Shown: piece by piece, positions 1 through 64,000 of the stretch
Layout of the letters: every line of letters starts with the position of its first letter
Position numbering within the stretch: the stretch's first letter is position 1
Source of the DNA: an uncultured Micrococcales bacterium
Lineage (GTDB): Bacteria > Actinomycetota > Actinomycetes > Actinomycetales > Microbacteriaceae
Assembly: GCA_913062975.1 (NCBI GenBank)
Contig: CAJXZO010000001.1
Coordinates: 1 to 64,000 of the forward strand
Reading direction: 5' to 3'
Length of the DNA stretch: 64,000 bases
Translations under genes and position numbers: made by a program
Notes under the pieces: model-generated
Databases searched by the model: none
The model's input: only the letters and a program-made list of their open reading frames with translations
What the model was told of the DNA's origin: nothing

Positions 1-61
1 CTTGCATGTGTTAAGCACGCCGCCAGCGTTCGTCCTGAGCCAGGATCAAACTCTCCGTAAA
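1..61 (-). rRNA. rrs: 16S ribosomal RNA, 5' end only (partial)
   Basis: Read on the minus strand, positions 53 down to 1 give the universal 16S 5' segment (GAGTTTGATCCTGGCTCAG, then the GACGAACGCTGGCGGCGTGC block). The mature 5' end is estimated near 61 from the usual distance to GAGTTTGATC. The rest of the gene and presumably the rrn operon lie beyond position 1. The text matches the actinobacterial form of this region. Confidence 0.97.
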
Positions 62-505
62 AATTGTTTTCCCAATTGCTTGGGAAAGCTTTACGACCAC
101 TCCGAAGAGTGTTCAATTTGATTTGGCTTTTGAACTGTCTTACTGACAATTCGTCTTTTCCAAAAGGAATCTCCACTGGTCCTAAGACCAGCCGAGGATT
201 TTTGGCATAGACATTGTGCACGCTGTTGAGTTCTCAAAGATCGGATGCATCTGCGATTTCCCTTCCAGGTCCTTCACAGAGCAACTTCCCTACCCTACCA
301 GCGAAAGCTCCTTAGTTGCAACCTCTGAATGGAGGAAATAACTTCCGACATTTCTCTGGCGGATTTCAAATCCTAGACGCATAAAAACCCACCCGCAAGG
401 GGCAATTTCAGTGAATCTGAGATTTGGTTGCACTTGAGACGACTGTCTAATCAGACGGTGTCAATCTTTGGACAACTGGAAAAGGTTACTGCTAAAACTT
501 AGGCC
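62..505 (-). other. rRNA operon leader with boxA-like antitermination/processing region
   Basis: This non-coding stretch between tyrS and 16S is the pre-16S leader. The block at about 206-240, read on the minus strand, contains TTTGAGAACTCAACAGCG followed by TGCACAATGTCTATGCC, which I recognise as the conserved boxA-like leader of actinobacterial rrn operons. Hairpins lie at 176-191 (CTGGTC/GACCAG), 98-111 (CACTC/GAGTG) and 68-87 (TTTCCCAA/TTGGGAAA). The last sits just before the mature 5' end and is a plausible RNase III processing stem. No coding sequence is seen. Confidence 0.8.
370..398 (-). promoter_or_regulatory. rRNA promoter P2
   Basis: Minus strand: -35 TTGCGG (393-398), 17-bp spacer, -10 TAGGAT (370-375). 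Tandem promoters are usual for rRNA operons. A weaker third candidate is TTGCAA (316-321), 18 bp, TAGGGT (292-297). Confidence 0.5.
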
Positions 506-511
506 TGTCAA
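483..511 (-). promoter_or_regulatory. rRNA promoter P1
   Basis: Minus strand: -35 TTGACA (506-511), 17-bp spacer, -10 TAACCT (483-488). The -35 is perfect and the -10 keeps the T, A and final T of the consensus. It lies only 15 bp past the tyrS stop codon. Confidence 0.6.
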
Positions 512-525
512 ATAACTTGGGTAAA

Positions 526-1794
526 CTAAAAAACTATTGCCGCCAAGCTCTTTTTTCCACGCCTGATAATCATCACATTTCCAGGTAATTGCTGGGTTCT
601 GTCTATTCCTTCAGAGTCAACCTTTTTGTTGTTCACATACACCCCGCCTTCGGCAATTGCCCTTCGAGCTGCCCCCATTGAGCTAACCAATTCGGTTGCC
701 ACCAATGCTTGCGGCAAATCCTCAACCTGACCGGCGTCCACATTGGGAAGTGCTTGGGCCGCTGATTTCAATACTTCTCCATCAAGATCACCAAGTTCAT
801 CGCTTCCAAACAGCGCCTGTGAGACGTCTCTGACCTTGTTTGCAATGTCTTCAGTGTGAACAATTTTCGTTACCTGGTGAGCAAGGGTTTTCTGTGCTGA
901 GCGCAAAAATGGCTTCTCTGCCAGTTCTTGCTCAAGGGTTTCTATCTCCTCTCGGGTCAAGAAGGTGAAAATCTTCAGAAGCTTGATGGCATCTTCGTCC
1001 ATCACGTTGAGCCAGAACTGATAAAAAGCGTAGGCGGATGTCCACTCCTGATCTAGCCAAACGGCATTGCCTTCACTCTTTCCAAACTTCTGACCATCCG
1101 CGTTAGTAATTAGTGGCGTCGCCATCAGGTGAACACTTTGTTGCTCGGCGTAGTGAATCAAATCAGAACCAGCTGTCAGATTGCCCCACTGATCACTACC
1201 ACCGGTCTGCATCATGCAGCCATAGCGTCGATAAAGCTCTAAAAAGTCATAGCCCTGCAAGATTTGGTAGCTAAATTCCGTGTAGCTAATGCCGGTATCA
1301 CTGTTCAATCGAGCACTCACTGCGTCTTTGGACAGCATCTTCCCAACTCGGAAATACTTACCAACATCTCTGAGGTAGTCAATTGCGGATAGTTCGCTTG
1401 TCCAGTCCAAGTTATTCACTAGCTGAGCTTTGTTTTCTCCATCGAAATCTAAAAACCTAGATGTTTGAACTCCCAATTTGTTCACCCACTCGGCAACAGT
1501 TTCTTTGGTGTTCAGCTGTCGCTCCGCATTGGGCTTTGGGTCACCAATCAGGCCTGTGGCACCGCCAACCAAGCAAAGAGGTTTGTGTCCGGCTAACTGC
1601 AATCTGCGCATGGTCAGTAGCTGCACCAGGTTTCCCAGGTGCAGACTGGGTGCAGTTGGGTCAAACCCGCAATAAAAGGTGATGCTTGAGTTGTTCAGTG
1701 CCTGCTCTAGCTTCTGCTCATCGGTTGAAAGTGAAATCAAACCACGCCACTGAAGCTCCTGGTAAATACCCTCGAAGCTCTGATCGTTTTTCAA
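526..1794 (-). CDS. tyrS: Tyrosyl-tRNA synthetase
   Basis: Class I aminoacyl-tRNA synthetase that charges tRNA-Tyr in the cytoplasm; 422 aa, the usual bacterial TyrRS size. The HIGH-type motif is HLGN (residues 52-55), the KMSKS-type loop is KFGKS (236-240), and a C-terminal S4 RNA-binding domain covers roughly 355-420. The start is TTG with GGAGAG six bases upstream, lying inside the argH end region, so translation is probably coupled to the arg operon. No terminator is visible before the rRNA promoters, so arg/tyrS transcription may run into rrn. Identity is very secure; the start is fairly secure. Confidence 0.97.
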   Translation of the reverse strand: MKNDQSFEGIYQELQWRGLISLSTDEQKLEQALNNSSITFYCGFDPTAPSLHLGNLVQLLTMRRLQLAGHKPLCLVGGATGLIGDPKPNAERQLNTKETVAEWVNKLGVQTSRFLDFDGENKAQLVNNLDWTSELSAIDYLRDVGKYFRVGKMLSKDAVSARLNSDTGISYTEFSYQILQGYDFLELYRRYGCMMQTGGSDQWGNLTAGSDLIHYAEQQSVHLMATPLITNADGQKFGKSEGNAVWLDQEWTSAYAFYQFWLNVMDEDAIKLLKIFTFLTREEIETLEQELAEKPFLRSAQKTLAHQVTKIVHTEDIANKVRDVSQALFGSDELGDLDGEVLKSAAQALPNVDAGQVEDLPQALVATELVSSMGAARRAIAEGGVYVNNKKVDSEGIDRTQQLPGNVMIIRRGKKSLAAIVF

Positions 1795-1796
1795 AC

Positions 1797-3206
1797 TTAG
1801 CTCTCCAAATCTGTTCTCGGAGCCAATTTCCTAAGCTCCATCAACTGATCCAAAACCCTGGGCAAAGCCGTTCCGCCAGCCCTGTCACGAGACTTGATTG
1901 ATCCGCTAACGCTGAGAACCTCGCGAACCTCGGGGGTCAATTTGTCGGAGATTTCTTTCAGCTGACTGTCGCTTAGGTCTTGAAGTTTCAATCCCAGCTG
2001 CTCGCAAGTTGAAACCATCTTGCCGGTGATTTCGTGAGCATTTTTGAATGCAACGCCCTGTCTAACCAGCCACTCCGCAACATCTGTTGCCAGTGAGAAA
2101 CCTTCAGGAGCTAATGACTCCATGCGGTTGGTTTCAAACTCTAAAGTCCTCAGCATGCCGGTCAATGCGGGCATCACCAGCAACAAGGTGTCCACCGAGT
2201 CAAACACTGGTTCCTTGTCCTCTTGCAGATCCCGGTTATAGCTCAATGGCAAGGATTTCAAGCTGGTCATTAGAGAGGTCAGGTTGCCAACCAGTCTTCC
2301 TGTTTTTCCCCTGGCCAATTCGGCAATGTCAGGGTTTTTCTTCTGAGGCATGATTGAAGACCCGGTTGAAAATTCATCGTTGAGTTTGATGTAGCCAAAC
2401 TCAGCGGTGGACCAGATAATCAGCTCTTCGCTGAGACTTGAAAGATCAATGCCAACTTGCGCACAGATAAACAAAAACTCCGATGCGACATCTCTGGAAC
2501 TGGTCGCATCCATTGAATTTTTCTCTGGTCCCGCCATGCCCAGCTTTTCAGCAATCAGATTTGGATCTAGCCCAAGCGATGAACCAGCAAGCGCTCCAGC
2601 ACCGTAGGGAGACTGCTTCGCCCTGGCTCGCCATGATTCCAGTCTTTGTAGATTCCTCACCTGCGGCCAAGCGTGTGCCAGAAGGTGATGTGCGAGCAAA
2701 ACTGGTTGTGCGTGCTGGAAGTGAGTTCTTCCGGGCATGGCAACACCCATGTTGGTCTCAGCCTGAATTGTCAGTTGCTCTATGAAACTAAGAATCTGCT
2801 TTTCAATTTCTTCGGCTGCATCCAGCATGAAAAGCCTGATCTCCGTGGCAATCTGGTCATTTCTTGACCTGCCCGCTCTAAGCTTTCCGCCGAGATCACC
2901 TCCTGCAATTTCAATCAGTCCACGTTCGAGGGCAGAATGAACATCCTCATCGGTTTCTTTTGGCTTGAATGAACCGGCAACAACCCGTTTTTCAAGCTGC
3001 TTAATAGCCTTCAGCAATTCGGTAAGTTCGCCTTTGTTGAGATAACCCTTTTGGGCCAAAGCTTCAGCGTGAGCCTTCGAACCAAGAAGATCATATTTGG
3101 CTAACCTCCAGTCAAAGTGTGTTGACTTGCTGAGATTAGCCATCTCATCACTGGGACCAGAGGAGAACCTGCTCCCCCAGAGTGAATCGTTATTTTTCGA
3201 TGCCAT
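1797..3206 (-). CDS. argH: Argininosuccinate lyase
   Basis: Last step of arginine synthesis: argininosuccinate to arginine plus fumarate. About 469 aa with the fumarase/aspartase superfamily signature [11 protein letters not shown]. The open frame extends 14 codons further upstream, but that stretch overlaps argG. I chose the ATG at 3204-3206 because it opens with MASKN, the usual ArgH N-terminus, and has GAAGAG a few bases upstream. It still overlaps the argG end by 17 bp. Last arg gene of the cluster. Confidence 0.96.
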
Positions 3207-4389
3207 GTCTCTTCGCCGATAGTTTGGATGGCATTGACCATAGCTCAATAAATCCCTTTGCTAGGGATGAGTCAAAACTATCGTCGCTGTCATAGGTGGC
3301 AAGGTTGAAATCATAAAGACTCTGCTCACTTCTTCTGCCAATCACACTTGCATGCCCTGCCTGCAACTTGAGCCGGATCTCACCAGAAACATGCCTCTGG
3401 GTGTGGTCGATGAATGCATCCAGAGCTGATTTCAACTCACTGAACCAAAGACCCTCATAAACCAGGTCTGCCCAGCGAGACTCAACACCACGTTTGAAAC
3501 GGTTGACGTCTCTCTCTATGGTGAGGTTTTCCAACTCCTCATGGGCGTTGATTAGTGCAATAGCACCAGGTGCTTCATAAATCTCGCGAGACTTAATTCC
3601 AACAAGTCTGTCCTCAACCAAATCAATGCGACCAACGCCGTGCTTGCCAGCAAGCTGGTTCATCATCTCAACTGCCTGCAGTGGTGTGATTGACTTCCCA
3701 TCAATTTCAACAGGGATTCCCTGGTCGAACTTGATGATGACCTCGTCAGCAGGCTTTACATCAGCTGGGTCTTGGGTGTATTCGTAAAGATCTTCAATCG
3801 GACCATTCCATGGGTCTTCCAAAAAGCCTGTCTCAACAGCCCTCCCCCAAACATTTTGGTCAACTGAGTAGGGGCTTTTCTTGCTCTGAGCAATTGGCAG
3901 GTTGTGCTCAGCCGCATATTCAATTGCCTTGTCCCGAGTCAAGGCTAAATCTCTGATTGGAGCAATTGATGTCAAGTCTGGGTTGATTGCGCTGACGGCT
4001 GCTTCAAACCTCACCTGGTCATTCCCCTTGCCGGTGCAACCGTGAGCAACACTGTTGCCACCCAGGCGGTTTGCGGTCAACGCCAGGTGCTTGGCAATCA
4101 ATGGCCTGGAAAGGGCAGAAACAAGCGGATAGCGTTTTTGATACATCGCATTTGCCTTCAATGCAGGCATTATGTAGTCACTGGCAAACTCTTCTTTGGC
4201 GTCAATAACCACAGACTCAACGGCACCACAATCAAGTGCTCGCTGTCGGATGACATCCATGTCTTCGCCGTCTTGGCCCACGTCAATGGCCATGGCAACA
4301 ACCTCTTTGCCAGTTGCCTTTTGAAGCCAACCAATTCCTACTGATGTGTCTAGCCCGCCTGAGTAGGCGAGAACTATCCGTTCTGACAT
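3190..4389 (-). CDS. argG: Argininosuccinate synthase
   Basis: ATP-dependent ligation of citrulline and aspartate. 399 aa, the standard length. The N-terminal PP-loop reads AYSGGLDTS (residues 8-16), and the conserved [13 protein letters not shown] segment follows near residue 116. The start is ATG with AAGGAG upstream. It follows argF after a 38-bp gap, where many actinobacteria carry argR; no regulator gene lies in that gap. Confidence 0.97.
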
Positions 4390-4427
4390 TCATCTCCTTG
4401 TTTTTTCACGCTAATTCTAGAACCGAG

Positions 4428-5342
4428 TTATGAATTCTTTGCCAGAAAGGACATAATCGCCTTCTGAGCGTGAAGTCTATTTTCTGCTTGCTGCCAAACC
4501 AAACTGCGCTCACCATCAATTACCCCAGCGGTGACCTCATTTCCACGATATGCGGGAAGGCAGTGAAGAAACACAGCCTCCGGACTTGCCTGTGAAAAAA
4601 GATTTTCATCTACACGGTATGGTTCTAGGTCTCCTATGCGTTGAGCCTTCTCAGTTTCTGCACCCATTGACACCCAAGTGTCAGTGGTGACAACATCTGC
4701 CCCTGAAACCGCCTCGGCAGGATCAGAGTTCACTAAAATCTCGCCACTTGCTAGCTGCTTCGCACGATTCACAACCTCACCGCTTGGCTGATAGCCCTCC
4801 GGGGAGGCAATACGAACATTCATGCCAGCCATCGCACCTGCAATCAGATAGCTGTTCGCCACGTTATTGGCACCATCTCCAACATAGGCAACAGTTAATC
4901 CTTCAGTTTTTCCAAAGTGCTCTTTGATTGTTTGCAAATCAGCGAGCAACTGGCAGGGGTGGTAATCATCACTTAGGCCACTAATCACTGGCACTGTTGA
5001 GTGCTTAGCCATCTCATCAAGATTTGATTGCTCGTAAGTCCGCCACATGATTTGACTCACCTGACGAGTTAAGACTTTTGCCGTGTCAGCGATTGATTCG
5101 CTTTTTGCCATCTGTGAGGACTGCGAATCGATCACCAACGGGAAACCGCCCATTTCGCTGATTCCAACAGAAAACGAAACCCTGGTTCTCGTGGAGGTTT
5201 TGTCAAAAATCATTGCTACTGTCTTGGGACCCTCGAAAGATCTGTCTGAAAAGCGGTCTTTTTTCAAGGCAATTGCATGATCCAATATCTTTGCTTGCTC
5301 CTGAGGGGAAATATCGTCATCTTTCAAAAAGTGCCTGGTCAT
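4428..5342 (-). CDS. argF: Ornithine carbamoyltransferase
   Basis: Transfers the carbamoyl group from carbamoyl phosphate to ornithine, giving citrulline. 304 aa. The carbamoyl-phosphate loop STRTR is at residues 50-54, and the ornithine-side HCLP motif is in the C-terminal half (FLHCLPAYRG), which separates OTCase from aspartate carbamoyltransferase. The start overlaps the argB stop as ATGA (4 bp), so translation is coupled. Confidence 0.96.
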   Translation of the reverse strand: MTRHFLKDDDISPQEQAKILDHAIALKKDRFSDRSFEGPKTVAMIFDKTSTRTRVSFSVGISEMGGFPLVIDSQSSQMAKSESIADTAKVLTRQVSQIMWRTYEQSNLDEMAKHSTVPVISGLSDDYHPCQLLADLQTIKEHFGKTEGLTVAYVGDGANNVANSYLIAGAMAGMNVRIASPEGYQPSGEVVNRAKQLASGEILVNSDPAEAVSGADVVTTDTWVSMGAETEKAQRIGDLEPYRVDENLFSQASPEAVFLHCLPAYRGNEVTAGVIDGERSLVWQQAENRLHAQKAIMSFLAKNS

Positions 5343-6229
5343 TTGCTCACCTGTGTTCCTACTCCAGATTCGGTAAATATCTCCAGCAGGATGCTGTGAG
5401 GATCTCGTCCATCAATTATGTGCGCCTTTGGCACTCCCCCGTCAACAGCCTCCAGGCAAGCACTCATCTTGGGGACCATTCCAGATTCCAAACTGGGAAT
5501 CAATTCTCTGAGTTCACTATTCGTTATCTCACTAATCAAGCTGTTTCTATCTGGCCAATCGGAATAAAGCCCAGGAACATCAGTCAACACAATCAACTTC
5601 TCAGCCCCAAGTGCTACGGCCAGTGATGCTGCAGCCAAGTCAGCATTGACGTTCAGTAGCTGTCCTTTGACATCGGGAGCAACAGATGAGACAACAGGGA
5701 TCTTGCCCTGACTAATTAGATCTAATACAGCTCTAGGGTTCACGCTTCTGACTTCGCCAACAAGTCCCAGGTCAACTTCTCCATCAGCAGTTTCAACCTT
5801 GGTTTTCTCAGCCAAAAACAATGCTTTGTCCTCACCTGAGAGAACTTTCGCCTCTGCTCCGGCAATGGCTATTCGCCCGGCCAAACCAGCGCCAATGCTT
5901 TCTCTCAGTACGTCTCGGATGACTTTGATGGATTCCTCGCTGGTGACCCTGAGTCCCGCTTTGAATTCAGTTTCTATTCCCATCTCCGCAAGCTTTGCGG
6001 TGATTTGTGGGCCACCACCGTGAACCACCACCGGATGAATTCCCACAAATCGGAGATAGGCCATGTCCTCGGCAAAACTCCGCTGCAGAGCCTCGTCAAC
6101 CATCGCATTGCCGCCAAATTTGATCACAACAGTCTTGCCGTGGAACTCTCTGAGCCAATCAAGAGACTCAATTAGGGTCTCCGCCTTCAGTCTGGCAAGT
6201 CTGTTATCGTTTGAATCCGCTGGCTTCAT
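5339..6229 (-). CDS. argB: Acetylglutamate kinase
   Basis: Phosphorylates N-acetylglutamate, the second step of the acetylated arginine pathway. 296 aa amino-acid kinase fold. The nucleotide-binding VIKFGGNAM strand-loop lies near residues 35-43 and the acetylglutamate-binding GGGPQI near residue 75. A TAATG junction with argJ (1-bp overlap) shows tight coupling. In many actinobacteria argD follows argB; here argF follows directly. Confidence 0.96.
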   Translation of the reverse strand: MKPADSNDNRLARLKAETLIESLDWLREFHGKTVVIKFGGNAMVDEALQRSFAEDMAYLRFVGIHPVVVHGGGPQITAKLAEMGIETEFKAGLRVTSEESIKVIRDVLRESIGAGLAGRIAIAGAEAKVLSGEDKALFLAEKTKVETADGEVDLGLVGEVRSVNPRAVLDLISQGKIPVVSSVAPDVKGQLLNVNADLAAASLAVALGAEKLIVLTDVPGLYSDWPDRNSLISEITNSELRELIPSLESGMVPKMSACLEAVDGGVPKAHIIDGRDPHSILLEIFTESGVGTQVSK

Positions 6230-7377
6230 TAGCTTGAGTACTCGCTGTTCTCGCTGACGTATGCGTGGGTTAGGTCGTTTGTGAAAACTGTCGCTTCGTA
6301 AGCTCCGTTTTTCAAATCAATCTCAATCTCAACTAATCGCTCGGTGAGATCCACCTGGTCACGATCTGCCTGCGGCATTGAGTCATCGGCAACGCAAACA
6401 CCGTTGATTGTTAGTTTGGCAATCATTGGATCGAAGTCACCCTCAACTGTTCCAATCGCAGCATAGATTCTTCCCCAGTTGGGGTCCGCTCCATAAATCG
6501 CTGCTTTAAGTAAATTGTTTCTAGCAACACTTCTCGCCACGTCCACCGCCAGCTGCTCTGAGGCAGCCCGGGTGACTTTGATGTGGATGTCGTGATCTGA
6601 ACCCTCTGCATCAGTTAGCAATTGCATTGCAAGATCAATGCATAATTCATCCAAAAGAGTTTGAAACTCTTCATCTTCAGGAGTTACGCCACTTGCGCCA
6701 CTGGCCATTAGCGTCACCTGGTCGTTGGTTGAGGTGCAACCGTCGCTGTCGAGACGATTGAAGCTTTTCTGAACAGCTATATCTAAATGTTTCTGAAGTC
6801 TGTCAGGTTCAATATCTGCATCTGTAGTTATAAACACAAGCATTGTCGCCAAGGCTGGGGCCAACATCCCAGCACCCTTGGCGATGCCTCCGATGCAAAA
6901 TCCTGAGCCATCCCTGATTGCGTGTTTATGGACGCTATCGGTGGTCATGATTGCCTGTGCGACGTCATATCCACCACTGTCATAGAGCTTTTCATGTGCT
7001 CCCCTGATGCCAGCTAGAAGCTTATCCTCATCCAGCATCTCGCCTATCAGTCCGGTTGAGGCCACCAAAACCTCAATTGGGGCAAAGCCAGAAAGCTCGG
7101 CAACCAATTCGGCTGATTTGTGAGTGAGTTGAAATCCCAAAGGTCCTGTAAAACAGTTAGCTCCGCCACTGTTTGCTAGCACCGCTCTGGCACGCCCATC
7201 CTGAGAGGCTTGCTTGGACCAAATAATTGGATTGGCGACGGATCTGTTGGTGGTAAAAACATTGGCACATGAATCAATTGGTCCCTGGTTAACAATCAAA
7301 CCAACATCATCGCCATGAGCCTTCAGGCCAGCAGCAAATGATCCAGCAACAAAACCTTTTGGATAGGTAACACTCAT
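6229..7377 (-). CDS. argJ: Glutamate N-acetyltransferase / ornithine acetyltransferase
   Basis: Moves the acetyl group from acetylornithine to glutamate, making the pathway cyclic; the bifunctional form also uses acetyl-CoA. 382 aa. ArgJ cuts itself into two chains before a conserved Thr; here that is T178 in the KGAGMLAPALATML segment. Whether this copy is mono- or bifunctional cannot be told from sequence. Its ATG overlaps the argC stop (4 bp). Confidence 0.95.
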   Translation of the reverse strand: MSVTYPKGFVAGSFAAGLKAHGDDVGLIVNQGPIDSCANVFTTNRSVANPIIWSKQASQDGRARAVLANSGGANCFTGPLGFQLTHKSAELVAELSGFAPIEVLVASTGLIGEMLDEDKLLAGIRGAHEKLYDSGGYDVAQAIMTTDSVHKHAIRDGSGFCIGGIAKGAGMLAPALATMLVFITTDADIEPDRLQKHLDIAVQKSFNRLDSDGCTSTNDQVTLMASGASGVTPEDEEFQTLLDELCIDLAMQLLTDAEGSDHDIHIKVTRAASEQLAVDVARSVARNNLLKAAIYGADPNWGRIYAAIGTVEGDFDPMIAKLTINGVCVADDSMPQADRDQVDLTERLVEIEIDLKNGAYEATVFTNDLTHAYVSENSEYSS

Positions 7378-8405
7378 GGTCTGATCCCAATTTGACCAAG
7401 CCCCGCTTGCTCAACTAGCCCGAGTGCCAGGTTCAAAGACTGAATCGCAGCTCCTGCAGTTCCCTTGACCAAGTTATCAATGGCGCAGAAAACGGTGATT
7501 CTTCCCGAGGGGTCAAAGCTATGAGAGATCTGAACTCGGTTTGAACCTGTAACAGAAGCAGTCTCAGGGAGAGTGTCAGTCAATAAATCAATGAAGCTCT
7601 CATCGTGATAGGCATCATGCAAAGCCTCTGTGAGCTTCTCTGGAGAGGCCTTTATTTTTGCTGAACTCACTGCCAGGATTCCCCTGCTCACAGGAGCTAG
7701 CACTGGAGTGAAGGTGATGTTTAGCTCAACCGCACCCGCTTTTTCAAGATTTTGCAGAATCTCTGGAATGTGACGGTGAATGCCACCAACCGCATAAGCC
7801 TTCAGATTTCCGCTCATTTCTGATGAGGACAACTCGGTCTTTGCAGATTTCCCTGCACCGCTGGTGCCAACTGTCAGATTTGCAACAATGTCATCGGTTT
7901 CAATCAAGTCAGCTGTAATTAGTGGAGCGAGCGAAAGTGTCACAGCAGTGACATTGCAGCCTGGAACCGCAATTGCCTCAACTCCAGAAAGCCTGCTTCT
8001 TTGCTTGCCACCCGAAGCCAGGGTTAGCTCGGGCAACCCGTAATTCCAAGCTCCCGCATGCTTGGTTTGATAAAACTTTTCCCAGCGTTCGCTGCTTTCC
8101 AGTCTGAAATCTGCACCGCAGTCCAAAACCAAACCAACCGCGTCCAACTCCCCTGCAATTGCTGCAGATTGAGTGTGGGGCAAAGCAAGGAACACCACAT
8201 CGTGGCCATTCAAAGATGCTGGCTTGGTCTCTACCAAGTTCATCTGAAGATGAGCAAGCTGTGGATGCACAGAGCTCAATGTCTGACCAGCGTTTGAGTG
8301 AGCGGTTACTGTTTTGAGCTCTAAATCAGGATGATTCAGAATCAACCTGATCAGCTCTCCGCCAACATAGCCGCTAGCTCCCGCGACAGCTACTGAATAT
8401 GCCAC
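7374..8405 (-). CDS. argC: N-acetyl-gamma-glutamyl-phosphate reductase
   Basis: NADPH-dependent reduction of acetylglutamyl phosphate to the semialdehyde. 343 aa; N-terminal Rossmann motif GASGYVGGE (residues 9-17) and catalytic Cys150 in AVPGCN. The start is GTG at 8403-8405, sharing a base with the pheT TAG stop (TAGTG), so the arg genes appear to be read from the pheST transcript by coupling. No separate arg promoter or ARG box was recognised. Confidence 0.96.
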   Translation of the reverse strand: MAYSVAVAGASGYVGGELIRLILNHPDLELKTVTAHSNAGQTLSSVHPQLAHLQMNLVETKPASLNGHDVVFLALPHTQSAAIAGELDAVGLVLDCGADFRLESSERWEKFYQTKHAGAWNYGLPELTLASGGKQRSRLSGVEAIAVPGCNVTAVTLSLAPLITADLIETDDIVANLTVGTSGAGKSAKTELSSSEMSGNLKAYAVGGIHRHIPEILQNLEKAGAVELNITFTPVLAPVSRGILAVSSAKIKASPEKLTEALHDAYHDESFIDLLTDTLPETASVTGSNRVQISHSFDPSGRITVFCAIDNLVKGTAGAAIQSLNLALGLVEQAGLGQIGIRP

Positions 8406-10870
8406 TAGACACCCCTCAGTTCTGCTCCGTGTTTGCTGGTGGCTAATGCTACCGCCGTGTCCCTGGACTCGGAAGCCTCCTCTTGGGTGAGCGTTCTGTC
8501 CTGGGCCCGATAAATCATCGAAAATGTCAAGGATTTCTTGCCCTCGGGAATTCCTTGGCCCTGATAGACATCAATCGTTCTGATGCTCTCCAGCAATTCA
8601 CCAGCACCTTCAACCAGGGTCTGCCTCAGGGTTTCTGCTTCCAAAGAGTCATCCACCACCAGCGATAGATCCTGGGTGGCAGCTGGGAAGGTGTAAACAG
8701 CGGATGCCGTCACTGGCTCAACCATCTCTAGAAGCATTTTCAGGTTTAGCTCAAACAGTGAAACTCTCGGCAAGTGGTATTCGGATGCAATGTCAGGGTG
8801 AAGTTCACCCACGAAGCCAACCTTCTCACCCTGGACGAGAACATCAGCACTTCTGCCGGGGTGTAATCCTGGGTTTTCAGCGTTGACCAAATTAGGACTC
8901 AGCGACAAAACCCTGAGAGCGCTAGAAACCTGGTCGATGGCCATTTTGAAATCAATTGGTTGACTACTCTCACCGGGAAGCATCGGCTGACGATCTCCAA
9001 AACTCAGACCAGCAAGCATTTCTGGCTGATTGGGAATATGGCTATTCAGCGCGTCCAGCTGTTCTTGTTGAGGTCTAGAAGCAGTGTCTGGGAAGGAAGC
9101 AGTTGAATTTGAATCCGAAACTGCCCAAAAAACATTACCCAGCTCATAGAGGTTTCCACTAACAAGTCCCCTAGAAACGTTTCTTGCCGCTGCCTGCATC
9201 AATCCTGGAATCAAGGAGGTGCGCATTTCGGGGAAGTCTTCCTGGATGGGGTTTTCAAGCCTTACAGCCCTGCGCTCTCCAAACAGCTGATTCTCTTCTG
9301 ATGAAAGGAAGGGGTAATTCAGTGTTTCCACCATCCCATTCGCTGCCAAGAAATCGGCAAGTTTTCTCCTGAGTTGTTGATTCTGAGTCAAACCAGATCC
9401 TGGAGGAGCAACTGGCAATCTAGAGGAGATCTTGTGATAGCCATCAATGCGGGCAATCTCTTCAACCAAATCGGTTTTGTGGCGGAGATCTGGCCTCCAA
9501 CTTGGAGGGTTTACCAACATTGTTTCCCCACCGGAAACAACGCATCCGATTTGTTCCAAAATTTGCTTTTGCAACTCTGGTGAATAGTCAACGCCCACTA
9601 GCTGGCTTGCAAAACCAACCGGCAATTCGATTTTCATCTCTGCAGGTTCTGGGAAATAACTAGCGCCAAAACCGGTGATCTCAGCAGAGCCATACTCAGC
9701 CAACAATTTAGCAATCTTGGCAATGGCTTTGTCTGCAACCAGCGGGTCAACTCCTCTTTCAAAGCGCTTCGAGGCTTCAGAGGGTAATTTGTGTCTTCTC
9801 GCAGATCTAGCAATGCTTACCGGGTCAAAATTGGCAGCTTCAATCATCACTCTGGTGGTGTTGTCGCTTACCTCTGTTGAGTTCCCACCCATCACACCAG
9901 CAATACCAATTGGACCCGATTCATCGGTAATCAGCAGATCTTCTTCGTGAAGTTCTCTAACTTGTCCATCAAGAGTTTTCAATTTTTCACCCTTGGCCGC
10001 CCTGCGCACGGTGATTCCGCCGGTAACTAAATCGAGGTCATAGGCATGTGTTGGTTGACCGGTTTCCAACATCACATAGTTGGTGACATCCACCACCAGG
10101 CTGATTGAGCGCATTCCAGCTAGTTTTAGCCTGCTCATCATCCAAGCAGGAGTTGGAGCGGATGCATCTATTCCAGATAGCTCTACTAGCTCAAACCTGC
10201 CACAACCTGCTTCACCCCTGATTGGTGAGGTGTCTTCAACCCTGAGATCAAAACCAGACCCACTAACCGAATCGATCTCTGCGGGGTCAGTGAACTTGGT
10301 TGAGGTAGCGTGTGAATATTCTCTGGCAACACCTCTAATTGAAAAGCAGTAACCGCGGTCAGGAGTGACATTAATTTCAGCAGCTGAGTCATCCAGACCC
10401 AAAAGCTTCAGGGCATCCTCGCCGATCTCTGGGTCCAAGCCCAGCGTTGACAGAACCAAGATTCCCTCATGGTCATCTCCAAGCCCGAGTTCTTTGACCG
10501 AGGCAATCATTCCATCGCTAGTGTGACCGTATGTTGACCTTGCGGCAATAGCAAAATTTCCAGGCAAAACACTTCCGGGCAGAGTGACTACTACTTTGTC
10601 ACCCTCGGAGAAGTTACTCGCCCCGCAAACAATTCCTCTGTGCTCTGACTCGCCAACATCGACCTGGCACCAACGGATGGTTTTTCCATTCGACTGAGGT
10701 TCATCGACAAACTCAACTACTTTGCCGACAACAACTGGGCCAGTGACCTCAAAGAAATGCTCTTGCTCTTCCTCTAGACCAATCTTCACTAGATCGGCCA
10801 TCAGCTGTTCAGGCTTTGAACCCTTTGGAAGTTCAGTAAATTCGCTAATCCAACTCAGTGGGACTCTCAT
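8405..10870 (-). CDS. pheT: Phenylalanyl-tRNA synthetase beta subunit
   Basis: Large subunit of the heterotetrameric PheRS. 821 aa, normal for bacterial PheT. An N-terminal tRNA-binding OB fold covers about 40-155, followed by B3/B4 (editing) and B5 domains, a catalytic-like core, and a C-terminal ferredoxin-fold anticodon-binding domain ending around 815. The ATG overlaps the pheS TAA by one base (TAATG), so the two subunits are made together. Confidence 0.97.
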   Translation of the reverse strand: MRVPLSWISEFTELPKGSKPEQLMADLVKIGLEEEQEHFFEVTGPVVVGKVVEFVDEPQSNGKTIRWCQVDVGESEHRGIVCGASNFSEGDKVVVTLPGSVLPGNFAIAARSTYGHTSDGMIASVKELGLGDDHEGILVLSTLGLDPEIGEDALKLLGLDDSAAEINVTPDRGYCFSIRGVAREYSHATSTKFTDPAEIDSVSGSGFDLRVEDTSPIRGEAGCGRFELVELSGIDASAPTPAWMMSRLKLAGMRSISLVVDVTNYVMLETGQPTHAYDLDLVTGGITVRRAAKGEKLKTLDGQVRELHEEDLLITDESGPIGIAGVMGGNSTEVSDNTTRVMIEAANFDPVSIARSARRHKLPSEASKRFERGVDPLVADKAIAKIAKLLAEYGSAEITGFGASYFPEPAEMKIELPVGFASQLVGVDYSPELQKQILEQIGCVVSGGETMLVNPPSWRPDLRHKTDLVEEIARIDGYHKISSRLPVAPPGSGLTQNQQLRRKLADFLAANGMVETLNYPFLSSEENQLFGERRAVRLENPIQEDFPEMRTSLIPGLMQAAARNVSRGLVSGNLYELGNVFWAVSDSNSTASFPDTASRPQQEQLDALNSHIPNQPEMLAGLSFGDRQPMLPGESSQPIDFKMAIDQVSSALRVLSLSPNLVNAENPGLHPGRSADVLVQGEKVGFVGELHPDIASEYHLPRVSLFELNLKMLLEMVEPVTASAVYTFPAATQDLSLVVDDSLEAETLRQTLVEGAGELLESIRTIDVYQGQGIPEGKKSLTFSMIYRAQDRTLTQEEASESRDTAVALATSKHGAELRGV

Positions 10871-11901
10871 TAGACCCTCACCCCAAACTGTCTGGCGAAA
10901 CGCATGTCACCTTCAACCATGTCACGCATGTCCAAAACGCCGTTTCTAAACATCAAAGTTCTCTCAATGCCCATTCCAAATGCAAAACCTGAATACTCTT
11001 CTGGATCAATTCCACTGGCTCTCAAAACGTTTGGGTTTACCATCCCACAGCCGCCCCACTCAACCCATCTGGGTCCACCCTTGGCCTGCGGGTGCCAAAC
11101 ATCCAATTCGGCAGAGGGTTCGGTAAACGGGAAATAACTTGGCCTCAGTCGAATCTCTGCCTCTTCGCCAAACATCTTCCTGGCAAAGTGCTCAAGTGTT
11201 CCCTTCAAATCCGCCATGGTCAAACCCTTGTCAATTGCCAAGCCCTCAACCTGGTGGAAAACAGGGGTGTGGGTGGAGTCAAGCTCATCGGTTCTGAACA
11301 CCCTTCCAGGACATAGAACATAAATCGGGATGTCCCTTTCCAGCATCGAGCGAACCTGAACCGGAGAGGTGTGGGTTCTGAGAACTAACTTTGCATCTAA
11401 TGGGCTAACAAAGAAGGTGTCCTGCATTGCACGCGCTGGGTGATCCTGATCAAAATTCAAAGCGTCAAAATTGAACCATTCGCTTTCAAGCTCTGGGCCT
11501 TCGGCAATTTCCCATCCCATCCCAACGAATGCATCACTAACCTGCTCCATCATCAATGTAAGCGGATGACGAGCCCCCTGCTGGGTGAGATTGGCGTAGG
11601 CAGACATGTCAACAGATTCTTTTTTCAGCTGTTGGTTTTTGAATTCCGCTGCCAACTTGGCCTCAACCTCTGCATACCTGCTTGAGATTTTTCCCTTGGC
11701 TTGCCCAACTAGCTTCCCCGCCTCTGCTTTTTGATCATTGGGGAGGTCCTTAATTGAAGCGTTTAATTTAGTAAGTTCACTATCGTCACCAATGATTTGA
11801 GAGCGCAAAGACTTCAGCTGTTCAATGTCCTCAGCGGAATTGAGTAGCCCTTCAGCCTCGGCAATCAGCTGGGCGATTTTGTCTGGGTTTATTTCTGACA
11901 T
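10870..11901 (-). CDS. pheS: Phenylalanyl-tRNA synthetase alpha subunit
   Basis: Catalytic class II subunit of PheRS. 343 aa. The N-terminal coiled coil (about 1-85) binds tRNA. Motif 2 is in VFRTDELDSTHTPVFHQVEGL and motif 3 in FAFGMGIERTLM. No Shine-Dalgarno sequence precedes the ATG; a -10-like TAGACT lies at 11911-11916, nine bases upstream, so the transcript may be nearly leaderless. No attenuator-like leader peptide is visible. Confidence 0.97.
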   Translation of the reverse strand: MSEINPDKIAQLIAEAEGLLNSAEDIEQLKSLRSQIIGDDSELTKLNASIKDLPNDQKAEAGKLVGQAKGKISSRYAEVEAKLAAEFKNQQLKKESVDMSAYANLTQQGARHPLTLMMEQVSDAFVGMGWEIAEGPELESEWFNFDALNFDQDHPARAMQDTFFVSPLDAKLVLRTHTSPVQVRSMLERDIPIYVLCPGRVFRTDELDSTHTPVFHQVEGLAIDKGLTMADLKGTLEHFARKMFGEEAEIRLRPSYFPFTEPSAELDVWHPQAKGGPRWVEWGGCGMVNPNVLRASGIDPEEYSGFAFGMGIERTLMFRNGVLDMRDMVEGDMRFARQFGVRV

Positions 11902-11905
11902 CAGA

Positions 11906-11919
11906 GCTAAAGTCTAGCC
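11906..11919 (-). promoter_or_regulatory. Probable pheS promoter -10 region
   Basis: Minus strand GGCTAGACTTTAGC with -10-like TAGACT at 11911-11916. The same 14-base string occurs upstream of infB at 46529-46542. No convincing -35 was found. Confidence 0.4.
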
Positions 11920-12675
11920 CTGCTGAGAAAAAGCTGAGTGATAAAGCAGTATGCCGGCCGCAACTGAGAGATTGAGAGATTCAGCCTCACCAGCAATCGG
12001 CAATGAAAAAGTCTTGTTGCTTTTGGCACGTAGCTCAGAACCAAGCCCATGGGCTTCATTGCCCAAAAGCCATGCATGCTTTGACGAGTAATCTCCCGCT
12101 CGGAAATCACTTCCCGAAGTATCGGCTGCAAACACTTGATAACCCAGGCGCTGCACTTCTTCGATTGCGCTATCCATTTCCAGATTCTGCATCAGATCCA
12201 CATGGAAAATACTGCCGGCTGAGGACCTCACCACCTTTGGCGAGAAAACATCTGCTGAGCCTTCACCAATCAAAATTGTTCCAGCACCCGAGGCATCGGC
12301 GGTGCGAATGATTGTCCCCAGGTTTCCTGGATCAGAAACCTGCTCCAACATGACCAGCGGACTGCCGCTAACGCTTGGTTGCTTGGGGGGCAGTTTGCAA
12401 ATGGCTAAAACACCCTGCGGGGTGCTTGCATCAGCCATTCTCTGGATTTGCTCTGGCGATATCTCTTCAATCAAATCTGGATTGAACTCAGAGATCAGAG
12501 GTTTGTTGGCAATCATGAAATCTTCAGTCACATAGATTTTCTCCAGCCAATACTGCTTTCGGGCCAAGACCTTCAATGACTGACTTCCTTCAGCAAAAAA
12601 GCGCCCAGATTCAACCCGGGCGCTTTTTTTTGCTAAAGACTTTACCCAGCGAAGCCGGGCGTTGTTTATGCTCAC
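11914..12675 (-). CDS. SpoU/TrmH-family rRNA 2'-O-methyltransferase
   Basis: SPOUT-class RNA methyltransferase; 253 aa. An N-terminal substrate-binding domain (about 1-95) is followed by the three SPOUT motifs: DPGNLGTIIRTADASG, LLGNEAHGL and LPIAGEAESLNLSVAAGI, which form the knotted SAM site. The target is probably a ribose in rRNA, but which one cannot be read. The start is GTG, overlapping the rplT TAG (TAGTG). A strong hairpin terminator (12595-12629) lies inside its codons 15-28, so expression probably depends on read-through from rplT. Confidence 0.9.
   Translation of the reverse strand: MSINNARLRWVKSLAKKSARVESGRFFAEGSQSLKVLARKQYWLEKIYVTEDFMIANKPLISEFNPDLIEEISPEQIQRMADASTPQGVLAICKLPPKQPSVSGSPLVMLEQVSDPGNLGTIIRTADASGAGTILIGEGSADVFSPKVVRSSAGSIFHVDLMQNLEMDSAIEEVQRLGYQVFAADTSGSDFRAGDYSSKHAWLLGNEAHGLGSELRAKSNKTFSLPIAGEAESLNLSVAAGILLYHSAFSQQG
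12595..12629 (-). terminator. Intrinsic terminator of infC-rpmI-rplT, embedded in the next gene
   Basis: Minus strand: A-run, GCGCCC, 11-nt loop, GGGCGC, then six Ts. The arms including A/T tracts (12595-12606 and 12618-12629) form a perfect 12-bp stem. It starts about 45 bp after the rplT stop and lies wholly within the methyltransferase reading frame, encoding KKSARVESGRFF. The plus strand also carries a T-run after the stem, so it could act in both directions. Confidence 0.8.
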
Positions 12676-13058
12676 TAACCAGCTTTCGGTGCGTTGACCT
12701 GCTCCGGCAATGCAGCCTTTGCGGTCTCAACCAAAGAGCTGAAAGTTTTTGGCTCATTCACTGCAAGCTCTGCAAGCATGCGACGGTCAACTTCAACGCC
12801 GGCCAGGTGCAAGCCCTGGATGAAGCGGTTATAAGTCATGCCATTGCTTCTTGAAGCTGCGTTGATTCTCTGAATCCACAACCTACGGAAATCACCCTTA
12901 CGGTTTTTCCTGTCGTTGTAGGCATAAACGAGTGAGTGCAGGACCTGCTGTTTTGCTTGACGATAAAGCCTTGAACGCTGTCCGCGGTAACCGCTTGCGC
13001 GGTCAAGGGCTACACGACGCTTTTTGTGTGAATTAACTGCATTCTTTACTCTTGCCAT
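12675..13058 (-). CDS. rplT: 50S ribosomal protein L20
   Basis: Early-assembly 23S rRNA-binding protein; 127 aa, basic N-terminal extension ([15 protein letters not shown]) typical of L20. Preceded by a strong AGGAGG. Third gene of the classical infC-rpmI-rplT operon. In several bacteria L20 represses this operon, but no L20-binding mimic was recognised here. Confidence 0.98.
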
Positions 13059-13071
13059 GGTCTATACCCTC

Positions 13072-13266
13072 CTAGCGGCCTAGTTGCTTTTTTAATTTTT
13101 TGACATCGGCTGCACTGACAACCTGGTTCTGGTTCAAACGACGCTTACGCTTTGTCGGCATGTGCTCCAGGTTGTGTCGCATATTAATCTGCTGCTTCAT
13201 CAACTTGCCACTACCTGTGAAGCGAAAACGCTTTTTGGTGCCCGAGTGGGTCTTCATTTTTGGCAT
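13072..13266 (-). CDS. rpmI: 50S ribosomal protein L35
   Basis: 64-aa very basic protein, [14 protein letters not shown] at the N-terminus, matching L35 in length and sequence. ATG preceded by GAGGAG within the infC end; the start and the infC stop share a base. Middle gene of the IF3-L35-L20 operon. Confidence 0.97.
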   Translation of the reverse strand: MPKMKTHSGTKKRFRFTGSGKLMKQQINMRHNLEHMPTKRKRRLNQNQVVSAADVKKLKKQLGR

Positions 13267-13850
13267 TAGTTCTCCTCGTTTTTTTTCTCAGCCTTTTGCT
13301 GAGCTTTCGCTGCCTTCTTTGCCTCTGCCCTTGCTTCAGCCTTGTTCCGGACTGGACCAAGCACCATCACCATGTTTCTTCCATCAATCGAAGGTGTTGA
13401 CTCAACAACTCCAACCTCAGCAACTTCATCGCTGAGTTTTTGAAGGAGCTTCACGCCCATTTCTGGTCGTGACTGCTCCCTGCCTCGAAACACGATCATG
13501 ACTTTGACCTTGTCACCAGCTCTTAGAAACTTTGTAATCTGACCCAGTTTGGTTTGGTAGTCGTGGTCATCAATCTTCAGTCCAAACCTGATGCTTTTCA
13601 ACACCGTGTTGACCTGCTTCTTTTTTGACTCGCGAACTTTCTGGGCGGCTTCGTATTTGTACTTGCCGTAGTCCATCAATTTAGCTACCGGTGGCTTCGA
13701 CGTTGGTGCAACTTCCACCAAGTCCAAATCACTTTCTCTGGCCAAGGTTAGGGCCTGTTCAATGGGAACAACCCCCACCTGTTCGCCTTTTGGTCCGACT
13801 AAACGAACCTCAGGAACGCGAATGCGCTCGTTGATTCTCGGGTCGCTGAT
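13266..13850 (-). CDS. infC: Translation initiation factor IF-3 (probable ATC start)
   Basis: Binds the 30S subunit and checks start-codon pairing. I place the start at ATC (13848-13850): AAGGAG lies exactly six bases upstream and translation from there gives [17 protein letters not shown], the actinobacterial IF3 N-terminus, for 194 aa. The in-frame alternative TTG at 13872-13874 has no Shine-Dalgarno sequence and adds eight unusual residues. Non-AUG infC starts (AUU in E. coli, AUC reported in Myxococcus xanthus) allow IF3 to limit its own synthesis. An acidic/lysine-alanine tail ends the protein. Confidence 0.93.
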
Positions 13851-14025
13851 TACTAGCTCCTTCTGGTTCCACAATCAAAGGCCGCGCAAGCGCACAGAAG
13901 GGTCAAACTCTCTAACCCAGCAGTCTTAGAATCAACCGCAAGGTGGGATCGCAATCCTCTTCTGACTGGACATTTTTGCCCAGAGCCTCGTATAGCCTAG
14001 CAGAGCGCAACCTAAAGGAGAAGAG
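13851..14025. promoter_or_regulatory. Divergent infC / DUF1844 control region
   Basis: 175 bp between divergent genes. Overlapping -10-like hexamers lie on opposite strands: TAGCCT on plus (13993-13998) and TAGGCT on minus (plus 13994-13999). If used, infC would have a leader of about 135 nt that includes a hairpin at 13964-13981 (CTGGGCA/TGTCCAG on the minus strand). The plus-strand gene has AAAGGAG five bases before its TTG start. Confidence 0.4.
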
Positions 14026-14361
14026 TTGGATTTTAAGGATGCAGGCGATGAGATTAGAGACATCGCAGATGTGCCGGCAGTGGAGATTATTAATTCCACG
14101 GCCGTGCACCTAATGAGTGCGGCTGCAGTTCACTGTGGTTTAGCAGATGACAGTCCCAAGACTGACCTAGCTGAGGCAAGAAAGTTGATTCACTCCCTTG
14201 CTGGATTGGTCACAGCAGCCTCAGCTGAGATCGGTGATCACCACGCAAGACCGCTAAGAGACGGCTTACGTTCTCTGCAACTTGCCTTTCGTGAGGCCTC
14301 CACACACCAGGACCCCCCAGGGCAGGGTCCTGGCGAAAAATATACAGGTCCGGTGAACTAA
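14026..14361 (+). CDS. DUF1844 family protein
   Basis: 111 aa small, mostly helical protein. The core (about 12-80; EIINSTAVHLMSAAAVHCGL, then LTEARKLIHSLAGL-like helices) matches what I remember of DUF1844, a family found next to infC in actinobacteria. Function is not known. The tail is short and Pro/Gly-rich. Start TTG at 14026 with AAAGGAG upstream. Its 3' end overlaps the oppositely oriented SseB-like gene by 4 bp. Confidence 0.8.
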   Translation: MDFKDAGDEIRDIADVPAVEIINSTAVHLMSAAAVHCGLADDSPKTDLAEARKLIHSLAGLVTAASAEIGDHHARPLRDGLRSLQLAFREASTHQDPPGQGPGEKYTGPVN

Positions 14362-15101
14362 GCACTGAGTGAGATTTTTAGCGAATCCACTAGCAGATTG
14401 AATCTCTGGCTGTCCAGGTTGCTAATGAACTTGGCCACCAGGGATTGAGTTTGCTCTCGATCCATCCCAGGCTCCAATTTCAGAATCACTATCAGCTCCT
14501 CGGCAATTAACTTTGATTGCGGGTCGCCACTGACCAGTCGGTAACCAACAATCGGTAGCTGTTGGATTGCATCCGACACAATTGACTTCACCTCAGGGTT
14601 ATCCTCAGGCTGCAGCCACTGCTTTGCTTGTGCTAACGACTCGATTGCGGGTCTCTTGATGGCGAACCAGTTTTCATTGCCGGGATTTACCACAACTCGG
14701 GTTTGACCCTCTGTGGCGGCTGCAAGTAAGGCCTTTTCAAATTGCACCGGAACTGGTCTGGACTCTGGGTTCCACGTTTGCAAGTTTTCAACCGAACTAA
14801 AAATAGGAAGACTGGGCTGGCCATCAGGACCATCCAAAGCAACGATGTGCATGTCAGAGCTTGTGTCCACCAGTTGCCCGTGGTGACCCATCTTGGTCTC
14901 TTCGGCCTTGGCTACCAGCGGAATCAAAACCCTGGTTTCAGCGAAACTTGCAAACAAATCACTCAGTGATGATTTGTTTTGAACAAAACTTTCAATGGCC
15001 TCGGTAATCTTCGGAAGCTCTTGTCCCGAGTCATCCCCAAAGATATTTTTAGAAAAGCTCCTGCCCTCCCAGGGCACCCCGGATGAATCTGTGAAACTCA
15101 A
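14358..15101 (-). CDS. SseB-like domain protein
   Basis: 247 aa. The stretch from about 50 to 135 ([10 protein letters not shown], then [21 protein letters not shown]) resembles the SseB N-terminal domain; the C-terminal part (from about 170, [18 protein letters not shown]) resembles the SseB C-terminal domain. No signal peptide or membrane segment is seen. Commonly found between hisA and infC in Microbacteriaceae; role unknown. The start is TTG, overlapping the hisA TGA by 4 bp (TTGA). Confidence 0.75.
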
Positions 15102-15823
15102 CCAGCAGCCTCTAACGCATCGGTAAGGGTGAACTTGCCGGCGTACAAAGACTTTCCAAGAATTGCCCCCTCCAATCCAAGCTCGGTTAGTTCTCTAAGT
15201 GCTCGAATGTCTTCGAGGCTTGAGATTCCCCCACTTGCAACCACTGGCTTTTCAGTCTTGGCAAGAACCGATTTCAAAAGATCTATGTTTGGCCCCTTCA
15301 AGGTTCCATCCTTGTTCACATCAGTTACCACATAACGAGAACAACCAGCAGCCTCTAGTGATTGCATCACCTCAAAAAGGTTGCCGCCTTCCTGAGTCCA
15401 ACCCCTTGCGGCGAGGGTTTCTCCCCTAACATCAAGCCCAATGGCAACAAGGTCACCATGCTTCTTAATAATTTGTTCTGTCCATTCAGGATTTTCCAAA
15501 GCGGCGGTTCCGATGTTTACTCGGTGAGCTCCCATGTCCACCGATTGCTGCAAAGATTGGTCGTCTCTAATGCCACCGGAAAGCTCGATTTTCACATCAG
15601 TGCAACCGTTGATGACATTTTCAATCACGGATACGTTGGTTCCCCGGCCAAAGGCGCGGTCCAGATCAACCAGGTGAATCCACTCAGCACCCTGATCAAT
15701 CCACTCCCTGGCAGCAACTAGTGGGTCACCGTAATCCGTTTCGCTGCCAGCTTCACCCTTGGTCAGGCGAACCGCTTTGCCTTCGGAGACATCAACTGCG
15801 GGGAGTAATTCCAATTTTTTCAT
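15098..15823 (-). CDS. priA: Phosphoribosyl isomerase A (HisA, probably bifunctional PriA)
   Basis: TIM-barrel isomerase acting on ProFAR in histidine synthesis. 241 aa. The catalytic Asp pair is in LLPAVDV (residue 10) and [10 protein letters not shown]. The sequence follows actinobacterial PriA closely, including the RGW tryptophan motif used when PriA also does the TrpF step of tryptophan synthesis, so dual activity is likely. Coupled to hisH by a 4-bp ATGA overlap. Confidence 0.93.
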
Positions 15824-16452
15824 CTAATTGTCCCTAACCAGTTTTCCAACAACTTCAAACCTTGCTCCCCTGATTTCTCTGGATGAAACTGAGTTGCACT
15901 CATCGGACCGTTTTCAATTGCTGCCAAAAACTGTTCACCGTGGGTGCTGTGACTAATTATTGGCTTAATAAATGGTGGCATGACATCCAACTCAAGTTTT
16001 TTTGCAGCATAGGAATGCACGAAGTAAAAATACTCATCCTGCAGTCCTTTGAAAAGCTCGGTGCCCTTACCACTGTGGACTCTATTCCAACCAATATTTG
16101 GCAATTTCTCAGCGTGCAGCTTCTCAACCGTTCCAGGCCATTGCCCAAGACCCTCTGAAGTAATGCCGTGTTCAATGCCCTGGTCAAATAAAACCTGCAT
16201 GCCAACACAGATCCCCAAAACCGCTTTGGAGCTTGCAAGACGCTTATCAATGATTCTGTCAAGAGCGTTCGCTTTCACAAGCTTCATCACCTGATCAAAG
16301 GCACCAACTCCAGGAATTACCAACCCATCAGCATCCAAGGAAGTTTGAAAATCTGAAGTTAGCTCAACCTGGGCGCCAACTTTTTCTAAAGCCTTTACAG
16401 CGGAATGAACATTGCCGCTTCCGTAGTCAAAGACGACGACGGTTTTTTTCAA
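15820..16452 (-). CDS. hisH: Imidazole glycerol phosphate synthase, glutaminase subunit
   Basis: Class I glutamine amidotransferase that supplies ammonia to HisF. 210 aa; nucleophile Cys82 in [11 protein letters not shown], and the His/Glu of the triad in TQFHPEKSG near residue 190. The partner hisF is not in the window. Overlaps hisB by 4 bp. Confidence 0.95.
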
Positions 16453-17048
16453 AGACTGCCCTTGGTGCTGGGAATGCCCTTCACGCGATCATCCATTGCA
16501 ACCGCCTGCCTCATGGCACGAGCGAAAGACTTGAACTCAGCCTCAGCAATGTGGTGCGGGTCACGACCTGCAATAACAGTGATGTGAGCTGTGATTCTTG
16601 CGTTGAGGGTGATTGCTTCAAAAACGTGTCTAACCATGGAACCTGTGAAGTGACCACCTATCAAGTGGTGCTCAAACCCAGCAGGCTCTCCTGAGTGAAC
16701 CAAAAAAGGCCTACCAGAGATATCAACCACCGATCGAGCCAAAGCCTCATCAAGAGGTACTGAAGCCTCCCCAAAACGAGAAATGCCCGCTTTGTCACCC
16801 AGTGCCTGCAGTAGACCCTCGCCTAGAGCAATTCCGCAATCTTCGGTGGTGTGGTGAATATCTATATCGGTATCGCCAGTTGCCTTGATCTCTAAATCAA
16901 TTAGTGAGTGCTTTGAAAAAGCAGTCAACATGTGATCCAAAAAGGGAACCGAGGTGTCAATGTTTGACTCTCCGGAACCGTCAAGGTTCAATTTCAGCGA
17001 AATAGACGATTCGCTGGTAATTCTATTAATTTCTGCCGATCTAGCCAT
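16449..17048 (-). CDS. hisB: Imidazoleglycerol-phosphate dehydratase
   Basis: Mn-dependent dehydratase of histidine synthesis. 199 aa single-domain form with both metal-binding repeats: HHTTED near residue 65 and [13 protein letters not shown] near residue 165. No Shine-Dalgarno sequence precedes the ATG; TAGACT sits exactly six bases upstream and overlaps the hisC stop, suggesting a leaderless internal transcript besides the operon mRNA. Confidence 0.95.
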
Positions 17049-17052
17049 AAAT

Positions 17053-18132
17053 CTAGTCTAGCGAGGTAATTGCCGATGGCATCAGCTCTAATAGCCTGTT
17101 GTTTTCTTCCTCGGTGCCAATTGTTATTCGCAAAGCTGAGTCGATCGTCGTTTTTCTGACTATCAATCCATTGCTGAGCAGATAATCAAAAACAGCTCTG
17201 GGGTTACTAAATCCACCTACCAGCAAGAAATTAGATTTTGAAGGGTAAACAACCAAGTCCAACTTTTTCAGCTCTTCAGCAACTCGCTCGCGCTGCACTG
17301 AAATCTCTCGAACATTGGAAAGCATCGTTTCGCTTTCTCTAACTGCCGCCCTAGCAGCTGCTTGGGTGAGGCTACTCAGGTGATACGGGAGTCGAACCAA
17401 TCTCATCGCATCTATTACCGCTGGATCTGCAGCCATATAGCCAAGGCGGACTCCAGCAAAAGCGAATGCTTTTGACATTGTTCTGGAAATGACCAATCTC
17501 GGTCTGTTGTGAAGCAAGCTGATTGCAGACTCAGAGTCTGAAAACTCTGCATAAGCCTCATCAACAATCAAGATGCCTTCGGTCGCTTCGTAAGCCGCCT
17601 CAACAACATCGAGTTCAATAGCCGTACCTGTTGGGTTGTTCGGATTGCACAAAATCACAATTGAAGGGTTATTGGCCTTTATCTGCTCAACCACATAGCT
17701 GGCACTCAGGGTGAATCCTTCTTCCCTGGGAAGCTCTTTGTAATCAGTCAGTGTGCCCTTGGCAATCACCGGATACATCGAATAAGTTGGGCCAAAGCTG
17801 ATAGCCAATCGCCCAGGACCCCCAAAGGCCTGGTGCAATTGCTGCAAAATTTCATTAGAACCGTTAGCGGCCCAGATCTGAGCTAGTTCTAGATCGTAAC
17901 CTAGAAAACCTGCCAATAGCTCCCTGAGCTCAATAAATTCTCGATCTGGGTATCTGTGAAGATTTGAAAGTGTTTTTTCGATTTCTGAAGATATTCGTCT
18001 CTGAACGCTTTCCGGAACACCGTAGCTGTTTTCATTTACGTTTAACTGAATGCCATCTAGAAGCTGAGGTGCTCCGTATGGTTCACTGCCTCTCAGGTCA
18101 GCCCTTAGCGGAAGGTCATCCAAACTTGTCAT
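17053..18132 (-). CDS. hisC: Histidinol-phosphate aminotransferase
   Basis: PLP aminotransferase, fold type I. 359 aa; Schiff-base Lys221 in [12 protein letters not shown], with NPNNPTG near 163-169. First his gene here; hisD, which often precedes hisC in actinobacteria, is absent from this spot. The ATG has no Shine-Dalgarno sequence and lies six bases after TAGTCT, a leaderless-type arrangement. Confidence 0.95.
17055..17060 (-). promoter_or_regulatory. Possible leaderless -10 for hisB
   Basis: Minus strand TAGACT, then six bases, then ATG. It overlaps the hisC terminal codons, so part of the match is coding. Confidence 0.35.
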
Positions 18133-18138
18133 TTGGAA

Positions 18139-18144
18139 AGACTA
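18139..18144 (-). promoter_or_regulatory. Probable leaderless -10 for hisC
   Basis: Minus strand TAGTCT followed by TTCCAA and ATG. TAnnnT with a 6-nt gap places the transcription start at or next to the A of ATG. It lies between the LysM gene and hisC. Confidence 0.5.
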
Positions 18145-18155
18145 CCAATTCAGAT

Positions 18156-18443
18156 TTAGGGAAGAGCTATTTGTTGTCCAGCAACTAAATCTGTGCTCGT
18201 AAGTCCATTTAGGTTCACAACTTCTGCAATCCAGTCCCGTGGGTCCTCACCAGGAGCGTAGTACTTAGCCAACTCCCACATGGAGTCTCCTGAGTTCACG
18301 GTGACATAGTCAAAACTCACATTGACCTTCTCGCCACTTGCGGTTGCGGAGAAAGGCGCAATAGTTGCCACCAAAACAGCAATTACAGCTACCAGGGCGC
18401 GGATTAGCTTCCTTGGACTTTCCAGTCTGTATGAACTAAACAT
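18156..18443 (-). CDS. LysM-domain exported protein, probable SOS-induced cell-division/cell-wall factor
   Basis: 95 aa from the ATG at 18441-18443, which has AAAGGAA four bases upstream; the longer open frame is rejected because it crosses the SOS box. One hydrophobic signal/anchor (about 16-40) is followed by a LysM domain (about 45-95, YVTVNSGDSMWELAKYY) that binds peptidoglycan. In Mycobacterium and Corynebacterium a LysM-containing SOS gene (Rv2719c/ChiZ, DivS) is divergent from lexA and delays division after DNA damage. Position and SOS box suggest the same role; there is no catalytic domain. Confidence 0.85.
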   Translation of the reverse strand: MFSSYRLESPRKLIRALVAVIAVLVATIAPFSATASGEKVNVSFDYVTVNSGDSMWELAKYYAPGEDPRDWIAEVVNLNGLTSTDLVAGQQIALP

Positions 18444-18453
18444 TGAGTTCCTT

Positions 18454-18469
18454 TCGAACACTTGTTCTA
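18454..18469. promoter_or_regulatory. SOS box (LexA operator) between LysM gene and lexA
   Basis: TCGAAC-ACTT-GTTCTA differs at one base from the actinobacterial consensus TCGAAC-N4-GTTCGA. It lies 11 bp upstream of the LysM start codon and 130 bp upstream of lexA, so both may be controlled. A weaker second copy, CGAAA-ATAT-GTTTG at 18517-18530, lies nearer lexA. Confidence 0.75.
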
Positions 18470-18598
18470 ATGATGACACATAATTAGACAAATAAACGAC
18501 ATTTATGACAAATTTCCGAAAATATGTTTGGAAAATCTGTTCAAACCGTCTACTCTCAAGTACTAGTAAAAGGTTTGGCACGGACATTTAGGAGCGAG

Positions 18599-19219
18599 AT
18601 GCCAGAAATAGAAATGAGTGACAAGCAAAAACAGATTCTCGATTTCATCATGCTGTCTAAAAAACAACGTGGCTACGCTCCCTCGATGCGAGAGATTGGC
18701 GAGACAGTCGGATTGGCGTCATCCGCAAGTGTTAGCCACCAGCTCAGTCAATTAGAAAAAATGGGAGCAATCTCTAGAGACCCGAATCGACCAAGAACCA
18801 TTGATGTTCTGCACCAGAGAGCAGAGGAAAGTGACCTACCGGAAGACATGGCAATGATTCCAATGGTTGGTCAGATTGCAGCTGGAACACCTATAACAGC
18901 TGATCAAAACATCGAAGAACTGTTCAGCTTGCCAAGAAAACTTGTGGGTCAGGGAGATCTTTTTCTTCTCAAGGTCAAGGGTGACTCAATGGTTGATGCT
19001 GCCATCTGTGATGGTGACTGGGTCGTTATTAGACAACAGCAAACCGCAAATAACGGCGAGATTGTGGCAGCGATGCTCGAAGAAGAAGCAACCGTGAAGA
19101 CATTCAAGCAAAAAGATGGACACACCTGGCTGCTCCCCCGAAATTCTGCCTACGAACCAATCCTGGGAGACCATGCGGTTATCCTTGGAAAAGTTGTTGC
19201 TGTGATGAGGGCTTTCTAA
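18599..19219 (+). CDS. lexA: LexA repressor
   Basis: SOS repressor; 206 aa from ATG 18599, which has AGGAG five bases upstream. A winged-helix DNA-binding domain covers 1-70. The self-cleavage site is Ala95-Gly96, with Ser130 (GDSM) and Lys167 (TVKTF) as the catalytic pair, all present, so RecA-stimulated self-cleavage should work. It is divergent from the LysM gene across one clear and one weak SOS box. The 3' end overlaps hflX by 4 bp. Confidence 0.96.
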
Positions 19220-20619
19220 AGCCTTACTTTTTCAAGCTCTGCAGCCAATACCGGCTCCACCCTTGCGTGCACCATCGTGCCCTCTTCTTGGTATTCCGTG
19301 CCGAGCAGTTGCCCAGAAAGGTGAATGCGAGAAATCAGATCCCCTCGGTGGTAGGGGATGAGACCTTCAAACTCAATCTCTGGTTTGGGTAACTTCGAGG
19401 CAATCTTCTCCTCAAGCTCACTAAGCCCGACTCCGGTTTTAGCTGACACAAACATGCTTCCCTCAACTCGGTTAGCAAGTTCTATTTCAGTGTCGAAAGG
19501 CATCAGGTCTCGCTTATTAAAGACCACTAACTGTTCAATGGCGGTAATGCCGGTTTCTGCGAGCACAGACCTAACGGTGTTTAGCTGTTTCATGGGTTGT
19601 GGGTTGGATCCATCCACGACAATCACAATCAAATCAGCAGCAGCTATCTCTTCCAGGGTTGACCTGAATGCCTCAACTAGTTGGTGAGGAAGGTTTTCAA
19701 CAAATCCAACTGTGTCGGCAAGAGTGTATTCACGCCCATCCTCAGTCTGGTGTTTTCTGATTGTGGGATCCAGGGTTGCAAACAAGGCGTTTTCAACCAA
19801 GACACCCGCTCGGGTAATTCTGTTCAAAAGTGATGACTTGCCAGCGTTGGTGTAACCAGCAATGGCAACCATTGGAACCTTGTTGCGCTGTCTGGTTTTC
19901 CTCATTGCCTCGCGGGCTGGTGCCATAGCGGCAATCTGTTTGCGCAACTTAGCCATGCGCGAGTTAATTCGCCGTCTATCCAGCTCTATTTTGGTTTCAC
20001 CCGGTCCCCTGGAACCAATACCAACACCACCAGCAGCCTGACCACCAGCCTGTCTAGACATCGACTCACCCCAACCTCTAAGCCTGGGAAGCAGGTATTC
20101 AAGCTGAGCTAGCTCCACCTGAGCCTTTCCCTCTCGACTTTTGGCGTGCTGGGCAAAAATATCCAAAATAATTGCGGTTCGATCAATCACCTTGACCTTC
20201 ACAACATCCTCTAGTGCTCTTCGCTGAGAGGGTGCCAATTCACTGTTTGCTATCACCGTGTCAGCACCGAGCTCTTGAACGATGCTTTTTAGCTCCTGAG
20301 CTTTACCTTTTCCAACATAGGTTGCTGGGTCTGGGTTTTCTCTTCTTTGCAAAAGACCATCCAGCACCTGAGCACCTGCGGTTTCAGCCAAGGCTGCCAA
20401 TTCCAGCATGGACTCATTTGCCTGATCGATATTTCCCTGAGTCCAAACTCCCACCAAAACAACTTTTTCAAGCCTTAGTTGGCGATATTCAACCTCGGTG
20501 ATATCTTCCAGCTCAGTGGAGATGTTGGCCACTCTGCGAAGCGCTGAACGGTCCTCCAGGTCTAGCTGTTGACCGTCATAATCCAGGTCCTCGGGGGTTA
20601 GGCTTTCAAAGTCTTCCAT
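19216..20619 (-). CDS. hflX: GTPase HflX
   Basis: Ribosome-binding GTPase that splits stalled or heat-damaged ribosomes. 467 aa. An N-terminal HflX domain holds the Gly-rich [20 protein letters not shown] segment, and the G domain has G1 [11 protein letters not shown]3 DTVGF and G4 NKRD. Convergent with lexA (4-bp overlap) and divergent from the adjacent methyltransferase with only 42 bp between starts. Confidence 0.94.
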
Positions 20620-20649
20620 TACAAATTACCTTAGGTGAAAAAATTGGAA

Positions 20650-20655
20650 TATTGT
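20650..20655 (+). promoter_or_regulatory. Possible leaderless -10 for the methyltransferase gene
   Basis: TATTGT, six bases, GTG. No Shine-Dalgarno sequence at a usual distance. Confidence 0.35.
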
Positions 20656-20661
20656 TTGGCT

Positions 20662-21264
20662 GTGAGCGATAACCACTACTTCAGCGACAACCCCCAATCA
20701 ACATCAGGAGAAAAAAAGATTGATGTGCAACTTGGCTCCAGTAAGGTTTCAGTCTTCACGGATGCCGGAGTTTTTAGTCCGCAATCTTTAGACAAGGGAA
20801 CGGCAGTGCTTCTTCGTCACCTAGATTTGGCCCAAAGCCAAGGAAAAGTGATGGATCTTGGTTCTGGCTGGGGGCCTATTTCGCTTGCGCTGGCAATAGA
20901 AAACCCGCGTGTTGAAGTTGTTTCAGTCGAAATAAATCCTCGTGCCAATCAACTATTGGACAAAAACGCTGAACTTTTGGAGATCAACAACATCAACCAG
21001 TTGCAACTCGAGCAAATACAAGGAAACTCAATTGACCAAATCTGGTCCAACCCACCAATCAGGATTGGAAAAAAGCAACTTCATGCGTTACTCAGTGAAG
21101 CCTTTTCGAAACTCAAAATTGGTGGCAATGCCTACCTGGTGGTTCAAAAACATCTAGGTTCTGATTCATTGGCCGGCTGGATAGAGGCTGAACTATCGAT
21201 GCCGGTTGAAAAAATTGACAGCCACAAGGGCTTTCGGGTGCTGCAGGTGACTAAACCTCAATAG
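20662..21264 (+). CDS. RsmC/RlmG-type class I methyltransferase
   Basis: 200 aa SAM-dependent methyltransferase of the MTS family that modifies guanines in rRNA. The opening DNHYFSDNP and the TDAGVFSP segment are typical, motif I is MDLGSGWGPIS, and the catalytic NPP[F/I] motif is NPPIRIGK. I choose GTG at 20662 rather than GTG at 20635: it fits the family N-terminus and lies six bases after TATTGT. Only the catalytic half of full-length RsmC is present, as is usual in Gram-positives. Overlaps dapF by 14 bp (convergent). Confidence 0.82.
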   Translation: MSDNHYFSDNPQSTSGEKKIDVQLGSSKVSVFTDAGVFSPQSLDKGTAVLLRHLDLAQSQGKVMDLGSGWGPISLALAIENPRVEVVSVEINPRANQLLDKNAELLEINNINQLQLEQIQGNSIDQIWSNPPIRIGKKQLHALLSEAFSKLKIGGNAYLVVQKHLGSDSLAGWIEAELSMPVEKIDSHKGFRVLQVTKPQ

Positions 21265-22117
21265 TTCCGCTGAATACAATCTCTGCCGGTCCACTCAGTC
21301 CAACTCGCTCTCCATCCTCGGATTGAAAAACCTTCACTCCAAGCTCGCCACCAGGAACCCTTACCTGCCAGTGATTCTGACCAAGCCCCGACCAGTGGCG
21401 AACAGCCAAAGCTGCGGCTGCGACCCCTGTTCCGCAACTAAGCGTCTCACCCACCCCGCGTTCATAGACTCGCAATTGGATTTTGCCAACACCCTCGGTA
21501 ATCAAAGGATCTGCAGGAACCACAAACTCGTAGTTCAAGCCATCAGGTCTTGGCTGTGACTGCTGGGGTTCATAAACAAGCTGAAGATTTTCCAACTCTT
21601 CAACACTGGAAAGTGCGACAACCGCATGTGGATTACCGATATTCACCTCCAACGCAGGGCGCTGGACATCTAAACCTTTAGCCTGCACCTCCAAAGCTGT
21701 GTCACTAATGCGAAACAGCCCCAGGTCGACAGCAAAACCCGTTGCTGCAGCGGTTAGATCCTTAACGCCATCTCTGGTTGCCACGGGCAATGTGCCGCCA
21801 GCAGGAATGGAGGCTAAATTGTTTTCAATGAGGTAGCGAGCAAAAACTCGTATTCCATTTCCACACATCTCCGCCTTAGATCCATCAGCGTTGCGATAAT
21901 CCATGAACCACTCGCAATCTGGTTCTTGCTGCAGAAGAGAACTCATTTCACTGTGTTCAGTTTTTACAACAAAGATGATTCCATCCGAACCAATACCGAA
22001 ATTCCTGTTGCAAATGAGACTTATTTGCTGCTCGGTTAGATTCAGTGAGTTGTCGAAATCCTCCGCCAACACAAAGTCATTGCCGGTTCCGTGCCCCTTG
22101 CTGAACTGAATCTCCAT
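21251..22117 (-). CDS. dapF: Diaminopimelate epimerase
   Basis: Converts LL- to meso-diaminopimelate for lysine and peptidoglycan. 288 aa; the two catalytic cysteines are in MCGNGIRV and LSCGTGVAA. Follows miaA with a 2-bp gap, an arrangement common in actinobacteria. With dapA and dapB elsewhere in the window, three steps of the DAP pathway are present. Confidence 0.96.
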   Translation of the reverse strand: MEIQFSKGHGTGNDFVLAEDFDNSLNLTEQQISLICNRNFGIGSDGIIFVVKTEHSEMSSLLQQEPDCEWFMDYRNADGSKAEMCGNGIRVFARYLIENNLASIPAGGTLPVATRDGVKDLTAAATGFAVDLGLFRISDTALEVQAKGLDVQRPALEVNIGNPHAVVALSSVEELENLQLVYEPQQSQPRPDGLNYEFVVPADPLITEGVGKIQLRVYERGVGETLSCGTGVAAAALAVRHWSGLGQNHWQVRVPGGELGVKVFQSEDGERVGLSGPAEIVFSGTIEV

Positions 22118-22119
22118 CC

Positions 22120-23019
22120 TTACAGCCTAGCCTTGGAAATAATCTGTTCGACTGCCGTTTCTGGACTAAGCCATTCAATGTTTTCATCTCGACCAAACCA
22201 GGTTCGCTGCCTCTTGGCATAACGAGTACTAAGTAATTGAATTTGCTCAATAGCTTCCTGCCTGCTGATTTCGCCATCGATGAATTTCTCTATCTGTTTA
22301 TATCCAATTGCCGCAGATGCAGTTGTGCTGAGCCTTCCTCTAACCCGCTTCGCCTCTTCTACCAAGCCTGCCTCCCACATCTGCTCGACTCGCAGATGGA
22401 TTCTCTCTCTAAGTATTTCTCTGTCAACATCGACACCAAACATGTGGCAGTCTCTCCAGAAACCAGGGTCTTTCCTAAACTCGTCCAATCCCCTGCCGCG
22501 GAGTCTATAAAGCTCCAGCGCTCTAATGATTCTTCTGCTGTCGCCGAGTTCAATTCTCTCTGCTGATTCTGGGTCTAGTTGCTTTAGCCTCTCTAGCATT
22601 GACTCAGCACCATTTTGCTCGAGTTCTTTTTCCAACTCAGCTCGAACCTGCTGATCCGTTGGAGCAAATTCCATTTCGTAGACAACTGACTGCAAATAAA
22701 GCATTGAGCCACCGACCAAGATTGGCAATGAACCTCTGTCGATAATCGCAGAAATCACCTCTCGAGCCAGCTTTTGATACTGAACCACTGTCACTTCTTG
22801 ATCCGGTGGCGCAACATCAAACATATGATGGGGAAATTGCTGTCGCTGTTCAATGGGAAGCTTTGCGGTTGCAATGTCCAATTCTGAATAAAGCTGCATC
22901 GAATCCGCATTAACTATCTCTGGTTTATACCCCCGCTTAGATAACTCTTTTGCCAGATCAATCGAGATTGCTGTTTTGCCGCTGGCGGTTGGGCCAAGCA
23001 AGACTAAGTAATCAGCCAC
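22120..23019 (-). CDS. miaA: tRNA dimethylallyltransferase
   Basis: Adds a dimethylallyl group to A37 of tRNAs reading UNN codons. Starting at GTG (23017-23019) gives 299 aa with [14 protein letters not shown] at the N-terminus, the family P-loop; the longer frame overlaps miaB and is not conserved. Overlaps the miaB stop by 8 bp; no clear Shine-Dalgarno, so coupling with miaB is likely. A DSMQLY substrate motif follows near residue 37. Confidence 0.94.
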
Positions 23020-24469
23020 GAATCGGCAGGCTCGGCATTCCCAAGGAAATAGAACCGGGAATCCCTGTTGAGCAGGTCTCAAGCTGGCTTCGGTCCCAAG
23101 CATCACCAGCGGTAGTTCTTCTCACCGAGTATGTCTGAGAGTCTGAAATCAAAAAATGTGGACCATTATCGGTAACCTCAACAGTCACCACATCCCCGGG
23201 TCTTGGAACCTCTGCATTTTCAGGAACGGTGAAGTGGACCAATCTGTTGTCCCTGGCTCTTCCACTTAGTCGCATAGTGGTGTTGTCTTTACGACCCTCG
23301 CCATTGGCCACTAAAACCTCGACAGTCTTCCCGATTTGCAGCCGGTTTTCTTCCTCGCTGATTGTGTTTACAAGCTTCAGCAGGCGCTCATAGCGTTCCT
23401 GAACAACCTCTTTGGGTAACTGGTCTGGCATTTCTGCAGCTGGGGTGCCCGGACGCTTTGAATACTGGAAGGTGTAAGCGCTCGCGAAGCGTGCCTGTCT
23501 GACCACTTCCATGGTTTGCTCAAAGTCTTCCTCAGTCTCACCTGGGAAACCAACAATGATGTCGGTGGTGATAGCAGCATCTGGCATAGCCTCCCGCACT
23601 CTTTCTAAAATGCCCAGGTATTTTTTGCTTCGATAACTGCGGCGCATGTCTTTCAGCACCTTGTCGCTTCCACTCTGCAGGGGCATGTGAAGCTGTGGCA
23701 TAACATTCTCGGTCTCTGCCATAGCCCAAATAACATCGTCAGTGAATGCAGCGGGGTGAGGGGATGTAAATCTAACTCGTTCTAGCCCCTCAATCTCACC
23801 AGCAGAGCGAAGAAGCTTTCCGAAAGCTTGCTTATCTCCAAACTCAACACCATATGTGTTCACGTTTTGACCTAAGAGGGTAACCTCAATCGCACCATCA
23901 TCAACCAGAGCCTGCAACTCATTCAAAACCTCGCCCGGCCTACGATCTTTCTCTTTTCCTCGCAAGGAGGGAACGATGCAGAAAGTACAGGTGTTGTTGC
24001 ATCCAACTGAAATGGATACCCAGCCGGAGTAGGTGTTATCTCTCTTGGTTGGAAGGGTTGATGGGAAAACCTCGAGAGCCTCCAATAACTCAACCTCTGC
24101 CTCTTGATTGTGCCGCGCACGATTCAAAAGCGTTGGTAGCGATCCCATGTTGTGGGTTCCGAAAACAACATCAACCCAGGGGGCTTTCTCAACAATCTTG
24201 TGCTGATCTTTTTGGGCCAAACAACCACCAACGGCAATCTGCATGTTTGGGTTGTCTTTTTTCTTGGGAGCTAATTGACCTAGGACCCCGTAAAGACGAT
24301 TGTCTGCATTTTCCCTAACCGCGCAAGTGTTGAAAACAACAATGTCTGCATCTTCGTTTTCCGCTGCTTCAACATACCCAGCGTCTGCAAGCAATCCTGA
24401 AATTCGCTCGGAGTCGTGAACATTCATCTGGCACCCATAGGTGCGAACTTGATAGCTAAGAGTGGGCAT
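23012..24469 (-). CDS. miaB: tRNA-2-methylthio-N6-dimethylallyladenosine synthase
   Basis: Radical-SAM methylthiotransferase that acts on the product of MiaA. 485 aa: an N-terminal UPF0004 domain with three Fe-S cysteines (in YGCQMN, NTCAVR and GGCLAQ), the radical-SAM CxxxCxxC in CNNTCTFC, and a C-terminal TRAM domain. Coupled to recX (14-bp overlap) upstream and miaA downstream. Confidence 0.96.
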
Positions 24470-24968
24470 CGTTTGGCAATTTTAGGCCATCTATCGCGTG
24501 CGCGACAGCCCTGGAACAAATTCCCCCGCTAAAACCTCTTCTTTGCAGATATCCCATCAATCTTCTTCGAACCACTTCGTCCTCTAGGTTTCTAAGGCTC
24601 CGTATTCTTTTCTCGGCAGCTTTATTAGCCAAATCTTGCTCTGAATCATCAAGTTCGGAAGTAGCTGAGGCAATCAACTCATCATCAACTCCCTTTTTTT
24701 GCAGTTCGTAGCTGATTACACGTTTGGATTTATATTGAGATCTTCGGTAGCTCACCAGTGACTGAGCGGTAGCCCAGTCATCAATGAGCCCAACTTCAAT
24801 GAATCTCTCAATAGTCTCATCGGCAATCTCTTGAGGGATTTCCCGCTTTTCTAAAATCTTGGAAAGCTCTTGCGCGGTTTTAGGGGACTTTGAAAGCTGG
24901 AATAGCAATACATTTCTAGCCCTCTGTTCAAGCTTTGCCTGATTATTAGCTAGCTTTTGACTCTTCAT
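24456..24968 (-). CDS. recX: Regulatory protein RecX
   Basis: Modulates RecA filaments. 170 aa, three repeated helical RecX units; the [25 protein letters not shown] stretch is characteristic, and [11 protein letters not shown] forms the last unit. Overlaps the recA 3' end by 23 bp, so it is translated from the SOS-controlled recA mRNA. Confidence 0.92.
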
Positions 24969-25995
24969 CTCCAGCTTCCAAATCAGCTACTGGCACAGGA
25001 GCTCCGATTCCTAAGGCAACCCGAATCTTTTGCTCTATCTCTTCGCTGATGTCAGGATTTTCAACCAGGTAGCGTCTTGAGTTTTCTTTACCCTGACCCA
25101 ACTGATCGCCTTCATAGGTATACCAAGCTCCACTTTTCTTTACAATTTCATTTTCAACAGCGATGTCAATCAACGACCCTTCACGGGAAATCCCCTGACC
25201 GAACATGATGTCAAACTCTGCTTGACGGAATGGTGCTGCGAGCTTGTTTTTCACTACCTTGACTCGCACTCGGTTTCCAACTGAGTTCTGCGCATCTTTC
25301 AGGGTTTCGATTCGGCGAATATCGATTCTCACGCTGGCATAGAACTTCAAGGCTTTTCCACCACTGGTAATTTCGGGGGATCCGAAGAAAACGCCGACTT
25401 TCTCTCTCAGCTGGTTGATAAAAATAGCGGTGGTCTTAGTGTTGTGAACAGCTCCGGTGAGCTTCCTCAAAGCCTGTGACATGAGCCTTGCCTGCAATCC
25501 CACGTGACTATCACCCATCTCCCCCTCAATTTCTGCGCGAGGTGTCAAAGCGGCAACAGAGTCAACGACGACGACATCTACTGAACCGGAACGAATCAGC
25601 ATGTCAGCAATTTCCAAAGCTTGCTCACCAGTGTCTGGCTGGCTAACAAGCAGATCATCAATGTTCACCCCCAGTGCCTGCGCATAATTTGGATCCAAAG
25701 CGTGCTCGGCATCTATAAAGGCCGCCACTCCTCCATTGCGCTGAGCACTGGCTATCGCGTGCAGTGCAATTGTGGTCTTACCGCTGGACTCTGGTCCATA
25801 AACTTCTACTATTCGACCTCTTGGCAGTCCACCAATTCCCAATGCCGCATCCAGAGCAATTGAACCAGTCGAGATCGACTCAATCGGAGCTCTCTCCTCT
25901 GAACCCAATCGCATGATGGCACCTTTGCCAAATTGACGATCGATTTGCGATAAAGCGGCGTCTAGCGCCTTGTCCCTGTCGGCTGCTGATGGCAT
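24946..25995 (-). CDS. recA: Recombinase RecA
   Basis: DNA strand-exchange ATPase and LexA co-protease. 349 aa from the ATG at 25993-25995 (AAAGGG upstream); a frame extension to 26022 lacks conservation. Walker A is GPESSGKTT, Walker B is [10 protein letters not shown], and the DNA-binding loops are present. An SOS box lies 120 bp upstream of the start. Confidence 0.98.
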
Positions 25996-26114
25996 TGTTT
26001 GCCCTTTCCAATTCTTTGTCACAACTCTAATTTTCCAAAACGCAATGTTTGAGTAAACAATGCCGATTGTGCAAAATTCGTGCTTTTTAGTTATGTGAAT
26101 AAACTAAGTGCTAT

Positions 26115-26130
26115 TCGAACATAATTTCGA
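26115..26130. promoter_or_regulatory. SOS box upstream of recA
   Basis: TCGAAC-ATAA-TTTCGA, one mismatch to TCGAAC-N4-GTTCGA. It sits between the DUF3046 gene stop (26135) and recA, so recA has its own LexA-controlled promoter rather than relying on the clgR transcript. Confidence 0.75.
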
Positions 26131-26134
26131 ATAT

Positions 26135-26368
26135 TCAGAGCGTGTCGCTTTTGTTTTTAACAACGGGCTTTCCAGCCCAACGGGATTTGGGGATTTCCTG
26201 CGCTCTGCAGATAGCTAGCCAGATGTCTTTTGGGTTATCACCATCGGTTAGTGCCTGATTGGGTGTTTTGTCTTGCAATTCTTGCAAGTAAAGATCTCTG
26301 AGGATAATCTCTGAATAACCCTGGCCGAACTCATCAATCATCAGATTGTGAAATTCAGATAAACGCAC
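26135..26368 (-). CDS. DUF3046 family protein
   Basis: Small conserved actinobacterial protein of unknown function. From GTG at 26366-26368 it is 77 aa: MRLSEFHNLMIDEFGQGY, then DNPKDIWLAICRAQEIPKSRW, which matches my memory of the family encoded just upstream of recA in mycobacteria. Its start is 11 bp after the clgR stop and has only a weak GAAG. A longer frame from an ATG at 26422 is possible but would overlap clgR. Confidence 0.8.
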   Translation of the reverse strand: MRLSEFHNLMIDEFGQGYSEIILRDLYLQELQDKTPNQALTDGDNPKDIWLAICRAQEIPKSRWAGKPVVKNKSDTL

Positions 26369-26378
26369 GACTTCGCTG

Positions 26379-26681
26379 TTAGGAGTTTTCAGAAACCAGT
26401 CCAGCTTCCGAGACAAACTCATCGGGAACGGTGTCTGGAATGTATACACCTTCGACAGCAGCCACACGGTCGCTTACCTGGCGAATGATCAAAGATAGTG
26501 GCACTTCGAGTGACTCTGCTACTGACTGCAAAATCTCGCTGGAGACCTCTTTCTGGCCTCTCTCAACTTCACTTAGGTAGCCCAGTGCAACACTGGCCTT
26601 ACCAGCGACCTGCCTAAGGGTCATTCCCTTGTGAAGACGGTGGGTTCGTAGAACTTCACCAATTTGTTGACGTAGTAGCAA
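26379..26681 (-). CDS. clgR: ClgR-type XRE-family transcription regulator
   Basis: 100 aa. One helix-turn-helix (about 8-65; GMTLRQVAGKASVALGYLSEVERGQKEVSSEIL) is followed by a short dimerisation tail. ClgR activates clp protease and stress genes in actinobacteria and is itself degraded by Clp; the cinA-clgR-DUF3046-recA order supports the call. Start TTG with AGGAGG six bases upstream. Confidence 0.85.
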   Translation of the reverse strand: MLLRQQIGEVLRTHRLHKGMTLRQVAGKASVALGYLSEVERGQKEVSSEILQSVAESLEVPLSLIIRQVSDRVAAVEGVYIPDTVPDEFVSEAGLVSENS

Positions 26682-26707
26682 TTCAACCTCCTATGCAACA
26701 ACACTAG

Positions 26708-26743
26708 TTGAGCCCTTGGTCATTTTGTATCTCACTGGCTCAA
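26708..26743. repeat. Inverted repeat in the clgR upstream region
   Basis: TTGAGCC (26708-26714) and GGCTCAA (26737-26743) form 7-bp arms 22 bp apart between cinA and clgR. Could be a regulator site or an RNA stem; it is not the published ClgR box as far as I recall. Confidence 0.4.
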
Positions 26744-26770
26744 AAGTTGCTGACAGTTACTCCAACTAAA

Positions 26771-27256
26771 TTACTGCCCCAGTTGTTCCCTGAGCGCTTC
26801 AATTGCTTTATCGCAGGCCTGCTCCCTGATTTGCTGTCTACTGCCCTCAAACTCATGAGAGTAGACACTCTCCCCCGCAAACAAAGAGATTCCGATGAAG
26901 CAAGTCCCAACTTTGTTGTCACCAACCGGTTCAGGGCCTGCAACGCCAGTAGTTGAAATACCGATAATCTTCTCTGGCGTGATATCCATGACATTGGCAA
27001 TTCTTGATTTGATGCCAGCGGCCATCTGTGAGCTAACCTCAGCATCCACAGCTGTTTGCGCTTCTATCAACGAGGGAGAGACGGTTGCAAAATAGGACTT
27101 CAGTTGATCTTGATAGGCAATCACTCCACCCAAAAACACATCACTGGCACCAGCCACCGACACAAACCTGTCTGCCAGCAATCCACCAGTGAGGCTTTCT
27201 ATCACGGTGATTTTCAATCCCCGCTCTCTGCACAACTGGAGAAGCTCAGCGACCAA
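26771..27256 (-). CDS. CinA C-terminal domain protein (NMN deamidase type)
   Basis: 161 aa, equivalent to the C-terminal half of CinA only; the N-terminal MoaB-like domain is absent, as usual in actinobacteria. Motifs: ESLTGGLLADRF and GISTTGVAGPE. Stand-alone proteins of this type (PncC) remove the amide from nicotinamide mononucleotide. The TTG start overlaps the pgsA end by 11 bp. Confidence 0.9.
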   Translation of the reverse strand: MVAELLQLCRERGLKITVIESLTGGLLADRFVSVAGASDVFLGGVIAYQDQLKSYFATVSPSLIEAQTAVDAEVSSQMAAGIKSRIANVMDITPEKIIGISTTGVAGPEPVGDNKVGTCFIGISLFAGESVYSHEFEGSRQQIREQACDKAIEALREQLGQ

Positions 27257-27791
27257 TTTGTTTCCTAAAAAAATCCAGTCCGGTCCAAACCGTCACCGCA
27301 ACCGCAAACCAAATAACACCGAGCTCCACAAACTCAATCCAGCTTCCCAAAAACTCAAGTGGTGCCATCACAAATGGAATCGCAATTGACTGCACTACGG
27401 TTTTGAACTTACCGCCACCGCTGGCAGCAATCACACGTTTTTTGGCAACCGCCAACCTATAAAGAGTCACCGCCAACTCGCGGACCAAAATAATGACCGT
27501 AGGTGCCCAACCGATAAACCCCAAGGCGCTCAAAGTAATGAGAGAAGCACCCAGCAAAGCTTTATCCGCAATCGGGTCTAGTAGCTGACCCGTTTTCGAG
27601 ATCAGGTCTTTGCGTCTGGCTATCGCTCCATCAAGCCCATCGGTAGCGGCACTAATTGTGAAAAATAAAACCGCTAGCCACAACTCCCAGGCATTTTCCG
27701 CTCTAAATAATAAGACAATAACCAGTGGGATCAGCAAAATTCGCAATACCGTGATTGCGTTTGGGATTTGCCTAATCGCCCTCTTGCTCAA
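27246..27791 (-). CDS. pgsA: CDP-diacylglycerol-glycerol-3-phosphate 3-phosphatidyltransferase family
   Basis: Membrane enzyme of phospholipid synthesis. The CDP-alcohol phosphotransferase motif is DGLDGAIAR followed by the G and two D residues of [13 protein letters not shown]. About four membrane helices. Start TTG at 27789-27791 is preferred: GAGGAAG lies six bases upstream, while the GTG at 27815 has no Shine-Dalgarno. This gives 181 aa and a 20-bp overlap with ftsK. The exact alcohol substrate cannot be proven by sequence. Confidence 0.88.
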
Positions 27792-30156
27792 TCGAATCTT
27801 CCTCAGTCTCTCCACGGAGTCTAGCTAACGCCTGAGGAAGATTATCGGGCTTAACTAAAACCTCACGGGCTTTTGAGCCCTCACTTGGTCCAACAACTTG
27901 ATAACTTTCTAATAAGTCAACCAGACGACCGGCCTTCGCAAAACCAACTCTCAGCTTTCGCTGCAACATGCTGGTGGAACCGAATTGAGAGTTAACAATT
28001 AGCTCACAGGCTTTCAATACAAGATCCAAGTCATCGCCGATCTCGCTGTCAACCACAGCTGAGGACTGACTCTGAAGCACATCTGATCGATAAATTGGAT
28101 CCATTTGAGACTTCACGTGCTCCACTACCTTTTCAACCTCTTGCTCTGAAATCCAAGATCCCTGAACTCTGATTGCTCGGTTTGACCCCATCGGGTTGAA
28201 TAGCGCATCACCCTGGCCAATCAGTTTCTCAGCTCCGGGACCATCCAAAATAACCCTTGAGTCAGTCACACTTGACACCGAGAAGGCAAGCCTGGATGGG
28301 ACATTGGCCTTGATTAAGCCAGTCACAACATCAACCGATGGTCGCTGGGTTGCCAGAATCAAGTGAATACCACTGGCACGGGCCAGCTGAGTGATTCTGA
28401 CAATCGAATCCTCGACATCTCTGGGAGAGACAATCATTAGATCTGCAAGCTCGTCCACCACAACCAATAAATAAGGATAGGGCTGCAGTTCTCGCTTTGA
28501 TCCTTCGGGCAGCTTGATCTCACCATTGGCAACAGCCAGGTTGAAATCATCAATGTGCTTAAAACCAAACTGAGCTAGATCGTCATAACGACTATCCATC
28601 TCTTTCACCACCCACTGCAATGCTTCTGCAGCTTTTTTGGGGTTGGTGATAATCGGTGTTACCAAGTGCGGAACACCCTGATAAACAGATAGCTCAACCC
28701 GCTTGGGGTCAACCAGGACCATTCTCACCTGCTGAGGTGTGGACCTCATCAAAACTGAGGTAATCATGGAGTTTATAAAACTCGACTTTCCAGCACCCGT
28801 TGCACCGGCAACCAACAGGTGAGGCATCTTTGAAAGATTGGCGACAACAAAGCCACCCTCGGAGTCTTTACCTAAGCCAACGGTCATCGGGTGTTTTGAC
28901 TGACTTGCGGATTTTGATCGAAGAACATCACCCAGGGTCACGGTCTCTCGGTCAGCATTCGGAATTTCAATTCCGATCGCGCTCTTGCCAGGAATTGGGG
29001 CAAGAATTCTGACCTCACTGGATGCCACCGCATAAGAGATGTTGTTGCTTAGCCTGGTTACCGCTTCAACCTTTACCCCTGCGCCAAGCTCGACCTCGTA
29101 GGTTGTGACGGTTGGGCCCCTGGTGAAACCGCTGACTCTAGCTTGAACTGAAAACTCTTTGAACACAGCATTGATTGAATCTGCAGATTTCTGATTATGG
29201 TTAGTTGAACTTCCAAGGGCCTTGCCAGCCTCTAATAACTGCATGCTGGGTAGCTGGTAGGGGCCAGTGGGCTTGATTGGTTCAGATAAAAATTCTGGCT
29301 CCGCTTCAATGCTTTCAGGAATCCCAATTGGTTCAGTTGGCAAATCCTCTTCGTTTGCCTCTGGCTCTGACTCAAGCTGTTGGGGTTCTTGAATAACTGG
29401 AGTTTCAAAAGCCTCAGTTGATTGCTTTTCAGTTTGCCACCAATCGGCCTTTGGTTTGGATTTGCGTTCAGGTCTACTCCCAAACATGAATTCATACAAA
29501 TCTGCAAATCTTGTGATTATCTTGTTGGGTGCCGTTTTGGTCATCACCAAAACCGACACCACAAGCAATACAACCAACACCGGCACAGCTCCAAAAACTG
29601 TTAGCCCGACAACCGCAGGCTCACCGATTAGCCACCCAAACAATCCACCCGCCGAGGCAAATGCTGAGCCGCCATCAGAACCGACATCAGCAGGTTGCGG
29701 ACGGTTTCCAAAAATGTGAAAAAAGGCAGAAACGGTTGCCAGGAATAACCAAAACCCCAACGCAAATCGAGAACCATCTTGAATCGAAGCTGGTGATCGA
29801 AAAAGATAAATTGAATACGCCAGCAGCAGTATTGGGAAAATCCTTGCCACTGCGCCAAACAACAAGCCAAATGTGAAGTTGTGAATTAACTGCGCCCACT
29901 CCACGTTGATCAAAAACCAGGCGAATATGGCCCCTGCCACGCTGAGCAAGAACAATAGAAACGGAGCAGCGTCACGTCTGTCACTGTCGGCTAGTTTCTC
30001 AGTGGAGAAAGCTCTGATTAATGAACCCATTGCATGTGCTAAAACCATATAGACATTGCCAACTGAGCCCCAAAATTTGCCACCGGATTTTGTCTTGGTC
30101 GGTGATTTGCGATTTTTGGCGCTGGGCCTCTTCGGCGGCGGTGTCTTGCGTGCCAT
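27772..30156 (-). CDS. ftsK: DNA translocase FtsK
   Basis: 794 aa. N-terminal membrane part with about four helices (64-84, 92-120, 131-150, 180-205), an acidic proline-rich linker (about 240-300), then the RecA-like motor with Walker A GATGAGKS (451-458) and Walker [11 protein letters not shown], and a C-terminal winged-helix gamma domain that would read KOPS-like sites. Moves chromosome ends through the closing septum. No Shine-Dalgarno; TAGTTT lies six bases before the ATG. Confidence 0.96.
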
Positions 30157-30162
30157 GGCACA

Positions 30163-30168
30163 AAACTA
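30163..30168 (-). promoter_or_regulatory. Probable leaderless -10 for ftsK
   Basis: Minus strand TAGTTT, TGTGCC, ATG. It lies in the 48-bp gap after rnj and has no competing Shine-Dalgarno sequence. Confidence 0.5.
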
Positions 30169-30204
30169 GCAAGTTGAAACCTAAAAGCTACTTAGACACA
30201 ACGA

Positions 30205-31872
30205 CTAACGGCGTGACTGAACCACCACTGGGATAATCATTGGTCGACGCCTGTGAGCCTTATTTACCCAACTTCCTATGGTTCTTCTAATCACCTGTTG
30301 GAACTGATAGGTGTCTCGAACGCCCTCACTGGCTGCCTTGTCCAGAGCTCTCTGAATCTCCGGTTTGATGTCATCGAAGACGTGATCTTCCTCGGCATAA
30401 GCTCTGGCACTAATCTCCGGACCCTCCATCACCAATCCAGTCTCGGGATCGATTACAACAAAGATTGAGATAAAGCCCTCGGCTGCAAGCGTCATGCGAT
30501 CTTTCAGGTCATCCTCGGTTATCTTGCCAACGGTCTTGCCATCAACAAACAGCATTCCGCATTCAACCTTGCCCACTATCTCCGCAATACCCGCAGCCAG
30601 GTCAATCACTGACCCATCCTGACCGACCAGGACTCGCTCCACTGGAACACCGGTTTGTTCTGCAAGTTTTGCGCAAGCCGCCAAATGCCTGTATTCCCCG
30701 TGAACCGGCATTACGTTTTTGGGCTTCAGAATGTTGAAGCAGTAAAGCAATTCGCCCGCAGCACTGTGACCACTGACGTGAACCTTGGCATTGCCCTTGT
30801 GAACAACGTTTGCACCCAATGCGCTGAGCTTGTCAATCACTCGATAGACGGCGTTCTCATTTCCAGGAATCAAGCTGGATGCGAGTAAAACCGTGTCATT
30901 GGGACCAACCGAAATCGCGTGATCCTCATTGGCCATTCGGCTCAGCACCGCCATTGGCTCTCCCTGGCTTCCGGTGGACATATAAACAATTCGGTTATCC
31001 GGAACATCAGGGGCTTTTTTGACATCAATCAATAAACCATCTGGAACTCTCAAAAAACCCAGGTCTGCGGCTATTTGCATGTTTCTAACCATGGAACGAC
31101 CAACCAGAGCAACTCTGCGATTGTTTGCTTGTGCCGCATCTAAAACTTGCTGCACCCTGTGAACGTGAGAAGCAAAGGATGCCACCACAACTTTTCCAGG
31201 TGTTTTTGCCATCACGCTTTCAATTACTGGTCCCAGCTCTTTTTCCAATGGAGTAAAGCCAGGGACATCCGCATTGGTGGAATCCACCATGAACAAATCA
31301 AGACCTGCATCACCAACTTTGGCAAATGCATTCAAATCAGTTCGGCGGTTATCAAGGGGAAGTTGATCCATCTTGAAATCTCCGGTGTGCAAAACAGTGC
31401 CCGCCCCTGACCGGATGACAACAGCTAGGGCATCTGGGATGGAGTGGTTCACCGCAATAAACTCCAGCTCGAAATCGGCCATCTGCTCAATCTGTCCCTC
31501 AGAGACAGTGTGGGTGAAGGGAGTGATTCGGTGCTCTTTGAGCTTCGCCTCAATGAAAGCGAGGGTCAAAGTTGAGCCTAGGATTGGAATATCTGGACGC
31601 ATTTTGAGAAGGTATGGAACTCCACCTATGTGGTCCTCGTGACCGTGGGTCAAAACCAGGCCGATGACATCATCCATGCGGTTTTCGATGTATCCAAAAT
31701 CAGGAAGGATTACATCAACGCCGGGATGATGCTCCTCTGGGAACAGTATTCCGCAGTCAACAATCAGCAACTTGCCATTGATCTCAAACACGGTCATGTT
31801 CCGACCGATTTCGCCAATTCCACCTAGTGGAACAATTCTCAGGGTGTCTTTTCTAAGTTTTGGAAGATTCAT
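30205..31872 (-). CDS. rnj: Ribonuclease J
   Basis: Metallo-beta-lactamase/beta-CASP RNase with 5'-3' exo- and endonuclease activity in RNA decay and rRNA maturation. 555 aa; the Zn motif HGHEDH is at 76-81, further His/Asp ligands in NHSIPDA and HTGDFK, and the beta-CASP signature HVSGHSAAGEL lies further on. The start overlaps the dapA stop by 4 bp. The dapA-rnj pairing is widespread in actinobacteria. Confidence 0.96.
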   Translation of the reverse strand: MNLPKLRKDTLRIVPLGGIGEIGRNMTVFEINGKLLIVDCGILFPEEHHPGVDVILPDFGYIENRMDDVIGLVLTHGHEDHIGGVPYLLKMRPDIPILGSTLTLAFIEAKLKEHRITPFTHTVSEGQIEQMADFELEFIAVNHSIPDALAVVIRSGAGTVLHTGDFKMDQLPLDNRRTDLNAFAKVGDAGLDLFMVDSTNADVPGFTPLEKELGPVIESVMAKTPGKVVVASFASHVHRVQQVLDAAQANNRRVALVGRSMVRNMQIAADLGFLRVPDGLLIDVKKAPDVPDNRIVYMSTGSQGEPMAVLSRMANEDHAISVGPNDTVLLASSLIPGNENAVYRVIDKLSALGANVVHKGNAKVHVSGHSAAGELLYCFNILKPKNVMPVHGEYRHLAACAKLAEQTGVPVERVLVGQDGSVIDLAAGIAEIVGKVECGMLFVDGKTVGKITEDDLKDRMTLAAEGFISIFVVIDPETGLVMEGPEISARAYAEEDHVFDDIKPEIQRALDKAASEGVRDTYQFQQVIRRTIGSWVNKAHRRRPMIIPVVVQSRR

Positions 31873-32846
31873 CTAGTGGTTCCAGCGACTTTTGGCAATG
31901 CTCCACCAGCCGCAGCGTTTCGATCTGGTCTCCAGTTTTCAAAGCTAAGACCAGGAACATCAATAACTGAGTAAATTTCTGACTCGATCATGGCAGCCTC
32001 TGATTCCTCAGGGCCCACCAGTGGCAGTCTCACTCGAGGGGTTGAAAGATCTCCGAGCCCGTGCAGGATGTATTTTGCTGCAACTGTCCCTGGGACATGG
32101 TTCATGGTTGCTCTAACCAATGGTTCCAGCTTGTTGTGAACCTCTCGTGCACTCAAAAAATCGTTTTTATTGGTTGCATCAACCATTTCTCGGTAGGCAA
32201 CAGGTGCAATGTTTGCGGTGACCCCAATCAATCCAGTGGCACCATAAACAATGTGGGCCAAGGCGTTGGAATCATCCCCGCTGAAATACATCAAATCAGT
32301 TTCATTGAGGACTCTTGAGACCTCAGAGAAATCACCCTTGGCATCTTTCACCGCAAATATGTTTGGGTGCTTCGCAAGCCGGGTGATTGTTTCAAACTTG
32401 ATTGGCACACCGGTTCTGCCGGGGATGTCATACAAAATCATGGGCAGGTCAGTAGCATCGGCAATCATGCGGAAATGGGTGAGCAAACCCTGCTGAGTTG
32501 GCTTGTTGTAATAGGGGGTTACCGCCATCACTCCATCAGCGCCAATTTTCTCACTTGCCTTGGCAAGTTCTATGGCGTGAGCGGTTTCATTGCTTGGTCC
32601 TCCAGTGATGATTTTGGCTCTATCGCCAGCAACTTTCTTAGCAACCTCAACCAGTCGAAGCTTTTCTTTGTCAGTAAGTGTCGAGGTCTCACCAGTGGTT
32701 CCGGTGACCACAACTCCGTCGGCTCCGCCGCTAACAATGTAGTCAACGTGTCGATCCACGTCGTTCCAATCGACCTCACCATCGGTGGTCATCGGTGTTA
32801 CTAGCGCAACTAAGACCTGTCCGAATAAATCTTGCTCTGACCTCAT
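31869..32846 (-). CDS. dapA: 4-hydroxy-tetrahydrodipicolinate synthase
   Basis: Condenses pyruvate and aspartate semialdehyde. 325 aa TIM barrel; Schiff-base Lys167 in FAVKDAKGD, Tyr139 in YDIPGRTG, and the TTGE motif at 50-53. No Shine-Dalgarno precedes the ATG; TAGGCT lies exactly six bases upstream, so a leaderless mRNA is likely. Confidence 0.96.
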   Translation of the reverse strand: MRSEQDLFGQVLVALVTPMTTDGEVDWNDVDRHVDYIVSGGADGVVVTGTTGETSTLTDKEKLRLVEVAKKVAGDRAKIITGGPSNETAHAIELAKASEKIGADGVMAVTPYYNKPTQQGLLTHFRMIADATDLPMILYDIPGRTGVPIKFETITRLAKHPNIFAVKDAKGDFSEVSRVLNETDLMYFSGDDSNALAHIVYGATGLIGVTANIAPVAYREMVDATNKNDFLSAREVHNKLEPLVRATMNHVPGTVAAKYILHGLGDLSTPRVRLPLVGPEESEAAMIESEIYSVIDVPGLSFENWRPDRNAAAGGALPKVAGTTR

Positions 32847-32852
32847 GGTTCC

Positions 32853-32858
32853 AGCCTA
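32853..32858 (-). promoter_or_regulatory. Probable leaderless -10 for dapA
   Basis: Minus strand TAGGCT, GGAACC, ATG, in the 22-bp gap after thyX. Confidence 0.5.
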
Positions 32859-32868
32859 GCGGGGATTG

Positions 32869-33594
32869 CTAAGGGGCCACTCGGCCGTTTAGGTTAAACA
32901 TTTCATGGCTTATCGGCATTAGCTCCGCCCAAGCATCTTCCATCGGCTCCGCACACATTTCAATTTCGCGCTGCGGATACGAAGGGAAGTGTGAATCGTC
33001 ACGCTTGGTTCTAAGGCTCAAAAAGTTCATTAGCGATCTGGCATTCATGGTCACATACATACTGGAATATATATTCAGGGGAAGAGCAATTCTTGCCACC
33101 TCCCTGGCAACCCCCGCCTCCAGCATTCGCTGATATGACTCATAGCTTGCGCGAGTAACACTCATTACCTCTTGCTGAACCAACGCCTGCTGCTCAGCGG
33201 TGCCTGGTTCAAACTCATATGACCCGGGTTTGCCAACCTGAATCAGATTGCGGTTTTCATCGGGCACGTAAAAAACTGGTTTCAGTTCGCGGTAGCGACC
33301 GCTTTCCTCGTTGTAGCTTGCAATTCTGTGACGCATGAACTCACGGAACACAAAAATCGGCGCCTGAACATAAAACGTCATTGAGTTGTGTTCAAAGGGT
33401 GAACCGTGACGATCTCGCATTAGGTAATTGATCAAGCCACGATCTTTTTTCTGAGCCTCTTGCTCTGCCTGTGCGGCCTCAAGAGTTTGCTCTCCCTGAG
33501 TGGAAACTCTTGCTGCAAAAATCACATCACTGTCCTGAGCACTGGCGCGAACCAGCTCAACAGTCATATTGCTTCTAAATTCGATTTCACTCAC
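32869..33594 (-). CDS. thyX: Flavin-dependent thymidylate synthase
   Basis: Makes dTMP from dUMP using FAD and methylene-THF. 241 aa. The ThyX motif RHR (88-90) followed by ASYNEES is intact. GTG start; no Shine-Dalgarno, with TAGGCT seven bases upstream. Neighbour of dapA in many actinobacteria. Whether a thyA also exists cannot be seen here. Confidence 0.96.
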   Translation of the reverse strand: MSEIEFRSNMTVELVRASAQDSDVIFAARVSTQGEQTLEAAQAEQEAQKKDRGLINYLMRDRHGSPFEHNSMTFYVQAPIFVFREFMRHRIASYNEESGRYRELKPVFYVPDENRNLIQVGKPGSYEFEPGTAEQQALVQQEVMSVTRASYESYQRMLEAGVAREVARIALPLNIYSSMYVTMNARSLMNFLSLRTKRDDSHFPSYPQREIEMCAEPMEDAWAELMPISHEMFNLNGRVAP

Positions 33595-33601
33595 GAGCGT
33601 C

Positions 33602-33607
33602 AGCCTA
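33602..33607 (-). promoter_or_regulatory. Probable leaderless -10 for thyX
   Basis: Minus strand TAGGCT, seven bases, GTG. The same hexamer serves dapA. Confidence 0.45.
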
Positions 33608-33663
33608 ATGCCGAGAGAGCCTAAACAATTGGTAGCAACCGCGTTTTTAAAAACAATTGCATC

Positions 33664-33669
33664 TAGTTT
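33664..33669 (+). promoter_or_regulatory. Probable leaderless -10 for the thioredoxin-like gene
   Basis: TAGTTT, TTTGTC, ATG. The same hexamer and gap are found before ftsK. Confidence 0.5.
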
Positions 33670-33675
33670 TTTGTC

Positions 33676-34086
33676 ATGAACATAATTTTCTCAGCATTAG
33701 CTCTGGTGGCTATAACCGCACTCATCGGTTTTGGCTATAAATCTGGTGGAGGCAAATCCCTTGGATTGGTGCCCGAGGTGATTGAGCTTGAAAAACTTCT
33801 TGGCGTTGAAGCAAGCGCCAGCGGATCTAGAATCATCCTTTTCACAGCTGAGTTTTGCTCTAAGTGTCCAAATCTAAGAAGAAACCTACAATCTGAGAAT
33901 ATTGATTTTGCTGAGGTTGACATCACTGACCGACTGGATCTGGCCGCAAAGCTCCAAATCAACCAAACACCAACGATTCTGATCTTAGATTCAGCTGGAA
34001 AGATAGAAAGAAAACTGACCGGGTCAATCAAGGTTTCCCAAATTAGAGAATTTGATGGGGAGGAGTTGTTAGATGCAAAGAATTGA
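33676..34086 (+). CDS. Membrane-anchored thioredoxin-like protein
   Basis: 136 aa. One N-terminal membrane helix (about 2-21), then a thioredoxin fold with active site CSKC (FTAEFCSKCPNLRR) and the cis-Pro segment QTPTILIL. The domain probably faces outside the membrane. Its 3' end overlaps a DUF4395 gene by 14 bp; that pairing is common in actinobacteria and suggests a joint thiol-redox task. Which substrate is reduced is unknown. Confidence 0.87.
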   Translation: MNIIFSALALVAITALIGFGYKSGGGKSLGLVPEVIELEKLLGVEASASGSRIILFTAEFCSKCPNLRRNLQSENIDFAEVDITDRLDLAAKLQINQTPTILILDSAGKIERKLTGSIKVSQIREFDGEELLDAKN

Positions 34087-34507
34087 TCCCAGGGCTCCTC
34101 GTTTAGGAGCTGCAATCACCAGCTTGCTGGCAATGATTGGCTTTGTATTAACTCAACTAAATCAAGCCGTTGGCTTGGCAATTCTGAGTCTGCTGACAGC
34201 GTTATTCGCATGGTCACTGATGTCTGCAAAAACCCACCCCTACGCATTGCTGTTCAGGCTCATCAGGCCTCGGTTAGCAAAGCCTGAGTTTCTAGAGGAT
34301 CCGAGGCCACCCAGGTTTGCCCAGCAGGTTGGTTTGTCGGTGAGTGTGCTGGGTCTGTTGATTTCAGTTGTTGACCCTCTGATTGGAACACTGTTTGGGC
34401 TGGGACTTGTTTTTATTGCAAGTGCGCTGAACGCCTATTTTGATTTCTGTCTTGGCTGCGTTATTTACCTGCGAATCAAGAGACTTCAGCGCGTTCTAGT
34501 TCAATAG
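34073..34507 (+). CDS. DUF4395 integral membrane protein with C-terminal CxxC
   Basis: 144 aa with an N-terminal IDPRAPRL segment, about four membrane helices (13-29, 33-52, 84-104, 106-122) and a conserved cysteine pair in DFCLGCVIY near residue 123. These traits fit DUF4395. It is translated with the thioredoxin-like gene, and its cysteines may pass electrons to that partner (inference). Convergent overlap of 32 bp with the next gene. Confidence 0.83.
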   Translation: MQRIDPRAPRLGAAITSLLAMIGFVLTQLNQAVGLAILSLLTALFAWSLMSAKTHPYALLFRLIRPRLAKPEFLEDPRPPRFAQQVGLSVSVLGLLISVVDPLIGTLFGLGLVFIASALNAYFDFCLGCVIYLRIKRLQRVLVQ

Positions 34508-34916
34508 CCTTCCGAATTGCACTTCGAGCTCTGCTCCTGTCGCCATTGGCCTCATAGACCACACCTAGCAAAAACCAGTTCTGCCAATTTGGTTGTGTTT
34601 CAACCATTGCACTTACAACCTCAAATGCCCTACTGGCACTTTCCTTAGTTGCCTTGCCAGAAGGCCTGAGTTCTAAACCAAGCTGTTCGAAACTCTCCTC
34701 GGGCATCTTCCTTGCCACCTTTTCACTGGCAAGACCAAAGCCTATTTCCCTTGCTATCGCCCAAAAGGCAAACATTGGAAGCAATAAAAGGGCAAGTCCT
34801 AGTGTTTTCACAAGCCAGTTTGGGTCAAGAATCAAAACCAAACCGCGTTGCAACATCAAACCCAAATACAAAACACTCAGCGCAGTCATTGCGCCAATCC
34901 AGATTTTGGTGGTCAT
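34476..34916 (-). CDS. Two-helix membrane protein with a TPR-like tail
   Basis: 146 aa. Helices at about 7-29 and 37-56, then a soluble part whose end (NWFLLGVVYEANGDRSRARSAIRKAIELE, about 111-140) reads like one tetratricopeptide unit. Function unknown. Its ATG shares a base with the dapB stop, so it is co-translated with dapB, yet nothing in it suggests a role in lysine synthesis. Similar proteins occur at this place in related actinobacteria, as far as I recall. Confidence 0.72.
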   Translation of the reverse strand: MTTKIWIGAMTALSVLYLGLMLQRGLVLILDPNWLVKTLGLALLLLPMFAFWAIAREIGFGLASEKVARKMPEESFEQLGLELRPSGKATKESASRAFEVVSAMVETQPNWQNWFLLGVVYEANGDRSRARSAIRKAIELERAEVS

Positions 34917-35626
34917 TATTCGCTAATCAGGCTGGAAAGACCGACATTCACACCCTGCATTCCAGACACTGCAAGCATTGCAAGCTGCATGCCCTTGGCG
35001 TAAGCCTGATGAGAGTTGGTATTGTGAACCAGTTTCAAAGACTCAAAGTCATTAGCTAGGTTCACCTCTTGATTGGCAGATACTCCAGCCATTCGGATTG
35101 AATGAATCGGAATCCCTGCCACCACCTCACCCCGCGCCTGCTGATCTGTGTTGGGTGAGTGGAATTCCTCCCCCCTGGCCTGGGCCATCAGTTCTGCTGT
35201 TCTGACAGCAGTTCCTGAGGGTGAGTCGATTTTGTTGGGGTGGTGAGCTTCAACAATCTCCACAGAATCAAAAAACTTTGCTGCAGAGGCACTGAACATT
35301 TGCAAAAGCATTGAACCAACACTGAAGTTTGGAACAAACAGCACTGCTGAAGTTAGATCTTGGCTTTGAATATCTTCCATCGCTTGACCAGTCCAGCCGC
35401 TGGTTCCAATTATTAGATGCTGACCGTTGTCAATTGCCCTGGAGGCAACGGTTTGACTGACATCGAAACGAGTGAAATCAGTCACAATGGAAGCCCCATC
35501 CATCTCAGCAAGATCTGATTTTGAATTCAGTGCCGAATGCAACGACAGGCCCTCGGTTTGTTCAATGATGTCAAGGGCCAATGATCCCATGCGACCGGTG
35601 CCAACAACGCTAACTGTTTGTGCCAT
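34916..35626 (-). CDS. dapB: 4-hydroxy-tetrahydrodipicolinate reductase
   Basis: Second step of the DAP/lysine pathway. 236 aa; N-terminal nucleotide-binding GTGRMGSLA (9-17) and the catalytic HHPNKIDSPSGTA signature near residue 127. The ATG has no clear Shine-Dalgarno and lies six bases after TAGGTT, just beyond the stop of the M16 peptidase gene. Confidence 0.96.
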   Translation of the reverse strand: MAQTVSVVGTGRMGSLALDIIEQTEGLSLHSALNSKSDLAEMDGASIVTDFTRFDVSQTVASRAIDNGQHLIIGTSGWTGQAMEDIQSQDLTSAVLFVPNFSVGSMLLQMFSASAAKFFDSVEIVEAHHPNKIDSPSGTAVRTAELMAQARGEEFHSPNTDQQARGEVVAGIPIHSIRMAGVSANQEVNLANDFESLKLVHNTNSHQAYAKGMQLAMLAVSGMQGVNVGLSSLISE

Positions 35627-35630
35627 GAAA

Positions 35631-36962
35631 CTAACCTACCAACCCAGACATTGAATCGAAATCGCCATCACCAACAACCACCAGTGACTTTTCAGAGGAA
35701 GCCAAGTGATCTGCCAGCAACTGCAACTGCTGTTTGCTAACTGCATGGAAATTAGCAATCGTTGATTCCAAATCAATGAACTCACCAAGTGACATCTCAG
35801 CTGCCATCAAACGATTCATTCGAGCGTGACTGGATTCAAACCTCAAAGCTAACCCTCCCGCGATATTTCCTCGGGCCAGATTGAACTCTTCATCACTCAC
35901 GCCTTGATTGGCAATGTTGACAAGCTGGTCGGCTAGCAATTTGGCAACCTCAGAGGCGTTTTCAGGGCTGGTACCGGCAAACATGCCGAATAGTCCAGCA
36001 TCGGAATAGCCCTGATTGAAAGAGTAAACGCTATAGGCCAAGCCTCGTTTTTCACGAATCTCTTGGAACAACCTTGAACTCATCCCGCCACCAAGAATTG
36101 TGTTCAAAACACCCATCGTGTAGCGGTTTGGGTCCAGTGCGGCAACACCTGGCATGGCTAGGGCAACATTGGCCTGTTGGGTCTGCTTGAAAACAGACAG
36201 AAAAGCTTGCTCTGGTTTGAATTTCCGGCTTCCCAGGTTTCTCCTTGCGGGAAGTGCCTTTTGCCCGAAATCAAAATCTGTTTTGGATAACTCGGTTTCA
36301 ACCAATCGCAGTAGCTGATCGTGATCAACACCGCCCGCCGCAGTGATGATCAAGTCTTGTGGTCGATAGTTTGCGCGGTAATGGGCCCAAACATCATCAC
36401 GAGTCGCAGCCTCAATGGTTTCAGGAGTTCCGCCAATGGGCCTGCCCAAAGAATCTTTGGCTCCCAAAACCGCAGAGTTGGCACTCTCATGGGCAACATC
36501 CTCGGGATCATCCTGAACCATTGCCAGCTCTTCCAAAATCACAGTGCGCTCTAGTTCAAACTCTGTCTCATCCAAAACCGAATTGTTTACCATGTCTGCG
36601 AGCACCTCAACCGCTAGCGGCAGGGCATCTTTCTGAACCCGTGCGTAGTAGCTGGTGTATTCCTTGGCGGTGGCTGCATTCGAAGATGCCCCAACCGAAT
36701 CAAACGACTGCGCAATTTGCTGCGCGTTTTTTGTCTTGGTTCCCTTAAACAGGAGATGCTCTAGAAAATGCGTTGAGCCAAACTGCCCCTCGGTCTCATC
36801 TCTGGATCCTACTGAAACACTGATAGCGATAGACACGCTCGGTGCTGCTGGCACGGTCTCTGTGAGCACCCTAATTCCATTTGGTAAAAGGGTCCTTCTA
36901 ATAGTGGTGCCCTCCGCCGAGTTGATCTCGACGAAGGGCTCCAGAAGTTCTAACTTGGTCAA
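35631..36962 (-). CDS. M16-family zinc peptidase
   Basis: 443 aa. The inverted zinc motif HFLEH is at 65-69, with the third ligand Glu further on (the LERTVILEEL region); the C-terminal M16 half is present. Encoded directly after pnp (adjacent stop/start, TTG start), a conserved actinobacterial and firmicute neighbourhood. No signal peptide. The substrate is unknown; cytoplasmic peptide turnover is a fair guess. Confidence 0.9.
   Translation of the reverse strand: MTKLELLEPFVEINSAEGTTIRRTLLPNGIRVLTETVPAAPSVSIAISVSVGSRDETEGQFGSTHFLEHLLFKGTKTKNAQQIAQSFDSVGASSNAATAKEYTSYYARVQKDALPLAVEVLADMVNNSVLDETEFELERTVILEELAMVQDDPEDVAHESANSAVLGAKDSLGRPIGGTPETIEAATRDDVWAHYRANYRPQDLIITAAGGVDHDQLLRLVETELSKTDFDFGQKALPARRNLGSRKFKPEQAFLSVFKQTQQANVALAMPGVAALDPNRYTMGVLNTILGGGMSSRLFQEIREKRGLAYSVYSFNQGYSDAGLFGMFAGTSPENASEVAKLLADQLVNIANQGVSDEEFNLARGNIAGGLALRFESSHARMNRLMAAEMSLGEFIDLESTIANFHAVSKQQLQLLADHLASSEKSLVVVGDGDFDSMSGLVG
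35633..35638 (-). promoter_or_regulatory. Possible leaderless -10 for dapB
   Basis: Minus strand TAGGTT, AGTTTC, ATG. It overlaps the end of the M16 peptidase gene, so part of the match is coding. Confidence 0.35.
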
Positions 36963-39158
36963 TTACTCAGATTCCACAAGTTTTAGGCTCAACTTGCCAC
37001 GATCATCGATCTTGGCAATCTCAACCTGAATCTTTTGTCCGACTGAGACAACTTCCTCAACGTTTTCAATCCGCTTTCCACCACTTAGGCTCTTCATTTC
37101 GGAAACGTGGAGTAGGCCGTCGCGACCTGGCATCAGTGAAATGAAAGCACCGAAAGCTGCAAGCTTCACGATTGTCCCCAAGTACTCCTCGCCCACCTCT
37201 GGGATGTGTGGGTTGGCAATTGCATTAATGCGTTGCTTGGCCTCTTCTGCCCTCGCACCCTCATCAGAGCCGATGTAAACGGTCCCGTCATCATCAATTG
37301 AGATGTCAGCACCAGTCTCATCCTGGATTTCGTTGATGACCTTACCCTTTGGCCCAATAACCTCGCCGATTTTGTCAACCGGAATCTGCACGGTAATGAT
37401 TCTTGGTGCAAATGGACTCATCTCATCTGGCTCGTCGATAACCTCGTTCATGACATCGAGGATGTGCAAACGGGCCTCTTTGGCCTGAGCCAAAGCTCCA
37501 CTCAAAACACCTGCTGGGATTCCATCAAGTTTGGTGTCTAGCTGAATAGCAGTGATGAAGTTTTTGGTTCCAGCTACCTTGAAATCCATATCTCCAAGAG
37601 CATCTTCTGCTCCCAAAATGTCAGTCAGAGCTGCATAGCGAGTCTCGCCATCAATCTCATCGCTGACTAGACCCATGGCAATACCCGCAACGGCTGCTCT
37701 CAGTGGAACACCCGCGTTATACATGCTCAAGGTCGATGCGCAAACAGATCCCATTGAAGTTGAACCGTTTGAACCCATTGCTTCACTGACCTGCCTAATC
37801 GCATAGGGAAAATCCTCGCGCTTTGGCAAAACTGGAACCAATGCACGCTCAGCTAGAGCACCGTGACCAATTTCACGCCTCTTGGGAGTGCCAACTCGAC
37901 CGGTTTCACCAGTTGAGTAGGGAGGGAAGTTGTAGTGGTGCATGTAACGCTTGGTGGTCTCGGGGTGGAGAGCATCAATCGACTGCTCCATTTTCAACAT
38001 GTTCAGAGTGGTAACACCCATGATCTGGGTTTCTCCACGCTGGAATAGAGCTGAACCGTGAGTTCTTGGAATGATCTCAACTTCAGCATCCAAATCTCTA
38101 ATGTCGCTCTTGCCTCGACCATCCATTCGGACGCCCTCTGATAGGACCCTGTCTCTAACAATCTTTTTGGTTACTGACTTGTAGGCAGCTGAGAACTGGC
38201 TTAGCTGATCCTCGTCAAGCTTGGCTGAAACCGTCTCTAGGGTTTTTGCCTTCAGCTCATCATCGGCTGCCTGACGCTCTTGCTTGTCAGCAATTGTGTA
38301 AACCTTGGCCAATTCCTTCTCAGCTGCGGCTGAAACTGCTTCATAAACAGCATCCTCATAAGAAAGAAACACTGGGTAGTCAGCTGTTTCTTTGGCTGCC
38401 TGGTCGGCTAGTGACTGCTGCGCCTCGACCAAACCCTTGATAAATGGCTTTGCCGCTTCCAGCCCCTGGGCAACAACCTCTTCAGTCGGAGCTGTCTTAC
38501 CAGCTTCGATCAAGTCCATGGCGTTGTCAGTTGCTTCTGCCTCAACCATCATGATGGCAACGTCTTGATTTGCACCCTCGCCAACCACGCGGCCGGCAAC
38601 AACCATGTCAAAAGTTGCATCTTTCAACATTTCGTTTTTGGGGAAAGCAACCCACTGGTCATCAATCAGGGCAACTCTCACGCCACCGATTGGTCCTGAA
38701 AATGGCAATCCTGCCAACTGCGTGGACATGCTTGCCGCATTGATCGCTAGCACGTCATAAAGCTCGTCTGGCTCAATGCTCAAAACAGTAACAACAACCT
38801 GAACCTCATTGCGCAGACCATCAACGAATGATGGGCGCAAGGGGCGGTCGATCAAACGGCAGGTAAGGATGGCTTCCGTTGAGGGACGTCCCTCTCTGCG
38901 GAAAAAGCTGCCTGGTATCTTTCCAGCTGCATACATACGCTCTTCAACGTCGATGGTTAGCGGGAAAAAATCAAACTGATCTTTTGGCTGCTTTGATGCA
39001 GTTGTTGCACTAAACAGCATTGTCTCTTCATCGATGTATGCAACCGCAGACCCTTGAGCCTGTTGGGCCAAACGGCCGGTTTCAAATCGAACTTTTCTGG
39101 TGCCGAATTTTCCGTTGTCAATAATGCATTCGGCTGATTTAATTTCTGGACCTTCCAA
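36963..39158 (-). CDS. pnp: Polynucleotide phosphorylase (guanosine pentaphosphate synthetase type)
   Basis: Phosphorolytic 3'-5' exoribonuclease. I choose TTG at 39156-39158: AAGGAG lies five bases upstream and translation begins MEGPEIK, followed by the conserved [19 protein letters not shown]. This gives 731 aa with two RNase PH domains, a helical linker, KH (about 575-640) and S1 (about 655-728). The longer frame to 39218 is not conserved. The 3' end abuts the M16 gene. Confidence 0.96.
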
Positions 39159-39251
39159 GGTCACTCCTTCTTTTAGACATAGCCAAGCGTCGCTGGGCAA
39201 ATGGGAGCGGCGAACCATCCATAGCTCACCTTGAAGGTTTGGTCCTCAGTC

Positions 39252-39280
39252 AAAAAGCCTGGACGAACTTCCAGATTTTT
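39252..39280 (-). terminator. Terminator-like hairpin in the pnp leader
   Basis: Minus strand: A5, TCTGGA, loop, TCCAGGC, T5. The GC part is short (CTGGA/TCCAG), but A and T tracts extend it. It lies about 95 bp before the pnp start and could act as an attenuator or stop rpsO read-through. Confidence 0.35.
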
Positions 39281-39347
39281 CCACCGATGACCCAACCCTC
39301 GGCCTAACTCCCTTTTCACCTTATCAGCCGAAGCCTAAATTAACCAG

Positions 39348-39377
39348 AAAACCCCCTGCCCGAAGGCAGAGGGTTTT
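39348..39377 (-). terminator. Intrinsic terminator after rpsO
   Basis: Minus strand AAAACCCTCTGCC, TTCG, GGCAGGGGGTTTT: a 13-base-arm stem with one mismatched pair and a stable tetraloop, ending in Ts, 14 bp past the rpsO stop. Confidence 0.75.
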
Positions 39378-39390
39378 CGATAAAAAATAA

Positions 39391-39660
39391 TTAGCGACGC
39401 AAGCCCAGCTTGGCAATCAACGCACGGTAGCGCTCAATGTCGGTGTTCTGCAGATAACCCAGCAGACGCTTACGCTGACCAACAAGCAACAGCAGTCCAC
39501 GACGTGAGTGGTGGTCTTGCTTGTGAGTCTTCATGTGCTCAGTGAGGTCTGTGATTCGTCTGGTCATCACGGCTATTTGCACCTCTGGAGAACCTGTATC
39601 ACCCTCATGGGTTGCATACTCTTTTACGATTTCAGCTTTTATGCTTTTATCTAAAGCCAT
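39391..39660 (-). CDS. rpsO: 30S ribosomal protein S15
   Basis: 89 aa, exact family length, with the 16S-binding [22 protein letters not shown] helix. AAAGGATC precedes the ATG. The rpsO-pnp order is conserved across bacteria. The terminator downstream means pnp is mostly transcribed separately or by read-through. Confidence 0.98.
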
Positions 39661-39776
39661 TTTGATCCTTTCTAATCACAGCGCGGCGTTTATGACCCTT
39701 TGTCTAAACCCTCTGGCTCCGCGGCCGATACACGGCAACCTGAGAATACTAGCCGTGAATTCGTGAAATATCTAGG

Positions 39777-40349
39777 TCAGGAGGTGGAGCCTTCAATGCC
39801 ATAGGGCCAATCGGGGATGTTCGGATCGGCCAAAAGGTTGCCTTCAAAAAAAGTTTTCGTAGGTTTCAACAAAAACACCAGATATACAACAGCTAATGCC
39901 ACTGTCGTTACCGCCACTGGAAATATCAAGAAATAAATTGGCAACAGCAAATCAACACTCACTGATTCATAGCTAAAAATAATCAGTGCGATACCGACTG
40001 TTGCAAGTAGCGCATAACCACCTGGAATTATCAACAAATACAGCCACTTCGCACTATGCCCGGCATCGTGAAAGCGCCTCGCGGTAACGGAAAGCAATGG
40101 AAGGATAAGCAAAAATATCAAAACTGCAGTAAAGGGAGTGGCTGGCAACGGCTCAAGCCCCCTCAGAACTCGGTCCAAATCCAGTGTTTCGGCTGGATAT
40201 AAAAGCCTGTCGAGTAAACCGGTGGTAAACAACGTCCCCAAACTAAAAACAACAAACCACCAGTATTCAGACCTGCTAGCGGTTCCTTTGAACTGGACAT
40301 ATTTGCGCAGGGCAGTTCCAACTGCCTCTATAAAACCTTTTCCCTTCAC
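39777..40349 (-). CDS. DUF805 membrane protein
   Basis: 190 aa. Opens with KYVQFKGTASRSEYWWF, then about four membrane helices (27-43, 76-92, 105-125, 135-160), with RRFHDAGHS between the second and third; this is the DUF805 pattern. Function unknown. GTG start at 40347-40349 with TAGTGT six bases before it and no Shine-Dalgarno. The promoter touches the edge of the hairpin at 40361-40388. Confidence 0.85.
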   Translation of the reverse strand: MKGKGFIEAVGTALRKYVQFKGTASRSEYWWFVVFSLGTLFTTGLLDRLLYPAETLDLDRVLRGLEPLPATPFTAVLIFLLILPLLSVTARRFHDAGHSAKWLYLLIIPGGYALLATVGIALIIFSYESVSVDLLLPIYFLIFPVAVTTVALAVVYLVFLLKPTKTFFEGNLLADPNIPDWPYGIEGSTS

Positions 40350-40355
40350 GGTTAA

Positions 40356-40361
40356 ACACTA
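40356..40361 (-). promoter_or_regulatory. Probable leaderless -10 for the DUF805 gene
   Basis: Minus strand TAGTGT, TTAACC, GTG. Confidence 0.45.
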
Positions 40362-40388
40362 AACCCACCCTGGGGGGTGGGTGGGTTT
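40361..40388. terminator. Strong hairpin between the orphan membrane gene and DUF805
   Basis: AAACCCACCC (40361-40370), 8-nt loop, GGGTGGGTTT (40379-40388): a perfect 10-bp stem. The T-rich tail is better on the plus strand (TTTGGTTTTTATTT), but the only upstream gene is on the minus strand, where the tail is TTTAGTGTTT. It probably ends the 40398-40793 transcript and may block antisense reading. Confidence 0.55.
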
Positions 40389-40397
40389 GGTTTTTAT

Positions 40398-40793
40398 TTA
40401 GCTATTAGGCAATTGCACCGGCAATTCACTCAATGGGTCTATTCCGAACTTTTCTAAGCGGTGATTCAATCTCTCCAACTGCATTTGCTGCCTCACCTCC
40501 TGCTCCGACTCAGAAAGGTTTTTCATGTCGCGAGATTCTCCGCGGTGAGACCTCTGTTCAGATCCCTGCATGCGAAAGCCACGTTCACCATGCATTTGGT
40601 CTGTTTTTTCTGAGCCGAAATTTGCTGCAACCACTGCGTTGCTAAGCCCTCTTGGGTCAACCTTGGACCCAAATCCGGCTCCCGCTGCGAAGGTTCCTCC
40701 AAGCACGAGAGTTCCTCCCAGGACGCCTGCGGTCACCTTAACCCAGGTTTTGGAAAACACTCCCGATGATTTTTTCTCTTCATTCTCTGACAT
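40398..40793 (-). CDS. Orphan single-pass membrane protein
   Basis: 131 aa, not recognised. A short charged N-terminus (1-13, SENEEKKSS), one Gly-rich helix (about 20-42, VTAGVLGGTLVLGGTFAAGAGFG), then a polar part rich in Arg, Glu, Met, Gln (about 65-110) likely to be disordered or coiled, ending in ELPVQLPNS. AGAGAGGAA precedes the ATG at usual distance, which supports translation. Flanked by DUF805 and ribF. The tail would lie outside the membrane if the positive-inside rule holds. Confidence 0.6.
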   Translation of the reverse strand: MSENEEKKSSGVFSKTWVKVTAGVLGGTLVLGGTFAAGAGFGSKVDPRGLSNAVVAANFGSEKTDQMHGERGFRMQGSEQRSHRGESRDMKNLSESEQEVRQQMQLERLNHRLEKFGIDPLSELPVQLPNS

Positions 40794-40883
40794 TGAATTT
40801 CCTCTCTACAGAGATAACAATTACGTTTAAGATTGATCTAGTTCTGAGATATGCGTGAGAAAAAGCTGGGTAAAACTTGGGAA

Positions 40884-41792
40884 CTAGCTGAGAAGAGAAA
40901 GGCTTTTTTCAATGTCCTTATTTACCTGCATCACAAGTTCATCAACACTGTCGAATTTCCTCCAGCCACGAACTTTGTATAGGTATTCAACGGTGGCAAG
41001 CTTTCCGTATAGCTCGAGATCATCACGGCCTAGTGCATGAGATTCAACCAGTCTTGGAATTTCACCAACCGTGTCATTTGTGCCAACCGAGTGGGCTGCC
41101 GGATAAACCTCGCCGTCCACATGCAAATACCCTGCATAAACTCCGTCCGCAGGCAACATTCCCTCGCTGTTGCGGGCAAGGTTAGCTGTTGGGAACCCCA
41201 GGGTTCTCCCTAGCTGTCTGCCCTGCTCAACCAGACCGGTTGTTGTGTGATTGCGTCCCAACATCTTTGCGCAGGTTTCAACCTCACCCATTTCCAGAGC
41301 AATCCGAATATTTGTTGTTGAAACCTTTTCGCCATCAATTGATAGATGAGAAATAGATTCAACATCTAAACCCTGATCTGAAATAACTTGCGAGTCTCCC
41401 AATCCTCCAGCTCCGAATCGGAAGTGCTCCCCGACGAAAACCTTTTGAGCATGCAGTCCAGTAATCAGGTATTTCTCAACGAAATCTTCAGCAGACAATG
41501 AGGCCAGGTGTTCGTCGAATTCCAACTCCAACAAAATATCAACGCCGAGCTGTTTGAAGATTTGCTGGCGTTGTCCATTTCCTAAAACTGAAACTGGGAT
41601 TTGGTCTGGTTTCAACACATGATTTGGGTGGCGATCAAAAGTCACCACCGCTGCTGGCAGGGAGTTGGATCTTGCGTTTTCGACCATGCTTTTCAAAATG
41701 TGCTGGTGTCCCAGGTGCAGGGCATCGTATTTTCCGATTGAGACCACTGTCTTCTGAATCGAAAGTTGAGTTAGATCACTGTATTTTTGCAT
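40884..41792 (-). CDS. ribF: Bifunctional riboflavin kinase / FAD synthetase
   Basis: Makes FMN and FAD. Starting at ATG 41790-41792 (AAGG upstream) gives 302 aa; the longer frame to 42038 is antisense-free but overlaps the upstream membrane gene and is not conserved. The N-terminal adenylyltransferase domain has GKYDALHLGHQ; the kinase domain has GRTLGFPTANL near residue 190. Last gene of the infB-rbfA-truB block. Confidence 0.94.
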   Translation of the reverse strand: MQKYSDLTQLSIQKTVVSIGKYDALHLGHQHILKSMVENARSNSLPAAVVTFDRHPNHVLKPDQIPVSVLGNGQRQQIFKQLGVDILLELEFDEHLASLSAEDFVEKYLITGLHAQKVFVGEHFRFGAGGLGDSQVISDQGLDVESISHLSIDGEKVSTTNIRIALEMGEVETCAKMLGRNHTTTGLVEQGRQLGRTLGFPTANLARNSEGMLPADGVYAGYLHVDGEVYPAAHSVGTNDTVGEIPRLVESHALGRDDLELYGKLATVEYLYKVRGWRKFDSVDELVMQVNKDIEKSLSLLS

Positions 41793-42168
41793 CACGCCTT
41801 GCCAACCAAATAATCCCCAAAACTGGAAGTATCGCAGGGACATAAGCATACCCCTCACCAAACCCAGACCAAACTGATGGATGAGCAAACATCTCGGGCT
41901 GAGTAAAGCTAAGGATTCCAACACTGACCACACCGGTGAGCTCAAACAGCACACTTGCCCAAGCGATGCGTTTCCAGTTCTCGCCGGAAAGACTGAGAGC
42001 CAGGGTGGCCAAGATATAAACAACTGCAGCAACAGCACTCAGAGAATAGGCAACGGGGGCCTGTTCAAATTCAAAAATTAATTGGTAGCTAGCTCTCGCG
42101 GTCGCGCTCAGAGCAAAAACTGCATAGACCGCAATTAGTAGCCTGCCCACCCCTAGGTTTTTTCTCAT
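41776..42168 (-). CDS. Four-helix membrane protein of unknown function
   Basis: 130 aa with helices at about 9-27, 41-60, 68-87 and 106-124. No catalytic motif. Its start overlaps the end of the next upstream small membrane gene by 4 bp and its end overlaps ribF by 17 bp, so the three are translated together. The location between truB and ribF recurs in Microbacteriaceae as I recall; a role in flavin use or transport is only a guess. Confidence 0.68.
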   Translation of the reverse strand: MRKNLGVGRLLIAVYAVFALSATARASYQLIFEFEQAPVAYSLSAVAAVVYILATLALSLSGENWKRIAWASVLFELTGVVSVGILSFTQPEMFAHPSVWSGFGEGYAYVPAILPVLGIIWLARRDAKIQ

Positions 42169-42539
42169 ACTGGGCTAACTCCCGTCCAAAGTTGTTGCAT
42201 CCTGATAATCATCACCGCAATCGTGAAAGCAGCGAGTGCCAAAACAGCATTTGACCATCGGTTTTCTCTGTCAATAAGCCCCCAAATAATAGCCCCCACC
42301 GACACCATCAGAGCTACTATCAAATAGCCAAAAAATTCCAAGGTGCTGGTTTCGGCCCGCTCACCAAAAACCGTAAGTCCAGAGGAAAGAAGTAACTGAA
42401 GCACCAAACCTGCCAAAACAGCCATTTGAGCAATCAGCGTTACCGAATGCAGGTGCTTTGAAAAAATCGTCATAACCAGTGAGATGACACCAGCTGCCAA
42501 ATAGGTCCAAAGTTGGAACCAGAACCAGAGCTCAATCAT
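42165..42539 (-). CDS. Small four-helix membrane protein of unknown function
   Basis: 124 aa with helices at about 8-25, 31-55, 68-87 and 95-112. Not recognised as a named family. The ATG overlaps the truB 3' end by 8 bp and the stop overlaps the following membrane gene by 4 bp. The two may form a heteromer (inference from coupling and similar size). Confidence 0.65.
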   Translation of the reverse strand: MIELWFWFQLWTYLAAGVISLVMTIFSKHLHSVTLIAQMAVLAGLVLQLLLSSGLTVFGERAETSTLEFFGYLIVALMVSVGAIIWGLIDRENRWSNAVLALAAFTIAVMIIRMQQLWTGVSPV

Positions 42540-43389
42540 TAAAAACCGTCTTCGGACTCAATCTTTCTCCACCTGAGGCGATGGCAACAAGCCTATCGCC
42601 GTGAACTAATCCCAAAAACCTTTCAGGTGACTCAATAGCAAGCGCCCTACCAAAGGAAATATCCCTTGCCTCTGAATCAGTCATCTCCTTGATTGGCATG
42701 ATCTGCTTCGTTGCATCCAGCATGGTCATCGGTTCCGCTGATTGAATGTCAGTGGCATCGTCGAGTGAAAAGCTTCCAACCTTTGTTCTGCGCAGTCCCG
42801 TCAGGTGACCGCCGATTCCCAGAGCGTTGCCAATGTCTCGAGCCAAAGCACGGATGAAAGTTCCGCTTGAGCAATCCACCTCCAGGTCAAATTCAATGAA
42901 TTCACCCTGCTTGAAATTACTAAGCACAATTCTTCCAATTTCAATCTCCGCTGGCTCTAGCTCAAACTCTTTTCCCTCACGGACTAGTTCGTAGGCTTTC
43001 TTGCCACCAATTTTTTTTGCACTAACCCTGCTGGGCAGTTGCACCTGCTTACCAGTGAAACGCTCCACCGTGGCTCTAACCTGCTGCTCATCCAGACTTT
43101 CAATTAGTGATTTTTCAGCAGTCTCTAAAACCTCACCTTGGGCATCATCGGTAGTGGTTGCTTGGCCCAGCAAAACGTTTGTGGAATAGGACTTAGTAAC
43201 CCCCGATAGGTAGTTCATAAGCTTTGTTCCCTGGCCAACACCAATAACCAACAACCCCGTTGCGTCTGGATCTAATGTTCCAGCATGTCCGACCTTTTTG
43301 GTTTTTAGAACTCCCCGTAGCTTGGCAACGACATCATGCGAGGTGAATCCTGCTGGTTTATCAATCAAGGCAATGCCATTTGCTGGCAT
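42532..43389 (-). CDS. truB: tRNA pseudouridine-55 synthase
   Basis: Forms psi55 in the T-loop of tRNA. 285 aa; catalytic Asp40 in HAGTLDPDATGLL, KPAGFTSHD near the N-terminus, and a C-terminal PUA-like domain. ATG shares a base with the rbfA stop (TGATG). Confidence 0.96.
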   Translation of the reverse strand: MPANGIALIDKPAGFTSHDVVAKLRGVLKTKKVGHAGTLDPDATGLLVIGVGQGTKLMNYLSGVTKSYSTNVLLGQATTTDDAQGEVLETAEKSLIESLDEQQVRATVERFTGKQVQLPSRVSAKKIGGKKAYELVREGKEFELEPAEIEIGRIVLSNFKQGEFIEFDLEVDCSSGTFIRALARDIGNALGIGGHLTGLRRTKVGSFSLDDATDIQSAEPMTMLDATKQIMPIKEMTDSEARDISFGRALAIESPERFLGLVHGDRLVAIASGGERLSPKTVFND

Positions 43390-43811
43390 CAGACTTCCTT
43401 GTGTTTATAGGGGTCCTCTTCGCCCGCAGGCTTTGCACCACTTGCGTTTTTCTGCAATTCGCTGTCCCGCTGCTTAGCCTCGGCTAGCAGTTGGTTCAGC
43501 TGAGCTGCAGATTCAGGAATCTCGTCCGTTACAAATTCGACAGTCGGAGTTATTTTGATGCCGAGCCTGTTTCCAATGTCTTTTCTAATTCGACCTCTGT
43601 ATTGCTCCAGAATTTCTGCACTCAGTTGCTGCTGCTGCTCATCGCCAAACACCGTGTAAAAGATCTTTGAGGTTGCCAGGTCAGGGGTGACGTGACAGTC
43701 GGTGATTGTCACAAAACCCAGTTCAGGGTTTTTTACCACCCTCTCCAAAGCTTCTGCTGCTAGGACCTTGATTCTCTCCGATAGCCTTCTGGCTCTGGCG
43801 TGATCAACCAT
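43389..43811 (-). CDS. rbfA: 30S ribosome-binding factor A
   Basis: KH-fold 30S maturation factor. 140 aa: DHARARRLSERIKVLAAEALE N-terminus and DLATSKIFYTVFG near residue 44; the last 30 residues are a charged tail. Start abuts the infB stop (TAAATG). Confidence 0.94.
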   Translation of the reverse strand: MVDHARARRLSERIKVLAAEALERVVKNPELGFVTITDCHVTPDLATSKIFYTVFGDEQQQQLSAEILEQYRGRIRKDIGNRLGIKITPTVEFVTDEIPESAAQLNQLLAEAKQRDSELQKNASGAKPAGEEDPYKHKEV

Positions 43812-46400
43812 TTAGACCCTCGGCTTTTCCTGCATCTCGTAGGTTTCGATGACATCGTCAATTTGAATTCCCTTGAAATCACCCAGTCCGATACCACACT
43901 CGTAGTCAGCCTTCACCTCAGTAGCGTCATCTTTGAATCTCTTCAAAGATTCCACCTTCAAGCCCTCGGCAATGACCTCACCATTTCTAGTGACTCTTGC
44001 GGATGCGTTTCTTCTGATCAAACCACTTCGCACATAAGAACCCGCGATGATTCCGGCCTTGGAGGATTTGAAGATGTCTCTAACCTCAGCGGTTCCAAGC
44101 TGGACCTCTTCGTATTCAGGCTTGAGCATTCCCTTCAGGGCAGCCTCGATGTCATCCAAAGCGTTGTAGATAACCGAGTAGTGACGGATGTCCACACCCT
44201 CTCGATCCGCTTTTTCCTTAGCCTTCACATCAGGGCGAGTGTTGAACCCAATAATGATTGCGTTATCAACCGTTGCCAGGTTCACATCACTCTCGGTGAT
44301 GGCGCCAACACCGCGGTGAATAATTCTTAGCGCAACACTCTCGCCAACATCAATTTGCAACAGGCTATCCTCCAGTGCCTCAACAGCACCAGAAACATCT
44401 CCCTTGATGATCAAGTTCAGACTCTCGACCTTGCCCTCTTCTAAAGCCTTGGTGAAGTCTTCGAGTGAGAGGCGCTTTCTGCTCTTGGCAAGCAATGCGT
44501 TTCTATCCGCCGCTTCACGCTTTTCGGCAATCTGCCTTGCTTGACGCTCATCCTCTGCTGCGACGAATGTGTCGCCAGCCCTTGGGACACTTTGCAGACC
44601 TAGAACCTGAACTGGTCTTGATGGTCCTGCAGACTCAACCGCGTTTCCATCCTCATCAAACATGGCTCTAACTCGTCCGTGGGCTGCTCCAGCAACAACT
44701 GCATCCCCAACTTGCAGGGTTCCCGACTGAATCAAAACTGTTGCAACTGATCCGCGACCCTTATCAAGGTTTGCCTCAATGGCGACTCCGCGAGCAGATC
44801 TGTCTGGATTTGCACGAAGATCCAAGGCTGCATCAGCTGTTAGCAAGACTGAATCCAACAATTCTGGAATTCCCTTGTTATGTAATGCGGAAACATCCAC
44901 ATACATCACATCTCCACCGTATTCTTCGGCAACCAAATCAAACTCAGTCAGTTGCTGACGGATTTTGGCAGGGTTAGCCCCCTCTTTATCGACCTTGTTC
45001 ACCGCCACCACAATTGGCACCTCAGCTGCTTTGGCGTGGTTCAATGCCTCAATGGTCTGGGGCATCACACCGTCGTCTGCCGCAACCACCAAGATTGCGA
45101 TGTCTGTGACCTTGGTGCCTCTGGCACGCATGGCGGTAAATGCCTCGTGACCAGGGGTGTCAATGAAGGTGACTGCTCGGTCTTGTCCCTCGTGATTGGT
45201 GTGGACCTGATATGCACCGATGTGCTGGGTGATTCCACCTGCCTCATCATCAACCACGCTTGCAGTTCTGATTGAGTCCAACAGCTTGGTCTTACCGTGA
45301 TCAACGTGACCCATCACCGTTACAACCGGAGGTCTTGGCATCAAGTTTGCAGACTCTTCTTCTTCGATGTCTGTTGAGATGTCCAAACCAAAGCCCTCGA
45401 ATAGCTCGCGCTCTTCATCCTCAGGGCTGACAATCTGGATTTTGTAACCAAGTTCAGTTCCCAAGATCTGGAATGTGTCTTCATCTAATGATGCTGTTGC
45501 GGTGGCCATCTCTCCAAGGTGGAACAGCACCGTGATCAACTGACCTGCATTTGCATCAATCTTGTCAGCAAAGTCCTGCAGGCTCGCTCCCCTTGGAAGC
45601 CTTACAACGGTGTTGCCGTCTCCTCTTGGAACAAGCGCACCACCGAGTGAGGGTGCTTGTCTTTGTTCAAATTCTTCGCGCTTGGTTCTCTTGGACTTGC
45701 GGGATTTATTTTTTGACCCACCCTTTCCAAAAGCTCCTGCGGTTCCCGCTCCACGGCCTCCGCGACCACGTCCGCCAAATCCTGGCTTGGCTCCAGGTCC
45801 GCCACCAAATGGTGCTCCCGCTGGCGCTGCTCCGCCACCGCCACCTGGCTTTGGCCTTGATTGTGGTCTATCGCTGGTTGGCTTTGAATCTCCCGCTGGC
45901 TTGGCTGGGCGATTGCCCTTGGGCCTGCGGTCTGCCTGCGCTCCAGAGTATGGGTTATTTCCACCAGGCTTAGCCATCGGTCTCGGGATTCCCATGCCCT
46001 GATTAGAACTGAATGGGTTGTTTCCCCTTCGAGGGGCGCCAGATGTTGGTGGCTTGGGGGCCTCGGCACCAGTAGCCGAAGGCTTTGGAGCCGAACTTGC
46101 AGCAGGCTTAGCTTCAGCTGGTTTCGCAGCCTCAGGCTTTGCTGGCTCTGCTTGAGCTGGTTGCTCGGGCTTTTCGGGAGCAGCGGGCTTGGGCTTTGCA
46201 GCTTCTGGTTTGGCGGTCTTTGCAGCCTTTGGCTTGGATTCTGTCTTTGGAAATGAGTCCCTAAGCTTTTTAGCAACGGGAGGAGCGATTGTTGATGATC
46301 CGCTCTTTACATACTCGCCAAGCTCTTCTAGTTTTGCCAAGGCGACTTTTGTGTCAATTCCCAATTCCTTGGCTATGTCGTAAACGCGTGGAAGCGCCAA
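43812..46400 (-). CDS. infB: Translation initiation factor IF-2
   Basis: GTPase that brings fMet-tRNA to the 30S. 862 aa. A conserved N-terminal IF2N unit (1-50), a long Pro/Ala/Lys then Gly/Arg-rich low-complexity region (about 52-240), a second IF2N domain (about 260-330), the G domain (G1 GHVDHGKT at 364-371) and C-terminal domains. TTG start with AGGAG five bases upstream. The low-complexity region is typical of actinobacterial IF2. Confidence 0.97.
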
Positions 46401-46533
46401 AATTTCTCCTGTCCGAGGCCAAACCCCGGTCAGGTCCGGCCATTGCTAGTTGATTGCACTCACTTTGAGCAACTCATCGTTTTGCCAGCATCTTTTCTTG
46501 CCTATCTCTCTGCATAAAACTTCGATCGGCTAA

Positions 46534-46561
46534 AGTCTAGCCGCTAAAGCCCAACAAGCAA
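46534..46561 (-). promoter_or_regulatory. Probable infB promoter
   Basis: Minus strand -35 TTGCTT (46556-46561), 16-bp spacer, -10 TAGACT (46534-46539). The -10 lies inside GGCTA-GACTT-TAGCC, an inverted repeat shared (14 bases) with the pheS upstream region. Confidence 0.45.
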
Positions 46562-46568
46562 ACCTTGA

Positions 46569-47546
46569 CTAGTCCTCGAGGATGCTATCTGGCTGGATAT
46601 CTATCTTGGCACCAGTCAATTTCGCAGCCAGTCTGGCGTTTTGACCCTCACGACCAATTGCTAGAGACAATTGGAAATCAGGTACCAAAACTCGAACCGC
46701 CCCCATTTCCTGATCAATCACAAATGAACTAGAAACCCTTGCTGGAGACAAAGCCTGAGTTACAAACTCGGCTAAATCCTCGTGGTAATCGACAACATCA
46801 ATTTTTTCTTCATTCAACTCCGCCATCACGGCCCGAACCCGCTGACCCAGCTCTCCGATGCAGGCACCCTTGGCATTCACTGAGGGGTCGTTGGCCTTCA
46901 CAGCAATTTTGGTTCGGTGACCAGCCTCACGGGCAACTGCAGTTATTTCAACTACACCGTCTGCGATTTCTGGAACCTCTAGCTCGAAAAGTTTTCTGAC
47001 AAGATTTGGGTGTGTTCTGGAAACAGAAACCTGCGGTCCCCCTGGTCCCTTTTTCACAGAAGTGATGATGACTCGAATTCTCTTTCCGTGCTCGTATTCC
47101 TCACCCGGAACCTGCTCTTCGGGACTCATCTGAGCTTCAATCGCACCAAGGTCAATGTGCACCATATATGGTCTTGACCCCTGCTGAATGGTGCCAGTGA
47201 CGATGTCGCCCTCACGCGACTTAAACTCCCCCATTAGGCCCTCATCGGAGATCTCACGCATTCTCTGAGCAATCACCTGCTTGGCTGCATATGCTGCCAC
47301 CCTGCCGAAATCGGTGGGAGTCACATCCTCTTCGGACTCCAACTCACCTTCTTCACTAAAGGTTTGATTGAAGATAGTGACTACGCCAGTTTTGCGATCA
47401 AGATGAGCCTTTGGGCCCGCATCGTGATTGCCAACATGTCTAAAATAAGCCGCAAGGATTGCAGATTCGATGATTTGCACCAGTCCCTCAAACGGTATTT
47501 CTTTCTCCCGCTCGAGCATTCTTAGAATGCTTAGATCGATATCCAA
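46569..47546 (-). CDS. nusA: Transcription termination/antitermination protein NusA
   Basis: 325 aa: an N-terminal RNA-polymerase-binding domain (1-100), S1 (about 110-180), then two KH domains with VNAKGACIGELGQRVRAV and LAIGREGQNARLAAKL. No C-terminal acidic repeats, as in other actinobacteria. TTG start with GGAGGTG upstream. Encoded just after proS (13-bp gap); the usual upstream neighbour rimP is not here, and ylxR is missing before infB. Confidence 0.96.
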   Translation of the reverse strand: MDIDLSILRMLEREKEIPFEGLVQIIESAILAAYFRHVGNHDAGPKAHLDRKTGVVTIFNQTFSEEGELESEEDVTPTDFGRVAAYAAKQVIAQRMREISDEGLMGEFKSREGDIVTGTIQQGSRPYMVHIDLGAIEAQMSPEEQVPGEEYEHGKRIRVIITSVKKGPGGPQVSVSRTHPNLVRKLFELEVPEIADGVVEITAVAREAGHRTKIAVKANDPSVNAKGACIGELGQRVRAVMAELNEEKIDVVDYHEDLAEFVTQALSPARVSSSFVIDQEMGAVRVLVPDFQLSLAIGREGQNARLAAKLTGAKIDIQPDSILED

Positions 47547-47559
47547 TTTTCACCTCCGG

Positions 47560-49323
47560 CTAGCTGAGTAGCTGATAGAAAGCCGATTCTACATTGACTG
47601 TCTGCCGGTTGTTTGCCACTCGGTCCCAAATCTCTACCTCGCCATTGGCCAAACCCTTGCCAATAATCAAAATTTTAGGTATTCCGATTAGTTCTGCATC
47701 AGCAAACTTCACGCCTGGACTAACCTTTGCTCGGTCATCAATCAAAACGGTCTTGCCAGCCTGCTCCAATTCAGCGGTAAGCCTCTCAGCTACCGTGTAT
47801 ACCTCCTCGTCTTTTCCGGTTGGAACAACCTGAATATCAGCAGGAGCAACGCTCTCAGGCCAGATAAGGCCCTTATCGTCATGGTTTTCCTCGGCCAACA
47901 CGGCCATGATTCGAGTAACACCAATTCCGTAGGACCCCATGGTGACTGTTACCAGTTTGCCGTTTTCATCCAAAACTTTTAGACCAAGAGCATCGGCGTA
48001 TTTGCGACCAAGTTGGAAAACGTGACCAATTTCAATTCCTCGTGCAAGCTCTAGCTCTCCAGAACCATCCGGTGACGGATCTCCAGGCAGGATGTTTGCA
48101 ATGTCGGCAATGCCGTCGGCATCGAAATCCCTGCCAAAAACCAAGTTATAGACGTGTTTTTCACGTGCATTGGCACCAGTGATCCAATGTGAACCTTCGG
48201 CAACCCGAGGGTCAAGCAGGTATTCCAACTTGCTTTCTGTATCTAGCCCCAAAAACTGCTTTCCATCCTTGGCGGGGCCTATATATCCCTTGACTAATTC
48301 TGGATGGTTTTTGAAGTCCTCCTCGGTTGCCTGCTCAACATCACATCCAAACCAAGCCTCAGCTCGCTTTTGATCAACATCTCTATCTCCAGGAATGCCA
48401 ACGATGACCAGCCTGGATTTTCCATCAGCTTGAACAAGTTTCAAAACAACGTTTTTCAAAGTGTCGGCTGCCGTAAATTCACCATCTGGGTGTCGAGATA
48501 GGTTGCTATTGGAAAAATCAACCAGGGTTTTGATAGTTGGGGTTTCTGGTGAGTGATGAACCTCGGCTACCGGAACGTTAGATGAGTCCACCTTTTCTGC
48601 AACTTCAAAGCGAACAGCCTCTACGTTTGCCGCGAAGCCTCCGCTTGAACGGACAAAGGTGTCCTCACCAATTGCACTCGGAGCTAAAAACTCTTCGCTT
48701 TTTGAGCCACCCATTGCCCCTGCATCTGCAGCACAAATCTCATACTCCAGACCAAGGCGTTGGAAAATGCGCTCATAGGCATCCCTTTGCGACTGGTAGG
48801 AGGCTTCCAAGCCCTCATCGTCGATGTCGAAGCTGTATGCGTCCTTCATGATGAACTCTCGACCACGCAACAGTCCAGCTCTGGGTCGAGCTTCATCTCG
48901 ATACTTAGTTTGGATTTGATAAAGCTGCAGCGGAAGGTCCTTATAGCTTCCGTAAAGGTCTTTTACCAGCAGAGTAAAGACTTCTTCATGGGTTGGAGCC
49001 AAAAGGTAATCTGCTTTTTTTCTATCCTGCAGCCTAAAAATGTTGTCACCGTATTCTTCCCAGCGACCGGACTCTTCATAGGGCTCTTTGGGAAGCAGTG
49101 CTGGGAAGTGAACTTCCTGCGCCCCAGCGTTATGCATTTCCTCGCGAACGATTTGCTCGATTTTTGATTTCACCATCAAACCAAGTGGCAACCATGAATA
49201 GATTCCAGGTGCCGCTCTGCGGATATAGCTGGAGCGAACCAATAATTTGTGACTATCTACCTCGGCTTCCACCGGGTCTTCACGAAGGGATCTAAAAAAA
49301 AGTTGGCTCAGGCGAATTGGCAT
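47560..49323 (-). CDS. proS: Prolyl-tRNA synthetase
   Basis: Class II synthetase of the long bacterial type with a YbaK-like editing insertion (about 225-390). From ATG 49321-49323 it is 587 aa and begins [16 protein letters not shown], the family N-terminus; the 27 extra codons upstream are not conserved. Motif 2 is in [23 protein letters not shown]. No strong Shine-Dalgarno. Confidence 0.96.
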
Positions 49324-49342
49324 GGCCACAATGTTAGCCTGC

Positions 49343-50500
49343 TTATTCTCCTTGAACCTGCACCTGGGCGGATCCAATTTCAGAAGTGTCCATGTCGGCG
49401 GCAATCCGGTTGGCCTCTTCGATAAGATTTTTCACAATCTCATCCTCTGGAACGGTTTTGATGACCTCACCCTTGACAAAAATCTGACCCTTGCCGTTTC
49501 CGCTGGCAACACCCAAATCAGCCTCGCGAGCTTCACCCGGACCATTAACAACACATCCCATGACCGCAACCCTGATCGGAACCGTCAGGTGCTCCAAGCC
49601 AGCGGTCACATCATCTGCCAATTTGTAAACGTCAACCTGGGCTCTTCCGCAGGATGGGCAGGAGACAATCTCAAGCTTTCTGGGCCTTAGATTCAAGCTC
49701 TCCAGAATTTGGTTACCCACCTTGATTTCTTCAACTGGTGGAGCTGAGAGCGAAACACGGATGGTGTCGCCAATGCCCTTTGACAAAAGTGCACCAAATG
49801 CAACAGAGCTCTTGATGGTTCCTTGGAAAGCGGGACCCGCCTCGGTGACACCAAGGTGCAAGGGCCAGTCTCCTTGCTCGGCAAGCAGCTCATAGGCCTT
49901 CACCATCACAACCGGGTCGTTGTGCTTCACTGAAATCTTGAAGTCATGAAAATCGTGTTCTTCAAAAAGGCTCGCCTCCCAGACAGCTGACTCAACCAGC
50001 GCCTCTGGAGTAGCCTTTCCATATTTTTCCAAAAGTCTTGGGTCAAGCGAACCCGCATTTACGCCAATGCGGAGTGAAACTCCAGCATCCGTGGCTGCTT
50101 TTGCAATATCCCCCACTTTGTCATCAAATTTCTTGATGTTTCCGGGGTTCACTCTCACTGCACCGCAACCAGCATCGATGGCCTGAAAAACATACTTTGG
50201 CTGAAAGTGAATGTCAGCAATCACTGGAATCTGGCTTTTTTTGGCAATCACGTGCAGAACATCAGCATCATCCTGAGTTGGGCAAGCAACCCTCACCACA
50301 TCGCAACCACTAGCGGTTAGCTCCGCAATCTGCTGAAGGGTTCCATTAATGTCGGTGGTCTGGGTGGTAGTCATGGACTGAACACTGATTGGTGACTCTG
50401 ATCCAACCCCTAGATTTCCCACCTTAATCTGCCTGGTTTTTCTCCTTGGAGCCAAGGTTGGTGGCGGTAGTTTGGGGGCACCTAGATTAACTGCTGGCAT
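49343..50500 (-). CDS. ispG: 4-hydroxy-3-methylbut-2-en-1-yl diphosphate synthase
   Basis: Fe-S enzyme of the MEP isoprenoid pathway. 385 aa; cluster ligands in SCPSCGR and [10 protein letters not shown] near the C-terminus, and the conserved [12 protein letters not shown] near the N-terminus. ATG with AAGGAATG upstream. With dxr it forms two MEP steps split by the M50 protease gene, the standard actinobacterial order. Confidence 0.96.
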
Positions 50501-50559
50501 TACATTCCTTCGAACTTGATTAGCAATAACAGTAAACAGCAGAAGCCGCCGAACTGTTC

Positions 50560-51873
50560 CTAACCAAAAATTGATATTGGGTTAACGATATCGGCAATTA
50601 TCAACAAAAGCCCCGTTCCCATAAGCAGTGCCCAAACAGCATAGGCAACGGGAATCATTTTCGCGGTGTCCACAGGTCCAGGGTCTTTCTGTCCCAGAGC
50701 CCTAAACCCTCTGCGCTTGGCTGCCTCGTATAAGGCACCTGCCACGTGACCACCGTCGAGTGGGAGCAGCGGAATTAGGTTGAAAACGAACAAAGCGAAG
50801 TTCAGGCTTCCCATGATTAGCAATCCACTGGCAAACCTTGCCTCCAAGCTTGCCTGATCACTGGATGCAATCTCACCTGAGATTTGAGCCACACCCAAAA
50901 TTGAAACTGGGCCATTTGGATTTCGCTCAGCTGGGCCGAATGTGGAGGCAGCAACCTCAGCTAAGTTCTGAGGCAATTGCAGCACCAATTCAAAAACACT
51001 CGCAGTTGCGTCAATGCCCATTGCAAAAGAATCTGTGATCGGCATTGGCGTCAGCACACTTCCCAATTGAACACCTAAAAACGGCTGCAGCTCAGTGACT
51101 GGATTTCCATTTTCATCCTCAACCACCTGAGTTGTCTGTGGGTCAAAAACAGCCCTCTCAAACCAAACCGGAGTCACCACCAAAGACACCAATCGACCAT
51201 CACGCTCAACCTCCATGGCAACTGCACTTCCGGGCTGAACATCCATCTGGTTAATAACCTGATCCCAAGATTGAACCTGAGTCCCGTTCACCGCGGTGAC
51301 TGTGTCGCCGGCTTCAAAGCCTGCTTCCAAAGCAGGAGAGGGTGGATCAATCTCTTCACACTCCCCCTGCGGACCACTGCCCTGTACGCAAGGCAACACT
51401 TGGTTTATGGTCATCGACAATTGAGGCGAGCCAATCAGACTCAAAGCAGACATGATCAGCACCATGCCGAGTAGAAAATTCATAAACGGCCCGCCCAGCA
51501 TCACGGTCAGTTTTTTTGGAACACTCAGCCGATAAAACTCTCGACCTTGGTCTTCCTCATTGATTTCTCCAAGATGCTCTTCTCGCGCCTGATCAATTGA
51601 AGACTGAAATAATCTGGACTTTTTCCCACCTTTTTCTGGAGGGAACATACCAATCATCGAAATATATCCACCAAGCGGTATTCCCTTGATGCCATATTCG
51701 GTTTCACCTTTCTTGGCCGACCACACAGTGGGACCAAACCCAATCATGTATTGCTTGACCTTGACCCCAAAAAGTTTTGCCGGCAACAGGTGTCCGAGTT
51801 CGTGCAGGCCAATGGAGATTGCCAATCCAATAACGACAAAAACAATCCCCAGAATGTAATAGATGGTCTCCAC
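50560..51873 (-). CDS. rseP: M50 site-2 membrane protease (RseP/Rip1 type)
   Basis: Intramembrane zinc protease. From GTG 51871-51873 it is 437 aa and begins [11 protein letters not shown]; the longer frame from TTG at 51912 overlaps dxr. HELGH at about 24-28 in the first helix, a PDZ domain (about 170-260), and the second metal motif LLPLDGGH near the C-terminus. Such enzymes cut anti-sigma factors after a first cleavage, so the membrane partner of the sigma factor at 58088 is a possible client (inference). Confidence 0.92.
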
Positions 51874-51892
51874 GGATAAAACGATACTCTCG

Positions 51893-52993
51893 CTAGCTGT
51901 GAATTTGGTCAATTAGGCCATTGGCGAATTCACGAGCCCAGACCTCTGATTCCAAAACCGTTGACAGCGAAACCTCGCTCTGAGGCTTATGAGCATCGAT
52001 GGTTTGCTCGATGATTTCCATTATTTGCAAAAACCCGATCCTTCCCTCGTGGAAAGCCTCCACCGCCTCTTCGTTGCTGGCGTTATAAACAGCAGGGTAG
52101 GTCTTGCCTGCCTTGCCAACCTCACGAGCCAGTGAAATAGCGCTAAACACATCTTCGTCTAAGGGTTCAAACTGCCATTGTTGCGCACTGCTGAAATTGA
52201 GAGCACTGACTGCTCCTGGGGTTCTGTCTGGCCAGCTCATGCCAAGAGCAATTGGTAATTTCATATCTGGCGGAGAACACTGAGCAATCACCGATCCGTC
52301 AACAAATTCAACCATTGAGTGAACTATCGATTGCGGATGGACCGTCACAGCAATTTTTTCAAACTCAACATCAAATAACAGATGCGCCTCAATCAGCTCA
52401 AGACCTTTGTTCACAAGCGTTGCCGAATTGGTTGTAACCACTTTTCCCATGACCCAGGTGGGATGTGCCAACGCCTGAGCAGGTGTTACCAAAGCTAACT
52501 CGGATTTGCTAAATCCTCTAAAGGGGCCACCACTTGCAGTGAGTATTAGTCTTTCCACCTCTTTGGGCTTTCCAGCCCACAAACACTGAGCAATTGCAGA
52601 GTGTTCAGAATCAACAGGGACAATCTGACCGGGACTAGCAGTCTTTTTCACCAGCTCTCCGCCAACAATCAAAGACTCTTTATTAGCAAGCGCAAGGGTT
52701 TTTCCGCTTTCCAAAGTTGCAAGTGTTGAGGAAAGCCCAACTGACCCAGTGATGCCATTCACCACCACATCTGCATCGACTTGCTTTGCTAGCTTGGAAG
52801 CCTCGTCCGCTCCGAAGACAACCACGTCCTCCCTTAGACCAAAACTCTTAGCCTGAGCCTTTGCCAGCTCAACATTTCTGCCAGCGGCAATTCCCACCAG
52901 TTCAAATAATTCGGGGTTTTTTTGAATAACTTCCAAGGCTTGAGTGCCAATGGAGCCAGTTGAACCCAACACAATAATCTTTTTTGCTTGCAC
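51893..52993 (-). CDS. dxr: 1-deoxy-D-xylulose-5-phosphate reductoisomerase
   Basis: Second enzyme of the MEP pathway. 366 aa; NADPH-binding GSTGSIGTQ (9-17), the metal-binding SEHSAIAQCL segment, and ASGGPFRG. GTG start; TAAGCT lies six bases upstream. A GGAG is also present but only two bases from the start codon, closer than usual. Divergent from gabT with 76 bp between starts. Confidence 0.96.
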   Translation of the reverse strand: MQAKKIIVLGSTGSIGTQALEVIQKNPELFELVGIAAGRNVELAKAQAKSFGLREDVVVFGADEASKLAKQVDADVVVNGITGSVGLSSTLATLESGKTLALANKESLIVGGELVKKTASPGQIVPVDSEHSAIAQCLWAGKPKEVERLILTASGGPFRGFSKSELALVTPAQALAHPTWVMGKVVTTNSATLVNKGLELIEAHLLFDVEFEKIAVTVHPQSIVHSMVEFVDGSVIAQCSPPDMKLPIALGMSWPDRTPGAVSALNFSSAQQWQFEPLDEDVFSAISLAREVGKAGKTYPAVYNASNEEAVEAFHEGRIGFLQIMEIIEQTIDAHKPQSEVSLSTVLESEVWAREFANGLIDQIHS

Positions 52994-52999
52994 CTCTCC

Positions 53000-53005
53000 A
53001 GCTTA
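53000..53005 (-). promoter_or_regulatory. Possible leaderless -10 for dxr
   Basis: Minus strand TAAGCT, GGAGAG, GTG. Confidence 0.35.
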
Positions 53006-53057
53006 GAGCTAGGTCAAGATTCGGCGTTTGGCGAAACCCGAAAGGGCAGATAGTGCT

Positions 53058-53063
53058 TACAAT
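53058..53063 (+). promoter_or_regulatory. Probable leaderless -10 for gabT
   Basis: TACAAT, AGCCCC, ATG. No purine-rich Shine-Dalgarno sequence in between. Confidence 0.5.
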
Positions 53064-53069
53064 AGCCCC

Positions 53070-54434
53070 ATGGATATTGAGCAGCGCAGAATTCTTCGAT
53101 CAGAAATCCCTGGACCAGCCTCCAAGGCGCTACATTCACGACGCCAGCAGGTTGTTTCCAATGGCGTTGGTGCGTTGCTTCCGGTCTACATCGAAAGCGC
53201 AAATGGTGCAATCATGCGCGATGCTGATGGAAACCAGTTTATTGATTTGGGAAGCGGAATCGGTGTCGTAACCATTGGTCACACAAACCCTGGTGTGGTT
53301 TCAGCTGTTCAGAAACAGGCAGATCACTTCACTCACACCCTTTTTACCGTCACCCCCTACGAGCCTTATGTCAGGGCAGCAGAATTGTTGACTAAAAACA
53401 TGAAGGGTGATTTTCCCAAAAAAGCAGCATTTTTTGTCACAGGTGCTGAAGCATTGGAAAACGTCGTCAAAATTGCAAGACTTGCCACCGGCCGCAACGA
53501 AATCGCGGTGTTTGACCACGCTTATCACGGTCGCACCAACCTGACCATGGCCATGAATTTCAAGCGGCACCCATATGGAACAAACTATGGTCCGCTAGCA
53601 ACTTCAGTAACCCATGCCCCAATGTCCTATCCGCTTCGTGACCCGGAGGGGATGACTGGCGAAGAGGCCGCTCTCAGGGCAATCAATTACCTAGAAAAGC
53701 GAGTTGGTGCCGATCAGTTGGCCTGTGTCATCATTGAGCCAATCCAGGGGGAGGGCGGTTTCATCATCCCCGCTGAAGGATTCTTGGCAACACTTGGTCG
53801 CTGGGCTAAGGAAAATGGCATCCTGATGGTCTCGGATGAGGTTCAGTCAGGCATGGCGAGAACTGGAAAGTGGTTCGCCTGCGAATACGAAGAAGGTTTC
53901 CAACCAGATCTGGTCACAGTTGCCAAGGGAATTGCTGGCGGAATGCCTGTGAGTGCAGTAGTTGGTCGTGCAGACATCATGGACATGAATCACCCCGGTG
54001 GTCTAGGTGGGACATTTGGAGGATCTCCAACAGCTGTCGCAGCTGCAGTTGCAGTCATGGAGCAATTCGAAGATGGGCCATGGTTGAACAGAGCCATGGA
54101 AATTGGCGAAATCATGCAGGAGAAACTTGATGCCATGGTTAGTCGCTACCCATTCCTGGCGGAGCATCGAGGAAGAGGTGCCATGCAGGCGCTTGAGGTA
54201 GTTCAACCGGGAACACTAAACCCCGATGCACCTCTGACCGAGGAGATTTTGAAGGCTTGTTATCAGCAGGGCGTGATTCCTCTTAGTGCCGGAACCTACG
54301 GCAACGTCATCAGAATGTTGCCACCTCTGGCGATCTCTAATGCGCTTCTCCTTGAAGCCCTTGCTGTATTGGATTCAGTCTGCTCTGATGTGGCGGCCAG
54401 CAAGGGCATGCTGAGCGCCTCAAGCGTTGAATAA
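53070..54434 (+). CDS. gabT: 4-aminobutyrate aminotransferase (class III)
   Basis: PLP transaminase. Starting at ATG 53070 gives 454 aa with EIPGPAS near the N-terminus, as in mycobacterial GabT. The PLP lysine is in VAKGIAGGMP, and DHAYHGRTNLTMA and IIEPIQGEGGF are present. It resembles GabT more than ArgD in length and sequence, but with no argD in the arg cluster it might also serve acetylornithine. Followed 42 bp later by ald. Confidence 0.88.
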   Translation: MDIEQRRILRSEIPGPASKALHSRRQQVVSNGVGALLPVYIESANGAIMRDADGNQFIDLGSGIGVVTIGHTNPGVVSAVQKQADHFTHTLFTVTPYEPYVRAAELLTKNMKGDFPKKAAFFVTGAEALENVVKIARLATGRNEIAVFDHAYHGRTNLTMAMNFKRHPYGTNYGPLATSVTHAPMSYPLRDPEGMTGEEAALRAINYLEKRVGADQLACVIIEPIQGEGGFIIPAEGFLATLGRWAKENGILMVSDEVQSGMARTGKWFACEYEEGFQPDLVTVAKGIAGGMPVSAVVGRADIMDMNHPGGLGGTFGGSPTAVAAAVAVMEQFEDGPWLNRAMEIGEIMQEKLDAMVSRYPFLAEHRGRGAMQALEVVQPGTLNPDAPLTEEILKACYQQGVIPLSAGTYGNVIRMLPPLAISNALLLEALAVLDSVCSDVAASKGMLSASSVE

Positions 54435-54476
54435 AGTGCTAACTTTAGGCGTTCACTTTTTTGGAAAAGAGTTTAG

Positions 54477-55583
54477 GTGCGCATAGGTATTCCCACCGAG
54501 GTCAAAGACAGTGAAGCTAGGGTTGCGATCACTCCAGCTGGAGTTAAAGCACTCACCGAACACGGTCATCAGGTAAGTGTTCAAGCTGGTGCTGGTTTGC
54601 TCTCTGGAATCAGTGATGCTGAATACGTTGAGGTGGGTGCAAAAATCACCGAAACTGCCGAACAAACATGGGCAGAAAACGAATTGGTCGTCAAGGTAAA
54701 AGAGCCAGTGAAGAGCGAATACGGCTTTCTTCGCAAAGACCTAACCCTTTTTACCTTCCTGCACCTAGCAGCAGAGACTGAGCTAACCAAGGCACTGCTG
54801 AGTTCTGAGACAACATCCATTGCCTATGAAACAGTGCAGCAGGGAAGACACCTTCCGCTTTTAGCTCCCATGAGTGAGGTTGCTGGAAGGCTAGCTCCAC
54901 AAATGGGCGCATCCACCCTTCAAAAAAATAATGGTGGTCTCGGTGTTTTACTCGGAGGAGTTCCAGGAGCGCGTTCGGCGAAGGTAGTGGTGCTTGGCGG
55001 AGGAGTCAGTGGCACCAGTGCTATTGAAATAGCCCTTGGAATGGGTGCACAGGTAACTGTTTTGGACACCTCCCTCCCCCGACTAAGAGAACTCGATTTT
55101 CACTATGGAGGAAGGCTAAATACAATCTTCTCCAACAGCCTAGAAATCGAAAAGGCTGTTATCGATGCGGATCTAGTCATTGGTGCGGTGCTCATTCCAG
55201 GAGCAAAAGCCCCGAAACTGATCTCCAATGAACTTGTTTCCAAAATGCGTGAGGGAAGCGTTTTAGTGGACATTGCAATCGATCAGGGTGGTTGCTTCGA
55301 AGATTCCCGCCCAACAACACACCATGAGCCAACCTTCAAGGTTCACGGAAGCGTCTTTTACTGCGTAACAAACATGCCAGGTGCCGTGCCGCACACCTCC
55401 ACCTTTGCACTGACCAATGCCACCATGCCCTATTTGATGAAGATTGCAAACATGGGTTGGGATAAGGCAAGCAAGTCAGATGATTCCCTGCTTGCTGGCT
55501 TGAACACGCACGCGGGAAAGGTCTATAACGCGGGCGTTGCTGAGGCCCACGGTTTGGCTTTGGCTGATTCTAGAAACCTGTGA
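54477..55583 (+). CDS. ald: Alanine dehydrogenase
   Basis: NAD-dependent interconversion of alanine and pyruvate. 368 aa; MRIGIPTEVKDSEARVAITP N-terminus, pyruvate-site residues, and the Rossmann motif VVVLGGGVSGTSA near residue 172. GTG start with AAAGAG five bases upstream. The last 108 bp are overlapped by an FtsK-like gene on the other strand. An Lrp-type regulator nearby (56593) is a likely controller, as known for ald in mycobacteria. Confidence 0.95.
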   Translation: MRIGIPTEVKDSEARVAITPAGVKALTEHGHQVSVQAGAGLLSGISDAEYVEVGAKITETAEQTWAENELVVKVKEPVKSEYGFLRKDLTLFTFLHLAAETELTKALLSSETTSIAYETVQQGRHLPLLAPMSEVAGRLAPQMGASTLQKNNGGLGVLLGGVPGARSAKVVVLGGGVSGTSAIEIALGMGAQVTVLDTSLPRLRELDFHYGGRLNTIFSNSLEIEKAVIDADLVIGAVLIPGAKAPKLISNELVSKMREGSVLVDIAIDQGGCFEDSRPTTHHEPTFKVHGSVFYCVTNMPGAVPHTSTFALTNATMPYLMKIANMGWDKASKSDDSLLAGLNTHAGKVYNAGVAEAHGLALADSRNL

Positions 55584-56492
55584 CTGCCCCAACGGGAAAT
55601 TGAAATCAATCTGACCCTCCGCTAGTTGAGCACTGGCCCAATTGGGAGCAATGGGTTTGCGTCTTTGCTTGGAAAGACCCATCTGCATCGCATCAACCTG
55701 ATCAACTGCCCCCACCCCGATTTTTTGAAGGCAATTGGCCATCAGGGCACGAGAAACACCACTGAGGGTTTGACTTGCCGCAAACAGATATACTCCTAAA
55801 GCGCGTCCCTTGGTTGCAACATTGTCAATCATTGCGGCTGCTTTCGCAGAGCTTTTGACAACACTTGCAAGCTCATCAACTAATAGAATCATCGGCTTTG
55901 GGTTTATGCTCTCAGCGAGATCTCGTTCTCTTAATGAAAGCTCATTCTCAACCATCTCCAAAAACTCATTGAAATCATCAGACTGATTGCTTACCACCCA
56001 TTCAATTCCAAATGCTTTTGAAAAACCCAAGCCACCCTTGAAATCAATTACAACCAATCGTTCCGGCCAGCTCTCAATCAAATTTCTGAGAAACTCGGTT
56101 TTGCCACTTCCGGTTGGACCGATGATCAGCGTGTGGGAGGGTTTTAGTGGGACAACCTCACCATCAGATTTGATGCCAGCCTTCAGCACTGACTTGGCAT
56201 CCAAAAACCCATCCAATAAAACCTCTGAGGCTGGCCTCTCAAGCATTCGCAATAACCTCAGGTTCAGCCAAGTTGGCCAGAACAAACTAAACCCCCTGAG
56301 CCTTCTGCCACCAACGGCCACTCCCGCCAGACCGAGTTCAATCTCATCCGATTTTGTGAGCGGCTTCTTGGCCTTAATCAAAATCCAAATAAGCATTGTC
56401 AATAAACCAATTGCAGTGAGGTGCCACATCCCCTGGCTCAGACCTAGAAAGATTCCATAACCAAGCGTTGGAAGCAAAAACAAAATACTCAT
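55476..56492 (-). CDS. Small membrane FtsK/SpoIIIE-like ATPase
   Basis: 338 aa. Two N-terminal membrane helices (about 3-18 and 22-40), a linker, then one motor domain with Walker A GPTGSGKT (125-132), Walker B MILLVDE (201-207), and a sensor-like FAASQTLSGVSRALMANC stretch. It lacks the gamma domain and the long linker of the true FtsK at 27772, and the multi-ATPase form of type VII EccC. Substrate unknown. Its last 36 codons lie antisense to the end of ald, so the tail may be poorly constrained. Confidence 0.75.
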   Translation of the reverse strand: MSILFLLPTLGYGIFLGLSQGMWHLTAIGLLTMLIWILIKAKKPLTKSDEIELGLAGVAVGGRRLRGFSLFWPTWLNLRLLRMLERPASEVLLDGFLDAKSVLKAGIKSDGEVVPLKPSHTLIIGPTGSGKTEFLRNLIESWPERLVVIDFKGGLGFSKAFGIEWVVSNQSDDFNEFLEMVENELSLRERDLAESINPKPMILLVDELASVVKSSAKAAAMIDNVATKGRALGVYLFAASQTLSGVSRALMANCLQKIGVGAVDQVDAMQMGLSKQRRKPIAPNWASAQLAEGQIDFNFPLGQSQVSRISQSQTVGLSNARVIDLSRVRVQASKQGII

Positions 56493-56592
56493 GAGAAAAG
56501 ACTGTCGCTAAATCCCCCCAGCCTAAAAACAGCTGACGCTATTTGTGGACAACGGTTGCCTATTTGTTTATGTTTACTGAAAAGATAGACGC

Positions 56593-57048
56593 ATGAGCCA
56601 AGATGTTGATGATCCAATAAATCTAAAAATCATCGCCCTGCTCAATGAGAATGGGCGAAGAAGTTTTACCGAGATGTCTTCACTTCTAGGAATCAGTGAA
56701 GCCGCAACCAGGCAAAGAGTGAACAAGCTGGTTCAAAGTGAGGTCATTCGTATTGCTGGTATACCCAACCCACTAGCACTTGGCTACGCACGAAAAGCGA
56801 TGATTGGTATTCGGCACAGTGGTGCTGTCACGGAACTGTCGGAGCAACTCAAGTTACTTCCAGAGGTGTCTAAGGCGGTTGTCACAGCGGGCGGGTTCGA
56901 TGTGTTGATTGAGGTCATCTGTGAAGACGATGAGCACCTGGTGAGGCTGATCAATGAAAACATTCGAGCTCTTCCGGGTGTTCAAACAACAGAGACATTT
57001 GTTTATCTGCAAGAGGAAAAACAAATCTATGAGTGGACGGGAAAATGA
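56593..57048 (+). CDS. Lrp/AsnC-family regulator
   Basis: 151 aa. An N-terminal winged helix (about 7-55, DPINLKIIALLNENGRRSFTEMSSLLGISEAATRQRVNKL) and a C-terminal RAM ligand-binding domain (about 70-140). Probably senses an amino acid and may act on ald and gabT nearby (context inference). Its stop overlaps the ogt start as ATGA. Preceded by TATGTT at 56567-56572, a possible -10. Confidence 0.88.
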   Translation: MSQDVDDPINLKIIALLNENGRRSFTEMSSLLGISEAATRQRVNKLVQSEVIRIAGIPNPLALGYARKAMIGIRHSGAVTELSEQLKLLPEVSKAVVTAGGFDVLIEVICEDDEHLVRLINENIRALPGVQTTETFVYLQEEKQIYEWTGK

Positions 57049-57515
57049 CCCATCAACAGAGCTATAAATCCCCAGTTGGTGATCTGATTATCAAAGCGGA
57101 TGACTTTGCAATCACTGAAATTAAGTTTGGGACTTCGCCAATTGAAAACAAAAGCCCGCTAACCGAACGCGCTGTGGCGCAACTGGATGAATATTTCGGC
57201 TCCAGACGTAATGATTTTGATTTACCTCTGATGCCAAAAGGAACAGAATTTCAAAGGGCGGTCTGGGAGGAGCTTATAAAGATTCCCATCTCCAAGACCT
57301 TCAGCTATGTACAGCTTGCTGAGTTGGTTGGAAAACCAAAAGCCGCAAGGGCTATTGGTGGTGCAGTGGGTGCGAACCCAATCGCCATTGTCATCCCCTG
57401 TCACCGAGTGCTGGCATCGGATGGGAAAATAACTGGCTACACCGGTGGTGATGGAATCAAGACCAAGCAGTCACTTCTCAAACTGGAAGGTGCCCTAGTT
57501 GAATCAAGCAGCTGA
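57045..57515 (+). CDS. ogt: Methylated-DNA-protein cysteine methyltransferase
   Basis: Suicide repair enzyme for O6-alkylguanine. 156 aa from ATG 57045 (ATGA overlap with the regulator gene); GTG at 57033 is an alternative. Acceptor Cys in IPCHRVL, and the conserved GAVGANP before it. Overlaps the tag gene by 17 bp, forming an alkylation-repair pair. Confidence 0.94.
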   Translation: MTHQQSYKSPVGDLIIKADDFAITEIKFGTSPIENKSPLTERAVAQLDEYFGSRRNDFDLPLMPKGTEFQRAVWEELIKIPISKTFSYVQLAELVGKPKAARAIGGAVGANPIAIVIPCHRVLASDGKITGYTGGDGIKTKQSLLKLEGALVESSS

Positions 57516-58044
57516 TGGCTTAATCCGTTGCCACTGGTGCTCGCAAGATCCGGTTTACATCGACTATCACGATCAGGAGTGGGGTCGAGAAGTAACGGGA
57601 AATGACCAGCTATTTGAAAAAATTAGCCTGGAGGGTTTCCAGGCTGGTCTGAGTTGGTTGACGATTCTCAAGCGCAGGGAAAACTTTCGAGAAAGTTTTG
57701 AGGGTTTTCAAATCAAAAAAGTTGCCCAGTTTTCTGATTCCTTGGTGGATCAGCTGATGCAGAACTCAGGAATCATCCGAAATCGCAAAAAAATTGAATC
57801 TGTTATCAACAACGCCAGAGTTATAAGAGATTCAGGCATTGACCTATCCGAAATGATTTGGTCTTATAAGCCCGAGGTGGACCCAGATGACCACACTCGA
57901 ACCACCTCGAGTGAATCGATCGCGCTTTCTAAAAAACTAAAATCCATGGCTTTTAGCTTTGTTGGGCCAACCACGATGTATGCGATGATGCAGTCAATTG
58001 GGATGGTCAATGACCACGATCCAAATTGTTTTCTAAAAAACTGA
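57499..58044 (+). CDS. tag: DNA-3-methyladenine glycosylase I
   Basis: Base-excision glycosylase for 3-methyladenine. 181 aa; zinc site residues in CHWCSQDPVYIDYHDQEWG at the N-terminus and CF near the C-terminal end, with LEGFQAGLSW forming the helix-hairpin region. TTG start with AAGGTG six bases upstream, inside ogt. Confidence 0.93.
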   Translation: MNQAADGLIRCHWCSQDPVYIDYHDQEWGREVTGNDQLFEKISLEGFQAGLSWLTILKRRENFRESFEGFQIKKVAQFSDSLVDQLMQNSGIIRNRKKIESVINNARVIRDSGIDLSEMIWSYKPEVDPDDHTRTTSSESIALSKKLKSMAFSFVGPTTMYAMMQSIGMVNDHDPNCFLKN

Positions 58045-58073
58045 AAGGAATCCCTGACTGGAAACATAATCAG
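58042..58073 (+). promoter_or_regulatory. Candidate promoter of the ECF-like sigma gene
   Basis: TGAAAG (58042-58047), 17-bp spacer, CATAAT then CAG (58065-58073). The same bipartite motif with the same spacing occurs before the downstream gene (58551-58582). It overlaps the tag stop codon. Confidence 0.5.
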
Positions 58074-58087
58074 TCCAGGAGGAGCAA

Positions 58088-58564
58088 ATGAACCCTGAGC
58101 AATTTCAATCAGTATTTAGAGAATTTCTAGACCCAGTCTCTAAATTTCTAGCTCGACGAGTTGAACTCGATTCGGTTGAGGACCTAGTCGCTGACGTTTT
58201 TGCCGTGGCGTGGAGCAAAAAAGATCAGATACCAACTGGGTTTGAACTTCCATGGCTTTATAAAACCGCAAGGTACGTGATTGCCAATCACAGAAGAAAA
58301 AATCAAAGTGGAATCAAGTTGCTCCTTGCTCTGAAAGCTCCGGTTTCAGCTCCGAGTGCCGAGGCGATCGCCCTTGCAGAATTTGGCCTTGCTGAGGCCT
58401 GGCAAGGCCTTACAGAAAAACAGCGTGAGCTACTTTCTTTGTCTGCATTTGAGAATTTATCGAGTAAAGAAATAGCCAAGGTCTTAGAAATAAGTCAAAA
58501 CTCAGTGAACATAAGACTGACCAGGGCAAGAAAGAAATTTGCCGAGTTATTGAAAGAAAACTAA
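58088..58564 (+). CDS. ECF-like RNA polymerase sigma factor
   Basis: 158 aa. Region 2 covers about 5-72 (VEDLVADVFAVAWSKKDQIPTGFELPWLYKTARYVIANHRR) and region 4 about 100-152 (GLTEKQRELLSLSAFENLSSKEIAKVLEISQNSVNIRLTRARKKF), with no region 3, as in extracytoplasmic-function sigmas. AGGAGGAG precedes the ATG. The next gene encodes a membrane protein that may be its anti-sigma factor. The target genes are unknown. Confidence 0.88.
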   Translation: MNPEQFQSVFREFLDPVSKFLARRVELDSVEDLVADVFAVAWSKKDQIPTGFELPWLYKTARYVIANHRRKNQSGIKLLLALKAPVSAPSAEAIALAEFGLAEAWQGLTEKQRELLSLSAFENLSSKEIAKVLEISQNSVNIRLTRARKKFAELLKEN

Positions 58565-58582
58565 ACGGGAAAACATAAACAG
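58551..58582 (+). promoter_or_regulatory. Candidate promoter of the sigma-partner gene (leaderless)
   Basis: TGAAAG (58551-58556), 17-bp spacer, CATAAA then CAG (58574-58582). The -10-like hexamer ends six bases before the ATG at 58586, so the mRNA would be leaderless. It overlaps the end of the sigma gene. Confidence 0.5.
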
Positions 58583-58585
58583 ATT

Positions 58586-59845
58586 ATGAACAACGAATTT
58601 GATGACCTAGAGGCTCGACTAAGAAAAGCTGATGTTGAGCAACCCGCATTGGATGATTCGGTTTTGGAGACTGCGACCAAATCAAAAAAGCCAAATCTTC
58701 CAAATCACCGAGCCTATAAATTCGGGCTCACTAGTGTTGCATCTGTGGCTGCTCTCGTCGTTTTAGTAACCGCCCTGCCCCAACCTGGACCAACAATCCA
58801 GCTGGCCTCCTCCAACCTGGTAGCTGACACCTCCGCAGAGGATTCCAGCATTGCTGAGGGTCTTCCCGGCTGGTTTAGCCCCTACGAATACACAGCCTCT
58901 GAGAATCTTTCCGAATCAGGATCTCAAGGTGCTGTATATGAGCTGGCTTTAGAGGGCGACCCAAGATCAAAAATGCGAGACTTCGCTTCTCTCTTTGGTG
59001 AAACAGGTGAGATTCGATTAGAGGAATATTCAACTGATTTTTTCCCAAACTATTCACTTGAAACGGAAGATTCCTACTTCTCGCTTGGCTGGCACGGTTC
59101 TGCAATTATCAATTACTCTTCAAAGAGAAATTGGCTAGCTGATGAGTGCTACCAGCGAGATGAGCAAGAGACTATCGAATCAGTCCCTGAATCCCAGGAA
59201 AACTGTGAACCACTTCCTGTTGCAGAGCTTCCTTCTGAGCAGGAACTGACCGACAAAGCTTTTGAGCTTATTTCAGCCGCTGGCTACCCCGGCACCAGAG
59301 AAAATATTTCCGTCATTCGCTATCAATGGGGCGCTGAGGCATACGCAGCCACATTCATTGACAATCAAGAGACAGCAATTCAGTGGTATGTAGCTTGGGA
59401 TCAAACCGCTCAAATCTCAAGCGTCAGCGGGCATTTAGCCATTCCAGAATACGTAGGAGATTTTGACACCGTTGGTGCCTCCGAAGCAGTTGGCAGAATC
59501 CAAGACGGTTATTGGTTTGGCGTTCCGGCTCCCTCAAATTACGACCGTGGCGTAACCAACTTCGACACACCAGTCTCGAGTGAGCCAATTCCAGATTCAT
59601 TACCTGACGAGATGAGTGGGGGCGAAAGTTCAGCATCCGGGTCGCTACCTAGTGAGCCAATGCCCGAAGATTTTGAAATGGAGGCGATTCAGCTAACCAT
59701 TGAGTCTGCAACGGAGGCAATCCTTCTTATCGAAGATGCCAACGGCAAGGGCTGGTTGGTGCCGGGGTATCTTCTGCAAACCAGTGAGGGTTGGTTTGAA
59801 TCAGTGGTTTCATTGGATCAGGGAGTGATTCAACCGCCAAACTGA
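58586..59845 (+). CDS. Membrane-anchored sigma-factor partner (putative anti-sigma/sensor)
   Basis: 419 aa, not a recognised family. A short acidic cytoplasmic N-terminus (1-44), one membrane helix (about 46-64), and a large exported acidic domain (about 70-419) with two cysteines (in ADECYQRDEQ and QENCEPLPV) that could form a disulfide, plus a Ser/Pro/Glu-rich linker (about 328-365). There is no HxxxCxxC zinc anti-sigma motif. The 21-bp spacing from the sigma gene and shared promoter motif argue for joint function; which signal is sensed is unknown. Confidence 0.72.
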   Translation: MNNEFDDLEARLRKADVEQPALDDSVLETATKSKKPNLPNHRAYKFGLTSVASVAALVVLVTALPQPGPTIQLASSNLVADTSAEDSSIAEGLPGWFSPYEYTASENLSESGSQGAVYELALEGDPRSKMRDFASLFGETGEIRLEEYSTDFFPNYSLETEDSYFSLGWHGSAIINYSSKRNWLADECYQRDEQETIESVPESQENCEPLPVAELPSEQELTDKAFELISAAGYPGTRENISVIRYQWGAEAYAATFIDNQETAIQWYVAWDQTAQISSVSGHLAIPEYVGDFDTVGASEAVGRIQDGYWFGVPAPSNYDRGVTNFDTPVSSEPIPDSLPDEMSGGESSASGSLPSEPMPEDFEMEAIQLTIESATEAILLIEDANGKGWLVPGYLLQTSEGWFESVVSLDQGVIQPPN

Positions 59846-59850
59846 GTTAT

Positions 59851-60570
59851 TTAGTAGCCCTCAGGAACAATCAGAGTCAGAGTGTTATCAATCAACTCGG
59901 CTCTCTGACCGGCTGCTTTGGCGACATCAAAGACTTGATTGATTGAGGTGATAGTTGAATTCGCAGCATGCTTGGCAAAAACACCCTTGGCCTTTTTATT
60001 GAAATGGTTCAAGGGTTTTTTTGAGCCATCTGGGTATTCAACCAAAACCTCTACCACCCAAGCATCAGTTGAGCTAATCGGTGCTAGCTGTTGATAGCTT
60101 TTGGACCTCATGTCCAAAACCCCGTCAAATCCCTCAAAAAAGCCCTCGTGGGCCTGCTGCCAGTGCTTTTTGAGATTGATTTGAGGTAGTTTGCTGTCCC
60201 AGCTGAGTCTGTAATAGGGAATTTGCAATGATGCTGGAATCAAACCAAACATCGATGACTGAATCATCAGCTGATCGGTTTTTGGTGTTCCATCAGCTTT
60301 TAGGGCATCAAACAGCACGCCCGTGTAACGCTCGATTGCGGGCATGGTTGGAGAGCTAAGAATTTCAAGGTTTCGCTGAATATCCGCTAGCTGCTTTGGT
60401 CCAAGTTTCAGGGCCTTGGCGGCCGCATCCGGCTCTGCACACAAATCCAGCAATGCATCGATTACTGGTTGCCGAAACTCAGTCAACGAATCCTTTATTG
60501 GATTTTCATTTAGAGCGGGATGACCGCCACCGAGGTCTTTAGTCTCAGATGGAGGAAGTAAGATCCTCAC
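59851..60570 (-). CDS. yaaA: YaaA family (peroxide-stress) protein
   Basis: 239 aa. Begins MRILLPPSETK, the family hallmark, and has YRLSWDSKLPQINLKKHWQ and a C-terminal KKAKGVFAKH segment. In E. coli YaaA lowers free iron under peroxide stress. Its start shares a base with the atpC stop, so it is an extension of the ATP synthase operon here. Confidence 0.9.
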   Translation of the reverse strand: MRILLPPSETKDLGGGHPALNENPIKDSLTEFRQPVIDALLDLCAEPDAAAKALKLGPKQLADIQRNLEILSSPTMPAIERYTGVLFDALKADGTPKTDQLMIQSSMFGLIPASLQIPYYRLSWDSKLPQINLKKHWQQAHEGFFEGFDGVLDMRSKSYQQLAPISSTDAWVVEVLVEYPDGSKKPLNHFNKKAKGVFAKHAANSTITSINQVFDVAKAAGQRAELIDNTLTLIVPEGY

Positions 60571-60838
60571 TAGCTATCTAGACCACCGTCACGCATCACA
60601 ACTGTCACCTGGTCGTTTTCAATGCTGAGAAAACCACCCAGTTCGGTTGTTGCCTTGACGTCGTTGCCGTCACCGCTAACCTTGATCTCTCCTGCTCCCA
60701 GGATTGCAAGCATTGGCTCGTGACCTGGCATCAAACCAATCTCACCAACGATGGTTTTGGCAACAACCAGCTTCGCATCCCCTGACCAAACTTCATGGTC
60801 GGCGGCTACGATGTTGACCTGCAACTGTTTTTCGCTCA

Positions 60839-60839
<1 letters not shown>
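60570..60839 (-). CDS. atpC: ATP synthase epsilon subunit (short form)
   Basis: 89 aa: only the N-terminal beta-sandwich is present (LQVNIVAADHEVWSG, GEIGLMPGHEPML, GGFLSIENDQVTVV). The C-terminal helical hairpin that inhibits ATP hydrolysis in the roughly 139-aa E. coli form is missing. Short epsilon chains may be normal for this family of bacteria. Shares a base with the atpD stop. Confidence 0.94.
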
Positions 60840-62275
<1,436 letters not shown>

Positions 62276-62286
62276 CTATCTCTTTC

Positions 62287-63192
62287 CTAGTTGTCCTGAT
62301 CGGTATTACCCAGTGCGTCAGCACCACCGACAATTTCCGAAATCTGCTGAGTGATCTCCGCCTGACGAGCTTGGTTGGCAAGTCGGGTGAAATCTTGGAT
62401 TAATTTGTCTGCGTTGTCAGTGGCCGACTTCATGGCCTTCTGCCTAGCAGCATGCTCACTGGCTGCACTTTGTAACATCACATTAAAAATTCTGTTTTCG
62501 ATGTACACCGGCAACAACGCATCCAGAACCTGGTCCACCTCAGGTTCAAACTCATACAGAGGATATAACTCTGCTTCGCTTTCATCTTCGGCTTCTACTA
62601 CCTCCAGTGGCAATAGACGAGTGGTTCTGGGGTCTTGGCTGATCATTGAAACGAAGTGGTTTCCGACCAAAATGATCTCCTCCACTCCCCCTTCTTCATA
62701 ATCAGTCAAAAATGCCTCCGTCAAAGTTGAGGCAAGCTCTTGGGCGGTTTCAAATTCAGGCAGATCGGTTGATCCAATCCACTCTTTTTTGAACTCCCTC
62801 TTACGGAACTTGAAGTAATTAACAGCTTTACGCCCGACCAAGTAATACTCGACTTCCTTGCCCTCTTGCTCCAAAAGAGTGCGAAGCTGCTCCGCTTCTT
62901 TCAAAACGTTAGTGCTAAAAGCACCGGCAAGACCGCGGTCAGAGGTGAAGATAACAACCGCAGTCTTCCTGATTTGTTCAGGCTGAGTGGTTAGTGGGTG
63001 ATCTTCATCACTATAGGTAGCAACCGCACTCACCGCACGGGTGACAGCCTTGGTGTAAGGGGTAGAGGCAGCCACCCGTTGTTGCGCTTTGGCAATCCGC
63101 GAAGCAGAAATCAACTCCATTGCACGAGTGATTTTCTTAGTGGTCTTAGCAGAGCTGATTCTCTGCCTATAGACCCTTAGCTGCGCTCCCAT
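62287..63192 (-). CDS. atpG: ATP synthase gamma subunit
   Basis: Rotor shaft of F1. 301 aa; N-terminal helix [33 protein letters not shown] and a C-terminal helix from about 258, as in all gamma subunits; the central Rossmann-like part has [13 protein letters not shown]. 18 bp after atpA. Confidence 0.97.
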
Positions 63193-63210
63193 TTAGCTAC
63201 CTCTGAATTC

Positions 63211-64000
63211 CTATTTCTTGCCCTTGACGATTTTTGTCTGGTCCACTTCTTCTTCTTCCATGGCCTTCACAGATTCATTGCCAGCCTGAATCAACGGCTC
63301 ACCAGTGCCCAGCTGGAACATCTTTTTGAAATTAGCTATTTCTTTCTCTAGCTCGTTCACGGTGTCGTCTTCAAGTTTCTCGGTCTCACCAATGGTGGTC
63401 AGCACCTTGGTGTTTCTTTTCAGGTAGTCCAAAAACTCTTGCTCGAAGCGCAACACATCTGGAATTGGAACCTCGTCTAGGTGACCACCGGTACCTGCCC
63501 AAATCGACACCGTCTGGTCCTCAACTGGATATGGGGTGTATTGAGGCTGCTTCAAAAGCTCAGTTAACCTGGCACCCCTGGCCAGCTGCCTACGGCTGGT
63601 TGCATCCAAATCGCTTGCAAACATCGCAAATGCTTCCAGTGATCGATATTGGGCAAGTTCAAGCTTCAAAGTCCCAGAGACCTTCTTGATTCCCTTTACC
63701 TGAGCGGCACCACCAACACGACTAACCGATATACCAACATCAATAGCGGGTCGCTGGTTGGAGTTGAACAAATCGGACTGCAAGAAAATCTGTCCGTCGG
63801 TGATGGAAATCACGTTTGTGGGGATGAAGGCTGAAACGTCATTTGCCTTGGTCTCAATGATTGGCAATCCAGTCATTGAACCACCACCCAGCGAATCGTT
63901 CAATTTCGCGCAACGCTCCAACAGTCTGGAGTGAAGGTAGAAGACATCTCCTGGGAAAGCCTCGCGTCCCGGAGGACGCCTCAAAAGCAATGAAACGGCT
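63211..64000 (-). CDS. atpA: ATP synthase alpha subunit, C-terminal part (partial)
   Basis: About 263 codons of the 3' half; the start and P-loop lie beyond the window. The segment begins [25 protein letters not shown] and includes [11 protein letters not shown] with the conserved arginine that contacts the beta-subunit nucleotide. The last 12 residues are a charged tail. Confidence 0.97.

Follow-up and report, generated by a model that had tools for sequence, protein, structure and literature searches.

A candidate ECF sigma factor and membrane-anchored anti-sigma factor with a shared, nearly private promoter in the order that holds Microbacteriaceae

Anti-sigma genes that are transcribed from a promoter of their own are known from two actinobacterial systems. 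In Corynebacterium glutamicum, rshA has its own SigH-dependent promoter within a SigH regulon of dozens of genes, which was proposed to provide fast shutdown of the response (PMC3489674), and in the BldN-RsbN system of Streptomyces, rsbN likewise has its own sigma-dependent promoter (PMC4255298). Autoregulation is thought to apply to about 55% of ECF sigma factors (PMC8103513). An anti-sigma end made of two helices is known from CnrY (PMC4598750), and proteins of the YycI/YycH type tune the WalK kinase in Bacillota (PMC8399564). The window analyzed here, a stretch of 64,000 nucleotides from an uncultured bacterium of the Microbacteriaceae, contains an ECF-type sigma gene followed by the gene of a membrane protein (Table 1). 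A preliminary description of the window had proposed a sigma/anti-sigma pair under a shared promoter, and we consider it likely that the two proteins are an ECF sigma factor and a membrane-anchored anti-sigma factor with a shared, near-private promoter. Binding and inhibition are the parts we infer, and the proposal is supported by conservation over 91 loci, confinement of the motif to the locus, its presence in 0 of 10 genomes without the sigma factor, and the joint loss of sigma and the N-terminus of its partner. By sequence comparison, the pair is found through the order that holds Microbacteriaceae, and the partner is probably the inhibitor of the sigma factor.

The sigma factor consists of two regions only and scored above the cut-off of NCBIfam TIGR02937 (60.1 bits; cut-off 42.9), which places it among the ECF sigma factors. 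It matched Pfam Sigma70_r4_2 with an E of 1.6e-14 (53.7 bits; cut-off 25.7), and its score against Pfam r2, 21.8, fell just below the cut-off of 24. The best solved-structure matches include CnrH with the two-helix anti-sigma factor CnrY (4cxf; PMC4598750). For the partner, the preliminary description had given an inside end of about 44 residues, one helix, an acidic exported domain with two cysteines and no zinc motif, all of which we confirmed. A hydrophobic segment centred on residues 46-64 follows an N-terminal part of about 44 residues, and basic residues ahead of the membrane place that part inside. AlphaFold predicts two short helices within it (residues 5-14 and 24-32) at moderate confidence (pLDDT 57-78). 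The exported part carries a net charge of -49 and holds the only two cysteines of the partner, at residues 188 and 207, and HxxxCxxC, the zinc motif of class I zinc anti-sigma factors, was not found in the partner.

Table 1. Coordinates of the locus and its neighbours within the window.
Feature	Position	Strand	Details and basis
Lrp/AsnC gene	56593-57048		Pfam
O6-methylguanine methyltransferase (MGMT) gene	57033-57515		Pfam
3-methyladenine glycosylase (Tag) gene	57499-58044		Pfam
Sigma gene promoter	58042..58073	+	-35 TGAAAG, 17 bp, CATAATCAG; exact match; kept in congeners and other genera; family form TGAAAGA-N13-CGACATA
Shine-Dalgarno AGGAGG of sigma gene	58077..58082	+	Sequence reading; leader present
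ECF-type sigma factor, 158 aa, sigma2 and sigma4 regions only	58088..58564	+	Pfam and NCBIfam matches
Leaderless partner promoter, overlapping sigma gene 3' end	58551..58582	+	TGAAAG, 17 bp, CATAAACAG; exact match
Membrane partner, 419 aa, putative anti-sigma factor	58586..59845	+	Adjoins sigma gene in 91 loci; co-loss of sigma and N-terminus
Residues 1-44, cytoplasmic end, putative sigma-binding part	58586..58717	+	AlphaFold; absent in six sigma-less relatives
Single transmembrane helix, about residues 45-66	58718..58783	+	Hydropathy peak at residue 46
Exported domain, predicted YycI/YycH-like fold, acidic	58871..59842	+	AlphaFold, Foldseek
Two conserved exported-domain cysteines	Codons 59147-59149 and 59204-59206	+	Family-wide conservation of 90% or more

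Both genes are preceded by perfect copies of TGAAAG-N17-CATAA[T/A]CAG, the two blocks lying exactly 17 bp apart, as had been noted from the window at the outset. The first three bases of the sigma gene promoter, TGA, are also the stop codon of the 3-methyladenine glycosylase gene (58042-58044). A scan of the whole genome had been proposed along with the motif, and we performed the regulon scans with strict motifs on the draft genome, which comprises 1.14 Mb and is 79% complete. The only exact copies were those before the sigma and partner genes; one site with a single mismatch lay inside an open frame, and weaker sites were mostly within genes. Allowing up to three mismatches in the window gave 6 sites where 4.4 were expected, among which the two upstream of the genes were again the only exact ones. 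A profile trained outside the genus ranked these two sites first and second in the 64 kb. However, random sequence reaches similar scores, so that in a genome this rich in AT the profile score has no significance by itself and, within the window, position rather than score carries the case for a promoter.

To the eye, the two sites of this AT-rich genome resemble the -35 TTGACA and -10 TATAAT of an ordinary housekeeping (sigma-A) promoter and could be written as TTGAAA-N18-CATAAA/T. The -10 block of the window, AAACATAATCAG (AAACATA), is a drifted form of the block conserved in relatives, CGACATA, which one congener has retained before the sigma gene (L010) and another before the partner gene (L011). 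High-GC relatives have CGACATA or CGACACA as their -10 instead of TAnnnT, the spacing does not vary, and the motif is bound to the locus and missing where the genome has no sigma factor. A housekeeping promoter is thus extremely unlikely, and we rejected it on the basis of the CGACATA block in relatives and the confinement of the motif to the locus.

A profile search for the partner returned 72 matches in 400 genomes of the family and 62 in 396 genomes of the order, and the loci were then fetched. The 91 loci with both genes were scored for TG[A/C]AAGR-N13-CGACA[T/C]A at up to two mismatches, with some positions treated leniently. Of these loci, 80% had the motif ahead of the partner gene and 53% had it ahead of the sigma gene; the corresponding figures for shuffled upstream DNA were 1.9% and 1.2%. 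Some relatives do keep the genes without it, an outcome that the preliminary description had counted against its own reading: the motif preceded both genes in 41 loci, the partner gene only in 32, the sigma gene only in 7, and neither in 11. Promoters of the same locus were more alike than those of different loci (11.7 versus 10.3 of 14 positions; 0 of 5000 permutations), as expected if one protein reads both. Upstream motifs can be common by descent, yet the -35 element of the partner overlaps sigma C-termini that differ across genera. Judged by its conservation over the 91 pair-bearing loci, the shared motif is a real promoter. The partner gene had also been assigned a second, leaderless promoter, which is supported by its geometry: in 46 of the 48 loci of the core Microbacteriaceae clade, the ATG of the partner lies exactly 8 nt past the -10 block, which suggests that the partner message is leaderless in this clade. 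In outer lineages, the partner message is not leaderless.

Autoregulation of the sigma gene, another claim made from the window, appears to hold for part of the lineages, including that of the window, but not for several high-GC genera in which only the partner gene has retained the promoter. In several high-GC genera whose sigma gene is without the shared promoter, other conserved sequences stand instead ahead of a leaderless sigma ATG: AACGTTGGG (variant AACGTCGGG) at about -44 and AGACTG (variant ACACTG) at -11, as seen in the 75 nt upstream of the gene in loci L024-L028, L030, L031, L033-L035, L038, L045 and L068. These two sequences are too far apart to be a -35 and a -10, which suggests that the element may be an activator site. 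Such different elements upstream of the sigma gene indicate that cascades exist, and a second ECF sigma factor or an activator might by extension be what reads the shared motif. We regard this reading as very unlikely because the motif tracks the presence of the sigma factor, including its loss in three genomes (G012, G279 and G186).

At zero or one mismatch, 26 of the 30 pair-bearing genomes contained the consensus, and none of the 10 that lack the sigma factor did. The preliminary description had named random placement of the motif as the finding that would speak against it; in the genomes scanned at this stringency, 33 of 39 sites were at the sigma/partner locus, and one more preceded a paralogous sigma gene. 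A search of ten genomes at zero to two mismatches did not reveal a large regulon, and the extra sites were scattered, being mostly intragenic or single. By these scans the motif is nearly confined to the sigma/partner locus, with weaker promoter variants elsewhere being possible. The promoter of the paralogous ECF sigma gene (L119; G099, C1, about 1001480) is of the type described here, CGAAAGATC...CGACATA. The membrane protein encoded behind this gene has a short N-terminus, DRELRQQLGAADPA, that resembles the one of the partner, but its exported part differs.

Two genomes of genus g96 (L120 and L121) conserve TGTAAGAACCGC-N-CTCGACATA upstream of a small protein that resembles putative immunity proteins; its gene may be another target of a related sigma factor. 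In two other genomes (L117 in G116 and L118 in G177), a perfect consensus is embedded in conserved sequence and is not closely followed by a gene start; it is probably due to chance, although both genomes have it.

In six relatives the partner is present and a sigma orthologue is absent from the whole genome, where the best match to the sigma factor has an E of 1e-9 or weaker, as opposed to 1e-65 or better in pair-bearing genomes. The partners of all six are without the conserved N-terminal motif L..RL..A....P.L...V, while their membrane helix and exported domain are kept, and the promoter motif was not found at these partner genes; the sigma-less genomes tested for its loss include G012, G279 and G186. 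On the tree, two independent changes are needed, one in genus g31 and one in G012, and G012 has kept the gene order MGMT-Tag-partner-YaaA, from which the sigma gene alone has dropped out. Two of the sigma-less partner genes (L069 and L070) have TAGAAT near their start, which is similar to the -10 of a housekeeping promoter, as though another promoter had taken over. The joint loss of the sigma factor, the N-terminus of the partner and the promoter suggests that the N-terminus binds the sigma factor and that the sigma factor is what reads the promoter. This evidence is indirect and strong, as it is for the exported domain having a use of its own that was retained after sigma loss. These natural losses amount to a clean test of both the sigma-binding part of the partner and the solo role of its exported domain.

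The same losses bear on whether the partner is instead an envelope effector and the sole product of the sigma factor, such that the exported domain is what the cell needs and the cytoplasmic end may tune the sigma factor. Retention of the exported domain in two lineages that lost the sigma factor and the cytoplasmic end, together with the near absence of other promoter sites in the 30 pair-bearing genomes, is in line with an effector. However, the joint loss of sigma and N-terminus is best explained by sigma binding, as is the similar N-terminus on another exported domain behind the paralogous sigma gene, and weaker promoter variants may exist elsewhere; we consider the effector reading unlikely. 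Somewhat more plausible, although still doubtful, is that the sigma factor controls essentially only itself and its partner, with the exported WalI/WalH-like domain as the real output. If so, the exported domain was retained under a different promoter in the two lineages that dropped the sigma factor together with the docking end.

The exported domain was modelled by AlphaFold with a pLDDT mostly above 90. In Foldseek searches only YycI structures fell below an E of 0.001, the best being 2o3o (E 5.8e-7, prob 1.00), and VIA-align gave Z scores of 10.8 (5coz), 9.6 (YpeB, 5boi), 9.6 (YycI, 2o3o) and 8.8 (YycH, 2fgt). An independent AlphaFold model, built for a member that belongs to a different family within the order, returned the same set of fold matches. 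For the two models, respectively, the Foldseek match to 2o3o had an E of 5.8e-7 and 2.6e-5 (prob 1.00), and the VIA-align Z was 9.6 (rmsd 7.0 over 201) and 10.5 (rmsd 6.0 over 203). The profile search of this domain suggested in the preliminary description gave no useful family match, and the likeness came from the models: no YycI/YycH-type Pfam match was found among 50 members, and Pfam, NCBIfam and the PDB yielded no useful sequence relatives. With 6-14% identity to YycI/YycH structures and no kinship in profile or PDB sequence searches, the resemblance is one of fold only, and we conclude that the exported domain has a predicted YycI/YycH (WalI/WalH)-like fold.

Next to the pair, the preliminary description had pointed to two alkylation-repair genes and an Lrp-type regulator. 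Pfam matches bear this out for the window, but as a general feature it is lineage-specific: the repair genes adjoin the pair in three genera only and, among loci long enough to show it, the Lrp neighbour occurs only in the genus of the window. We therefore rejected a link of the pair to alkylation repair or Lrp control. Beside the Lrp gene lies a short FtsK/SpoIIIE-like ATPase gene (55476-56492, minus strand; 338 aa), which is in the same place in a congener (L017).

In the circuit that we propose, the cytoplasmic end of the partner, with about 44 residues and two short helices, would hold the sigma factor at the membrane until a change sensed by the exported WalI/WalH-like domain releases it. 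Free sigma factor would direct RNA polymerase to TG[A/C]AAGR-N13-CGACA[T/C]A. The site upstream of its own gene would give positive feedback in part of the lineages, including that of the window, and the separate promoter of the partner, leaderless in the core clade, would raise the level of partner and shut off the response.

In comparison to SigH-RshA and BldN-RsbN, the locus would have the same arrangement of an ECF sigma gene followed by an anti-sigma gene with its own sigma-dependent promoter, for which the evidence from sequence is strong. RshA is a zinc-type soluble anti-sigma factor, whereas the partner is anchored in the membrane and its short end is zinc-free; the promoter is TGAAAGA-N13-CGACATA, without the canonical AAC and CGT elements, and hardly any other target turned up in the scans. 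A likeness to CnrH-CnrY (class II) may lie in the short cytoplasmic end, with its two helices predicted at moderate confidence, and CnrH is among the best solved matches of the sigma factor; CnrY is not known to have a large sensory exported domain. The CU044_5270 family comprises actinobacterial membrane proteins that often follow ECF sigma genes. One of 50 partner-family members matches it weakly (E 0.007) and 49 do not, and the partner of the window has no match to its NCBIfam model, NF038083. Because anti-sigma genes with their own promoter are already known from rshA (PMC3489674) and rsbN (PMC4255298), the circuit is of a known kind, and the "new type" of the preliminary description applies instead to the protein family and its promoter, to the WalI-like exported domain and to the near-private regulon, which look new in comparison with the systems named here. 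The precise, near-private promoter of this order-wide family could serve as an orthogonal expression part. YycI/WalI, YycH/WalH and YpeB resemble the partner in single-pass membrane anchoring and in the predicted exported fold of two independent members, but not in sequence, as no sequence match was found. The known proteins of this kind act on a histidine kinase (WalK) or a cortex lytic enzyme rather than on a sigma factor, and the WalRK two-component system is not among the neighbours in the window (Lrp, MGMT, Tag, sigma, YaaA and ATP synthase genes). Taken together, these comparisons suggest that a WalI/WalH-like sensor fold, known in Bacillota from the control of a histidine kinase, is here carried by a putative actinobacterial anti-sigma factor.
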